Assembly: GCA_016794805.1 (NCBI GenBank) | Contig: JAEUJI010000078.1 | Location: 1-42,005, forward strand | Direction of reading: 5' to 3' | Length of the DNA: 42,005 bases | From: Gemmatimonadota bacterium | Lineage (GTDB): Bacteria; Gemmatimonadota; Gemmatimonadetes; Gemmatimonadales; GWC2-71-9 | Notes under the pieces: model-generated | Told to the model about the DNA's origin: nothing | The model's database searches: none | Seen by the model: the letters and a program-made list of their open reading frames with translations, nothing else | Program-made: the position numbers and the translations under genes | Shown here: positions 1 to 42,005 of the stretch, piece after piece | Numbering within the stretch: position 1 is the first letter of the stretch | How the letters are laid out: the number at the start of each line of letters is the position of its first letter

Positions 1-749
1 ACCGTCTGGCGGTAGGGCATCCAGTAGCGCTCCCCCTGGAGCGCGTACTCGAGGTCGGCATCGAGGGTCAGCACCCGGCTCACGATGCGGTTGATCCGCT
101 TGGCGTCCCGGTCGGGCTCGTCGGGATCCACCCAGAGTTCGGTCCCCACGAACCGGAAGCTGATCCTGGCCAGGTCGGCCTCCGCGGCGTCAAACCAGAG
201 CCGGCCCGCCACCAGCGCCGCCCCCTTCTTCCGGGGCAGCACCTCCACCGCGATCAGCTTCACCCGCCGCCCGTCAGTGGTGGCGTACTGCACGCTGTCG
301 GTCACCGCGTAGCGGTACCACTCCGGCGCGCCGGCGGCGAGGGGATGAATCGCGGCCCGGGGCGGCACGTCGTTGCCGAACACCCGGATCGAGTCTCCCA
401 GCCCCCGCGGGAAGAACCAGGGCTGGTCGAAGGTGCTGTTGAGCCGCATGGTGTTGGAGCGGGCCGCGGCACGGCGGCCGAGAATGTCCACCCGCAGGTC
501 GTTGGGCTGGGCCCACTGGACCGTCCCCTCCTGCTCCTCCACCGCCGCGTTCGGCACCTCGGCCCAGCGACGGCGCCCGAGGCCGAAGGAGAGCCGGTAC
601 CGGAACCGGGCCAGGTAATCCCGCACCGAGTGGTCCGAGGTGGCGTGGCGCGCGATGGCCCGCTCGATCAGCGCGCGGGTCGCCTCGTTGGCACAGGGGG
701 GAGTGGTGTCCGGGGGCGCCGCGACGAGCGCGAGGAGCAGCGGCAGCAT
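1..749 (-). CDS. Secreted protein of unknown function, C-terminus cut by the window edge
   Basis: An open frame runs from an ATG at 749 to the window edge without a stop, giving 249 codons. The N-terminus (MLPLLLALVAAPPD) is a short signal peptide, so the product is probably exported. The visible part contains a stretch of alternating hydrophobic strands around residues 140-220 (AVEVLPRKKG, LVAGRLWFD, ISFRFVGTELW) that resembles the LolA-like beta region found in outer-membrane-associated proteins of GC-rich bacteria. That family link is my inference and is weak. The gene lies downstream of the small HTH gene on the same strand, separated by a hairpin, so it may be an independent unit. The C-terminal part and true function cannot be judged from this window. 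Confidence 0.6.
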   Translation of the reverse strand, partial: MLPLLLALVAAPPDTTPPCANEATRALIERAIARHATSDHSVRDYLARFRYRLSFGLGRRRWAEVPNAAVEEQEGTVQWAQPNDLRVDILGRRAAARSNTMRLNSTFDQPWFFPRGLGDSIRVFGNDVPPRAAIHPLAAGAPEWYRYAVTDSVQYATTDGRRVKLIAVEVLPRKKGAALVAGRLWFDAAEADLARISFRFVGTELWVDPDEPDRDAKRINRIVSRVLTLDADLEYALQGERYWMPYRQT

Positions 750-783
750 GGCCAACGGTAACCTCGAGTGGATCGGACGGGAA

Positions 784-811
784 CGGAAAGGGCGGACCCG
801 GAGGTCCGCCC
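784..811 (-). terminator. Hairpin terminator after the PAS/HTH gene
   Basis: A perfect 9-bp stem (790-798 with 803-811, loop CGGA) lies 25 bases beyond the stop codon of the minus-strand HTH gene. It is followed in the transcribed direction by CTTTCC, a short T-run. It sits 40 bases before the start codon of the next minus-strand gene, so it could act as terminator or attenuator. Confidence 0.55.
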
Positions 812-835
812 GAAGATACGAATGCGCCCCGCGAC

Positions 836-1309
836 TCAGGCCAGCGGCTCGCTCCCGGCGGCCGTCTTAGCCCAGCGGCTGCGACCGTCCCGGTGCAGCC
901 CGTAGGCCTTGAGCCGGCGCCACAGCGTGGTGCGGCTGATCCCCAGGTGCTTCGCGGTCTCGGCCAGCTTCCAGCCGTGCTGGTCCAGGGTGCGGACGAT
1001 CGCGTCCCGCTCCCGGTCCGCCAGGGTGGAGGGACCATCCACGCCGGGGATGAACATCGCCTCGCCGAGCTCCAGCGCGCCGACCCGGAGCGGCCGCAGC
1101 CGGCCGCCCATCGCGGCGAGGCGGGGCAGGAGGTTCTGGGCATCATCCACCGGGTCGAGGAGTTCGGCCAGGGCTTCGCGGGCCTGGGTGTTGGCGTACA
1201 GGACCTTGCCCTGTGGATCGAACACCACAACGCCCTCGCTGAAGCCGTCGAGGAGGGCCTTGGCGAGGGGGGAAAAGACTGATGGTGCAGGCGTATGTGT
1301 ATCCGGCAT
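836..1309 (-). CDS. Small PAS domain plus Fis-type helix-turn-helix protein
   Basis: A 157-residue protein with two parts. The N-terminal half (about residues 12-75) reads like a PAS sensor fold (LLDGFSEGVVVFDPQGKVLYAN). The C-terminal half (about 100-145) is a Fis-family HTH of the kind that ends NtrC-type regulators (ERDAIVRTLDQHGWKLAETA followed by GISRTTLWRRLKAYGL). The AAA+ sigma-54-activating domain that normally lies between these parts is absent. It is therefore either a stand-alone DNA-binding sensor or a partner of another regulator. I chose the ATG at 1309; a TTG 24 bases upstream (1333) is in frame but less likely. It follows the EamA gene by 95 bases on the same strand. Its ligand and targets are unknown. 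Confidence 0.8.
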   Translation of the reverse strand: MPDTHTPAPSVFSPLAKALLDGFSEGVVVFDPQGKVLYANTQAREALAELLDPVDDAQNLLPRLAAMGGRLRPLRVGALELGEAMFIPGVDGPSTLADRERDAIVRTLDQHGWKLAETAKHLGISRTTLWRRLKAYGLHRDGRSRWAKTAAGSEPLA

Positions 1310-1404
1310 GGCTCGTTCTACGGTTTGGCGCAAATGGTGGTTTCAGGATGCGTCTATCCCGGTGACGACTGGGAGGGGGGCGGGATGGACACCTTACATC
1401 CCCC

Positions 1405-2337
1405 TTACTCCACCCCACCGGCCCCGAGCCCCGCCGGGCTGGCCTCCCGCCGCTCCGCCCGGATCACCAGCCCCAGCCCCGCGAAGATGGTGAGTCCCGC
1501 CACCAGCGTCCGGGGCGAGATCCCCTCATCCGGCAGCACCAGAGGAGAAACCAGCGCCGCCAGCAACGGTTGAAGATAGATGAATGACGCCACGGTCTGG
1601 GGAGATACGCGCCGCAGGGCCCAGAGGTTGAGCAGGTAGGCGAGGATTGTGGGGAACAGGACGATGAAGCCCACCAGCCCCCAGGTGACAGGGGAGATCG
1701 CCGCGCCGGTGGCCCCGCCGAACGCGGACCACCCGAAGGGCACCACCCCGAGGGTCGCGAAGGCCATGATGTAGGTGCTCGTGGTGATCGCGTCCAGGCG
1801 GCGAAGGAGCGGCTTGGAGAGCAGGAAGTACCCGGCGTAGCAGACCATCGCGAGCAGGATGAGCAGGTTGCCGAGCGCCACCCCGGGCGCAAAGGAGAGG
1901 CGGTCCGGCCCGACCAGGTAGACCGCGCCCGCGCCGGCCAGCGCGATCCCCCACAACTTGGCGGCCGAGGGCCGCTCCTGCCCCAGGAGCACCGCGCCCA
2001 GCACGGTGAAGACCGGCGCGGTGGTGGTGAGGATGGTCGCATTGATGGCGGTGGTGTGGCTCAGCCCGAAGACGAACAGCGTCTGGTTGCCGGTGACGCC
2101 GAGCAGTCCGCACAGCGCCACGTGCAGCAGGGTACGCCGATCCCGGATCCAGGGCCCGCCGCGGGCGGCGTTGAGCAGCAGGAAGGCGCCGGCCGCGCCG
2201 ACCACCCGGCAGAACACCAGCAGCCCGGCGGGCACCGTCTGCAGCACCAGCCGGCCCACGATCGCGTTGCTGGCAAAGAGCACCTGCACCACCACCAGCG
2301 CCAGCCAGGCGCCGCGGGTTGACCCCGCCCCGCTCAT
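1405..2337 (-). CDS. EamA/DMT-family transporter
   Basis: A 310-residue, very hydrophobic protein with about ten predicted membrane helices arranged as two EamA repeats, typical of drug/metabolite transporters that export or import small metabolites. The first repeat begins WLALVVVQVLFASNAIVGRL; the second follows the loop near residue 150 and ends LVAGLTIFAGLGLVIR. Length is normal for the family. The start codon at 2337 overlaps the stop of the upstream helicase gene by four bases (ATGA), which fixes the start and implies translational coupling. A longer in-frame reading exists upstream, but it is antisense-type sequence inside the helicase gene. The substrate cannot be deduced. Confidence 0.88.
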   Translation of the reverse strand: MSGAGSTRGAWLALVVVQVLFASNAIVGRLVLQTVPAGLLVFCRVVGAAGAFLLLNAARGGPWIRDRRTLLHVALCGLLGVTGNQTLFVFGLSHTTAINATILTTTAPVFTVLGAVLLGQERPSAAKLWGIALAGAGAVYLVGPDRLSFAPGVALGNLLILLAMVCYAGYFLLSKPLLRRLDAITTSTYIMAFATLGVVPFGWSAFGGATGAAISPVTWGLVGFIVLFPTILAYLLNLWALRRVSPQTVASFIYLQPLLAALVSPLVLPDEGISPRTLVAGLTIFAGLGLVIRAERREASPAGLGAGGVE

Positions 2338-4892
2338 CGGCGCCGGTGGCGCGGGGGCTTGAACCGGGAGCGGCGTTCCTGCTGCTCCGCCTGCCGGAGC
2401 GCCGCGCGCAATTCCTCCAGCGTGTCGGCGAGCAGCGCCGGCCGGTTGCCCCGCGCCACCGCAAAGCGGAGGGGCCGGTCCACCCGGGGGAGGTCCGCTT
2501 CCGTCAGGCGCCGCGCCTGTCCCTCCCGCAGTTCGAGCCGCGCCACCCCGGCGCCGTTCGCGATCTCGTAGCGGAGGGGGACCATGTCCCCGAAGACCCG
2601 CGCGCTCCCGGGCAGGGCCTGCAGCCGGGCTTGCGTCGGCGGCGGCACCAGCGCCGCCGTCTCGAGCGCGACGGGGGTCCCGAGGAATTTCCGCCAGCCG
2701 GTGACCCCCTGGAGCTGCTCCCGCACCCGGGCGCGGACCGCGTCCGGGCTCGCCGCGTCGAGTGACCCGCCGGAGCGCCGCCACAGTTCGGCCAGCTCCT
2801 GCGCCGAACGCCGCAGTCGTCCCTGGCTCGGATGCACGGTCTCTCCGGCGAGGAGCAGCCGCGCCAGCGCGTCCGGGAGGATGTCATGGAACTCCGGCGG
2901 GACCGGATCCGCGAGCGGCTCCACCAGGGTGTCCAGCTCGAACCCGAAGTAGCTGAGCCGCTGCCGCACCACGAGTCCCTGGTGCTTCCGCGGGCCCCCT
3001 ACCTCGATCTCGGCCGGCCCCCGCCGCGCGAAGCGGCGGATGAGGTCGTACGACAGCGTGGTCCCTTCGATTGCCGCGCGCGGCACCCCGAACTTGTCGG
3101 CGAAGAAGCGCAGGTTCCCCGCCACCGCGCCCCAGCTCCCGGCCACCGAGTTGCGCGAGACCCGCGCTTCCTGGCCGTCGGCGGTATGCTCGTCGATCAC
3201 GAGGTCGAAGGGCATGATGCGGGCGAGCAGCTCCAGCCAGCTGTCGCGCAGCTCGCCGCCGGCGTAGGGAAGCTTTGCCGGGAGCGGCAGCTCCAGGGCC
3301 CGGTACACGGAGGCGGTGCCCAGCGCGATGTCCTCGATCGCCTTGACCAGCACCCCGCGGGCCGTGGCCCATTCGTCCAACCCCGCCTCGTCGAACCGGT
3401 GTCGCGGCAGGCCGTACACCTCGCCCAGCGCCCCGAAGCGGTTGACCGCCTCGGCGAAGAGGTTGTACGCCGTCAGGTGGTCGCTGCCGTTCACCCGCAC
3501 CCCTTCGAGGTCCCGCTCCTCGCGGGTCATCCGGTGCAGGGAATCGATGTTGGAGCAGACCGCCACCACCGGCGCCAGCGCAGCGCCGGCGTGCACCAGC
3601 AGTTCCCCCCAGGCCCGGTCCACCGGCATCGCCTCCACCTCGCGGCCGTAGCGGGTGAGCCGTCCCTGCTCCACCAGCCCCCGGTCGGTGAGGCGCGCCA
3701 GCGCCTTGCGGTAGGCGGCGCGGTCGAGCGGCACCGGCAGGTCCAGCTCGCTGGCATCCACTCCCAGGGCGGCGCAGGTGATCGCCACCCGCTCCGCATC
3801 CCCGGCAAGCTGGAACTCGGGCGGCGTGGGGCGGAGCTTCTCGAACACCAGCTCCCGGTCGGACAGGATGAATACCTGGCCATCGGCCACCCGGCCATGC
3901 ACCCGCCCCGCCATCTGCAGGATCTCGTTGGCCCCGAGATACAGCCGATGCAGCACGTTCCGACCCCGGTCCACCACGTTGCTGTAGCGCGCGTCGTAGA
4001 TCACCACGGTATCGAGGCCGCGGATGTTGAGCGCCGACTGGCCGGCCGCGGTCATCGCGAGCAGGAAGGGACGCCGCGCCTCCTCCTCCAGGAACGGGCG
4101 GATCACCCGGATCGGCTCGCCGCCGTGATAGAACGCGGCGTTGAGCCGGGGCCACCGCTCCCCGAGGCCGCGGGCCAGCTGCTCCACCTCGGCGCGGGTG
4201 GGCACGAACACCGCCACCCCGCGCCGCTCCTTGATCACCCAGCGCAGGAACTTGTCGTCGAGGAACTCCTCCGCCCGCTTGGGCAGCACCTTGACCTTCG
4301 CCCGGAGCGCCGGGTCGAACGCCGTGGTCTCCAGCACCTGCGTCGAATCGAGGTAACGGGCGTAGAAGGCGGGATCCACGGTGGCCGACAGCCAGATGAA
4401 GCGGCACCCGGCCCGTTTGCCCAGCGCGAGGCACAGCTCCAGCTCGGCGGAGGTCTGGTGGATCTCGTCCACGATCAGGGTATCGCGGCGGCTGATGAGG
4501 TCATCCTCGAACCAGCGCCGCGCGATCCCCGTGGTCACGATCACCACGTTCCAGCTCGGGGTCTCGGGCGTCGCCTCCCGCTCCCGGTTGACCACCCCCA
4601 CCCGGAGCGGCGCCTGCAGGATGGATTCGGCGATGGGCCGGATGCCGAGGGTCTTTCCGGTGCCGGTGCCGGCCACGATCCCGAAGCCCTGCCCGGAGCC
4701 GGCGAGGGCGCGCAGCTCCGCGCCGTGGGTCCGCTCGAGCAGGGTCTCGATCCCGCTCAGCCCGAGGCCGAGCTCGATGGTCTCGCAGGCGGCACGGGTG
4801 GGAGCGATGACGATGACCCGGCCATGGGGATGGGCGGCGTGCCGCCAGGCATCGATGTCGGGGGGGAGGAGGTGATCGCGGCTCGGGTGCAC
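2334..4892 (-). CDS. DEAH-type ATP-dependent helicase (HrpA/HrpB-like)
   Basis: An 852-residue superfamily 2 helicase. Visible motifs: Walker A AGTGTGKT (about 74-81), motif II DEIH (142-145), motif III SAT (169-171), an RNA-helicase C-terminal domain with VFVPTRAEVEQL, and motif VI QMAGRVHGR near residue 325. DEIH plus QxxGRxxR points to the DEAH/RHA group, whose bacterial members (HrpA, HrpB) act on RNA. The C-terminal approximately 400 residues are not clearly recognisable and could be a family-specific accessory region. The start is a GTG at 4892 without an obvious ribosome-binding site; upstream lies a palindromic repeat pair. It is the first gene of a two-gene unit with the EamA transporter. 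The cellular RNA target is unknown. Confidence 0.85.
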   Translation of the reverse strand: MHPSRDHLLPPDIDAWRHAAHPHGRVIVIAPTRAACETIELGLGLSGIETLLERTHGAELRALAGSGQGFGIVAGTGTGKTLGIRPIAESILQAPLRVGVVNREREATPETPSWNVVIVTTGIARRWFEDDLISRRDTLIVDEIHQTSAELELCLALGKRAGCRFIWLSATVDPAFYARYLDSTQVLETTAFDPALRAKVKVLPKRAEEFLDDKFLRWVIKERRGVAVFVPTRAEVEQLARGLGERWPRLNAAFYHGGEPIRVIRPFLEEEARRPFLLAMTAAGQSALNIRGLDTVVIYDARYSNVVDRGRNVLHRLYLGANEILQMAGRVHGRVADGQVFILSDRELVFEKLRPTPPEFQLAGDAERVAITCAALGVDASELDLPVPLDRAAYRKALARLTDRGLVEQGRLTRYGREVEAMPVDRAWGELLVHAGAALAPVVAVCSNIDSLHRMTREERDLEGVRVNGSDHLTAYNLFAEAVNRFGALGEVYGLPRHRFDEAGLDEWATARGVLVKAIEDIALGTASVYRALELPLPAKLPYAGGELRDSWLELLARIMPFDLVIDEHTADGQEARVSRNSVAGSWGAVAGNLRFFADKFGVPRAAIEGTTLSYDLIRRFARRGPAEIEVGGPRKHQGLVVRQRLSYFGFELDTLVEPLADPVPPEFHDILPDALARLLLAGETVHPSQGRLRRSAQELAELWRRSGGSLDAASPDAVRARVREQLQGVTGWRKFLGTPVALETAALVPPPTQARLQALPGSARVFGDMVPLRYEIANGAGVARLELREGQARRLTEADLPRVDRPLRFAVARGNRPALLADTLEELRAALRQAEQQERRSRFKPPRHRRR

Positions 4893-4903
4893 ACCGTAAT
4901 GTA

Positions 4904-5004
4904 AGGGCGCCCCTTGTGGGCGCCCGTTTCCTGACGCAGACCGCCTTGGTCACCAGCCCGCAGACAGCGAGGGCGCCCCCTGTGGGCGCCCGGTTCCTGC
5001 CGCG
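4904..5004. repeat. Two copies of a short palindromic repeat (REP/MITE-like)
   Basis: Two near-identical 34-35 base elements lie at 4904-4937 and 4970-5004, separated by 32 bases. Each contains GGGCGCCC, a 4-5 base spacer with TGT, and GGGCGCCC again, followed by a G(T/G)TTCCTG tail. The two 8-mers are self-complementary and complementary to each other, so each copy can fold into a strong hairpin. Read on the minus strand one frame gives GAHKGRPY / GAHRGRPR, a phrase I have often seen in translated intergenic repeats of GC-rich genomes. The pair fills the gap between the helicase start and the next minus-strand gene. Confidence 0.8.
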
Positions 5005-5034
5005 TCATCCGGCTTCGATGGTCCTGCCCGGCGG

Positions 5035-5295
5035 CTAGTTCCGCACAAAGGCGATGGTCACCCGGCGCCGGGCCTGGGCCACGGAATCCGCCGGGGCGAC
5101 CTCCACCCGCACCATCGCCAGTGAGGTCTGGCTCAGCGCCGGGGTCTCGAGTCCGGGCTTCGGCAGCCGAGTCAGGGCCTCCTGGCTCGGCTCGGCATGG
5201 AGCACCCGGGCCGTCGCGGTCAGGCGGGCCCGACCCTGTCCCGCGAGGCCCCCGGGGAGGATGCAGAACGCGAGAAGCAGGAGCCCGGCAGGCAT
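5035..5295 (-). CDS. Small secreted protein, possible fimbria-associated
   Basis: An 86-residue protein starting MPAGLLLLAFCILPGGLAGQ, a clear signal peptide with cleavage near residue 20. The mature part is only about 65 residues. Its first strand (ARLTATARVLHAEP) resembles the first strand of the DUF4402 subunit encoded divergently at 5637 (ANINATATVFQAIT), which suggests a relict or minor subunit-like protein. This similarity is short and only suggestive. The ATG at 5295 was preferred because it places the signal peptide at the N-terminus; longer in-frame starts add an unlikely basic leader. It ends MVRVEVAPADSV...VTIAFVRN, a beta-strand-like tail. Confidence 0.6.
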   Translation of the reverse strand: MPAGLLLLAFCILPGGLAGQGRARLTATARVLHAEPSQEALTRLPKPGLETPALSQTSLAMVRVEVAPADSVAQARRRVTIAFVRN

Positions 5296-5636
5296 CAGGA
5301 AGCGGGAGCCGGAGGGTTGGGCGGGGCGAGCTTCGCGGTCCGCACAGGAGCGGGGGTGATGATGGTCACGGCCTTGGCCGCGCCGATTCGAGTGAAGCCG
5401 TTGCACTGTCAGCACTTGCGCCATCCAGCCCAGGGGCCGTTCCGGTGACCAAAAGGCGCTTCAAGGTGTACAAGACATTGACACATTGAAGTACCGGTTT
5501 GCCAACGACTTACCGCGCAGTCACAGACATCTTTGAACACGCGGCACGGTGGTTGCCCTCCCCCGGCCCCAGGAGCAGCCACTCCTGGGACCTGCAGTCC
5601 GATACGACCACACACACCAACAGCGAGGGAAGGGCA
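5296..5636. promoter_or_regulatory. Divergent intergenic region with pilin leader hairpin
   Basis: This 341-base gap separates the small secreted protein (minus) from the fimbrial operon (plus). A perfect 8-bp stem-loop (CCCAGGAG at 5568-5575 with CTCCTGGG at 5582-5589) lies in the expected pilin leader, upstream of a strong ribosome-binding site (GAGGGAAGGG) before the ATG at 5637. A TTGACA is present at 5478-5483 but no convincing -10 box follows at normal spacing. I saw no gene in the gap. Confidence 0.45.
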
Positions 5637-6134
5637 ATGCGCATCTTGACCAAAGTATCGGCCGTCGTCGTCGCGTTCATGAGTCTGAACGCCGCCGGGG
5701 CCAGCGCCCAGAGCGCGAACATCAACGCCACCGCCACCGTGTTCCAGGCGATCACGGTCACGGGGGCCCGGTACCTGTCCTTCGGGAACGTCTTCCCGGT
5801 CGTTGCCAAGACCGTCGTGGTGAGCGACGCGACCAGCGGCCGCTTCGACCTGACCGGCCAGAGCAGCGGCAACGTCAACGTCAGCTTCACCCTGCCGACC
5901 AACCTGACCAGCGGTGCGAACAACCTGCCGATCGGCACCTGGACCGGCTGCACCAACGGCACCAACACCACCACCGGCTGCACCAGCTTCACGCCGTCGG
6001 CTGGCGCCACCGCCTCCGCCTTCAGCGGTGCCGGCGCGCTCTTCGTGTGGGTGGGTGGCACCGTGTCTCCGGCCGCCAACCAGGCCGCGGGCGCGTACAC
6101 CGGCGTCGTCACCCTGACGGCCGCCTACTTCTGA
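5637..6134 (+). CDS. DUF4402 fimbrial subunit (probable major subunit)
   Basis: A 165-residue exported protein. Residues 1-24 form a signal peptide (MRILTKVSAVVVAFMSLNAA, then GASA-Q). The mature chain is a DUF4402-type beta-sandwich: it opens with INATATVFQAITVTGARYLSFGNV, carries GRFDLTGQSSGNV-type repeats in the middle, and ends with alternating hydrophobics TGVVTLTAAYF, the pattern used for donor-strand exchange in chaperone-usher pili. A tract rich in Thr, Asn and two Cys (CTNGTNTTTGC, about residues 105-115) could form a disulfide loop. The start is supported by the best ribosome-binding site in the locus. It is the first gene of subunit-subunit-chaperone-usher order, so probably the most abundant subunit. 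Confidence 0.88.
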   Translation: MRILTKVSAVVVAFMSLNAAGASAQSANINATATVFQAITVTGARYLSFGNVFPVVAKTVVVSDATSGRFDLTGQSSGNVNVSFTLPTNLTSGANNLPIGTWTGCTNGTNTTTGCTSFTPSAGATASAFSGAGALFVWVGGTVSPAANQAAGAYTGVVTLTAAYF

Positions 6135-6231
6135 ACCCCTGATCAGGGCGTTCCGGGCGACTCACGGGTGACCTGGACACGGCTATCTTGCTCGTGTCCT
6201 TCACCCGTGGGCCCTCCCCCGGACTCCCCGC

Positions 6232-6690
6232 ATGCGCCGATGCGCCTTCCTCCTCCTGTCCGCCCTGCTCGCGGCCACGCCGCTCGCGGGGCAGTCCACG
6301 GTCACCGGGATACGGGACCTGGCCTTCGGCATCGTGATCCGTGGCGTCCAGACCACCGTGGCGCCCGCGGACCCGGTGAAGAGCGGCCGGTTCTACGTGC
6401 GGCACCGGCTCAACCGGCAGGTGCGGATCCAGTTCACCCTGCCCACCCAGCTTGCCCGGGTCGGCGGCGGCGGCAACCTGCCCATCACCTTCCCGAACAA
6501 CAGCGGCATCGCGCAGGGCACGGCGGGGAACAGCGTTCCCCTCACCTTCAACCCCAACGTGGCGCAGACCTTCAACCTGGTCACCAGTGCCGACTTCTTC
6601 GTGAACCTCGGCGGACGGGTCTCACCGGCGGCGAACCAGGCCACCGGGAACTACCGCGGCACCGTCACCCTCACCGTCACCTTCTTCTAG
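6232..6690 (+). CDS. DUF4402 fimbrial subunit (second subunit)
   Basis: A 152-residue exported protein with signal peptide MRRCAFLLLSALLAATPLAG and a DUF4402-like mature domain. It shares with the preceding subunit the motif SPAANQA(T/A)G.Y and the closing beta-strand (GTVTLTVTFF), showing that the two genes are paralogues. It opens with DLAFGIVIRGV, corresponding to the YLSFGNVFPVV strand of the first subunit. Ninety-seven bases separate it from the first subunit gene and five bases from the chaperone gene. It could be a tip or minor subunit. No sign of damage. Confidence 0.85.
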   Translation: MRRCAFLLLSALLAATPLAGQSTVTGIRDLAFGIVIRGVQTTVAPADPVKSGRFYVRHRLNRQVRIQFTLPTQLARVGGGGNLPITFPNNSGIAQGTAGNSVPLTFNPNVAQTFNLVTSADFFVNLGGRVSPAANQATGNYRGTVTLTVTFF

Positions 6691-6695
6691 GCATC

Positions 6696-7520
6696 ATGCG
6701 CGGCCTCTCGCTCGGCCTCCTCGTCGTCCTCGGCTGGGCCCACGGGGCCGCCGCCCAGGGCGTCGTCGTCGCGCCCCACGCCGTCTATCTCGACCACCGC
6801 ACCCGGAGCGCCTCCATCACGCTCTACAACCCCGGCGCCGACGCGGCCGAGGTCGAGATCGCCTCCATCTACGGGTACCCGGTGACCGACTCGCTCGGTC
6901 ACTTCATGCTGCACATCCCCGACTCGGTGGATGCCACGATGCCGGCCGCCAATGGCTGGATCGAGGCCTTTCCCCGCCGCATGACGATCCCGCCGCTGTC
7001 CCGCCAGACGGTTCGCCTGCTGGCCCGGCCGCCCCAGGGACTCTCCGACGGCGAGTACTGGTCCCGGGTGATGATCACCGCACGGGGCGCGGCCCCGGTC
7101 GCTACCGCGGACACCGCCGGCATCTCCATCGGCCTTGCACTCGAAGTCCGGACGATCATCCCGCTCACCTACCGGAAGGGTGCGCTCTCCTCCGGCGTGG
7201 CCATCACCGGCCTGACCGTCACCCCGGCGGGGGACTCGCTCGATGTCCGCGCGCGCCTGGAACGCCAGGGCACCGCGGCCTACATCGGGACGGCACGTGG
7301 CACCCTCCTCAATGCCGCCGGCAAGCCGGTGGCGCGCTTCGAGCAGCCGGTGGCGGTGTACTACGACGCCACCCCCGGCTTCATGCTGCCGGTCGCCGGC
7401 CTCCCCGCGGGGAGCTACCGGGTGCGGCTGGAGCTGGTGAGCGAACGGCCGGACATTTCCCCCGACCTGCTGCTCCGCGCGCCCCCGGCCCGCGACTCCC
7501 TTGAGGTGCGGCTGCCATGA
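6696..7520 (+). CDS. Periplasmic fimbrial chaperone (PapD-like)
   Basis: A 274-residue protein with signal peptide (MRGLSLGLLVVLGWAHGAAAQ). The mature N-terminal domain begins VVVAPHAVYLDHRTRSASITLYNPG, the usual opening beta strands of pilus chaperones, followed by PPLSRQTVRLLARPP around residues 100-115, equivalent to the G1 strand region. The second domain (from about 165) is an Ig-like fold with VRARLERQGTAAYIGTARG. Such chaperones hold subunits in the periplasm by donating a strand and deliver them to the usher. The start codon lies five bases after the preceding stop, and its stop overlaps the usher ATG by four bases. The exact chaperone subclass cannot be assigned. Confidence 0.8.
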   Translation: MRGLSLGLLVVLGWAHGAAAQGVVVAPHAVYLDHRTRSASITLYNPGADAAEVEIASIYGYPVTDSLGHFMLHIPDSVDATMPAANGWIEAFPRRMTIPPLSRQTVRLLARPPQGLSDGEYWSRVMITARGAAPVATADTAGISIGLALEVRTIIPLTYRKGALSSGVAITGLTVTPAGDSLDVRARLERQGTAAYIGTARGTLLNAAGKPVARFEQPVAVYYDATPGFMLPVAGLPAGSYRVRLELVSERPDISPDLLLRAPPARDSLEVRLP

Positions 7521-10048
7521 ACCGGCTCGGCCTGCTGCTCGCGCTGGTCCTGGCGCCCGGCCTCCAGGCGCAGGCGCCGGAGCGGGTGCTGGTCGAGCTG
7601 CAGCTCGGCCGCATCGCGAGCCGCACGGTGGAGGCCTACCGGGCCGGCGAGGACGCGCTGGTGCCGCTGGGCGTGTTCTTTGAGCTGGCCGAGCTCCGCG
7701 CCACCCGGGGCGCCAACGGCGCGCTCGAGGCGATCGTCCAGCCGGGTAATGTGCCGCTCCGCATCGAACCCGCAAGCCAGATCATCCGGTTCGGCAAGGA
7801 GCGCATCCCCCTCGGCCGGGACGAGGTCTTCGCCGCCCCCGGGGAGACCTACCTGAGCACCGCCGTCCTGGGCCGGCTGCTCCGGCTCGACTGGGCGGTG
7901 AGCTGGGCCGACCTGCAGGTGACGGTGATCGACCCCGACCAGCTGCCGATCGCCCGCCGCATCCGCCGGGAGGCCATGCTCGGCGCCCGGCTGCCCGGCG
8001 CGAGCGTCAACAGCTTCGCTGCCCTCCGCCTGGGGCTGGAACGGCCCCGGGTGAACGGCATGGTGCTCGACTACTCCCTGCTCACCCCGACCACCGGCAT
8101 CGACGGCGCGGCCTACTCGACGCTGCTGGGCCTGGACGTGTTCGGCGGGTCGTTCGCCCTGGGCCTCACCAGCCAGAACGGCCCCTCCGAGGCGCCGCGC
8201 ACCGAGGCTTCGTGGAACGGTGTCTGGCGGGAGAACCGCTGGGTGAGCCAGATGCGCGTGGGCGACGGCTTCGCGACCGGGCCCCGGGGCCGGAGCCTCC
8301 GCGGCTTCTCGGTCTCCAACAGTCCCTTTGCCCGGCCCTCAGTGCTGGGCAACGTTCCGTTCGCCGGGGAGCTGGGCGCCGGATGGACCATCGAGGCCTA
8401 CCGCGGCGGCCGCATCGTCGGGTTCGACTCGGTCAACGCCCTGGGCCAGTTCTCCTTCGACGTCCCGGTGCAGTATGGCGAGAACCCGGTGGACTTCGTC
8501 GCCTACGGCCCCTTCGGCGAGATCCGGGAATTCAATCGCACCTATCGGGTCCGCAGCGACGGCCTGCCGGCGCGGTCCTTTGAGTACGCCGCCTCCGCCG
8601 GCGAGTGCCGCACCGACCGCTGCGGCGCCACCGCCAACCTCGACCTGCGCTACGGGCTGAGCAACCGCTGGGTGGCGCGCGCCGGGATGGACCAGTTCTG
8701 GCGCGACAGCCTCGACAACCTCTCGCATCCGTACGTCGGCGTGGCGGGCTCGATCGGCAACGCCCTGTCCCTCGAGACCGAGCTGGTGGCCGACGCCGTG
8801 CTCCGGGGCGCGGTGCGCTTCGAGCCCACCATCAACCTGCAGCTCCAGGCCGAGATGTTCCGCTTTGCCCGGGGCGTGGCGGACCCGCTGCTCACGCCGA
8901 TCGGGCGGGAGCGGCAATTCACCCTCAACGCCTTCTTCCGGCCGGTCCCGCAGTTCGGGGCGACCTACCTCGAGGCCGGCCTCGACCGGATCGCCGGCAG
9001 TGGCGGCGAGATCACCAGCGGCCGGCTGGGCGGGTCCACCCAGGTGGCCGGGGTCCGGCTGCTGCCGGCGGTGCGGTTCCAGCGGATCTCAAGCCTGGCG
9101 GCGCAGGCCACGACCCAGACCTTCCTGAGCCTCAACACCTTCGTGCTGCCGCAGCCGAGCCTGGGCCCGACGCTCGGGTTGTTCACGGCGCGCACCAGCC
9201 TCGAGATCGAGCCCGGCGTCGGCGCCTCGAGCGCCTCGGGGTACCTCGGCGTTCCCCTGCTGCGGGGGCTGCGCGCCGAGACGGGGCTGTCGTGGTACCG
9301 CGGCGGCCGCGGCGCGACGTTTTCCTTCATGCTCGCGGCCGAGCTGCCCACGGTGCGCTCCTATACCACCGTGACGGCGGGCAACGGGCAGACGCTGGGC
9401 TCGCAGTACGTCTCCGGCTCCGCCATCTACAATCCGTCACGGAGCGGCGTGGACTTCTCCGGCACCGCGGCGCTGGAGCGGGGCGGCGTCACCGGCAAGG
9501 TCTACCTCGACGAGAACAGCAACGGTCGGCAGGACCCCGGGGAGCCGGGGCTCCCCGAAGTGCGGGTCATCGTAGGTCCGACGTTCAGCTTCACCGACTC
9601 GAACGGCGTCTATCGGGTGTGGGATATCCTCCCCTACGAGCCGACCTCCGTCATGGTGGATTCCACCACGCTGGCGTCGCCGCTCTGGGTCCCGGCGTTC
9701 GGGATGGCGAGCGTGGAGCCGTCCCCCAATCGCTACCGCCGGCTGGACCTCGCGGTACTGCCGGGTGGCGTCGCGGAGGGGACGGTCTCGTGGGGCGCGG
9801 GGCGCGCCGGGGCGGTGGGAGGAGTCACCCTCGTCTTCAAGCACGTGGAGAGCGGCGAGCAGCGGGTGGTCACCACTTTCTCCGACGGCAGCTTCTACGT
9901 GATGGGGCTCCGGCCCGGCAGCTGGGAACTGGGCGCGGACTCCCGCTGCCTGGAGACGCTTGGCGCCACGGTGGAAATGCAGCGCTTCGTGATCGCGGCG
10001 AGCGCCGAGGGAACGGCACTCGAGGGGCTCAAGGTCGAGCTGCGCTGA
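7517..10048 (+). CDS. Outer-membrane fimbrial usher-like protein
   Basis: An 843-residue exported protein with signal peptide (MNRLGLLLALVLAPGLQAQA). Residues about 22-150 look like an usher N-terminal region (VLVELQLGRIASRTVEAYRA, LSTAVLGRLLRLDW). Residues about 160-640 are long alternating beta strands of an outer-membrane barrel with an internal plug-like section (GELGAGWTIEAYRGGRIVGF, FDVPVQYGENPVDFVAYGPFG). From about 655 there is an SdrD-B/carboxypeptidase-regulatory-like domain (GKVYLDENSNGRQDPGEPGL) and then a second beta domain to the end. It would form the pore and assembly platform for the two DUF4402 subunits. The ATG overlaps the chaperone stop (ATGA). It is divergent from classical FimD and closer in style to archaic or alternative ushers, by inference. 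Confidence 0.8.
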   Translation: MNRLGLLLALVLAPGLQAQAPERVLVELQLGRIASRTVEAYRAGEDALVPLGVFFELAELRATRGANGALEAIVQPGNVPLRIEPASQIIRFGKERIPLGRDEVFAAPGETYLSTAVLGRLLRLDWAVSWADLQVTVIDPDQLPIARRIRREAMLGARLPGASVNSFAALRLGLERPRVNGMVLDYSLLTPTTGIDGAAYSTLLGLDVFGGSFALGLTSQNGPSEAPRTEASWNGVWRENRWVSQMRVGDGFATGPRGRSLRGFSVSNSPFARPSVLGNVPFAGELGAGWTIEAYRGGRIVGFDSVNALGQFSFDVPVQYGENPVDFVAYGPFGEIREFNRTYRVRSDGLPARSFEYAASAGECRTDRCGATANLDLRYGLSNRWVARAGMDQFWRDSLDNLSHPYVGVAGSIGNALSLETELVADAVLRGAVRFEPTINLQLQAEMFRFARGVADPLLTPIGRERQFTLNAFFRPVPQFGATYLEAGLDRIAGSGGEITSGRLGGSTQVAGVRLLPAVRFQRISSLAAQATTQTFLSLNTFVLPQPSLGPTLGLFTARTSLEIEPGVGASSASGYLGVPLLRGLRAETGLSWYRGGRGATFSFMLAAELPTVRSYTTVTAGNGQTLGSQYVSGSAIYNPSRSGVDFSGTAALERGGVTGKVYLDENSNGRQDPGEPGLPEVRVIVGPTFSFTDSNGVYRVWDILPYEPTSVMVDSTTLASPLWVPAFGMASVEPSPNRYRRLDLAVLPGGVAEGTVSWGAGRAGAVGGVTLVFKHVESGEQRVVTTFSDGSFYVMGLRPGSWELGADSRCLETLGATVEMQRFVIAASAEGTALEGLKVELR

Positions 10049-10065
10049 GGCGGTACCAAACAAAC

Positions 10066-10088
10066 CACCCCCGCTTGGGGCGGGGGTG
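10066..10088 (+). terminator. Hairpin after the usher gene
   Basis: A perfect 9-bp stem (CACCCCCGC 10066-10074, loop TTGGG, GCGGGGGTG 10080-10088) begins 18 bases after the usher stop codon. No T-run follows, so it may terminate weakly or protect the mRNA end. No gene is apparent between here and 10193. Confidence 0.6.
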
Positions 10089-10192
10089 TCGGTCCGGGCG
10101 GGGAGCCCGGACCTGCTGGGCGAGCCGGTAAAGACAGCTGTGAGGCCGTGAGGAAGGGTCGGCTCACCCCATGCGAGGGAATCGCGCCCGGT

Positions 10193-10699
10193 TCAGCGGC
10201 GATCCCGATTCTGGTGACGATCGTCGCGGTACCGATCATCGTCATAGCGGTCATCATCATCGTGGCGCCGCCGCTCATCCACCCGGCCGCGGTAGTCGTT
10301 GCGCCGGTCGTCAGAGCGATTGTCATAGCGGCCGTCGTACCGGTCGTCGTCCTGGTAGTACCGCCCGCCCCGCTCATACACCACAACTTCACGCAGCCCC
10401 CGGTAGTTCCGGTCGTACCGGTCGTAGTACCGGTGGCGGTCGGCGTCGTACCACACCCGGACGGTGCGGTAGCCGTGACGGTGGTACCAGGAGTGCCCGC
10501 GCGCGCTGCGGTAGACCACGACGGTGCGAACCTCGGGGTGGTGATACCGCGACCGGTATTCGTACGGGTCCCCGATGATCACCCGCCCGGAGACCGGGCC
10601 TTCATTGATGCTGATGTCGGCAACGACACGTTGGGCGGAAGCGGCCGCCGGCAGAATGGCGAGGGCGGCCGCGGCGAGGAGCAGATATCGAGCGTGCAT
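10193..10699 (-). CDS. Secreted protein with Tyr/Arg/Asp-rich low-complexity tail
   Basis: A 168-residue protein. Residues 1-22 are a signal peptide (MHARYLLLAAAALAILPAA, then ASA-Q). A short ordered domain follows (VVADISINEGPVSGRVIIGD). From about residue 60 the sequence becomes rich in Tyr, Arg, His and Asp, and the last 60 residues are nearly all R, D, Y, N, H and G with runs such as DDDDRYDDDRYRDD. Such tails occur in small exported proteins of unknown role; metal or polyanion binding is possible but not shown. A sigma-54-like promoter lies just upstream and the start is preceded by GGAG. It converges on the fimbrial operon. No family assignment made. Confidence 0.75.
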   Translation of the reverse strand: MHARYLLLAAAALAILPAAASAQRVVADISINEGPVSGRVIIGDPYEYRSRYHHPEVRTVVVYRSARGHSWYHRHGYRTVRVWYDADRHRYYDRYDRNYRGLREVVVYERGGRYYQDDDRYDGRYDNRSDDRRNDYRGRVDERRRHDDDDRYDDDRYRDDRHQNRDRR

Positions 10700-10734
10700 G
10701 GACCAGACTCCAGCTTGAGGATGATGGTCCCTAT

Positions 10735-10751
10735 TGCCAGCCTCGTGCCAA
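10735..10751 (-). promoter_or_regulatory. Candidate sigma-54 promoter for the Tyr/Arg/Asp-rich protein
   Basis: On the minus strand, 10751 to 10735 reads TTGGCACGAGGCTGGCA. The key GG and GC dinucleotides are separated by exactly 10 bases and the -24 element (TTGGCACG) is perfect; the -12 element TGGCA differs from TTGCA by one base. It lies 36 bases upstream of the start codon of the secreted-protein gene, leaving a short leader. Confidence 0.55.
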
Positions 10752-10909
10752 ACAGCAAGGTCCATACAGGACAAAGACTTACGTTTTTTGGGCCAGTTCA
10801 GGATGTCCGCGCCAGCGTACACGGAGGGGCCCAACGGTACAGCGGGATGCGCGGCGCGATCCGGAACGGAGCGCTCGTATAAAGATGCGCGACCGGCCGC
10901 CCAGCCACC

Positions 10910-10938
10910 TTGACAGCCCCTCGGGGCGCGGACATTTT
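10910..10938 (+). promoter_or_regulatory. Probable fae promoter
   Basis: TTGACA (perfect -35) at 10910-10915 is followed after exactly 17 bases by CATTTT at 10933-10938 (3 of 6 matches including the conserved A2 and T6). This gives a fae leader of about 140 bases. The spacer contains a small GC hairpin, CCCCTCGGGG. Confidence 0.5.
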
Positions 10939-11084
10939 GTGGCCTCCGCGCGCGCGCCGTTGAACGCGTGGGACCACCCAGACCCCGGGTCGGTGCCGGA
11001 CGTCCCCTCAGGCCCTTGGATCCCCCAATGTCCCTATGGCGCGAGATCCTCTCCTTCTTTTCATCCCCGCATGCGGAGGCAGGT

Positions 11085-11597
11085 ATGGCAGCTGATTTCT
11101 TCCTTGGCGAGTCGCTGGTTGGTGAGGGCAATGAGATTGCCCACATCGACCTGGTTATCGGCAGCAAGAGCGGCCATGCCGGCGCCGCGTTCGTGAACGC
11201 GCTGGCCAACAACAAGGACGGGTTCACCACCCTGCTCGCCGTGGTGACCCCGAACCTGCCCGCCAAGCCCGACACCATCATGTTCAACAAGGTGACGATC
11301 AAGGGCGCCAAGCAGGCGGTGCAGATGTTCGGCCCGGCCCAGGCCGCGGTGGCCCGCGCGGTCGTGGACAGCGTGGCCTCCGGCGTCATCCCGAAGGACA
11401 AGGCGAACGACTGGTGCATCCTGGTCGGCGTGTTCATTCACTGGCAGGCCGCCGACGACAAGAAGATCTTCCAGTTCAACTACGAGGCCACCAAGCAGTC
11501 CATCGAGCGGGCGCTCAAGGGCCTGCCGACCGTGGACTCGGTGCTCGCGGGCGCCAAGACCGCCCGGCACCCGTTCTCCGGCGTGGACAACGCCTGA
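11085..11597 (+). CDS. fae: Formaldehyde-activating enzyme
   Basis: A 170-residue protein that condenses formaldehyde with tetrahydromethanopterin to give methylene-H4MPT, the entry point of the bacterial H4MPT oxidation route in the cytoplasm. The opening [19 protein letters not shown] matches the family signature, and His20 in EIAHIDL corresponds to the catalytic histidine (His17 in the Methylorubrum enzyme). Also conserved are [19 protein letters not shown] and the C-terminal [16 protein letters not shown] region. Length equals that of characterised enzymes. The ATG at 11085 is preferred over 11028 because GGAGG sits five bases upstream and homologues start here. It has its own promoter and a very strong terminator, as expected for a highly expressed single gene ahead of mtdB. 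Confidence 0.97.
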
Positions 11598-11620
11598 GCC
11601 ACGGCCCACCGGCTGGCACG

Positions 11621-11658
11621 GGAGGGGCGGGGCGACCCCCCGCCCCTCCTTCTTTTTC
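11621..11658 (+). terminator. Strong intrinsic terminator of fae
   Basis: A perfect 12-bp stem (11621-11632 with 11638-11649, loop CGACC) is followed by TTCTTTTTC. This is the only classical stem plus T-run terminator in the window. It sits 23 bases after the fae stop and 73 bases before mtdB, so fae can be expressed well above the genes that follow. Confidence 0.9.
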
Positions 11659-11730
11659 CGCGGGCGGCCCCGCCGCCCGGAATCCTCCACCCCCTGAGAG
11701 ATCCCCTGCCCGGCTCGGGATGACCGCGTA

Positions 11731-12594
11731 ATGCGCAACCTCCTGCTTCAGCTCGACAGCTCCCGCCAGGCCAGCGTCTTCGACCAGGTCGTGGCCTACG
11801 ACGGCGGCGCCGACGAAATCATGAGTTACGGTGGCGTGACGCCGGAAGACGTCCGCGACCTCGTCCACGGCTGCATGTTCACCCGGGGCCCCAGGGACCT
11901 GCGGCACACCGCGGTCTGGATCGGCGGCAACAACATGTCCCAGGGGGAGCAGCTCCTGGCCATGGCCGTGGACGCGATGTTTCCCCCGCTTACCGTCTCG
12001 GTGATGCTGGATTCCAACGGCTCCAACACCACGGCGGTAGCCGCGGTGGTGAAGATCGAGCAGGCGGTGGGCGACCTGAAGGGCAGGAAGGTGGTGATCC
12101 TGGCCGGCACCGGACCGGTGGGGCAGCGCGCCGCCGGGCTGCTGGCGCGGGACGGCGCGAACGTCACCATCACCTCGCGCAAGCCGGAGCAGGGAGAGAA
12201 GGCGCGCCAGTTCATCAGCGCCCGGTTCAACGTGCAGGTGGAAGCCACCACCCTCTCCGACCCGTCGCAACTGGCCCAGGTCCTCGACGGCGCCGAAGTG
12301 CTGCTCAACTCCGGCCCCGCGGGGGTCCAGATGGTCTCCCGGGCCGCGTGGGGGGCGGTCAAGACGCTCAAGGTGGCGGTGGACCTCAACGCCGTCCCGC
12401 CGCTGGGGATCGAGGGGATCGGCGTGGATGACGCCGGGGAGCAGCGGGGCGGCGTGACCGCCTATGGCGCCTTCGGGGTGGGCAACTTCAAGACCAAGCT
12501 GCACAAGCGCTGCGTTGCGCGGTTGTTCGAGCGCAACGACCAGGTGCTCGATGCCGAGGCCATCGCCGATATCGCACGGGAGATGGCGCGGTAG
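11731..12594 (+). CDS. mtdB: NAD(P)-dependent methylene-H4MPT dehydrogenase
   Basis: A 287-residue enzyme that oxidises methylene-H4MPT to methenyl-H4MPT with NAD+ or NADP+. The N-terminal substrate domain starts MRNLLLQLDSSRQASVFDQV and contains YDGGADEIMSYGGV, a family signature. The Rossmann domain begins near residue 125 (GRKVVILAGTGPVGQRAAGLL) and ends with LLNSGPAGVQ and AVDLNAVPPLGIEGI. The C-terminal YGAFGVGNFKTKLHK is typical of MtdB. Length is normal. It lies between fae and the DUF1464 gene on the same strand; no strong ribosome-binding site is seen before the ATG. MtdB rather than MtdA is indicated by sequence signatures and context. Confidence 0.95.
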   Translation: MRNLLLQLDSSRQASVFDQVVAYDGGADEIMSYGGVTPEDVRDLVHGCMFTRGPRDLRHTAVWIGGNNMSQGEQLLAMAVDAMFPPLTVSVMLDSNGSNTTAVAAVVKIEQAVGDLKGRKVVILAGTGPVGQRAAGLLARDGANVTITSRKPEQGEKARQFISARFNVQVEATTLSDPSQLAQVLDGAEVLLNSGPAGVQMVSRAAWGAVKTLKVAVDLNAVPPLGIEGIGVDDAGEQRGGVTAYGAFGVGNFKTKLHKRCVARLFERNDQVLDAEAIADIAREMAR

Positions 12595-12610
12595 GGCCGC
12601 GGCACGGCAG

Positions 12611-13630
12611 ATGCCTCGCGTCGTCGGCATTGATCCGGGGACGGTGTCGCTTGATCTCGTGGGCCTCGAGGATGGCAGGGTCTGGCTGGACCGGACCCTC
12701 CCCACCCGCGAGGCCCTCGACGCGCCGGGGCGGCTCCTCGACCTGCTGACCGCCCAGGGGCCGGTGGATCTCATTGCCGGACCCTCCGGGTATGGGCTCC
12801 CCCTGATCCGGGCGGACCGCGCCACCGACGCCGACTTCCGCCTGGCCTTCCTCGCCGCGGAGGGCGAGAGTGGCGGGATCGGCGGGCTGCGACGGCTGGC
12901 GAGGATCCTCACCGACGCGGGCCTGCCGATGGTCTTCACCCCCGGCGTGATCCATCTCCCAACCGTTCCCGCCTGCCGCAAGCTCAACCGGGTAGATCTC
13001 GGTACCGCCGACAAGGTGGCGGCCGCGGCGCTGGGCATCTGGGATCAGGCTCGCCGGACCGGCTCCCCCCGCAAGACATCCTTCATCCTGCTCGAACTCG
13101 GCGGCGCGTTCACCGCGGCGATCGCGGTGGAAGGCGGCGCCATCGTGGACGGCATCGGCGGCACCGGCGGGCCGCCCGGGTGGCAATCCGGCGGCGCCTG
13201 GGACGGTGAGGTCGCGTTCCTCGCCGGCGCCGTCACCAAGGAGATGCTGTTCCGCGGCGGGGCGGAAACCGCCCCGGATGGGATGGCCGCGTACGTCGAG
13301 GGCGCCGAGAAGGCGGTGCGGGCCCTGACGGCCGTGGCGCGCGCCCCCGGGGAGATCCTGCTCTCCGGGAGAATGGCCGCGGTACCGGAGATCCGGGAGA
13401 CACTGGCGGCGCGGCTTTCCGGGATTGCGCCGGTGCGGGACCTCGCGGGATTCGCGGGGACGGCCAAGCAGGGAGCCCAGGGGGCGGCGATCCTGGCGGA
13501 CGGTCTTGCGGGGGGACCCAATGCCGCGATCACGGAGGCGATGCGCATTGGTGAATCGGCAGGGACGGTGCTCGACTACCTTCGGGTGATCACCCCCGCA
13601 GACGCGCGGCGGCGGCTGGGCTTGCGTTGA
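12611..13630 (+). CDS. DUF1464-type ASKHA-fold protein of the H4MPT cluster
   Basis: A 339-residue protein resembling the DUF1464 family, described from archaea and found in H4MPT-using bacteria. The N-terminus MPRVVGIDPGTVSLDLVGLE is the phosphate-1 motif of the actin-like ATPase/sugar-kinase fold, and a second motif appears at LLELGGAFTAAIAVEGG (about 160-175). HLPTVPACRKLNRVDLGTADK around residues 118-138 resembles the conserved core. The reaction is unknown; an ATP-dependent kinase or acyltransferase step in cofactor synthesis is a reasonable guess. It starts 16 bases after mtdB and ends convergently with the mfnF-like gene, sharing a hairpin. Two ASKHA-fold genes lie tail to tail here. 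The ATG at 12611 matches the family N-terminus. Confidence 0.75.
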   Translation: MPRVVGIDPGTVSLDLVGLEDGRVWLDRTLPTREALDAPGRLLDLLTAQGPVDLIAGPSGYGLPLIRADRATDADFRLAFLAAEGESGGIGGLRRLARILTDAGLPMVFTPGVIHLPTVPACRKLNRVDLGTADKVAAAALGIWDQARRTGSPRKTSFILLELGGAFTAAIAVEGGAIVDGIGGTGGPPGWQSGGAWDGEVAFLAGAVTKEMLFRGGAETAPDGMAAYVEGAEKAVRALTAVARAPGEILLSGRMAAVPEIRETLAARLSGIAPVRDLAGFAGTAKQGAQGAAILADGLAGGPNAAITEAMRIGESAGTVLDYLRVITPADARRRLGLR

Positions 13631-13638
13631 AGGTCACG

Positions 13639-13656
13639 CCGCGGCGCTAGCCGCGG
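13639..13656. terminator. Shared hairpin between convergent genes
   Basis: A perfect 7-bp stem (CCGCGGC 13639-13645, loop GCTA, GCCGCGG 13650-13656) overlaps the stop codon (13647-13649) of the minus-strand mfnF-like gene and follows the DUF1464 stop by eight bases. It can fold in transcripts from either side. No T-run. Confidence 0.5.
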
Positions 13657-14687
13657 GCATGGGCGAGGATGGCCACCGCCGCCGCTGGCGCGCAATCGGC
13701 GACCCGCCCACGCAGCGCCGCGCTCGCGGGAACGAGTTCGCCGAACTCCACGCAGGGCCGGCCGAGTCGCTGCGCCAGGTCCCGAACCAGGAAGCGTCCC
13801 ACCCCGGCAGCGACCAGCGGCGCGTCCGCCGGCAGGTCCGCGCGGTCGACCTGTCGCGATGAGGCCGCCCTGATGCGCTCGAGCTGCGCCGTGCGCAGCA
13901 CCGCCGCCAGCGCACGCCACTCCGCCTCCGTCGCGGAATCGAGGTCCCGGCCGATCATCCGGGCCAGGCGGCGCCGGGAGGCGGTCGCATCGCTGGGACC
14001 GCCGTCCGCGGTGGGATGAAGATCCGCGCCGTCCGGCAGCTCGCCGAGCACCCGGTAGGCGTCGGCCATGGTGGCGAAGTACTCGGCCATGAGCGGCACC
14101 CGATCCCCACCGAAGGGCACCGCGTCGGTGACGGCCATGACGGCGGTCCGCACCACCCCGCTGTACACCAGCTCCCCGCTCACCAGTCGCTGGTAATCGT
14201 CGCGCCCCACGGCGCGCACCTGCCCGCCCGCGACGGCGATGAGGTCGGTCGTGGTGCTGCCGATGTCCACGAGGAGCGCCGCGGGCAGCCGCGCCGCAAC
14301 CAGGGCGGCGCTGGCCAGCCAGTTGGCGGAGGCGATGGCGCCGCTGTGGGCCGCGACGGCCGCTTCCACGACGAATCCACGGTCCCCGGCATAGAACTCG
14401 AGCGTGGCGGTGGGCAGGTGCCGGCGCATCGCGGCGGCGAGTTCGAGTACGCCGGCGTCGCGGCTGGGAAAGAGATCGGCCATCTCCCCGGTCATGGTGA
14501 TGGCGTGCCGCGGGGCGGAGCCGAGATCGGTGGTCGCGGCAGCAATCGCGGCGTGCAGGTGGTCGAGTCCCCGCCAGAGCGGACATGCCGCCTGGAACAC
14601 CCGGTCCACGGCGCCACTCGCATCGAGCCTGGCCGCCTTGAGGTGGGCGCCGCCGAGGTCCCAGCCGATGCGCGGCTCAGTCGTCAC
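13647..14687 (-). CDS. mfnF: MfnF-like protein, H4MPT-linked C1 pathway (hydantoinase-type ASKHA fold)
   Basis: A 346-residue protein of the group annotated as probable H4MPT-linked C1 transfer pathway protein. The archaeal homologue MfnF joins the aminomethylfuran unit to glutamyl-tyramine in methanofuran synthesis. Visible features are the phosphate-1 motif IGWDLGGAHLKAA (residues 7-19), TMTGEMADLFPSRDAGV (about 63-80), and the phosphate-2 motif LLVDIGSTTTDLIAV (about 137-151). C-terminal VAAGVGRFLVRDLAQRLG closes the nucleotide site. The start is a GTG at 14687 and the gene overlaps the upstream mfnD-like gene by 11 bases. The order COG2232 ATP-grasp, mfnD-like, mfnF-like on the minus strand suggests one operon for methanofuran assembly. 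Bacterial function is inferred from the archaeal enzyme. Confidence 0.85.
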   Translation of the reverse strand: MTTEPRIGWDLGGAHLKAARLDASGAVDRVFQAACPLWRGLDHLHAAIAAATTDLGSAPRHAITMTGEMADLFPSRDAGVLELAAAMRRHLPTATLEFYAGDRGFVVEAAVAAHSGAIASANWLASAALVAARLPAALLVDIGSTTTDLIAVAGGQVRAVGRDDYQRLVSGELVYSGVVRTAVMAVTDAVPFGGDRVPLMAEYFATMADAYRVLGELPDGADLHPTADGGPSDATASRRRLARMIGRDLDSATEAEWRALAAVLRTAQLERIRAASSRQVDRADLPADAPLVAAGVGRFLVRDLAQRLGRPCVEFGELVPASAALRGRVADCAPAAAVAILAHARG

Positions 14688-15672
14688 GGCGCCGGGCCAG
14701 CGTGAGGGTCACCGCCCGGCCGCGCCCCGGCGGCAGCGGGGGAATGTCCGTGGCGCCGATGGCGGCGGCGAGCACACGGGCGCCCACGTTCAATCCCCGG
14801 GCCGCGCGCAGCGCGCAGTACGAGGTTGTGAGGCGGGGATTGATTTCCAGGACCAAGGGCCCGTCCTCGGTGGCCAGCAGGTCCACACCCACGTATCCGA
14901 GGAGTCCTGGCAGGGCGTCCCGGATGCGGAGGGCGAGCGCGAGGTAGCGCCCCTCGGTGTCGCCCTGCGCGTTGACTTCGAGCCCATCGAGCCGCACCAC
15001 GCCACCGGTGATCGTCACCCGCTGCCGGTTGACCGCCAGCAGTTCCGTCCCCGCCTCCTGGCAGAGGAGCGAGAGGCTCAGCGGCACGCCGGCGAGCCAC
15101 GGCTGCGCCACGTAGTGGCCGGGGCGAGCCGTCAGGCGCGTCCGGGCCGCGGTCCAGTCCGCGACCCGCCTGGTGTCGTCGGAGCCGGCGCCATCGTCGG
15201 GCTTCACGACCCAGGGCCCGGGCCAGTCCGGCACCTGATCCGGGCTGCTGAACGTCGGCGCGGCCGGGATGCCTGCCGCGGCAAGGACGGCGGCCGTGCG
15301 CGCCTTGCTGGCGGCCACCGCGATCGTGTCGGGGCGGCAGCCGACCAGGACCCGGCCCCTCGCGAGTGTGAGGCGCGCGAGTGTCTCCAGCGTGCCATCG
15401 GTCTCGGGGGCGGTTGGCCAGGCGGCATCCACCTGGTCGAGCGCACGACGGAAGAGCGCGGCCCCGCCCTCCTCCGGACTGGGCACCAGGGTGGTGACGC
15501 CCTCCAGCGGGGGCAGGCGGGGATCACGGGTGGTCAGCAGGGTCACCGGCTGACCGGCGAGATCGCGCAGCAGGGCGCGGAGCATCAGGTCCGCCTCGCG
15601 CACCAGCGACGCCGGCGGTGACTGGGACAGCATGCCGCCGCCGGTCACGTGCTCGTACACCAGCAGCCTCAT
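14677..15672 (-). CDS. mfnD: MfnD-like ATP-grasp ligase
   Basis: A 331-residue ATP-grasp protein resembling tyramine-glutamate ligase MfnD of methanogens, which makes gamma-glutamyl-tyramine for methanofuran. It begins MRLLVYEHVTGGG, the typical N-terminus. The ATP-grasp region has GPWVVKPDDGAGSDDTR (about 169-185), and the metal-binding end of the site is GYVGVDLLATEDGPLVLEINPRL (about 258-280). Bacterial methylofuran of Methylorubrum is reported to contain tyrosine and a long polyglutamate chain, so the acceptor here may be tyrosine or a growing glutamate chain rather than tyramine; no tyrosine decarboxylase gene is seen in the window. Four-base overlap with the upstream ATP-grasp gene (ATGA, 15669-15672). 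Confidence 0.85.
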   Translation of the reverse strand: MRLLVYEHVTGGGMLSQSPPASLVREADLMLRALLRDLAGQPVTLLTTRDPRLPPLEGVTTLVPSPEEGGAALFRRALDQVDAAWPTAPETDGTLETLARLTLARGRVLVGCRPDTIAVAASKARTAAVLAAAGIPAAPTFSSPDQVPDWPGPWVVKPDDGAGSDDTRRVADWTAARTRLTARPGHYVAQPWLAGVPLSLSLLCQEAGTELLAVNRQRVTITGGVVRLDGLEVNAQGDTEGRYLALALRIRDALPGLLGYVGVDLLATEDGPLVLEINPRLTTSYCALRAARGLNVGARVLAAAIGATDIPPLPPGRGRAVTLTLARRRDD

Positions 15673-16832
15673 GGCGACACCGGGCGTGCCGCCAGCGTGC
15701 CAAGCTCGAGCTCCATCGCCCGCTGGCGATCGAGCACCCGGCGCCGAGCCTCATCCGGAGATGGCCCCTCGGCGTGGACGGTGCAGACCGGATCCCGGGG
15801 CGCGAACCGGGTGCCGGGCATGGGGAGGTCACGACACCAGGCGGGGAACTCGAAGGCGGCGTCGATGACTCCGGCCGCAGGCGCCAGGACAATGGCGGCG
15901 GCGCGGGCCGAAGCGGCGGCGGGCCGGGCGGCGGGCAGCTCGCCACGACAGGCGCGGAGATGCCGATCGAAGAGCCCGGTGTCCCAGGCGGGGTCGTGCA
16001 GCTCGAGGGTGGCGGTGGGGCGCGGGTTGAGTTCGAGGATCGAGGGCTCCGCGCCCTCCAGCAGGAAGTCGAGCCCGTTGAGCCCGACGATGCCCGTGGC
16101 GGCGACGAGCCGGTGGAGCAGCTGGTCGAGTCCGGCGAGCACCGGCGCCGGCAGGTGCACGCCACCCACGGCGCCACCATAGAGGAATGGCAGCGCCGGG
16201 TGGTTCGCGGTCCACTGCTCGTTGATGCCCAGGCGGAACCCCCGGGAACCATCGGCGAGGAAGAGGACCGAAAGGGTGCGGCCCGGCTCGAACCGCTGGA
16301 AGTAGCGGCCCCGTCGCGGACCCTGGCCCGTGGCGGGACGCACGTGAGTGCCCCCGGCCCCGCCCCCCTGCTTGACCAGCCAGCCCGCCGGATGGCGCGG
16401 CGGCAGGAGCGAGACCTCGGGATGCCGGACCCCGATCCGCGCGAGCAGCGGGAAGAACCGGGCGGGGTCCTTCACCAGGGCGACGACTTCCGGCGAATTG
16501 CCGGCCAGCCGCCGCCCGGCCGAGAGCCGCGCGAGGAGCCCAAGCCGGTTCTCGAACCCCGAGCCGCAGACAACCCCCGCCCAGCCACCGGCCGGCTCGA
16601 GTTCCCGGGCCGCGGCGAGCAGGGCGCGCCGATCGAGACGGGGTGATCCGGCCGTGCCGACCGCGCGTGTGGCGTCCGCGGCGTCCAGGGTATCGCGGTC
16701 GGCGAAGCAATCGAGCACGACGACCCGGTGGCCCCCCCGCGCGGCGGAGGCGGCCAGCATGCGGCCGCTGACTGCAGCGACCAGCCAGCGGGGTGCAAGT
16801 CCCTCAGCAGCGCGGGGCATGCGTCGAGGCAT
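15669..16832 (-). CDS. ATP-grasp carboligase-like protein (COG2232 type)
   Basis: A 387-residue ATP-grasp protein related to biotin-carboxylase-like ligases of unknown substrate found beside H4MPT and methanofuran genes. The N-terminal pre-ATP-grasp domain reads LVAAVSGRMLAASAARGGHRVVVLDCFADRDT. The central part has GWLVKQGGGAGGTHVRP (lysine and glycine loop, about 150-165) and the end of the site has GLNGLDFLLEGAEPSILELNPRP (about 258-280). The C-terminal 90 residues are Ala/Pro-rich then structured again (APRDPVCTVHAEG), resembling the extra C-terminal module of these proteins. It is first in the leftward operon, divergent from fhcB. Start uncertain: ATG at 16832 chosen, ATG at 16820 equally possible. 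Confidence 0.75.
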   Translation of the reverse strand: MPRRMPRAAEGLAPRWLVAAVSGRMLAASAARGGHRVVVLDCFADRDTLDAADATRAVGTAGSPRLDRRALLAAARELEPAGGWAGVVCGSGFENRLGLLARLSAGRRLAGNSPEVVALVKDPARFFPLLARIGVRHPEVSLLPPRHPAGWLVKQGGGAGGTHVRPATGQGPRRGRYFQRFEPGRTLSVLFLADGSRGFRLGINEQWTANHPALPFLYGGAVGGVHLPAPVLAGLDQLLHRLVAATGIVGLNGLDFLLEGAEPSILELNPRPTATLELHDPAWDTGLFDRHLRACRGELPAARPAAASARAAAIVLAPAAGVIDAAFEFPAWCRDLPMPGTRFAPRDPVCTVHAEGPSPDEARRRVLDRQRAMELELGTLAARPVSP

Positions 16833-16892
16833 CGCGGGAGCGGCGATAATTATGCATCGGGGGATCTTAGCAGCTATTATGTTGTCCTGACC
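16833..16892. promoter_or_regulatory. AT-rich divergent promoter between ATP-grasp and fhcB
   Basis: This 60-base gap is distinctly AT-rich against its surroundings. Rightward, TATTAT at 16875-16880 is a good -10 box about 13 bases before the fhcB ATG; no clear -35 is seen. Leftward, CATAAT (minus strand, 16854-16849) is a possible -10 for the ATP-grasp operon. Both transcripts would have very short leaders. Confidence 0.5.
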
Positions 16893-18170
16893 ATGTCCGG
16901 CTCTCCGATCCCCGCCCCAGACAGTGCTGCCGTGACCTGCCCCTTCTGCGGCCTGGTGTGCGACGATCTCGTCGTCACCGGCACGCCGGACGCGCCCGAG
17001 GTCCGGGCCAGCGGCTGTCCCACCGCCGCGAACGGCTACGGGCAGCGGGCGCGGAGCGATGGGCCACGGATCGCGGGGCGGCCCGCGACGCTCGCGGAGG
17101 CCGCGGCCGAGGCGGCGCGGCTGCTCCGCGGAGCGCGACGGCCCCTCTTCGGTGGCCTGGCGACCGACGTCGAGGGCGCCCGCGCGGCGGGCCGGCTGGC
17201 GGATCGCACCGGCGGCGTACTCGACCACATGAATGGCGCGGCGGCCGTGCGCAACCTGCTGGTGCTGCAGGACGGTGGCTGGATCACCACGACGCTGTCC
17301 GAGATCCGCAATCGCTGCGACCTGCTGATCCTCGCCGGCGGGGATGTCACCCCCCGCTTTCCCCGCTTCTTTGAACGCACCATCGGCGCCCGGGAGACAC
17401 TCTTCGGCGATCGCCCGGGCTGCGATGTCGTGTTCCTGGGCCACGGGCCCTCGAAGGGGACCACGCTGCGCGGCGCGGTGGAGGTCATCGGGTGCGACGT
17501 GCCGGCGCTGGGGGACGCCTTCGGCGTGATGCGGGCGCTCCTGGCCGGCCGCCCGGTGGACGCCGACGCCGCCGCGGGGATGCCGATCGCGGTCTGGCGG
17601 AAGCTGGTGGAGCGGATGCGCACCGCGACGTACGGGGTGATCGCCTGGGCGGCGCCGGACTTCGACTTTCCCCACGCCGAGCTGACGATCCAGGCGCTGT
17701 GCGAACTGGTCAAGGACCTGAACCGGGCGACCCGGTTCTCCGGCCTCCCGCTCGGCGGGAGTGATGGCGACGTCACGGCGGATGCCGTGGCGCTGTGGCA
17801 GACCGGATTCGGGCTCCGCGCCGCGTTCGGGGGCGGGGCGCCGGAACAGGACCTGCACCTCAACGCCACCGAACGGCTGCTCGCGACGGGCGAAGCGGAC
17901 GTCCTGGTCTGGATCGCCAGCATCAACGCCACCCGCCTCCCGCCGGCCACGACCACGCCCACGATCGTGCTGGGCCATGCGGCCATGACGGTGGCCCGGG
18001 AGCCGGCGGTCTTCATCCCGGTGGGCACACCGGGCGTGGACCATGCCGGCCACCTCTTCCGCACCGACCGGGTGGTGGCGTTGCCACTCTTTCCCGTGCG
18101 GTCCTCGACCCTGCCGAGCGTGGCCCAGGCGCTGAGCGCGATCGAAGCCGCGCTCGGGGGAGGGGGCTGA
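16893..18170 (+). CDS. fhcB: Formyltransferase/hydrolase complex subunit B
   Basis: A 425-residue homologue of formylmethanofuran dehydrogenase subunit B (FwdB/FmdB). In bacteria the Fhc complex hydrolyses formyl-methanofuran to formate and is not a redox enzyme, and FhcB serves as a scaffold without the molybdopterin chemistry. The N-terminal CPFCGLVCDDLVV (residues 15-27) is conserved, as are LFGGLATDVEGARAAGRLAD and LGHAAMTVAREPAVFIPVGTPGVDHAG near the C-terminus. Length fits bacterial FhcB. It is the first gene of fhcBADC; its TGA shares one base with the fhcA ATG. The start at 16893 follows the TATTAT box closely and no Shine-Dalgarno is evident. Confidence 0.93.
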   Translation: MSGSPIPAPDSAAVTCPFCGLVCDDLVVTGTPDAPEVRASGCPTAANGYGQRARSDGPRIAGRPATLAEAAAEAARLLRGARRPLFGGLATDVEGARAAGRLADRTGGVLDHMNGAAAVRNLLVLQDGGWITTTLSEIRNRCDLLILAGGDVTPRFPRFFERTIGARETLFGDRPGCDVVFLGHGPSKGTTLRGAVEVIGCDVPALGDAFGVMRALLAGRPVDADAAAGMPIAVWRKLVERMRTATYGVIAWAAPDFDFPHAELTIQALCELVKDLNRATRFSGLPLGGSDGDVTADAVALWQTGFGLRAAFGGGAPEQDLHLNATERLLATGEADVLVWIASINATRLPPATTTPTIVLGHAAMTVAREPAVFIPVGTPGVDHAGHLFRTDRVVALPLFPVRSSTLPSVAQALSAIEAALGGGG

Positions 18171-19840
18171 TGCTGCTCCGCCTGGCAGGCGGCCGGGTGT
18201 ACGATCCGGCGCACGGCGTCAACGGGGAGATCCGCGACCTCTACGTGCGGGATGGCCGGATCGTCGCGGCCCCCGGGCCCGACGAGCGGGTGGACCAGAG
18301 CTACGACCTGACCGGCCGGGTGGTGATGGCCGGCGCGATCGACATGCACACCCACATCGGCGGCGGCAAGCTCAATATCGCCCGCGCGATGCTGCCGGAG
18401 GATCATCGGAGCGACCCCCGGGCCCGCAGCCCGCTCACCCGCGGCAGCTGCGGCCACGCGGCGCCGGGGACCTTCGCCACCGGCTACCGGTACGCGGAGA
18501 TGGGGTACACCGCCTGCTTCGAGCCGGCGATCCTCCCGGTGAACGCCCGCCAGGCCCACCTCGAGATGGGCGACACGCCCATGGTGGACAAGGGCGGTTA
18601 CGTCATGCTCGGCAGCGACGACTTCCTGCTCCGGCTGATGGCGTCGGGCGCGGAGCAGCGGCTCATCAACGATTACGTCGCCTGGACCCTCCACGCCACG
18701 CGCTGCATCGGCATCAAGGTGGTGAACCCGGGCGGGATCTCGGCCTTCAAGTTCAACCAGCGGCGGTTCGAGCTGGACGAGAAGCACGGCTTCTATGGCG
18801 TGACGCCGCGGGACATCCTGCGGGTCCTCTCCCGGGCGGTGCATGAGCTGGGCGTGCCGCACCCGCTGCACGTGCACAGCAGCAACCTCGGGTTGCCGGG
18901 GAACGCGGACACCACCCTGGGCACCATCCAGGCCGCGGAAGGGCTGCCGATCCACCTGACCCACATCCAGTTCCACAGCTACGGCACCGAGGGGGCCCGG
19001 AAGTTCTCCTCGGCCGCGGCGCGGATCGCGGAGGCGATCAACGCCACCCCCAATGCCAGCTGCGACGTGGGGCAGATCCTCTTCGGACAGACCGTCACCG
19101 CCTCGGGCGACAGCATGACCCAGCACCGGAACTCGGGGCTCGCCAGCCCGAAGAAGTTCGTGGTGATGGACATCGAGTGCGACGCCGGCTGCGGGGTGCT
19201 GCCGTTCAAGTACCGGGACACCAATTTCGTCAACGCGCTCCAGTGGGCGATCGGGCTCGAGGTGTTCCTGCTGGTGACCGACCCGTGGCGGGTGTTCCTC
19301 ACCACCGACCACCCGAACGGGGCGCCGTTCACCACCTACCCGCACCTGATCCGGCTGCTGATGGACCGCACCTTCCGGAATGAGCGACTGGGGCTGGTGA
19401 ACGCCGACGCCCGGGCGCTGTCCACCCTGGCGAGCATCGACCGGGAATATTCGCTCTACGAGATCGCGATCCTCACGCGGGCGGCGCCGGCCCGGATCCT
19501 CGGCATCACCGATCTCGGGCATCTTGGCACCGGGGCCACGGCGGACATCACCGTGTACCGCGACGAGCCGGACCGGGAGCGGATGTTCTCCACCCCGGAG
19601 TACGTCTTCAAGGACGGGGAGCTGATCGTCCGGAACGGCGCGGTGGTGAAGGTGACGTGGGGCCGGTACCACACCGTGGAACCGGCCTACGACCGCGGCA
19701 TCGAGCGGCGGCTCAAGGAGCACTTCGACCGCTACCAGACCATCCGGGCCGCGAGCCTCCAGATCTCGCGGGACGAGATGGCCGCGTTCGGGCATGGCGC
19801 CGAGGTGCGGACCCATCCATGCCGGCGGGGCACGCCATGA
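18170..19840 (+). CDS. fhcA: Formyltransferase/hydrolase complex subunit A (formyl-methanofuran hydrolase)
   Basis: A 556-residue amidohydrolase that releases formate from formyl-methanofuran. The metal-binding motif HTHIGGGK lies at residues 60-67 (His60 and His62), the lysine expected to be carboxylated is Lys183 in GIKVVNPGG, further ligands lie in HPLHVHSSNLG (about 231-241) and LTHIQFHSYG (about 263-272), and FLTTDHPNGAPF supplies the catalytic aspartate region. These match the dinuclear metal site known for FwdA. ATG 18170 overlaps the fhcB stop, and its own stop overlaps fhcD by four bases. The C-terminus ends in a short basic stretch (HPCRRGTP). Part of the fhcBADC operon; the enzyme completes formaldehyde oxidation to formate. 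Confidence 0.96.
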   Translation: MLLRLAGGRVYDPAHGVNGEIRDLYVRDGRIVAAPGPDERVDQSYDLTGRVVMAGAIDMHTHIGGGKLNIARAMLPEDHRSDPRARSPLTRGSCGHAAPGTFATGYRYAEMGYTACFEPAILPVNARQAHLEMGDTPMVDKGGYVMLGSDDFLLRLMASGAEQRLINDYVAWTLHATRCIGIKVVNPGGISAFKFNQRRFELDEKHGFYGVTPRDILRVLSRAVHELGVPHPLHVHSSNLGLPGNADTTLGTIQAAEGLPIHLTHIQFHSYGTEGARKFSSAAARIAEAINATPNASCDVGQILFGQTVTASGDSMTQHRNSGLASPKKFVVMDIECDAGCGVLPFKYRDTNFVNALQWAIGLEVFLLVTDPWRVFLTTDHPNGAPFTTYPHLIRLLMDRTFRNERLGLVNADARALSTLASIDREYSLYEIAILTRAAPARILGITDLGHLGTGATADITVYRDEPDRERMFSTPEYVFKDGELIVRNGAVVKVTWGRYHTVEPAYDRGIERRLKEHFDRYQTIRAASLQISRDEMAAFGHGAEVRTHPCRRGTP

Positions 19841-20736
19841 TCCTCAATGGCGTCGCGATCGACGACGAATTCGCGGAGGCCTTCGGGATGAAGGCCACGC
19901 GGGTGATCATCACCGCGCAAGATCTGACCTGGGCCTACCACGCCGCCACCACCGCCACCGGCTTCGCGACCTCGGTCATCGCCTGCGGCTGCGAGGCCGG
20001 GGTGGAGCGGGAGCTGTCCCCGGACGAGACCCCGGACGGGCGGCCGGGCGTCGCGATCCTCCTCTTCGCAATGTCGGGGAAGGAGCTGGCGAAACAGATC
20101 GAGCGGCGGGTCGGCCAGTGCATCCTCACCTGCCCCACCACCGCGGCGTACGCCGGCGTCGCGGGGGGCGAGCCGGTCGCGCTGGGGAAGAACCTCCGCT
20201 TCTTCGGCGATGGCTTCCAGGCCTCGAAGCAGGTCGCGGGGAGGCGCTACTGGCGGGTGCCGGTGATGGACGGCGAATTCCTGGTCGAGGAGTCCACGGG
20301 CGTGGTCCCGGCGGTGGGGGGCGGCAATTTCCTGGTGCTGGCGGAGACCCAGCCGCAGGCGCTGGCCGCCTGCGAGGCGGCGATCACCGCGATGCGCCTG
20401 GTGCCCAACGTGATCATGCCCTTCCCCGGCGGCGTGGTGCGCTCCGGCTCCAAGGTCGGGTCCCGCTACACGGCGCTGAGCGCCTCCACCAATGACGCGT
20501 TCTGCCCCACGATCCGCGGCATCACCCGGTCGCAGCTCTCCCCCGAGATCGGGGCGGTCATGGAGATCGTCATTGACGGCCTGGCCGCCGACGACGTCTC
20601 CGCCGCCATGCGCGCCGGCATCGAGGCGATCGTGCGCCTCGGCGCCACCCGGGGCATCCGCCGCATCACCGCGGGCAACTATGGCGGGAAGCTGGGCAAG
20701 TTCCACTTCCGCCTGCGCGAGATCCTGGCCCGATGA
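19837..20736 (+). CDS. fhcD: Formylmethanofuran:H4MPT formyltransferase
   Basis: A 299-residue formyltransferase (Ftr) that moves the formyl group from formyl-H4MPT to methanofuran in the Fhc complex. Conserved blocks include ILNGVAIDDEFAEAFGMKAT at the N-terminus, GQCILTCPTTAAYAG, KNLRFFGDGFQASK, RYWRVPVMDGEFLVEE, and the C-terminal ITAGNYGGKLGKFHF. The ATG at 19837 overlaps the fhcA stop (ATGA) and matches homologue N-termini; an ATG 18 bases earlier (19819) is in frame but adds MPAGHA inside the end of fhcA. Its stop overlaps the fhcC ATG. Length is normal. Confidence 0.96.
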   Translation: MILNGVAIDDEFAEAFGMKATRVIITAQDLTWAYHAATTATGFATSVIACGCEAGVERELSPDETPDGRPGVAILLFAMSGKELAKQIERRVGQCILTCPTTAAYAGVAGGEPVALGKNLRFFGDGFQASKQVAGRRYWRVPVMDGEFLVEESTGVVPAVGGGNFLVLAETQPQALAACEAAITAMRLVPNVIMPFPGGVVRSGSKVGSRYTALSASTNDAFCPTIRGITRSQLSPEIGAVMEIVIDGLAADDVSAAMRAGIEAIVRLGATRGIRRITAGNYGGKLGKFHFRLREILAR

Positions 20737-21548
20737 GCGCGCTCCGCCTCACCCTGATCTCCCGCCCGCCGGCGCGGGTGGACCTGAGTCCGCTCACGGC
20801 CCAGCCGCTCGCCGGCCGCAGCGCGGCGGAGATCGCCGCCCTCCCGCTGGTCCTCGGCAACCGGCGGGTGCGGCTGGACGAGCTGTTCCGGGTCACCGGG
20901 ACGCCGGGCGAGGCGCTCGAGATCGCCGGGAGCGACGACCGGCTGGACCGGATCGGCGCCGGGCTGGCGGGCGGGAGCATCGTGGTCGAAGGGGACGCCG
21001 GGGCGTACCTGGGCCAGCGGATGACCGGCGGCTCCATCACTGTGTCTGGCCACGCGGGCGCCTTTGCGGCCACCGGGATGAAGGGCGGCGAGATCCGGGT
21101 AGCGGGGAACGCGGGGGACTTTCTGGCCGCGGCGATTCCCGGCGATCACCAGGGAATGCAGGGCGGACTGGTGCTGGTGGGCGGCAACGCCGGGGACCGC
21201 GCCGGCGACCGGATGCGCCGCGGGGCGCTCCTCGTCACCGGCAGCGCCGGGGACTACTGCGCCAGCCGGATGGTCGCGGGGACCATCGCGGTGGGCGGCC
21301 GGGTGGGCCGGTCCACCGGCATGGCGATGCGCCGGGGCACCGTGCTGCTGCTCACCCCTCCTGCCGGCCTGCCGCCGACCTTTAACGCCTGCGGCCGCTT
21401 CCCGCTCACGATGCTCGCGCTGCTGGCCCGCGCGTGGCGCGGGCTGCCGGGCCCCTTCGGCGCGCTCCCGGCCGCCGGGCTCACGGTCCGCCGGTTCATG
21501 GGCGACCTCGCCAACGACGGGAAGGGTGAGGTGCTGGTGCGGGAGTAG
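20733..21548 (+). CDS. fhcC: Formyltransferase/hydrolase complex subunit C
   Basis: A 271-residue homologue of FwdC with the right-handed beta-helix seen in the glutamate synthase alpha-subunit C-terminal domain. Repeated glycine-rich turns are visible from residue 70 to 210: GGSIVVEGDAGAYLGQRM, TGGSITVSGHAGAFAATGM, KGGEIRVAGNAGDFLAA, GGLVLVGGNAGDRAGDRM and so on. IPGDHQGMQGG in the middle is typical. The subunit is structural and helps hold the polyglutamylated cofactor that swings formyl groups between FhcD and FhcA. It is the last of the fhcBADC set, ATGA-coupled to fhcD, and is followed after 121 bases by mch. Confidence 0.94.
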   Translation: MSALRLTLISRPPARVDLSPLTAQPLAGRSAAEIAALPLVLGNRRVRLDELFRVTGTPGEALEIAGSDDRLDRIGAGLAGGSIVVEGDAGAYLGQRMTGGSITVSGHAGAFAATGMKGGEIRVAGNAGDFLAAAIPGDHQGMQGGLVLVGGNAGDRAGDRMRRGALLVTGSAGDYCASRMVAGTIAVGGRVGRSTGMAMRRGTVLLLTPPAGLPPTFNACGRFPLTMLALLARAWRGLPGPFGALPAAGLTVRRFMGDLANDGKGEVLVRE

Positions 21549-21669
21549 CGATCAGGCGATCGGGCGATTGGATGATGGGTACCTGCTGGGCAAGCTCCTC
21601 CCGCGGGATTATCTTCTCGCCCCCGGCCGGCGCGGCCGGCCTTTCCCCTGGCGAGCAGACGGGCGACCG

Positions 21670-22629
21670 ATGACCAGCCTCCACATGAACGAGCGTGCCC
21701 GCGACCTCGCCGACCTGATGGTGGAGGATGCGGCCGGGCTGCGCATCCAGGCCACCACGCTCGCCAGCGGGGCACGGCTCATCGACGCCGGGGCGCGGGT
21801 GGACGGCGGGCTCAACGCCGGCCTGCTGCTGGGCGAGATCTGCATGGGCGGCCTGGGCGACGTCGACTACGCCAGCCTGACGCTCGGGGGGGACAACTGG
21901 CCCGGGGTGCAGGTGCGCACCGACCAGCCGGCGCCGGCCTGCATGGGCTCGCAGTACGCCGGCTGGGCCATCCAGGTGGGCAGCTACTTCGCGATGGGCT
22001 CCGGGCCGCTGCGGGCCCACGCGCGGGCGGAGAAGGAGCTGTTCGAGCGACTGGGCTACGCCGAGGATGCCACCTGCGGGGTGCTGGTGCTCGAGGGGCG
22101 GGACCTGCCCACGGACGCCGTCGCCGAGTACGTGGCGAAGAAGGCGAATCTCTCCCCGGCCCAGCTCACCCTCCTGGTCGCGCCGACCGCCAGCCTGGCC
22201 GGCGGCACCCAGATCGCGGCGCGGATCCTCGAGACCGGGCTCCACAAGATGGGAACACTCGGGTTCGACGTGCGCAAGGTCGTGAGCGGCATCGGCACCG
22301 CCCCCATCCCCACGGTGGCGCGGAACGACCTGCGGGGCATCGGCCGGACCAACGATTGCATCCTCTATGGCGGGCAGGCGCACTACACCGTCCGGGCGGA
22401 CGACACCGAGCTGGCCCAGCTGGCGGCCCGGCTCCCGGCCAGCGCCTCCAAGGACTACGGCACGCCGTTCTACGACATCTTCGAGCGCTACAACCGCGAT
22501 TTCTACAAGATCGACCCGCTGCTGTTCAGCCCGGCGGAAGTGTGGCTGACGAGCGTGACGTCAGGAAAGACCCACCACGCGGGCGGGGTGAACGTCGACG
22601 TGCTGAAGCAGTCGTTGTTCTCTGAGTGA
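21670..22629 (+). CDS. mch: Methenyl-H4MPT cyclohydrolase
   Basis: A 319-residue enzyme that converts methenyl-H4MPT to formyl-H4MPT. Family hallmarks: the N-terminal LNERARDLADLMV-like stretch (here MNERARDLADLMV), GGLNAGLLLGEICMGGLGDV (about 42-61), QVRTDQPAPACMGSQYAGW (about 82-100), GSGPLRA, and the C-terminal FYDIFERYNRDFYKIDPLLFSPA. The size is that of known Mch. I chose ATG 21670; ATG 21685 would lose only MTSLH. The 121-base gap from fhcC contains a G+C hairpin (GGCCGGC near 21625) but no clear promoter, so co-transcription with fhc is likely. A very large hairpin follows the stop. Confidence 0.96.
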   Translation: MTSLHMNERARDLADLMVEDAAGLRIQATTLASGARLIDAGARVDGGLNAGLLLGEICMGGLGDVDYASLTLGGDNWPGVQVRTDQPAPACMGSQYAGWAIQVGSYFAMGSGPLRAHARAEKELFERLGYAEDATCGVLVLEGRDLPTDAVAEYVAKKANLSPAQLTLLVAPTASLAGGTQIAARILETGLHKMGTLGFDVRKVVSGIGTAPIPTVARNDLRGIGRTNDCILYGGQAHYTVRADDTELAQLAARLPASASKDYGTPFYDIFERYNRDFYKIDPLLFSPAEVWLTSVTSGKTHHAGGVNVDVLKQSLFSE

Positions 22630-22637
22630 GCCGATCC

Positions 22638-22700
22638 CCGGCAGGGGGTCGGGTTCCGGGCGTGCGGTGGCCAAGCGCCCGTCACCCGACCCCCAGCCGG
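22638..22700 (+). terminator. Large two-storey hairpin after mch
   Basis: An outer stem of 16 bp with one A-A mismatch pairs 22638-22654 with 22684-22700 (core 11 bp: 22644-22654 with 22684-22694). After a small internal bulge an inner 6-bp stem CGGGCG/CGCCCG (22657-22662 with 22676-22681) follows. It begins eight bases after the mch stop. There is no T-run, but its size and place suggest transcription termination or 3'-end protection. Confidence 0.65.
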
Positions 22701-22733
22701 CGGATCAGCTGACCCCATTCTTCCGGAGTGATC

Positions 22734-23516
22734 ATGCGTCCCGTTCGCCTGCTGTCCGCCGTTGCGCTGCTCGCCCTCGCTGCCTGCTCCAGGCCGGCTG
22801 ACAAGCCGGCCGCGGATACCACCGCGGCCCAGCCGGCACCGCCCCCGCCCCCGATGGCCTTCGTGACGGTCATCTACAACATCCCGAAGAGCGCCCAGGC
22901 GTTCGAGAAGTACTACTGGCAGACCCACGTCCCGCTGGTGGGCCAGAAGCAGGCGGAGATCGGGTTTGTGGCGGCCGAGCTCACCAAGTTCGACGCCACG
23001 CTCGACGGCAAGGCGCCGACCTACTACCGGCAGGCGGTGCTCTGGTTCAACAGCATGGCGGACCTCGAGAAGGGGATCGCGACGCCCGGCTTCAAGGCGG
23101 TGGGCGACGACCTCGCCAACTTCGCCACCGGCGGCCTCTCGGCGCTGGTCGGGGAGCAGACCAACGACGCCTCGGCCCTGCTGAGCGGCGACACCACGGC
23201 CTTCGTGACCGTCATCTACAATCACCCGAAGGACGCCGCGGCCTTTGAGAGCTACTACGCCGCGACCCACCTCCCGATCGTGGGCGCGGGCGCGGCGGAG
23301 ATCGCGTTCACCCGGGCGGAGCTGACGAAGTTCTCGAAGAATCTCGACGGCACCCCGGCAGCGTTCTACCGCCAGGCCAAGCTCTACTTCCCGAACGCCG
23401 CGGCCCTCAAGACCGGGACCGGCACCGCCGCCTTCAAGGCGGTGGGCGATGACCTCGGCAAGTTCGCCGACGGCGGGCTGACGGCGCTGGTCGGGCACCT
23501 GACCAGCAAGCCGTAG
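22734..23516 (+). CDS. Lipoprotein with two tandem EthD-like domains
   Basis: A 260-residue protein with a lipoprotein signal (LLALAAC lipobox, Cys at about residue 18) followed by a Pro/Ala linker. Two clearly duplicated domains follow: about 40-145 (AFVTVIYNIPKSAQAFEKYY, HVPLVG, TYYRQAVLWFN, GFKAVGDDL) and about 157-258 (AFVTVIYNHPKDAAAFESYY, HLPIVG, AFYRQAKLYFP, AFKAVGDDL). Each resembles the EthD-type dimeric alpha+beta barrel, which normally dimerises, so the tandem may form an intramolecular barrel. A role is unknown; no link to C1 chemistry is established. ATG 22734 has GGAG five bases upstream. The gene is isolated by large hairpins on both sides, suggesting a separate transcription unit inside the C1 island. 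Confidence 0.8.
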   Translation: MRPVRLLSAVALLALAACSRPADKPAADTTAAQPAPPPPPMAFVTVIYNIPKSAQAFEKYYWQTHVPLVGQKQAEIGFVAAELTKFDATLDGKAPTYYRQAVLWFNSMADLEKGIATPGFKAVGDDLANFATGGLSALVGEQTNDASALLSGDTTAFVTVIYNHPKDAAAFESYYAATHLPIVGAGAAEIAFTRAELTKFSKNLDGTPAAFYRQAKLYFPNAAALKTGTGTAAFKAVGDDLGKFADGGLTALVGHLTSKP

Positions 23517-23524
23517 GACAACCG

Positions 23525-23554
23525 GGGGCCGCCGAGGCCCGCCTCGGCGGCCCC
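23525..23554 (+). terminator. Perfect 13-bp hairpin after the EthD lipoprotein gene
   Basis: The stem 23525-23537 pairs perfectly with 23542-23554 around the loop CCCG. It begins nine bases after the stop codon and ends eight bases before the next ATG, so it could also limit initiation of the RimK-like gene. No T-run. Confidence 0.65.
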
Positions 23555-23561
23555 TCCCCGC

Positions 23562-24425
23562 ATGGACATCGTCATCCTCGCCGGCGGCAGTGGCTGGCAC
23601 ACCGATGAGCTCGTGCGCGCGGTCAGCGCGCGCGGGCTCGTCCCGCATCTGCTCCCGTGGGAAGCCAGCGTCTCCCGCATGGGGGCCGCCAGCGGGGTGA
23701 CCAACTCCGGCCGCGCCCTCCGGGAGGCGCGCGGGGTCCTCGCCCGCATCATTCCCGGCGGCACCCTGGAGCAGATCATCTTCCGGGTGGACACCCTGCA
23801 CCGGCTGGAGGAAGAGGGGGTCAGGGTCATGAACACCGCGCGCGCCATCGAGCGCACGGTGGACAAGGCATGGACCAGCGCCATCCTGGAGCGGGCCGGC
23901 CTGCCCACCCCGGAAACCGTGGCCTGCGAGCGGGCGGAGGACGCCTTTGCCGCCTTCGCGGCCCTGGGCGATGTGGTGGTGAAGCCCCTGTTCGGCTCGA
24001 TGGGGCTCGGCATGAGCCGGGTGAGCGACGAGGACATGGCCTGGCGGGTCTTCCGGGTGATCGAGACGGTGCGGGGCGTGTACTACCTGCAGCGCTTCAT
24101 TCCGCATGGCGGCCGTGACATCCGCGCCTTCGTGGTCGGCGACCGGGTGCTGGGGGCGATCGAGCGCACCGCCGATGGGTGGCGCACCAACTTCTCCCGC
24201 GGCGGCAAGGCGGCGCCGATCTCCCTGCCGGCCGCCTGGGCCGACCTGGCGCTCCGGGCGGCCCGGGCCGTGGGGGCCGAGTACGCCGGGGTGGACCTGC
24301 TGCCGGCGGAGGACGGGACGGTCTACGTGCTCGAAGTGAACGGCATCCCCGGCTGGGAAGGGCTGCAGTCGGCCACCGGAGTGGACGTGGCCGGGGCCAT
24401 CGTGGACCAGCTCCTCCGGACCTAG
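23562..24425 (+). CDS. RimK-like ATP-grasp glutamate ligase of the H4MPT cluster
   Basis: A 287-residue RimK-family ATP-grasp ligase. N-terminal MDIVILAGGSGWHTDELVRA is the pre-ATP-grasp domain, DKAWTSAILERAGLPTPET starts the ATP-grasp domain (about 105), GDVVVKPLFGSMGLGM gives the ATP lysine and glycine loop (about 141-156), RDIRAFVVGDRVLGAI is the hallmark strand, and GVDLLPAEDGTVYVLEVNGIPGW closes the metal site. In methanogens relatives (MptN, CofF) add glutamate to H4MPT or F420. Bacterial dephospho-H4MPT lacks that tail as far as known, so glutamylation of methanofuran is an alternative role. It leads an operon with the CitG-like and PTPS genes (5 bases to the next ATG). Confidence 0.82.
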   Translation: MDIVILAGGSGWHTDELVRAVSARGLVPHLLPWEASVSRMGAASGVTNSGRALREARGVLARIIPGGTLEQIIFRVDTLHRLEEEGVRVMNTARAIERTVDKAWTSAILERAGLPTPETVACERAEDAFAAFAALGDVVVKPLFGSMGLGMSRVSDEDMAWRVFRVIETVRGVYYLQRFIPHGGRDIRAFVVGDRVLGAIERTADGWRTNFSRGGKAAPISLPAAWADLALRAARAVGAEYAGVDLLPAEDGTVYVLEVNGIPGWEGLQSATGVDVAGAIVDQLLRT

Positions 24426-24430
24426 CGCCC

Positions 24431-25306
24431 ATGCCCGACGCGCCGGCCGATCTCGCCGCGCTCGCCACGCTGGCCTGCGTGCTGGAAGCGAGCGCTCCCA
24501 AGCCCGGCAACGTGGCGCCGGGACGGCCGTTCCGCGACATGCGCTACGAGGACTTCGTCGCGAGCGCGGTGGCGGTGGGGCCGCCACTGGGCCAGGCCGG
24601 GCAGCGGCCGCTGGGCGAGGTGATCCATGCCGCGATCGCCGCCACGCGCGAGTGGACCGCGGCCAACACCAACCTGGGCATCGTGCTGCTGCTGGCGCCG
24701 CTGGCCAAGGCCGCCGCGCTCCCCCGTCCGCTTCGCGCCGGCGTCAGGGTGGTGCTCGCACAGACGACCATTGGGGACGCGGTGGAGGTGTACGCCGCCA
24801 TCGGGCTGGCGCAGCCCGGGGGGCTGGGCCGCGCGCCGGCCCAGGATCTCGCGCAGCGCCCCAGCGTCACCCTGCTCGAGGCCATGCGCCTGGCGGCGGA
24901 ACGGGATGGGGTGGCCAGGGAGTACGCCACCGCCTACGAGACGACCTTCACCGTAGGCGTCCCGGCGCTGCGGCGGGCGCGCGGCGCCGGCCTGGACTGG
25001 GAGGAAGCGGTGGTGGAGACGTTCCTCGCCATCCTGGCCCACCAGCCGGATACCCTGATCGGCCGCAAACTCGGCGCCGCGGTCGCGACGGAGGTCTCCG
25101 CCCAGGCGCGGGAGGTGCTCGCGGCCGGCGGCACCCGGGACGCGGCGGGACGCGCCGCCCTCGCCGCGTTTGACGCGGGCCTCCGCGACGCCCACAATTC
25201 ACGCAACCCCGGCACGACTGCCGATCTCACCGCCGCCGCGCTCTTCGCGGCGCTGGTGGAGGACGGATGGCGGACCGACCCATCGAGGAACGACCGTGCG
25301 CAGTGA
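24431..25306 (+). CDS. CitG-like triphosphoribosyl transferase family protein
   Basis: A 291-residue all-helical protein of the CitG/MdcB family, whose known members transfer a triphosphoribosyl group from ATP to dephospho-CoA. Visible signatures: CVLEASAPKPGNVAPGRPFRDM (about 17-38), ANTNLGIVLLLAPLAKAA (about 77-94), DAGLRDAHNSRNPGTTADLTAAALF (about 253-277), the last being the conserved NPGT.ADL box. It lies between RimK-like and PTPS genes in an H4MPT operon, without citrate or malonate lyase genes nearby, so the acceptor is very probably an H4MPT intermediate rather than dephospho-CoA. It overlaps the PTPS gene by 11 bases. Function in H4MPT synthesis is inferred from context. Confidence 0.82.
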   Translation: MPDAPADLAALATLACVLEASAPKPGNVAPGRPFRDMRYEDFVASAVAVGPPLGQAGQRPLGEVIHAAIAATREWTAANTNLGIVLLLAPLAKAAALPRPLRAGVRVVLAQTTIGDAVEVYAAIGLAQPGGLGRAPAQDLAQRPSVTLLEAMRLAAERDGVAREYATAYETTFTVGVPALRRARGAGLDWEEAVVETFLAILAHQPDTLIGRKLGAAVATEVSAQAREVLAAGGTRDAAGRAALAAFDAGLRDAHNSRNPGTTADLTAAALFAALVEDGWRTDPSRNDRAQ

Positions 25307-25790
25307 CTTCAAGGTGACCGTCAGCAAGGACTACCTGGTCTTCAGCTCCGCCCACTTCATCACCTTCCGCGGGCACCAGTGCGAGACCCTGCACGGCCAC
25401 AACTACCGGGTGGGGGTGACCGTCGAGGGAAGCGTGGATGACGAGACGATGTTCGTCGTGGACTTCTCGATCCTCAAGAAGATCATCCGCAAGCTCACCG
25501 ACGAGATCGACCACAAGGTGCTGCTGCCGATGAAGAACCCGAAGCTGGGCTTCCGGGTGGAGGGAGACCGGCGCCTGGTGGATTACTTCGGGCAGCACAC
25601 CTACACCTTCCCGCTGGTGGACTGCGCCATGATGCCCATCGAGAACACCACCGCGGAGATGATCGCGCAGCACTTTGCCCACCGCACCCGGGAGGAGCTG
25701 GGCACGATGGGGATCCGGAACCTGACGGCGATCGAGATGGAAGTGGAGGAGAGCTTCGGCCAGTCGGCGACCTACCGGCTGGCGCTGTGA
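25296..25790 (+). CDS. 6-pyruvoyltetrahydropterin synthase-family protein with CExxHGH motif
   Basis: A 164-residue PTPS/QueD-family (COG0720) enzyme. The zinc site is His20 (SSAHF) plus His33 and His35 (HGHNY). The catalytic region reads C29-E30-T-L-H-G-H, with both the usual Cys nucleophile and an adjacent Glu. As I recall, PTPS-III enzymes use the Glu to form 6-hydroxymethyl-dihydropterin directly from dihydroneopterin triphosphate, and proteins with both residues can do both reactions. Here it would supply the pterin half of H4MPT without a dihydroneopterin aldolase. An insert around residues 75-105 (MKNPKLGFRVEGDRRLVDYFGQH) makes it longer than QueD. Start is GTG 25296 with GAGGAA five bases upstream, inside the end of the CitG-like gene. 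Confidence 0.88.
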   Translation: MRSDFKVTVSKDYLVFSSAHFITFRGHQCETLHGHNYRVGVTVEGSVDDETMFVVDFSILKKIIRKLTDEIDHKVLLPMKNPKLGFRVEGDRRLVDYFGQHTYTFPLVDCAMMPIENTTAEMIAQHFAHRTREELGTMGIRNLTAIEMEVEESFGQSATYRLAL

Positions 25791-25791
25791 C

Positions 25792-26532
25792 CTAGCCCGG
25801 CGGGGCGATTGCCCCGCTGTGGATGGCGGAACCCACCAGCGCGGCGTCGCAGCCGGCGTCCTCCAGCAACTTGAGGTCTTCCGCCGATCGCACCCCGCCA
25901 CCGGCGTACACCGGCAGCCCCACCAGCCGCTTGAGCCCCTCGAGCAGTTCGAGGTTCTGGGGGCCGGCGCCGGTTCCCACCACGGCGAGATCCAGCACCA
26001 GCAGCGCCGACACGCCCGTCTCCGCGGCCCGCGCGCCCAGCTCGAGGCCCACCGGATCCTGGCTGGAGATCCGGTGACTCTGCAGCTGCACCGGCTTCCC
26101 CTCGTGAAGATCGAGGCTGAACACCACCCGGTCCCCGCCCACCGCCTCGACAATCGCCTTGAGGTCCTTGAAGCCCTTGAGCGTCTCGAGCCCCACCACC
26201 AGCGTGGTCGCCCCGGCCTCCAGCAGCGCCTCGGCCGCGCGCGTGGTGGCCACCCCACCGTCCACCAGCAGCCCCGGCCCGAAGCCATGCTCGGCGTCGG
26301 CGAGGGCGCGGATCAGCTTCACCTGGGGGGTCCACCCCTCGATGGCGTCGAGATCCGCCACGTAGCAGCGCCAGGCGCCGAGTGTGGTGTGGTAGGCGCG
26401 GGCCAGCGCGATCGGATCCCCGGTACGCCCCGGCAGGAGCGCCGACTGGACCGGCCGATACGCCTGCCGCTTTCCGGCGCGGGCGTGGACCGCCTGCCCG
26501 CGCAGCAGATCGAGAACCGGGATGAGCTCCAT
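25792..26532 (-). CDS. HisA/HisF-like TIM-barrel protein of the H4MPT cluster
   Basis: A 246-residue (beta/alpha)8-barrel protein related to the HisA/HisF family. It begins MELIPVLDLLRGQAVHARAGKR, and has YVADLDAIEG (about 56-65), LLVDGGVATT and GLPVYAGGGVRSAEDLKLLEDAGCDAALVGSAIHSG, the phosphate-binding loops of HisA. It differs from real HisA in its middle region and sits far from histidine genes, next to H4MPT and methanofuran genes. HisA-like proteins of unknown function recur in such clusters in methanogens and methylotrophs. The most likely role is in cofactor synthesis on a phosphorylated substrate; the reaction is not known to me. Divergent from the mfnE-like gene across 104 bases. 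Confidence 0.82.
   Translation of the reverse strand: MELIPVLDLLRGQAVHARAGKRQAYRPVQSALLPGRTGDPIALARAYHTTLGAWRCYVADLDAIEGWTPQVKLIRALADAEHGFGPGLLVDGGVATTRAAEALLEAGATTLVVGLETLKGFKDLKAIVEAVGGDRVVFSLDLHEGKPVQLQSHRISSQDPVGLELGARAAETGVSALLVLDLAVVGTGAGPQNLELLEGLKRLVGLPVYAGGGVRSAEDLKLLEDAGCDAALVGSAIHSGAIAPPG
25800..25817. terminator. Shared hairpin between convergent PTPS and HisA-like genes
   Basis: GCGGGGC (25800-25806), loop GATT, GCCCCGC (25811-25817) form a perfect 7-bp stem. It is inside the last codons of the minus-strand HisA-like gene and ten bases after the PTPS stop, so transcripts from both sides carry it. No T-run. Confidence 0.45.
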
Positions 26533-26636
26533 CGCGGAAGAACTTACCCGCTCCCGGCGGTGGGGGCGAGCAGCGGCGGGGGCTTGTCGCGGCGCCCACC
26601 TGGGGTCAGATATCCCCGCCGGACCGGGAGGGACCC
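26533..26636. promoter_or_regulatory. Divergent promoter region, HisA-like and mfnE-like genes
   Basis: A 104-base gap with no gene. Rightward, TTGTCG (26584-26589) and a TCAGATAT stretch (26606-26613) are a weak -35/-10 pair, and GGGAGGG lies just before the ATG at 26637. Nothing clear was found leftward. Confidence 0.3.
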
Positions 26637-27185
26637 ATGCCTGAGGGAATGACAGTGGTGAAGGTCGGAGGGGGGATGCTCGCGGAGCCGGGCCTCCTGC
26701 CTCGCGTGGGCCGGGCGCTGGCCCGGCTCGCGACCGAGCGGACGGTGGTGATCATCCCGGGCGGGGGCCCGTTCGCCGATCAGGTGCGCCAGTTCGACCA
26801 GCGCCATGGCCTCCCGCCGACCTCGGCGCACTGGATGGCGATCCTGGCCATGGACCAGTTCGCCTGGGTGCTCGCCGCCGAGGTGCCGGGCAGCAGGATC
26901 GTCGAGGACCGGGCGGGGATCCTGCAGGCGCACCGGGAGGGGATGATCCCGGTGCTGGCGCCGTCGCGCTGGCTGCGCGCCACCGATGAACTGCCCCACC
27001 GGTGGGAAGTCACCAGCGACAGCCTGGCCGCCTACCTGGCCACGCTGCTCGGCGCCGACGAACTGATCCTGGTCAAGCCGGTGAGTGGGGGGACGGAGCT
27101 GGTGGATGACTGGTTCCTGCGGGTGGCGCCGGCAGACCTCCGGGTGCAGATCGTAGGGGCCGGGGAGTTTTCCGCCGGCGGGTGA
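26637..27185 (+). CDS. mfnE: MfnE-like amino acid kinase-family protein
   Basis: A 182-residue protein of the aspartokinase/uridylate kinase fold. VVKVGGGMLAEPGLL (residues 7-21) and VVIIPGGGPFADQVRQFDQ (about 37-55) are the two nucleotide-binding glycine loops; HRWEVTSDSLAAYLATLLGAD (about 120-140) and LILVKPVSGG complete the active-site face. In methanogens MfnE adds a phosphate to aminomethylfuran phosphate to give the diphosphate used by MfnF. It is shorter than aspartokinases and typical of MfnE homologues. ATG 26637 has GGGAGGG upstream; ATG 26649 is also preceded by GAGGG and cannot be ruled out. Convergent with mfnB, 29 bases apart, so two consecutive methanofuran steps are tail to tail. 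Confidence 0.85.
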   Translation: MPEGMTVVKVGGGMLAEPGLLPRVGRALARLATERTVVIIPGGGPFADQVRQFDQRHGLPPTSAHWMAILAMDQFAWVLAAEVPGSRIVEDRAGILQAHREGMIPVLAPSRWLRATDELPHRWEVTSDSLAAYLATLLGADELILVKPVSGGTELVDDWFLRVAPADLRVQIVGAGEFSAGG

Positions 27186-27214
27186 GGAAGGGGAGCGGGT
27201 TGCCGCGGGGCCGG

Positions 27215-27931
27215 CTATGCGGTCCGTGCCCGCTCGAGCCGCACCGCCTGGGCCAGGTCCCGGACCAGCCCGTCGTCCACGATTCCGTTCCGCCCCCCGC
27301 GACACACCGCCCCCCGCACCCCGAAGATCTGCGCGCCCGCTTCGCTGGCCGCCCGGACCTGCTGCAACCCGAGGCTGCCGCCCACCGCGAGCGGGATCTC
27401 GTCGGCGGCGAGGGCGCTCGCCAGCGACGCGAGCCCTGCCGGCTCGACGAAATCGAACAGCGTCTGCCCGTCCTTGAGGCAGGTGTCCACCAGGAGGCCA
27501 TCCGCGCCGGCCTCGGGGACGAAGAACTGGAAGGCGTCGGGGGGGAGGGAGTGGACCCGCGCGGCATCCGCATAGGCCACCGCGATGACCCGGGGCCGGG
27601 CGGGGAGCCGCGCCGCTCGCCGCACCGCTTCCCGCAGCAGCGCCTCCGCCTGGCCGGCGTCGCGCACGCCATGGAAGCCCAGCTTGACGTAACCGAGCGG
27701 CACCGTGATCCGTTCCATGGCCCGGGCGATGTCCTCGAAGGTGGCGACATCACCCAGCGCGGCGCTCAGGCGGACCGACTCGGGCACCGCGAGCCGGATC
27801 CCCTGCAGCGCCTCGGCGCTCACGGCGCCGATCGACCCCCGGGCCGGGTCCTTCGCATCCACGATCTCGGCGCCGCCCGCCAGCGCGGCCCGCGCCTCTC
27901 CCGCATCCCGCACGCTCACCAGCAGTCGCAC
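27215..27931 (-). CDS. mfnB: (5-formylfuran-3-yl)methyl phosphate synthase
   Basis: A 238-residue TIM-barrel enzyme (former DUF556) that builds the furan ring of methanofuran from two glyceraldehyde-3-phosphate molecules. The signature VDAKDPARGSIGA holds the Schiff-base lysine Lys27; Lys83 (YVKLGF), Asp149 and Lys153 (LLVDTCLKDG) line up with the residues I recall as essential in the methanogen enzyme MJ1099, with a constant offset of two for the last three. The C-terminal AVGGSLGLQQV and GVRGAVCRGGRNGIVD are typical phosphate-binding loops. Length is normal. It is divergent from the SDR gene across 51 bases and convergent with mfnE. Confidence 0.95.
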   Translation of the reverse strand: MRLLVSVRDAGEARAALAGGAEIVDAKDPARGSIGAVSAEALQGIRLAVPESVRLSAALGDVATFEDIARAMERITVPLGYVKLGFHGVRDAGQAEALLREAVRRAARLPARPRVIAVAYADAARVHSLPPDAFQFFVPEAGADGLLVDTCLKDGQTLFDFVEPAGLASLASALAADEIPLAVGGSLGLQQVRAASEAGAQIFGVRGAVCRGGRNGIVDDGLVRDLAQAVRLERARTA

Positions 27932-27944
27932 GTCCGGCGCTCCC

Positions 27945-27972
27945 TTGTTCGGTCCCGCTACCCCCGTATGTT
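27945..27972 (+). promoter_or_regulatory. Candidate promoter of the SDR operon
   Basis: TTGTTC (27945-27950) and TATGTT (27967-27972) are separated by 16 bases. If used, transcription would begin only a few bases before the ATG at 27983, where no Shine-Dalgarno sequence is visible, suggesting a leaderless or near-leaderless message. Confidence 0.35.
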
Positions 27973-27982
27973 ACGCCCTGCC

Positions 27983-28771
27983 ATGACTGCCGACAACGCT
28001 TCGCCCGCCACAGGCATCTCCCTCGCCGGGAAACGGGTGCTGGTCACCGGCGGATCCAGCGGCATCGGCCGGGCGATCGCGCTGGCCGCCGCCCGCGCCG
28101 GCGCCGATGTCGCCATCTGCTACCGGGCCAACGAGGCGGGGGCCACCGCGGTGGCGGAGCAGGTCCGCGGGACCGGGCGGCGGGTCGCGATTCTCCGGGC
28201 GGATGTCGGGCGGCAGGAAGAGCTGGATCGGCTCGCCGCGACGGTGCGGGACGCCTTCGGGGGCGTGGACGCCTGGATCAACAACGCCGGAGCGGACGTC
28301 CTCACCGGCGGCGGGGCGGCGCTCTCCCGGCTGGAGAAGCTGGACCTCCTGCTGCGGGTGGATCTCCGCGGGACCATGCTGGCCTGCTGGACGGCGGCGG
28401 AGCTGATGGCCGGACAGCCCGGAGGCGGCGTGATCATCAACATGTCGTGGGACCGGGTGCTGCAGGGATTGCCCGGGGAGAACCCGGAACTGTTCTCCGC
28501 CGTGAAGGGCGGGATCCTCGGCTTCAGCCGCTCGCTGGCCAGGAGCCTCGCGCCGGCGATCCGGGTGAATGTGCTCGGCCCGGGGTGGATCGACACCGCC
28601 TTCGGCCAGGGCGCGCCGGACCAGTTCCGGGCCCGGGTGGCGGAACAGATTCCGCTCGGCCGCTGGGGGACGCCGGAGGATGTGGCGGGTGCGGCGATCT
28701 ACCTGGCCTCGGACCAGGCGCGGTACGTGACCGGACAGATCATCATGGTGAACGGTGGGGATGTGATGTAG
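27983..28771 (+). CDS. Short-chain dehydrogenase-like protein with altered active site
   Basis: A 262-residue SDR-fold protein. The cofactor loop TGGSSGIGR (22-30) and NNAG (100-103) are intact, so NAD(P)H binding is expected. The catalytic Tyr of YxxxK is replaced by Phe171 (F-S-A-V-K175), and the usual catalytic Ser position in the N-I-S-S strand aligns with Trp156 (INMSWDRV). The SWD....G..GE..ELF motif looks conserved in a subgroup I have seen in planctomycetes, another H4MPT-containing phylum, so it is probably a specialised, functional enzyme and not decay. A dihydromethanopterin or other pterin reductase role is a guess. First gene of SDR-PCD-DHPS-like operon. ATG 27968 is an alternative start. 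Confidence 0.78.
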   Translation: MTADNASPATGISLAGKRVLVTGGSSGIGRAIALAAARAGADVAICYRANEAGATAVAEQVRGTGRRVAILRADVGRQEELDRLAATVRDAFGGVDAWINNAGADVLTGGGAALSRLEKLDLLLRVDLRGTMLACWTAAELMAGQPGGGVIINMSWDRVLQGLPGENPELFSAVKGGILGFSRSLARSLAPAIRVNVLGPGWIDTAFGQGAPDQFRARVAEQIPLGRWGTPEDVAGAAIYLASDQARYVTGQIIMVNGGDVM

Positions 28772-28803
28772 GCGGCTCGGGCTTCCGCCCCAAGGAGCAG
28801 ACG

Positions 28804-29163
28804 ATGTCGAAGAAGGAACGCACCTATACCGATGCCGAGATCGCGGAGAGACTCACCGCCTTGCCCGGCTGGTACTACGAAGAGGGCTTCATCCGGCGGC
28901 AATTCAAGACCGACGGCTGGCTCACCACGCTCACCCTGGTCAACACCATCGGCTACCTGGCCGAGGCGGCGTATCACCACCCGGACCTGACGGTGACCTG
29001 GGCCAAGGTGTGGGTGAAGCTGCAGACCCACTCCGCCGGCGGGATCACGGACAAGGACTGGGAACTGGCCCGGAAGATCGAGGACACCGTGCTGTGGAAG
29101 CCGGCCGGTGGCGCGCTCGAGGGCACTCCGAACAAGTGGGTGCGAGGCGGGGACCCGAAGTGA
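28804..29163 (+). CDS. Pterin-4a-carbinolamine dehydratase-like protein
   Basis: A 119-residue protein of the PCD/DCoH (PhhB) family. The catalytic signature AAYHHPDL (His58, His59, Pro60) and the downstream THSAGGITDKDW (His76, Asp) are present. Known members dehydrate 4a-hydroxytetrahydrobiopterin; here no aromatic amino acid hydroxylase is nearby, and the neighbours are H4MPT genes, so a pterin role in H4MPT synthesis or maintenance is more likely. It has a C-terminal extension of about 20 residues (LWKPAGGALEGTPNKWVR) beyond the usual fold. AAGGAG lies seven bases before the ATG. Its TGA overlaps the GTG of the next gene. Confidence 0.88.
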   Translation: MSKKERTYTDAEIAERLTALPGWYYEEGFIRRQFKTDGWLTTLTLVNTIGYLAEAAYHHPDLTVTWAKVWVKLQTHSAGGITDKDWELARKIEDTVLWKPAGGALEGTPNKWVRGGDPK

Positions 29164-30617
29164 CGGAGGAGGCGGCTCGGCGGCTCGGCGGCTCGGCGGC
29201 ACGTCCGAGCCGGCCTGCCGCCGAGGCGCCGAGGCGCGTGCTGTTCGTCACCGGCAAGCTCGCGGAGCCCGCCCTCCGCCGGGTGCTCGAGGCCATGCGG
29301 CCCCCGTTCGCCGCCGACGTCGCGGTCCAGAAGATCACGGTGGCGGCGCTGATGACGACGGAGTGGATCGCGCGGTTCCTCACGGTTCCGGAGGGGACCG
29401 ACCTGGTCCTGCTGCCCGGCCTGGTCGAGGGGGACACCGCGGTGCTGGCGGAACGGTTCGGTGTCGCGGTGGAAAAGGGCCCCAAGGACCTGCGTGAGAT
29501 CCCGCAGCATTTCGGCCAGGCGGCGCTGGCACGGGAGTACGGCGCCTTCGACATCGAGATCCTGGCCGAGGTGAACAACGCCCCCAAGCGGACGCTGGGG
29601 GAGATCCTCGCGGAGGCGCGGCACTACCAGGCCTCCGGCGCCGACCTCATCGACGTCGGCTGCACCCCGGGAGTGCCGTTCCCCGACCTGGCCGCCGTGG
29701 TGCGTGAGCTGCGCGGCGCGGGGATGCGGGTGAGCGTGGATTCGTTCGACCGGGGCGAGATCCGCACCGCGGTCGCCGCCGGCGCCGAACTGGTCCTGAG
29801 CGTCAACGGCTCCAACCTGGCGGCGCTCGAGGACCTGCGCGGCACCGGCGCCCGGGTCGTCGCCATCCCCGACTTCGGGGCCGGCCTCGAGACCCTGGAG
29901 CCCACGCTCGCGGCGCTGGAGCGGGCCCGGATTCCCTACCTGATCGATCCCATCATCGAACCGATCGGCTTCGGCTTCATGGCCTCGCTGGAGCGCTACG
30001 CCGAAGTCCACCGCCGCTATCCGGGCGTGCCGCAGCTCATGGGGGTGGGCAATATCACCGAGCTCACCAGCGCCGATACGACAGGGGTGCATGCCCTGCT
30101 GCTGGCCATCTGCCAGGAGGTCGGGGTGAAGGCGGTGCTCACCACCGAGGTGATCCCGTGGGCCAGGGGCGCGGTGCGGGAGATCGACATCGCCCGCCGG
30201 CTGATGCACTACGCCGTCAGCCAGAAGACCCCGCCCAAGCATGTGGATGACCGCCTGCTCACCGTGAAGGACCCCCGGCCCCTGGCCTACTCCGAGGCGG
30301 AGCTGCGGGAGCTGCAGGCGGGCGTGAGGGACCCGAACTTCCGGATCTTCACCGACCACGACACCATCACGGTCTTCAACCACGCACTGTTCGTGCGCGG
30401 CACCGACATCCAGCGGATCTTCGACCAGCTCGGCATCACCGACCCGTCGCACGCCTTCTACGTGGGGAAGGAACTGGCCAAGGCGCGGCTCGCGATTCAG
30501 CTGGGCAAGACCTACCGCCAGGAGGGGCAGCTCGCCTGGGGCTACCTGACCCCGCCGGAGGACCCCAACCGCGAGCATTTCCGGCCCGCGGCGCGGGCCC
30601 GTGCCAGCGAGCCCTGA
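29160..30617 (+). CDS. Dihydropteroate synthase-related protein of the H4MPT pathway
   Basis: A 485-residue protein of the DHPS-related family found in methanogens and H4MPT bacteria. An N-terminal domain (from about residue 27: VLFVTGKLAEPALRRVLEAM) precedes the DHPS-like TIM barrel (about 135-385: FDIEILAEVNNAPKRTLGEI, ADLIDVGCTPGVPFPDL, VSVDSFDRGEI, GVGNITELTSADTTG), followed by a C-terminal domain of about 100 residues (FRIFTDHDTITVFNHALFVRG). It may couple the pterin to beta-ribofuranosylaminobenzene phosphate or act nearby; the archaeal assignment is not settled in my knowledge. The GTG at 29160 overlaps the PCD stop (GTGA), but an 8-base tandem repeat follows, and GTG 29238, right at the conserved start, may be the true one. 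Confidence 0.85.
   Translation: MTEEAARRLGGSAARPSRPAAEAPRRVLFVTGKLAEPALRRVLEAMRPPFAADVAVQKITVAALMTTEWIARFLTVPEGTDLVLLPGLVEGDTAVLAERFGVAVEKGPKDLREIPQHFGQAALAREYGAFDIEILAEVNNAPKRTLGEILAEARHYQASGADLIDVGCTPGVPFPDLAAVVRELRGAGMRVSVDSFDRGEIRTAVAAGAELVLSVNGSNLAALEDLRGTGARVVAIPDFGAGLETLEPTLAALERARIPYLIDPIIEPIGFGFMASLERYAEVHRRYPGVPQLMGVGNITELTSADTTGVHALLLAICQEVGVKAVLTTEVIPWARGAVREIDIARRLMHYAVSQKTPPKHVDDRLLTVKDPRPLAYSEAELRELQAGVRDPNFRIFTDHDTITVFNHALFVRGTDIQRIFDQLGITDPSHAFYVGKELAKARLAIQLGKTYRQEGQLAWGYLTPPEDPNREHFRPAARARASEP
29172..29203 (+). repeat. 8-base tandem repeat at the 5' end of the DHPS-related gene
   Basis: GCGGCTCG is repeated three times (29172-29195), then once with one change (GCGGCACG, 29196-29203). 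The copy at 29192-29200 also pairs perfectly over 9 bp with 29217-29225. The unit is not a multiple of three, which is unusual in coding sequence. Confidence 0.8.
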
Positions 30618-30673
30618 CGAAACCCCCCTCCCCCGCCCGGCGTACCACCGGTATTCCCCTCGCCAGGCAACCG

Positions 30674-31918
30674 ATGCGCCGCCCGCCGCCTTCCCTGTAC
30701 GCGTTCTGCCTCCCGCTGCTCGCGGCGCCCGTCCTGGCGCAGGCCCCGGCCGATCCTCTCGTCACCCGCATGGCGTCGGTGCTGGAGGCCTCCATGCCGG
30801 AGCTGATCGCCTTTCGTCGCGACCTGCACCAGCACCCGGAGCTCTCCGGCGCCGAGACGCGCACCGCCGCCCGGGTGGCCGAGCGGCTGCGGGTACTCGG
30901 CTTCGAGGTGCGCACCGGTGTCGGCGGCCAGGGCGTGGTGGCGCTGCTCCGGGGGACGCGGCCCGGCCCGGTGGTAGCGTTCCGGGCGGACCTGGACGCG
31001 GTGCGATCGGACGAGCCCGATCCGGTGCCGTTCGCGTCGCTGACCCCGGGGGTCCGGCATATCTGCGGGCATGACATTCACACCACCGTCGGCGTGGCGC
31101 TGGCCACGGCGTTCGCGGCGGTGCGGAGCGCGCTGCCCGGCGCCGTGCTGCTGGTGTTCCAGCCGGCGGAGGAGCGCGCCACCGGCGCCCGGGCGATGCT
31201 GGCGGACGACGTCTTTTCCCTGGCACGACCCGTCGCCATCTACGCGGTGCATACCGCCCCCCTCGAGGTGGGCACCCTCGGCGTGGCGCACGGCCCGCTG
31301 CTCGCGGGCCGGGACCGGGTCTCGGTGACGCTGGAGGGCGAGGGCGACCTCGATGCGGCCCTGGCCGCGCTGGCCGATGCCCTGCGCAGGATCGGCACCA
31401 TCACCCCGGCGGAGGCGCGTGGCACTGTACCTCCGGATTTCGTGCTGGTAGACCTCGCGCCGCCACAAGCGGAGGCGGCGGGGCACCGTGAGCTGATGGC
31501 CACGCTGAGCATCGCGAGCAGGACCGCCCGGGCCGCGGCCCGGCGGCAGGTGGAAGCCGCAGCGCGGCGGGTGGAACGGCCCGGGGTCCGGGTCTCGGTG
31601 TCCTACCGGGAACGGGTGATCGCCGGCGTCACCAACGACTCGCTGCTGACGAGCCGCGGAGAGCAGGCCATCGCCCGAAGCCTTGGCGCGGCGGCCGTGG
31701 TGCCGCTGGGCGTGGTGAGCCCGCGCTTCAGCGAGGACTTCGGCTCGTTCCAGGAGATCGTCCCCGGCGCCATGTTCCTGCTGGGCGTCAGCAACCGGGA
31801 GCGAGGGTGGGTGGGGATGCCGCACTCCGCCGGGTACGTGGCGGACGAAGCGGCGATCCGCCACGGCGGCCTCGCCCTCGCCGCGGTGCTCCTCGACCGG
31901 CTCCGCCGGGCGGACTGA
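30674..31918 (+). CDS. Secreted M20-family metal-dependent amidohydrolase/peptidase
   Basis: A 414-residue exported hydrolase. Residues 1-23 are a signal peptide (MRRPPPSLYAFCLPLLAAPVLAQ). Family M20 (IAA-amino acid hydrolase/hippurate hydrolase branch) is shown by LHQHPELSGAETRTA (about 51-65), FRADLDAV, the metal motif HICGHDIHTT (about 128-137), FQPAEERATGAR (about 159-170) and a later YAVHTAP. The C-terminal PRFSEDFGSF and MPHSAGYV provide the final ligands. Such enzymes cleave amide bonds of N-acyl amino acids or peptides in the periplasm. It seems a passenger between the DHPS-related gene and pabB; no direct connection to C1 metabolism is evident. Spacing of 56 bases from the preceding stop. 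Confidence 0.88.
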   Translation: MRRPPPSLYAFCLPLLAAPVLAQAPADPLVTRMASVLEASMPELIAFRRDLHQHPELSGAETRTAARVAERLRVLGFEVRTGVGGQGVVALLRGTRPGPVVAFRADLDAVRSDEPDPVPFASLTPGVRHICGHDIHTTVGVALATAFAAVRSALPGAVLLVFQPAEERATGARAMLADDVFSLARPVAIYAVHTAPLEVGTLGVAHGPLLAGRDRVSVTLEGEGDLDAALAALADALRRIGTITPAEARGTVPPDFVLVDLAPPQAEAAGHRELMATLSIASRTARAAARRQVEAAARRVERPGVRVSVSYRERVIAGVTNDSLLTSRGEQAIARSLGAAAVVPLGVVSPRFSEDFGSFQEIVPGAMFLLGVSNRERGWVGMPHSAGYVADEAAIRHGGLALAAVLLDRLRRAD

Positions 31919-31961
31919 CCCGGCCCCTTCCCATGCACCGGGCCCTCCCGCATCATGCGGG

Positions 31962-33401
31962 ATGCCCGCGCTGCCGCTGGTCGAAGAGCTCCTCCCCACC
32001 CCAGATCCGATGGCCACGGCCGAGCGGTTCCTGGGGCAGCCGCAGCTGCTGTTCCTGGACAGCGCCGCCGATCCGGAGCGGCTGGGGCGATACTCGTTCC
32101 TCGCCGCGGCGCCCGTCGGCCTCATCCGGACCCGTGGCCCCGGTACCCCATCGGCCCTGGCACAGGCGCGGGCGCTGCTCGATCCGTACCGCGCCGATCC
32201 GATCCCCGGCCTCCCGCCGTTTCAGGGCGGGCTCGCCGGATTCCTGGCCTACGACTACGGCGCGGTGCTGGAGCGGATCCCCGCGCCGCGCTACGACGAC
32301 CTGGCCCTCCCCGACGCCATGTTCGGCCTGTATGACTGGGTCATCGCCTGGGATCACCAGGCGGGACGGGCCTGGATCGTCTCCACCGGCCTGCCGGCGA
32401 CGGGCGCGGCCCGCGCCACACGCGCCGCCGAGCGACTGGCCTGGGTGCGGCGAATGCTGACGGGCCCGGTGAGTGGCGCGACCGGGCGCCAGTGGTCATC
32501 GCCGGCGCGGCCGGGGCCGGCCGCGCCGTCCTATCCGGTGTCGGGGACGGAGTTCGCCCGCGGGATCGGACTCCGGTCCTCCTTCACCCACCGGGGCTAC
32601 CTCGACGCGGTGCAGCGGGTGGTGGACTACATCGTGGCGGGGGACATCTTCCAGGCCAACCTCAGCCAGCGGCTGGAGAGCCCGCTGGAGGAGGACCCGT
32701 GGCGCCTGTACCGCCGGCTGCGGGAGCTCAACCCGGCGCCATTCGCCGCCTACCTGGAGTTCGACGGGATCGGGGTGGCCAGCGCGTCGCCGGAGCGGTT
32801 CCTCCGCGTGGAGCCGACGGGGTGGGTGGAGACCCGCCCGATCAAGGGCACCCGGCCCCGCGGCGTGGGCCCGGAACATGACGCGGCGCTCTCCAGGGAC
32901 CTCCGGGAGAGCGCGAAGGACCGGACCGAGAACCTGATGATCGTGGACCTGCTGCGGAATGACCTGTCGCGGGTCTGCCTGCCGGGCAGCGTCCGGGTCC
33001 CCGAGCTGTTCGCGCTGGAGAAGCACCGCACGGTGCATCACCTGGTCTCAACGGTGGTGGGCCGGCTGGCGCCGGGGAACGACGCCACCGACCTCCTCGC
33101 CGCCGCGTTCCCCGGGGGGAGCATCACCGGCGCGCCCAAGGTGCGGGCCATGGAGATCATCGCCGAGCTGGAGCCCTCCCGCCGGGGGATCTACTGCGGC
33201 GCGATCGGGTACCTGAGTCTGACGGGCGCCATGGACACCAGCATCGTGATCCGCACCTTCGTGGCCGGCGGCGGGCGGGTGACCTTCTCGGTGGGCGGCG
33301 GCATCGTGGCGGACTCGGAGCCGGAGAACGAATACCAGGAGACCCTGCACAAGGCGCGGGCGCTGATCCACGCCCTGGCCGGGGCGGTGACGACGCCATG
33401 A
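31962..33401 (+). CDS. pabB: Aminodeoxychorismate synthase component I
   Basis: A 479-residue chorismate-binding enzyme. The N-terminal domain begins LPLVEELLPTPDPMATAERF; the catalytic domain has GDIFQANLSQRL (about 230), SPERFLRVEPTGWVETRPIKGTRPR (about 278-300), ENLMIVDLLRNDLSRVC and FPGGSITGAPKVRAMEIIAELEP (about 385-405), and ends with FSVGGGIVADSEPENEY. PIKGT is the motif typical of PabB; TrpE and PabB are hard to separate, but pairing with pabA inside an H4MPT island argues for para-aminobenzoate, the precursor of the arylamine in H4MPT made by MptG. The stop overlaps the pabA ATG (ATGA). Confidence 0.9.
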   Translation: MPALPLVEELLPTPDPMATAERFLGQPQLLFLDSAADPERLGRYSFLAAAPVGLIRTRGPGTPSALAQARALLDPYRADPIPGLPPFQGGLAGFLAYDYGAVLERIPAPRYDDLALPDAMFGLYDWVIAWDHQAGRAWIVSTGLPATGAARATRAAERLAWVRRMLTGPVSGATGRQWSSPARPGPAAPSYPVSGTEFARGIGLRSSFTHRGYLDAVQRVVDYIVAGDIFQANLSQRLESPLEEDPWRLYRRLRELNPAPFAAYLEFDGIGVASASPERFLRVEPTGWVETRPIKGTRPRGVGPEHDAALSRDLRESAKDRTENLMIVDLLRNDLSRVCLPGSVRVPELFALEKHRTVHHLVSTVVGRLAPGNDATDLLAAAFPGGSITGAPKVRAMEIIAELEPSRRGIYCGAIGYLSLTGAMDTSIVIRTFVAGGGRVTFSVGGGIVADSEPENEYQETLHKARALIHALAGAVTTP

Positions 33402-34066
33402 TCCTGCTGCTCGACAACTACGACAGCTTCGTCTACAACCTGGCCCGCTACGTCGCGGAACTCGGCGAGGCGCCGGTGGTGCGCCGGAACGACGCCCTCA
33501 CCGTGGCGGAGGTCGCCGCCCTCGGGCCCAGCCACATCATCATCTCCCCCGGCCCCTGTACCCCGGCGGAGGCCGGCATCTCGATCGAGACCATCCGCCG
33601 GCTCGGGACCTCCATTCCCATCCTGGGCGTCTGCCTTGGCCACCAGGCCATTGGCGCGGCGTATGGCGCGGAGATCGTCCGGGCCGGCCGCCCGATGCAC
33701 GGGAAGACCTCGCAGATCCGGCACCGGGGCACCTCGGTCTTCACGGGCCTGCCCAGTCCGCTGATCGCCACCCGGTACCACTCGCTGGTGATCGCGCCGG
33801 AGTCGGTGCCCCCGGAGCTCGAGGTCACCGCCACCGCCGAGGATGGGGAGATCATGGCGGTGGCACACCGGGAGCACCCCGTGGCGGGGGTCCAGTTCCA
33901 CCCCGAGTCGGTGCTCACCGAGCATGGGTACCGCATGCTCGACTGGTTCCTCACCGGCGGCAGAGGCAGCAACGTGCCCGACCGGGCGGATGGCGCCGCC
34001 CTGCCCCCCGACCCCGGTGAGCCGGACCTCGCCACCGCGCCCCCGCCCGCCGACCAGGTGCGTTAG
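33398..34066 (+). CDS. pabA: Aminodeoxychorismate synthase component II (glutamine amidotransferase)
   Basis: A 222-residue class I glutamine amidotransferase that supplies ammonia to PabB. The start MILLLDNYDSFVYNLARYVA is the classic N-terminus, the nucleophile is Cys79 in GVCLGHQAIG, and the histidine-glutamate pair lies in GVQFHPESV (about 164-172). MHGKTSQIRHRGTSVFTGLP and RYHSLV are also typical. About 30 residues past the usual end are Pro/Ala/Asp-rich (ADGAALPPDPGEPDL) and probably disordered. TrpG and PabA cannot be told apart by motif alone, but ATGA coupling to pabB and island context favour folate/H4MPT para-aminobenzoate. Confidence 0.92.
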   Translation: MILLLDNYDSFVYNLARYVAELGEAPVVRRNDALTVAEVAALGPSHIIISPGPCTPAEAGISIETIRRLGTSIPILGVCLGHQAIGAAYGAEIVRAGRPMHGKTSQIRHRGTSVFTGLPSPLIATRYHSLVIAPESVPPELEVTATAEDGEIMAVAHREHPVAGVQFHPESVLTEHGYRMLDWFLTGGRGSNVPDRADGAALPPDPGEPDLATAPPPADQVR

Positions 34067-34163
34067 CAGCGCCGTCCGGTTGTCGCCACCGCTCCGGGCA
34101 GGTATCCTCTCCCCCGCGGGCACCCGCCCGCAGGAGAGCAGGTCCCTCGCCGCGGAGTACCCG

Positions 34164-36017
34164 ATGCGCCGTACCCGCCACACCGTCAGTGTCACCCTGT
34201 TGCTCCTGGCGGCGGCCGGGCCGGCGCGGGCCCAGGCCCCTGACAGCGTCCCCGGGTTCAGCAGCCGGCAGGCGATGCTCCCGATGCGGGATGGCGCCCG
34301 GCTGCACACCCGGATCTACCGGCCGCTGGGGCACGACGAGCCGCTTCCCCTCCTCATGGTGCGGACCCCGTACGGCATCGACGGGCGGGCGGCGCGGATG
34401 CTGCCTAACGACTTCCGCGAGCTGGCGAGCGAGGGCTACGTCTTCGTCTTCCAGGACATCCGGGGGCGCTACGGCTCCGAGGGCGAGTTCGTGATGAACC
34501 GGCCGCTCCACGCCCCGTCCGACCCGCGCGGCGTGGACGAGACCACGGATACCTGGGACACGGTCGAGTGGCTGGTGCGGAACGTGGCGGCCACGAACGG
34601 GCGGGTCGGGGTGCTGGGGGTCAGTTACCCCGGGTGGCTCGCGGCGATGGCGGGGATCAACCCCCATCCCGCGGTGCGGGCCGTGTCGCCGCAGGCGCCG
34701 ATGACCGACACCTGGCTGGGCGACGACTTCTTCCACCAGGGCGCCTTCCGGCTGAGCTACGGCTTCGAGTACGCGGCCGACATGGAACTGTCGAAGGACG
34801 GATCGGTCCCGGTTCCAGTCACCCGCTACGACACCTACGACTGGTACCTGGCCCAGGGGCCCCTCGGCATTCTCACGCGGCTCCTCGCCGGCAAGGCGCC
34901 GACCTGGACCGCGTTCACCCAGCATCCCACCTATGACAGCTACTGGCAGCGCCGCGCGCTGACGGGGTACCTGACGCGGCTCACCGTGCCGACCCTCACC
35001 GTGGGCGGATGGTGGGACCAGGAGGACTTCTTCGGGCCGCTCGCCACCTACGCCACCCTCGAGAAGCTGGATACCGCCGGGATCAACTACCTGGTCATGG
35101 GCCCGTGGAACCACGGCGGGTGGAGCCGGCGCGCGGGAGACAGCCTGGGCAGCATCGACTTCATGGACTCGACCGGGGCCTGGTTCCGGGAGCAGGTCCA
35201 GGCGCCCTGGTTCGCCTACTGGCTCAAGGACAAGGGGCGCCTGCCGCTCCCCGAGGCGCTGCTCTTCGTGGCGGGGCGGAACGGCTGGAAGGCATTCGAT
35301 CGCTGGCCGCCGTCCGTGGCGGAGGCGCCGGTGCGGCAGCTCTATTTCCAGGCCGATGGCGGGCTCTCCTTCGAGCCGCCGAGCCGGCCGGGCACCGCGT
35401 ACGATGCGTACCTGTCCGACCCCGCCCACCCCGTGCCCTATCGCCGGCGCCCGATCCAGCTCACCTACGATCCGCGCGGGTCGGACTGGCCGGCGTGGCA
35501 GGTGGAGGACCAGCGGCTGGTGCACAACCGCCCCGACGTCCTGTCGTGGGAGACGGAGCCGCTGGCGGCGGACCTGACCATCGCCGGCGATGTGGCGGCG
35601 AAGCTCTTCGCCTCCACCACCGGAGCGGATGCCGACTGGGTGGTGAAGCTGATTGACGTCTATCCCGATTCGGCCAGGTACCTCGCGCCCCGGATGGGCG
35701 GCTACCAGCTCATGGTGACGGGGGACATCCTGCGGGGCCGCTATCGCACCGGCTGGGACCGGCCCACCCCCATCGCGCCCAACCGCGTCACCGCCTACAC
35801 GGTGGACCTGCGGCAGCAGGCCTACACCTTCCGCAAGGGACACCGCATCATGGTCCAGGTGCAGAGCAGCTGGTTCCCGGTCTATGACCGGAACCCGCAG
35901 ACCTGGGTGCCCAACATCTTTGAGGCCACCGCCGCTGACTTCCGGGCCCAGACCCACCGGATCTACCGGACGCCGCGCTTCCCCTCCCACGTCGAGTTCC
36001 AGGTACTGAACCCATGA
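34164..36017 (+). CDS. Secreted CocE/NonD-family hydrolase
   Basis: A 617-residue alpha/beta hydrolase with signal peptide (MRRTRHTVSVTLLLLAAAGPARAQ). The X-Pro dipeptidyl-peptidase/CocE fold is shown by MRDGARLHTRIYRP (about 41-54), FVFQDIRGRYGSEGEF, the nucleophile motif GVSYPGW (Ser at about 154), GGWWDQEDFF (catalytic Asp region), GPWNHGGW (catalytic His region), and the C-terminal jelly-roll (PLAADLTIAGDVAAKLFAST ... WFPVYDRNPQT). It would hydrolyse an ester or amide outside the cytoplasm; substrate unknown. ATG 34164 has GGAG about seven bases upstream. It is translationally coupled (ATGA) to the S9 peptidase gene, so the two form a hydrolase pair inserted between pabA and the DUF447 gene. 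Confidence 0.9.
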   Translation: MRRTRHTVSVTLLLLAAAGPARAQAPDSVPGFSSRQAMLPMRDGARLHTRIYRPLGHDEPLPLLMVRTPYGIDGRAARMLPNDFRELASEGYVFVFQDIRGRYGSEGEFVMNRPLHAPSDPRGVDETTDTWDTVEWLVRNVAATNGRVGVLGVSYPGWLAAMAGINPHPAVRAVSPQAPMTDTWLGDDFFHQGAFRLSYGFEYAADMELSKDGSVPVPVTRYDTYDWYLAQGPLGILTRLLAGKAPTWTAFTQHPTYDSYWQRRALTGYLTRLTVPTLTVGGWWDQEDFFGPLATYATLEKLDTAGINYLVMGPWNHGGWSRRAGDSLGSIDFMDSTGAWFREQVQAPWFAYWLKDKGRLPLPEALLFVAGRNGWKAFDRWPPSVAEAPVRQLYFQADGGLSFEPPSRPGTAYDAYLSDPAHPVPYRRRPIQLTYDPRGSDWPAWQVEDQRLVHNRPDVLSWETEPLAADLTIAGDVAAKLFASTTGADADWVVKLIDVYPDSARYLAPRMGGYQLMVTGDILRGRYRTGWDRPTPIAPNRVTAYTVDLRQQAYTFRKGHRIMVQVQSSWFPVYDRNPQTWVPNIFEATAADFRAQTHRIYRTPRFPSHVEFQVLNP

Positions 36018-37963
36018 TCTGCCATTGCCTGCTCCTCGCCGCGTTCCTCGCCCCGGGCCTCGCCGCGCAGCAGCCGGCCGCGATCGTGCCGGAGGAGAAC
36101 CTGGTCCTGGACGGGATCCCCGCCCTCCCTGCCTCGCTCCGCGACGAGGTCCGGCGCTACACGGAGTTCCGCTCCGCCGGCCTGGCCGGATGGCACCCGC
36201 ACCGGCGGGAGGTGCTGATCACGACCCGGTTCGGGAACACCAACCAGCTGCACCGGGTGGCCCAGCCGGGCGGTGCCCGGAGCCAGCTCACCTTTTTCGA
36301 TGAGCCGGTGGCTGGTGGCAGCTACGCCCCGGCAGACGGCAGCTTCCTTGTCTTCTCACGGGACCAGGGCGGCAACGAGTTCACCCAGCTCTTCCGGATG
36401 GACCTGCCGGGTGGCCAGGTGACGCTCCTGACCGACGGAAAGTCGCAGAACGGCGGGACTCGGTGGTCGCACGCCGGCGACCGGATCGCCTACGGCTCCA
36501 CCCGCCGCAATGGCGCCGACCGCGACCTCTACGTCATGGACCCGCGCCGTCCCGAGAGCGACCGGCGGGTGCTCGAGGTCTCCGGGGGCGGGTGGTCGGT
36601 CCAGGACTGGTCGGCCGACGACCGCGCGCTGGTGGTGCTGGAGTCGTTTTCGGTGAACCGCTCGCGCCTCTGGCGGGTGGAGGTCGCGACCGGCGCCCGG
36701 ACCCTCCTCACCGAGGACGCCCCCGGCGATACCGTCTCGCGGGGGAACGCCCGGTGGAGCCCGGACGGCGGGAGCATCTATCACCTCACCGACCAGGGGA
36801 GTGAGTTCCGGCGGCTGGCGCGGCTCGACCTCGCGCGCAGCCGGCTCGAGGTGCTCACGCCGTCGCTCGCGTGGGATGTGCAGCAGTTCGAGCTGTCGCC
36901 GGATGGCCGGCAGATCGCGCTGGTGACCAACGAGGCAGGCCAGTCGCGGCTCTACCTGCTGGCGCTGCCCGGCGGGCGGCTCCGCCCGGTGCCCAACCTG
37001 CCGGTGGGGCTGATCGGCGGCCTCGAGTGGCGGCCGCAGGGCGGAGAGCTCGGCTTCACCCTCAGCACCGCACGCTCCGCCGCGGACGTCTACAGCCTCG
37101 AGGTGGCCCGCGGACGCCTGATCCGCTGGACCGAGAGCGAGACCGGCGGCCTCGACGTGAGCGCGCTTCCCGAACCGGAGCTGGTCCGGTGGAAGAGCTT
37201 CGACGGCCTCGAGATCTCGGGCTTTCTGTACCGGCCGCCGGCGCGGTTCACCGGCCCGCGCCCCGTCCTGATCAGCATCCACGGCGGCCCCGAGGGACAG
37301 TCCACGCCGGGGTTCCTGGGCCGCACCAACTATTTCCTGCTCGAGCTCGGGGCGGCGGTGCTGCTGCCCAACGTGCGCGGCTCCACCGGGTACGGGAAGA
37401 CGTTCGTGAAGCTGGACAACGGCATGCGGCGGGAAGACGCCGTGCGGGACATCGGCGCCCTGCTCGACTGGATCGGCACCGCGCCGGGCCTCGACCCGGA
37501 CCGGGTGATGGTGACCGGCGGGAGCTACGGCGGCTACATGACGCTGGCGGTGGCGACGCTCTACAACGACCGGATCTGCTGCGCGCTCGACGTGGTGGGG
37601 ATCTCCAATTTCGTGAGCTTCCTGACCAACACCGAGAGCTACCGCCGCGACCTGCGCCGGGCGGAGTACGGCGACGAGCGGGACCCCGCGATGCGCGCCT
37701 ACCTCGAGGGCATCGCCCCGCTGCACCGCGCCGGCCGCATCACCAAGCCGCTCTTTGTGGTGCAGGGCGGCAATGACCCGCGGGTCCCGCGCAGCGAGGC
37801 GGAGCAGATGGTGGCGGCGGCCAAGCGGAACGGCAGCCCCGTCTGGTACCTGCTCGCCACCGATGAAGGACACGGCTTCCGGAAGAAGGCCAACGTGGAC
37901 TTCCAGTTCTACGCCACCGTGGCGTTCATGCACCGGTTCCTGCTGGGCACCGCGACGCCATGA
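36014..37963 (+). CDS. Secreted S9-family prolyl oligopeptidase-like peptidase
   Basis: A 649-residue serine peptidase with signal peptide (MICHCLLLAAFLAPGLAAQ). Residues about 50-390 are a seven-bladed beta-propeller with repeated W/FSPDG-like turns (GNARWSPDGGSIYHLTD, FELSPDGRQIALVTN). The alpha/beta hydrolase domain follows: VLISIHGGPEGQSTPGF (oxyanion region), TGGSYGGYMTLA (nucleophile Ser near 503), VQGGNDPRVPRSEAEQM (Asp) and DEGHGFRKKAN (His). It would cleave short peptides outside the cytoplasm. Such S9 enzymes are abundant in Gemmatimonadota. ATG overlaps the CocE stop. No link to C1 metabolism is visible. Confidence 0.93.
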   Translation: MICHCLLLAAFLAPGLAAQQPAAIVPEENLVLDGIPALPASLRDEVRRYTEFRSAGLAGWHPHRREVLITTRFGNTNQLHRVAQPGGARSQLTFFDEPVAGGSYAPADGSFLVFSRDQGGNEFTQLFRMDLPGGQVTLLTDGKSQNGGTRWSHAGDRIAYGSTRRNGADRDLYVMDPRRPESDRRVLEVSGGGWSVQDWSADDRALVVLESFSVNRSRLWRVEVATGARTLLTEDAPGDTVSRGNARWSPDGGSIYHLTDQGSEFRRLARLDLARSRLEVLTPSLAWDVQQFELSPDGRQIALVTNEAGQSRLYLLALPGGRLRPVPNLPVGLIGGLEWRPQGGELGFTLSTARSAADVYSLEVARGRLIRWTESETGGLDVSALPEPELVRWKSFDGLEISGFLYRPPARFTGPRPVLISIHGGPEGQSTPGFLGRTNYFLLELGAAVLLPNVRGSTGYGKTFVKLDNGMRREDAVRDIGALLDWIGTAPGLDPDRVMVTGGSYGGYMTLAVATLYNDRICCALDVVGISNFVSFLTNTESYRRDLRRAEYGDERDPAMRAYLEGIAPLHRAGRITKPLFVVQGGNDPRVPRSEAEQMVAAAKRNGSPVWYLLATDEGHGFRKKANVDFQFYATVAFMHRFLLGTATP

Positions 37964-37982
37964 GGCCGTGGCCGAGCCGCCG

Positions 37983-38561
37983 ATGATCATCGAGACCCTC
38001 CTCACCACCCTCTCGGCCGACGGGACGCTCAACTGCGCCCCCATGGGCGTCGAATGGGGCGACGACCAGACCATCGTCATCAAGCCGTTCGTGGACACCA
38101 CCACCTTCCGCAACCTGGTGGCGACCCGCGCGGGCGTCCTGAATCTCACCGACGACGCCCGGCTGTTCGCGCTCGCGGTCATCCACCATCCCGCCGCCGC
38201 CAACCCCGCCACGGTGCCGGCGGCCGTCGTCCGGGGCGCGGTCCTGGAGGCGGCCTGTTCCTGGCGCGAGGTCGAGGTTGTCACGGTGGATGACACCCCG
38301 CCCCGGTCCCGCATCACCACCCGCGTGGTGCACCGCGGTACCCGGCGGGAGTTCCTCGGCTTCAACCGGGCGCGGCACGCCGTCCTCGAGGCCGCGATCC
38401 TCGCCACCCGGACGCACCTGTTGCCCGTCGCCGAGCTCCACGCGGACTACGCCCGGCTGCAGGTGATCGTGGACAAGACCGCGGGGCCCGCGGAGCGGGA
38501 GGCGATGACGCTGCTCACCGAGTACGTCTCCCGCCGGCTGGCGGAGAGCCGCTCCGCATGA
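37983..38561 (+). CDS. DUF447-family protein of the H4MPT cluster
   Basis: A 192-residue protein of the DUF447 family, which has a flavin-reductase-like split-barrel fold and is common to methanogens and H4MPT methylotrophs. It begins MIIETLLTTLSADGTLNCAPMGVEW and has IKPFVDTTTFRNLVATRAGVLNLTDD (about 31-57), CSWREVEVV, the conserved EFLGFNRARHAVLEAAILATRTHLLP (about 121-146), and a C-terminal helix. Its exact reaction is unknown; it is required for dephospho-H4MPT synthesis in related systems only as far as I recall. ATG 37983 is preferred; GTG 37968 would add MAEPP. Its stop overlaps the mptG ATG by four bases, tying it to H4MPT synthesis. Confidence 0.85.
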   Translation: MIIETLLTTLSADGTLNCAPMGVEWGDDQTIVIKPFVDTTTFRNLVATRAGVLNLTDDARLFALAVIHHPAAANPATVPAAVVRGAVLEAACSWREVEVVTVDDTPPRSRITTRVVHRGTRREFLGFNRARHAVLEAAILATRTHLLPVAELHADYARLQVIVDKTAGPAEREAMTLLTEYVSRRLAESRSA

Positions 38562-39583
38562 CCCGACCCGCCGAACGCCCCATCCGGGTCACGGTCGAGG
38601 CGCCGGCCCGGCTCCATTTCGGCATCCTCGACCTGCGAGGCCATCGGGGGCGGAAGTTCGGCGGCATCGGCGCCGCCGTCCCGACGCCGAGCCTTCGGCT
38701 GGTCGCCACCCGGGAAGCGGGGGTGACGGCGGAGGGCCCGGACGCCGGGCGGGCGCTCGAGTTCGCCCAGCGGTACCTCGCGGCAACGGGCCTCACCGGA
38801 GGCGCGCACCTCTGCGTGCAGCGCGCCATCCCGGCCCACGCCGGACTCGGCTCCGGCACCCAGATGGCGCTCGCGGTGGCGCGGGCACTGGCCGAGCTCT
38901 ACGGCCAGTCCCCCGAGCCGCAGGCGCTGGCCCGGGCGGTGGGGCGCGGGCTCCGCTCCGCCATCGGCACCTGGACCTTCGCGCTGGGCGGCTTCGTGCT
39001 GGAGGGGGGCCGGAAGAGCGGTGGGGACGTCGCGCCGCTCATCTCCCGGCTGCCGATCCCCGCCAGCTGGCGCTGCGTGATCGCCATCCCCGAGGGCCGA
39101 CCGGGCCTCTCCGGCAGCGCGGAGGCGGCGGCGTTCCGGGAGCTGCCGCCGCCGGAGGAGCGGGAGGTGGAGCGGGTGGCGCACCTGGTGCTGATGCAGC
39201 TCCTCCCCGCCCTGGCCGACGCCGACCTGACCGCCTTTGGCGCCGCGCTCACCGAGGTGCAGCGGATTACCGGCGGCTGGTTCGCCGCGGCGCAGGGGGG
39301 GGCGTTCGCCTCGGGGGCCACCGAGGCCCTCGTGGAACGGATGACGGCGTTCGGCGCCGCGGGCGTGGGACAGAGCTCCTGGGGGCCGACCGTGTATGGC
39401 CTGGTGCCGCAGGAGGAGGCGGCCCAGGACCTGGGCCAGCGGGTGCGGGCCTGGCTGGGCGGTCGGGGAGTGGTGCTGGAGACCGGCTTTTCGGAGCGGG
39501 GCGCCCTGGTGAGCAGCGAATGGACCGCGGTGGGCACCCCCGGGGACGGGGGTTCCGATCTGATTGACAGGTTATTCAGGTGA
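38558..39583 (+). CDS. mptG: Beta-ribofuranosylaminobenzene 5'-phosphate synthase
   Basis: A 341-residue GHMP-fold enzyme that joins para-aminobenzoate to PRPP with loss of CO2, the first committed step of H4MPT synthesis. Visible: VEAPARLHFGILDLRG (13-28), GGIGAAV, the glycine loop HAGLGSGTQMALAVA (94-108), LRSAIGTWTFALGGFVLEGGRKS (about 131-153), and GVGQSSWGPTVYGLV (about 268-282). These match beta-RFAP synthase. It is coupled to the DUF447 gene (ATGA). PabA and PabB encoded upstream would provide its substrate. The stop codon at 39581-39583 lies between the boxes of the xoxF promoter that follows. Confidence 0.95.
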   Translation: MTRPAERPIRVTVEAPARLHFGILDLRGHRGRKFGGIGAAVPTPSLRLVATREAGVTAEGPDAGRALEFAQRYLAATGLTGGAHLCVQRAIPAHAGLGSGTQMALAVARALAELYGQSPEPQALARAVGRGLRSAIGTWTFALGGFVLEGGRKSGGDVAPLISRLPIPASWRCVIAIPEGRPGLSGSAEAAAFRELPPPEEREVERVAHLVLMQLLPALADADLTAFGAALTEVQRITGGWFAAAQGGAFASGATEALVERMTAFGAAGVGQSSWGPTVYGLVPQEEAAQDLGQRVRAWLGGRGVVLETGFSERGALVSSEWTAVGTPGDGGSDLIDRLFR

Positions 39584-39592
39584 CTGTATACT
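39564..39592 (+). promoter_or_regulatory. Near-consensus sigma-70 promoter upstream of xoxF
   Basis: TTGACA at 39564-39569 (6 of 6) and TATACT at 39587-39592 (5 of 6) are spaced exactly 17 bases apart. The promoter overlaps the end of mptG, so transcription would start near 39599. It is the best sigma-70 match I found in the window. The next start codon on this strand with good evidence is xoxF at 40136. Confidence 0.75.
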
Positions 39593-40135
39593 GACCCTCC
39601 GCTTCCCGCTGGGTCCCGAGGCCGGGAACTTCACGGCGGACGAACGGTACTACCAGCATTACCGGTGGGGCCGCAACAGTCGGGAATCCCCTTTCCGACC
39701 GATAACAAGCCCGCTTCAATCATCCACATAGTGTCCCACCGCTGCCCTGGCTTGCCGGGGTGTTGTGGTGCACCAATGTGAGGATTGCCGTGGGATTTTC
39801 CCCTGACAGGCTCACCTCGTCTGGTCGTCGAGGCGCTCGTCGCCATTGTGGCGGCCGCGCAGCTGGCTGGCGTGGATATAATTGGCGGGTCCGGCATGTG
39901 TTCCAGAATGGAACCAACGGGCGTGCCGGGGAACGGTTGAGCAGGTAGGAGGAGCGGCCATCCGGGGAGAGGATCCCCGAATGGCCGTCGGTGGTTCTGG
40001 CAGGACGCAGGTGCTGGACCTGTCTCGGGGCAGGCTGGGACACGATCGCGAACGCCGGCGCGATCGCCCCAGTCGCACTCCGCGCAGTCAGCAGCCTTCG
40101 CGGGCTGCTGTCACCCTTCATCATGAGGTCATCTT
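39593..40135 (+). promoter_or_regulatory. Long structured leader region of xoxF
   Basis: About 540 bases with no convincing gene. It contains several hairpins: CGGTA/TACCG (around 39644-39663), CCCTGGC/GCCGGGG (39745-39760), a 12-bp stem with one mismatch (CGGCCAT...ATGGCCG, 39955-39987), and CAGCAGCC/GGCTGCTG (40089-40110). A second -10-like TATAAT lies at 39877-39882, and an AGGAGG at 39947-39952 has no start codon at usual distance. GAGG at 40125-40128 precedes the xoxF ATG. I could not assign a known riboswitch class. Confidence 0.5.
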
Positions 40136-41956
40136 ATGAACCGTATTACCCGCAGGATGTTGTCTGGCGGGCTGCTCGCGGGGCTGTCGCTGCTCGCGGT
40201 GTCGGCCCATGCCCAGGCGCGTTCGGGGGCGTGGACGCGGAACGCCCCGGATGGCGACTGGCAGATGCCCGGCCGGGACTATAGCGCGCAGCGCTTCAGC
40301 CCGCTGGCCCAGATCAACACGTCGAACGTCGCCAACCTCAAGGCTGCGTGGACGTTCTCGACGGGTACGCTGCGCGGCCATGAGGGCACGCCCCTCGTCG
40401 TCGGCAACGTGATGTTTGTGCACACGTCCTTCCCGAACATCGTGTACGCGCTCGACCTCTCCAAGGAAGGCGCGCCGCAGATCTGGAAGTACGTGCCGAA
40501 CCAGTCGCCCGATGCGATCCCGATCGCCTGCTGCGACCTCGTGAACCGCGGCACCGCGTATCACCAGAGCGGCAAGATCTACATCAACGCGCTGCAGGGC
40601 GACCTCATCGCGCTCGATGCCAAGACCGGCAAGGAGCTGTGGAAGGTCCGTCACCCCGAGCGGTCCGCTTCGCAGGTCGAGGCCCAGACCTACAAGGATG
40701 GCGCGACCATCACCGTGGCCCCGATCGTGATCAAGGACATCGTCATCACCGGCATCTCGGGTGGTGAGTTCGGCGTCCGTGGCCGCGTCTCGGCGTTCGA
40801 TGCCAACACCGGCAAGCACATGTGGACCGGGTACTCCACCGGCCCGGACAGCGAAATCCTGCTCTCCGGCGACATGAACGCCAACTATCCGTCCCACAAG
40901 GGCAAGGATCTCGGCGTCACCACCTGGCAGGGCGATGAGTGGAAGAAGGGCGGCGGCACCACCTGGGGCTGGTACACCTATGACCCCGAGCTGAACCTCT
41001 TCTACTACAGCACCGGCAACCCGGGCTCGTGGAACCCCGACCAGCGTCCTGGCGACAACAAGTGGTCCATGACCATTTTCGCCCGGAACCCGGACAACGG
41101 TCAGGTGAAGTGGGGTTACCAGATGACCCCGCACGATGAGTGGGACTACGACGGCGTCAACGAGAACATCCTGTTCGAGAAGGGCGGCCAGAAGCTGCTG
41201 GCCCACTTCGACCGCAACGGGTTCGCCTACACCGTGGACCGGACGAACGGCAAGGTGCTCGTCGGCAAGCACTACGGCCCGGTCAACTGGGCCAAGGAGT
41301 CGATCGACCTCGCGACCGGCCTCCCGATCCGCGATCCGCGCTACGGCACCACCTCGAAGAAGAACACCGAGGGGATCTGCCCGGCCGCGATCGGCTTCAA
41401 GGATCAGCAGCCCGCCGCGTACTCCCCGATCACCGGCCTCTTCTACGTCCCCGCGAACCACATCTGCATGGACTACGAGGGCGTCGAGGTCAAGTACACC
41501 CGCGGTCAGCCGTACGTCGGCGCGATCGTGCGGATGTTCCCCGGCCCGGGCGGCCACCGCGGCCGCTTCTTCGCCTGGGATCCGATGGCCGGCAAGGTCG
41601 TCTGGGATCTGAAGGAAAACCTCGCGGCCTACGGCGGCGCGCTGACCACCGCCGGTGGCCTGGCCTTCTACGGCACCATGGAAGGCTGGCTCAAGGCCGT
41701 GGACCAGAAGACCGGCAAGCTGCTGTGGAAGTTCAAGACCCCGTCGGGCATCATCGGCAACCCCGGCACCTACCGTGGTCCGGACGGCAAGCAGTACGTG
41801 CACGTGCTGTCGGGCATCGGTGGCTGGGCGGGCATCGGCGTCGCCGCGGGTATCGGCGCTGAGGATCCGACCGCGGGCCTGGGCGCGCTGGGTGCGTTCG
41901 GCGATGCGGGCCAGTTCTCGACTCAGGGCGGTGTCCTGAGCGTGTTCGGGCTGTAA
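40136..41956 (+). CDS. xoxF: Lanthanide-type PQQ-dependent methanol dehydrogenase (XoxF)
   Basis: A 606-residue periplasmic quinoprotein that oxidises methanol to formaldehyde. Residues 1-26 are a signal peptide (MNRITRRMLSGGLLAGLSLL, then AVSAHA-Q). The eight-bladed propeller shows W-motifs such as LDAKTGKELWK, FDANTGKHMWT and VDQKTGKLLWK. The vicinal disulfide is Cys132-Cys133 (PIACCDLV). Metal ligands are Glu211 (GGEFGVRG) and Asn295 (STGNPG), the catalytic Asp is Asp337, and Asp339 follows in HDEWDYDGVNE. This extra Asp is the mark of lanthanide-dependent XoxF; calcium MxaF has Ala there. The Fae route for its product is encoded just upstream. xoxG and xoxJ, often next, would lie beyond the window. 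Clade not assigned. Confidence 0.95.
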   Translation: MNRITRRMLSGGLLAGLSLLAVSAHAQARSGAWTRNAPDGDWQMPGRDYSAQRFSPLAQINTSNVANLKAAWTFSTGTLRGHEGTPLVVGNVMFVHTSFPNIVYALDLSKEGAPQIWKYVPNQSPDAIPIACCDLVNRGTAYHQSGKIYINALQGDLIALDAKTGKELWKVRHPERSASQVEAQTYKDGATITVAPIVIKDIVITGISGGEFGVRGRVSAFDANTGKHMWTGYSTGPDSEILLSGDMNANYPSHKGKDLGVTTWQGDEWKKGGGTTWGWYTYDPELNLFYYSTGNPGSWNPDQRPGDNKWSMTIFARNPDNGQVKWGYQMTPHDEWDYDGVNENILFEKGGQKLLAHFDRNGFAYTVDRTNGKVLVGKHYGPVNWAKESIDLATGLPIRDPRYGTTSKKNTEGICPAAIGFKDQQPAAYSPITGLFYVPANHICMDYEGVEVKYTRGQPYVGAIVRMFPGPGGHRGRFFAWDPMAGKVVWDLKENLAAYGGALTTAGGLAFYGTMEGWLKAVDQKTGKLLWKFKTPSGIIGNPGTYRGPDGKQYVHVLSGIGGWAGIGVAAGIGAEDPTAGLGALGAFGDAGQFSTQGGVLSVFGL

Positions 41957-41971
41957 CCTCCCCCCGGCCGG

Positions 41972-41989
41972 CCGGGCCCTCGGGCCCGG
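41972..41989 (+). terminator. Hairpin after xoxF
   Basis: CCGGGCCC (41972-41979) and GGGCCCGG (41982-41989) form a perfect stem around TC (inner pairs must open to give a workable loop). It begins 16 bases after the stop codon, near the window end. No T-run, so termination is only suggested. Confidence 0.5.
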
Positions 41990-42005
41990 TCCGGTCGTGG
42001 AGGAC

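Follow-up and report, generated by a model that had tools for sequence, protein, structure and literature searches.

The described proteins closest to the one considered here are CitG (E. coli b0613) and its counterpart MdcB, the triphosphoribosyl-dephospho-CoA synthases that serve citrate lyase and malonate decarboxylase, respectively. CitG uses ATP, a β-riboside, to make an α-riboside. Conversion of a β-nucleotide donor to an α-riboside is also known for CobT (nicotinate mononucleotide:dimethylbenzimidazole phosphoribosyltransferase), an unrelated protein that offers a chemical analogy only. Tetrahydromethanopterin (H4MPT) is the one-carbon carrier of methanogens, anaerobic methane oxidizers, and many methylotrophs, and its synthesis includes steps without enzymes. 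The first ribosyl transfer of the pathway is carried out by MptG (β-RFAP synthase), which makes a β-riboside from PRPP, an α donor. The second ribose of H4MPT is α and, to our knowledge, is the only sugar of the molecule to which no enzyme has been assigned.

The structure 3h9p, from the H4MPT-using archaeon Archaeoglobus fulgidus, is titled “putative triphosphoribosyl-dephospho-CoA synthase,” which apparently gives no function beyond the family name. Methylotrophs carry an archaeal-like gene island with the order mch-orf5-orf7-fae, all genes of which are needed for growth on methanol (PMC8141765). PMC3615186 calls Orf7 no more than an “H4MPT-linked C1 transfer pathway protein,” and the papers that we consulted do not give the pterin content of an orf7 mutant. 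Another gene bears the name orf7 in PMC7391723; it lies in the pqq region and was rejected as the CitG-like gene. Among the openly available papers that our literature search covered, none assigns the CitG-like branch described below to methanopterin synthesis.

The CitG-like gene and its neighbors

The window that we analyzed is a 42,005-nucleotide stretch of a Gemmatimonadota genome (contig JAEUJI010000078.1). Its CitG-like gene is surrounded by fae, mtdB, fhcBADC, mch, pterin and p-aminobenzoate genes, mptG, methylofuran genes, and a gene for a PQQ alcohol dehydrogenase; some of these neighbors were named from reading translations alone. The features discussed here are as follows.

12611..13630, + strand: DUF1464 protein (PF07318, 8.9e-81; Asgard synteny)
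21673..22629, + strand: mch, methenyl-H4MPT cyclohydrolase (TIGR03120, 2.6e-122)
23562..24425, + strand: RimK-family glutamate ligase, counterpart of Orf5/MyfB (methylofuran polyglutamate ligase) by position and family (RimK PF08443, 2.3e-29)
24431..25306, + strand: CitG-family protein of the H4MPT-associated branch, candidate ATP-dependent α-ribosyltransferase of (dephospho-)H4MPT synthesis (Pfam, tree, residues, model)
about 25296..25790, + strand: PTPS-family pterin gene, its start overlapping the end of the CitG-like gene (PF01242, 2.1e-25; sequence at 25286-25345)
27983..28771, + strand: SDR reductase, possible dihydropterin reductase (adh_short_C2, 1.9e-56; TmpR model, 5.9e-39, under its cut-off)
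29103..30617, + strand: dihydropteroate-synthase-like (DHPS-like) protein (TIGR00284, 3.9e-58)
31962..34066, + strand: pabB and pabA, for p-aminobenzoate supply (read by eye from the ORF translations)
37950..38561 (start approximate), + strand: DUF447 flavin-type protein adjoining mptG (PF04289, 1e-21)
38558..39583, + strand: mptG, β-RFAP synthase, first ribosyl transfer (TIGR00144, 4.3e-48; NF040726, 2.3e-56)

The CitG-like ORF extends from an ATG at 24431 to a TGA at 25304-25306 and encodes 291 amino acids. In a Pfam search, its product matched PF01874 (CitG) with an E value of 2.1e-76 (257.7 bits versus a cut-off of 27); the alignment spans residues 9-273 and profile positions 1-283 of 284, as expected of a full-length member. 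The AlphaFold2 model of the protein has a mean pLDDT of 94.8, and the sole PDB entry that matched it at E <0.001 was 3h9p (Foldseek E value of 2.4e-07; TM score of 0.83 on the target; 27-28% identity; profile E value of 6.9e-30). The ORF is a real, conserved gene, not a chance one. It lies, as originally predicted, between RimK-like and PTPS genes. Only 5 bp separate the RimK stop (24425) from its start, and the most likely start of the PTPS gene, a GTG at 25296, falls inside its 3′ end; such tight spacing suggests that the three are transcribed together as an operon.

Several of the neighbors deserve comment. The RimK protein scored 247.6 bits on the MptN model, under the cut-off of 350. Between mch and rimK, positions 22728-23516 encode a putative secreted repeated-domain protein, which is kept at this place in many Gemmatimonadota loci and by sequence is unrelated to the H4MPT pathway. 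By what is established for its family, the DHPS-like protein joins pterin and RFAP. The TmpR model matched by the SDR protein describes a dihydropteridine/dihydrofolate reductase; because inspection of the window ORF list revealed no DmrA-like or AfpA-like gene, we consider the SDR protein a candidate dihydromethanopterin reductase.

Separation from CitG and MdcB

The window protein fell far short of the cut-offs of the models built for the enzymes whose name its relatives bear: it scored 49.6 bits versus 272.3 for the CitG equivalog (TIGR03125), 58.4 bits versus 282.35 for the MdcB equivalog (TIGR03132), and 66.6 bits versus 280 for NF002315. In a tree of 77 CitG-family proteins, from which one row in the wrong reading frame (L131) was disregarded, a branch with an SH-aLRT value of 100 parts CitG and MdcB from the bacterial H4MPT-cluster sequences, including the window protein, and from most Asgard sequences; two Asgard sequences group with CitG/MdcB. 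The genes for the true CitG and MdcB proteins of the tree adjoin citX/citF or mdcG/mdcC in annotated records, and MdcB genes in particular have mdcG and the rest of the mdc operon beside them, whereas the window contains no citX/mdcG partner gene. Nor are citrate or malonate lyase genes found near the CitG-like gene, in agreement with the original prediction. A search that was positive in the E. coli control detected no member of the CitD/MdcC acyl-carrier-protein family (PF06857) anywhere in the source genome. In a profile search, the window gene was the only CitG match of that genome (3.9 Mb, 97% complete).

Residues common to both branches are E19, K24-P25-G26, V28, N79, G83, D207, A226, P260-G261, and A264-D265 (window numbering); shared by CitG, MdcB, and the window protein, they plausibly form the ATP-binding and catalytic core. 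Other positions are fixed differently in the H4MPT-associated branch than in CitG/MdcB: N27 for L41, G62 for R92, N81 for H112, L82 for K113, Y165 for A183, N259 for S275, and T262 for G278. In addition, D116, D139, and D159 are invariant only in the H4MPT-associated branch, and the CitG-specific residues L41, G48, H50, M53, G95, E99, M102, R180, A183, S275, and G278 are all replaced in the window protein. None of the CitG/MdcB-invariant residues that are replaced in the window branch is known to bind CoA. Judged by tree and residues, the H4MPT-linked proteins form a branch of their own within the CitG family, and the name triphosphoribosyl-dephospho-CoA synthase should not be applied to them.

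Distribution and gene order in bacteria and archaea

A check suggested with the original prediction was whether the CitG-like subfamily co-occurs with mptG, and in two bacterial phyla it does so wherever mch is present. Of 200 Gemmatimonadota genomes, 19 have both CitG and mch, and each of these also carries mptG; the remaining 181 lack CitG and mch alike (Fisher test for CitG and mch, 5.6e-27, a value that ignores relatedness and is inflated by it). Two complete genomes of this phylum, G033 (also locus L025) and G158, have an MptG match above the cut-off and neither mch nor CitG; we therefore did not accept MptG by itself as a pathway marker, and members of its family may have a second role. 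Of 149 genomes of Planctomycetota, the phylum of Aquisphaera, the same 14 contain a CitG above the cut-off, mch, and an mptG match of full length; 4 of these 14 mptG matches lie under the family cut-off. The three genes are far apart in several of the Planctomycetota carriers, so physical linkage alone does not explain the match. A substantial mptG match was likewise present in 33 of 36 CitG carriers from further groups. The genomic link of the CitG-like branch to the H4MPT pathway is thus well supported.

A single-sequence scan of genome contigs found no relatives of the gene, and an alignment-based scan found 80 loci. Among these, the arrangement mch-rimK-citG is a recurrent one, found in Gemmatimonadota, Acidobacteria, Chloroflexi, Caldisericota, Myxococcota/Desulfobacterota, Actinomycetota, NC10, Synergistaceae, some Planctomycetota, and, adding Firmicutes to the phyla, Desulfosporosinus and Halanaerobium. 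The rimK(myfB) gene directly adjoins citG in 42 of the 72 loci that have enough upstream sequence. Proteobacteria carry, on plasmids, the arrangement mptG-mtdB-ATP-grasp-mch-rimK-citG, usually followed by fae, and their CitG-like proteins are annotated as being of the triphosphoribosyl-dephospho-CoA synthase type. Going by gene order, Orf7 of the methylotroph island, encoded between orf5 and fae and hence in the same place after mch-rimK, should be a CitG-like protein. Orf5, the RimK protein encoded next to mch in that island, is MyfB, the methylofuran polyglutamate ligase (PMC8141765), so adjacency to rimK is not evidence for H4MPT. On this point the original prediction, which counted the RimK-like neighbor in its genomic context, has to be narrowed: the RimK neighbor, as a MyfB relative, drops out, and the argument is carried by the co-occurrence with mch, the separate clade, and an H4MPT-only cluster in Asgard archaea.

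Across 148 Asgard genomes, we found CitG in 119, mch in 98, and mptG, at full or partial length, in 60; mch was present in 88 of the 119 CitG-bearing genomes, and the raw presence of CitG correlated only weakly with that of mptG. The picture depends on the CitG score. With a split at 165 bits, chosen after seeing the data, mch or mptG accompanies CitG in 88 of 91 genomes with scores of at least 165 bits and in 2 of 18 with divergent proteins of 130-165 bits. Three of the lower-scoring proteins that we read have KPGG or KPGA in place of KPGN, and their genes have no H4MPT neighbors. The divergent KPGG/KPGA family members at loci L155, L156, and L157, from genomes without Mch or MptG, have the same neighbors in each case. 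Co-occurrence with mptG fails in 31 Asgard genomes that have Mch and a CitG of 165-200 bits and in which no MptG was detected; their MptG may have been missed, or they may use another acceptor.

Two kinds of Asgard locus place citG among one-carbon genes. One contig (L159) has the order fhcB-fhcA-fhcC-mch-rimK-citG. Four other genomes (L160-L163) have the cluster mptG-DUF1464-flavoprotein/ferredoxin-DHPS-like-GTP cyclohydrolase, and citG is at most 10-15 kb away. In the 20 kb around these clusters no methanofuran genes were found; holding citG and H4MPT genes without a methanofuran gene, the clusters set citG apart from methanofuran synthesis. Among 14 control genomes, CitG and mptG are both present in M. 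jannaschii, M. acetivorans, H. volcanii, and S. acidocaldarius, and E. coli has CitG without mptG. Sulfolobus acidocaldarius, which is not known to have a methanofuran pathway, has matches to CitG and MptG and none to Mch. CitG, MptG, and Mch were all matched in Haloferax volcanii, whose one-carbon carrier, according to reviewers, is folate. Haloferax, like the Asgard genomes with CitG and Mch and no detected MptG, is unexplained by the simple form of our proposal.

A proposed second ribosyl transfer and its alternatives

We infer that proteins of the CitG-like branch probably transfer an α-ribosyl unit from ATP to the ribitol of a dihydropterin precursor, that is, that they carry out the second ribosyl transfer of H4MPT synthesis. 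Because the second ribose is α, a simple inversion needs a β donor such as ATP; the chemical argument of the original prediction fits in this respect. In the reaction that we envisage, the 5′-hydroxyl of ribitol in a dihydropterin-aminophenyl-ribitol precursor would attack C1′ of ATP, and adenine would leave with inversion to give an α-(1→5)-linked 5-triphosphoribosyl unit. Bacteria would then cleave off the triphosphate, yielding dephospho-H4MPT; in archaea, the 5-phosphate becomes part of the phosphodiester to hydroxyglutarate, a bond whose cost the triphosphate could cover. Bacterial dH4MPT differs from H4MPT solely by its missing phosphate and hydroxyglutarate (PMC8141765), and it should therefore also contain the second ribose.

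One-to-one presence in two phyla, chemistry that fits, and an archaeal relative of solved structure (3h9p) make the branch a strong candidate for the enzyme that adds the second sugar of H4MPT and render one step of the pathway testable; the assignment would also correct a misleading database name on many genes. Counting against ATP, earlier cell-extract work on methanopterin synthesis reportedly drew PRPP as the donor of the second ribose. A broader scheme is possible, if doubtful: an ancient CitG-type enzyme, common to bacteria and archaea, would use ATP to supply methanopterin with its second ribosyl unit by way of a 5″-triphosphate intermediate, the triphosphate driving formation of the hydroxyglutarate phosphodiester in archaea, a step with a chemical parallel in CitX, and being removed in bacteria. 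The CitG of citrate lyase would then be a side branch of an older one-carbon cofactor enzyme.

It is highly improbable that the window gene encodes an ordinary triphosphoribosyl-dephospho-CoA synthase for citrate lyase or malonate decarboxylase, as automatic annotation has it. The Pfam family and the core residues are those of CitG and MdcB, and the proteobacterial relatives are so annotated, but the equivalog scores, the fully supported position outside the CitG/MdcB clade, and the absence of both an acyl carrier protein in the genome and a citX/mdcG neighbor speak against it, as does a distribution that tracks mch instead. We also think it very unlikely that the family performs no ribosyl chemistry and accompanies H4MPT genes for reasons of regulation or repair: although the divergent Asgard group lacking Mch and MptG shows that CitG-fold proteins can have other roles, the H4MPT-linked proteins keep the core residues, probably those for ATP binding and catalysis, and in two phyla their presence coincides one to one with that of the pathway.

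Within one-carbon cofactor synthesis, the enzyme could act on another acceptor or at another step of the H4MPT pathway, for example by adding ribose before the pterin is joined or by transferring a phosphoribosyl group through other chemistry. All of the linkage evidence would fit any pathway step, and the Asgard genomes with CitG and Mch and no detected MptG suggest that the acceptor need not come from MptG; still, such a role is unlikely, given that the second ribose is the one H4MPT sugar for which we know of no assigned enzyme and that CitG chemistry suits its α configuration. Service to methylofuran rather than H4MPT synthesis is less probable again, even though the gene sits directly behind myfB in the window and, as noted, at many other loci. 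Bacteria with H4MPT generally also have methylofuran, so co-occurrence cannot separate the two. What does separate them is the pairing of citG with mptG, DHPS-like, and GTP cyclohydrolase genes in the four Asgard clusters, and with MptG in S. acidocaldarius. Moreover, methylofuran is composed of furan, tyrosine/tyramine, and glutamates, with no sugar, and most steps of its synthesis have already been given to other genes of the island (PMC8141765).

The archaeal clusters also draw attention to other genes. A DUF1464 homologue lies directly behind mptG in the four Asgard genomes (L160-L163) and may therefore serve another step of H4MPT synthesis. In the same clusters, two adjacent genes are conserved behind the GTP cyclohydrolase gene (L160:9985-12046 and the equivalent places in L161-L163); the first has a weak nucleotidyltransferase domain match, and both are possible further genes of the H4MPT pathway.
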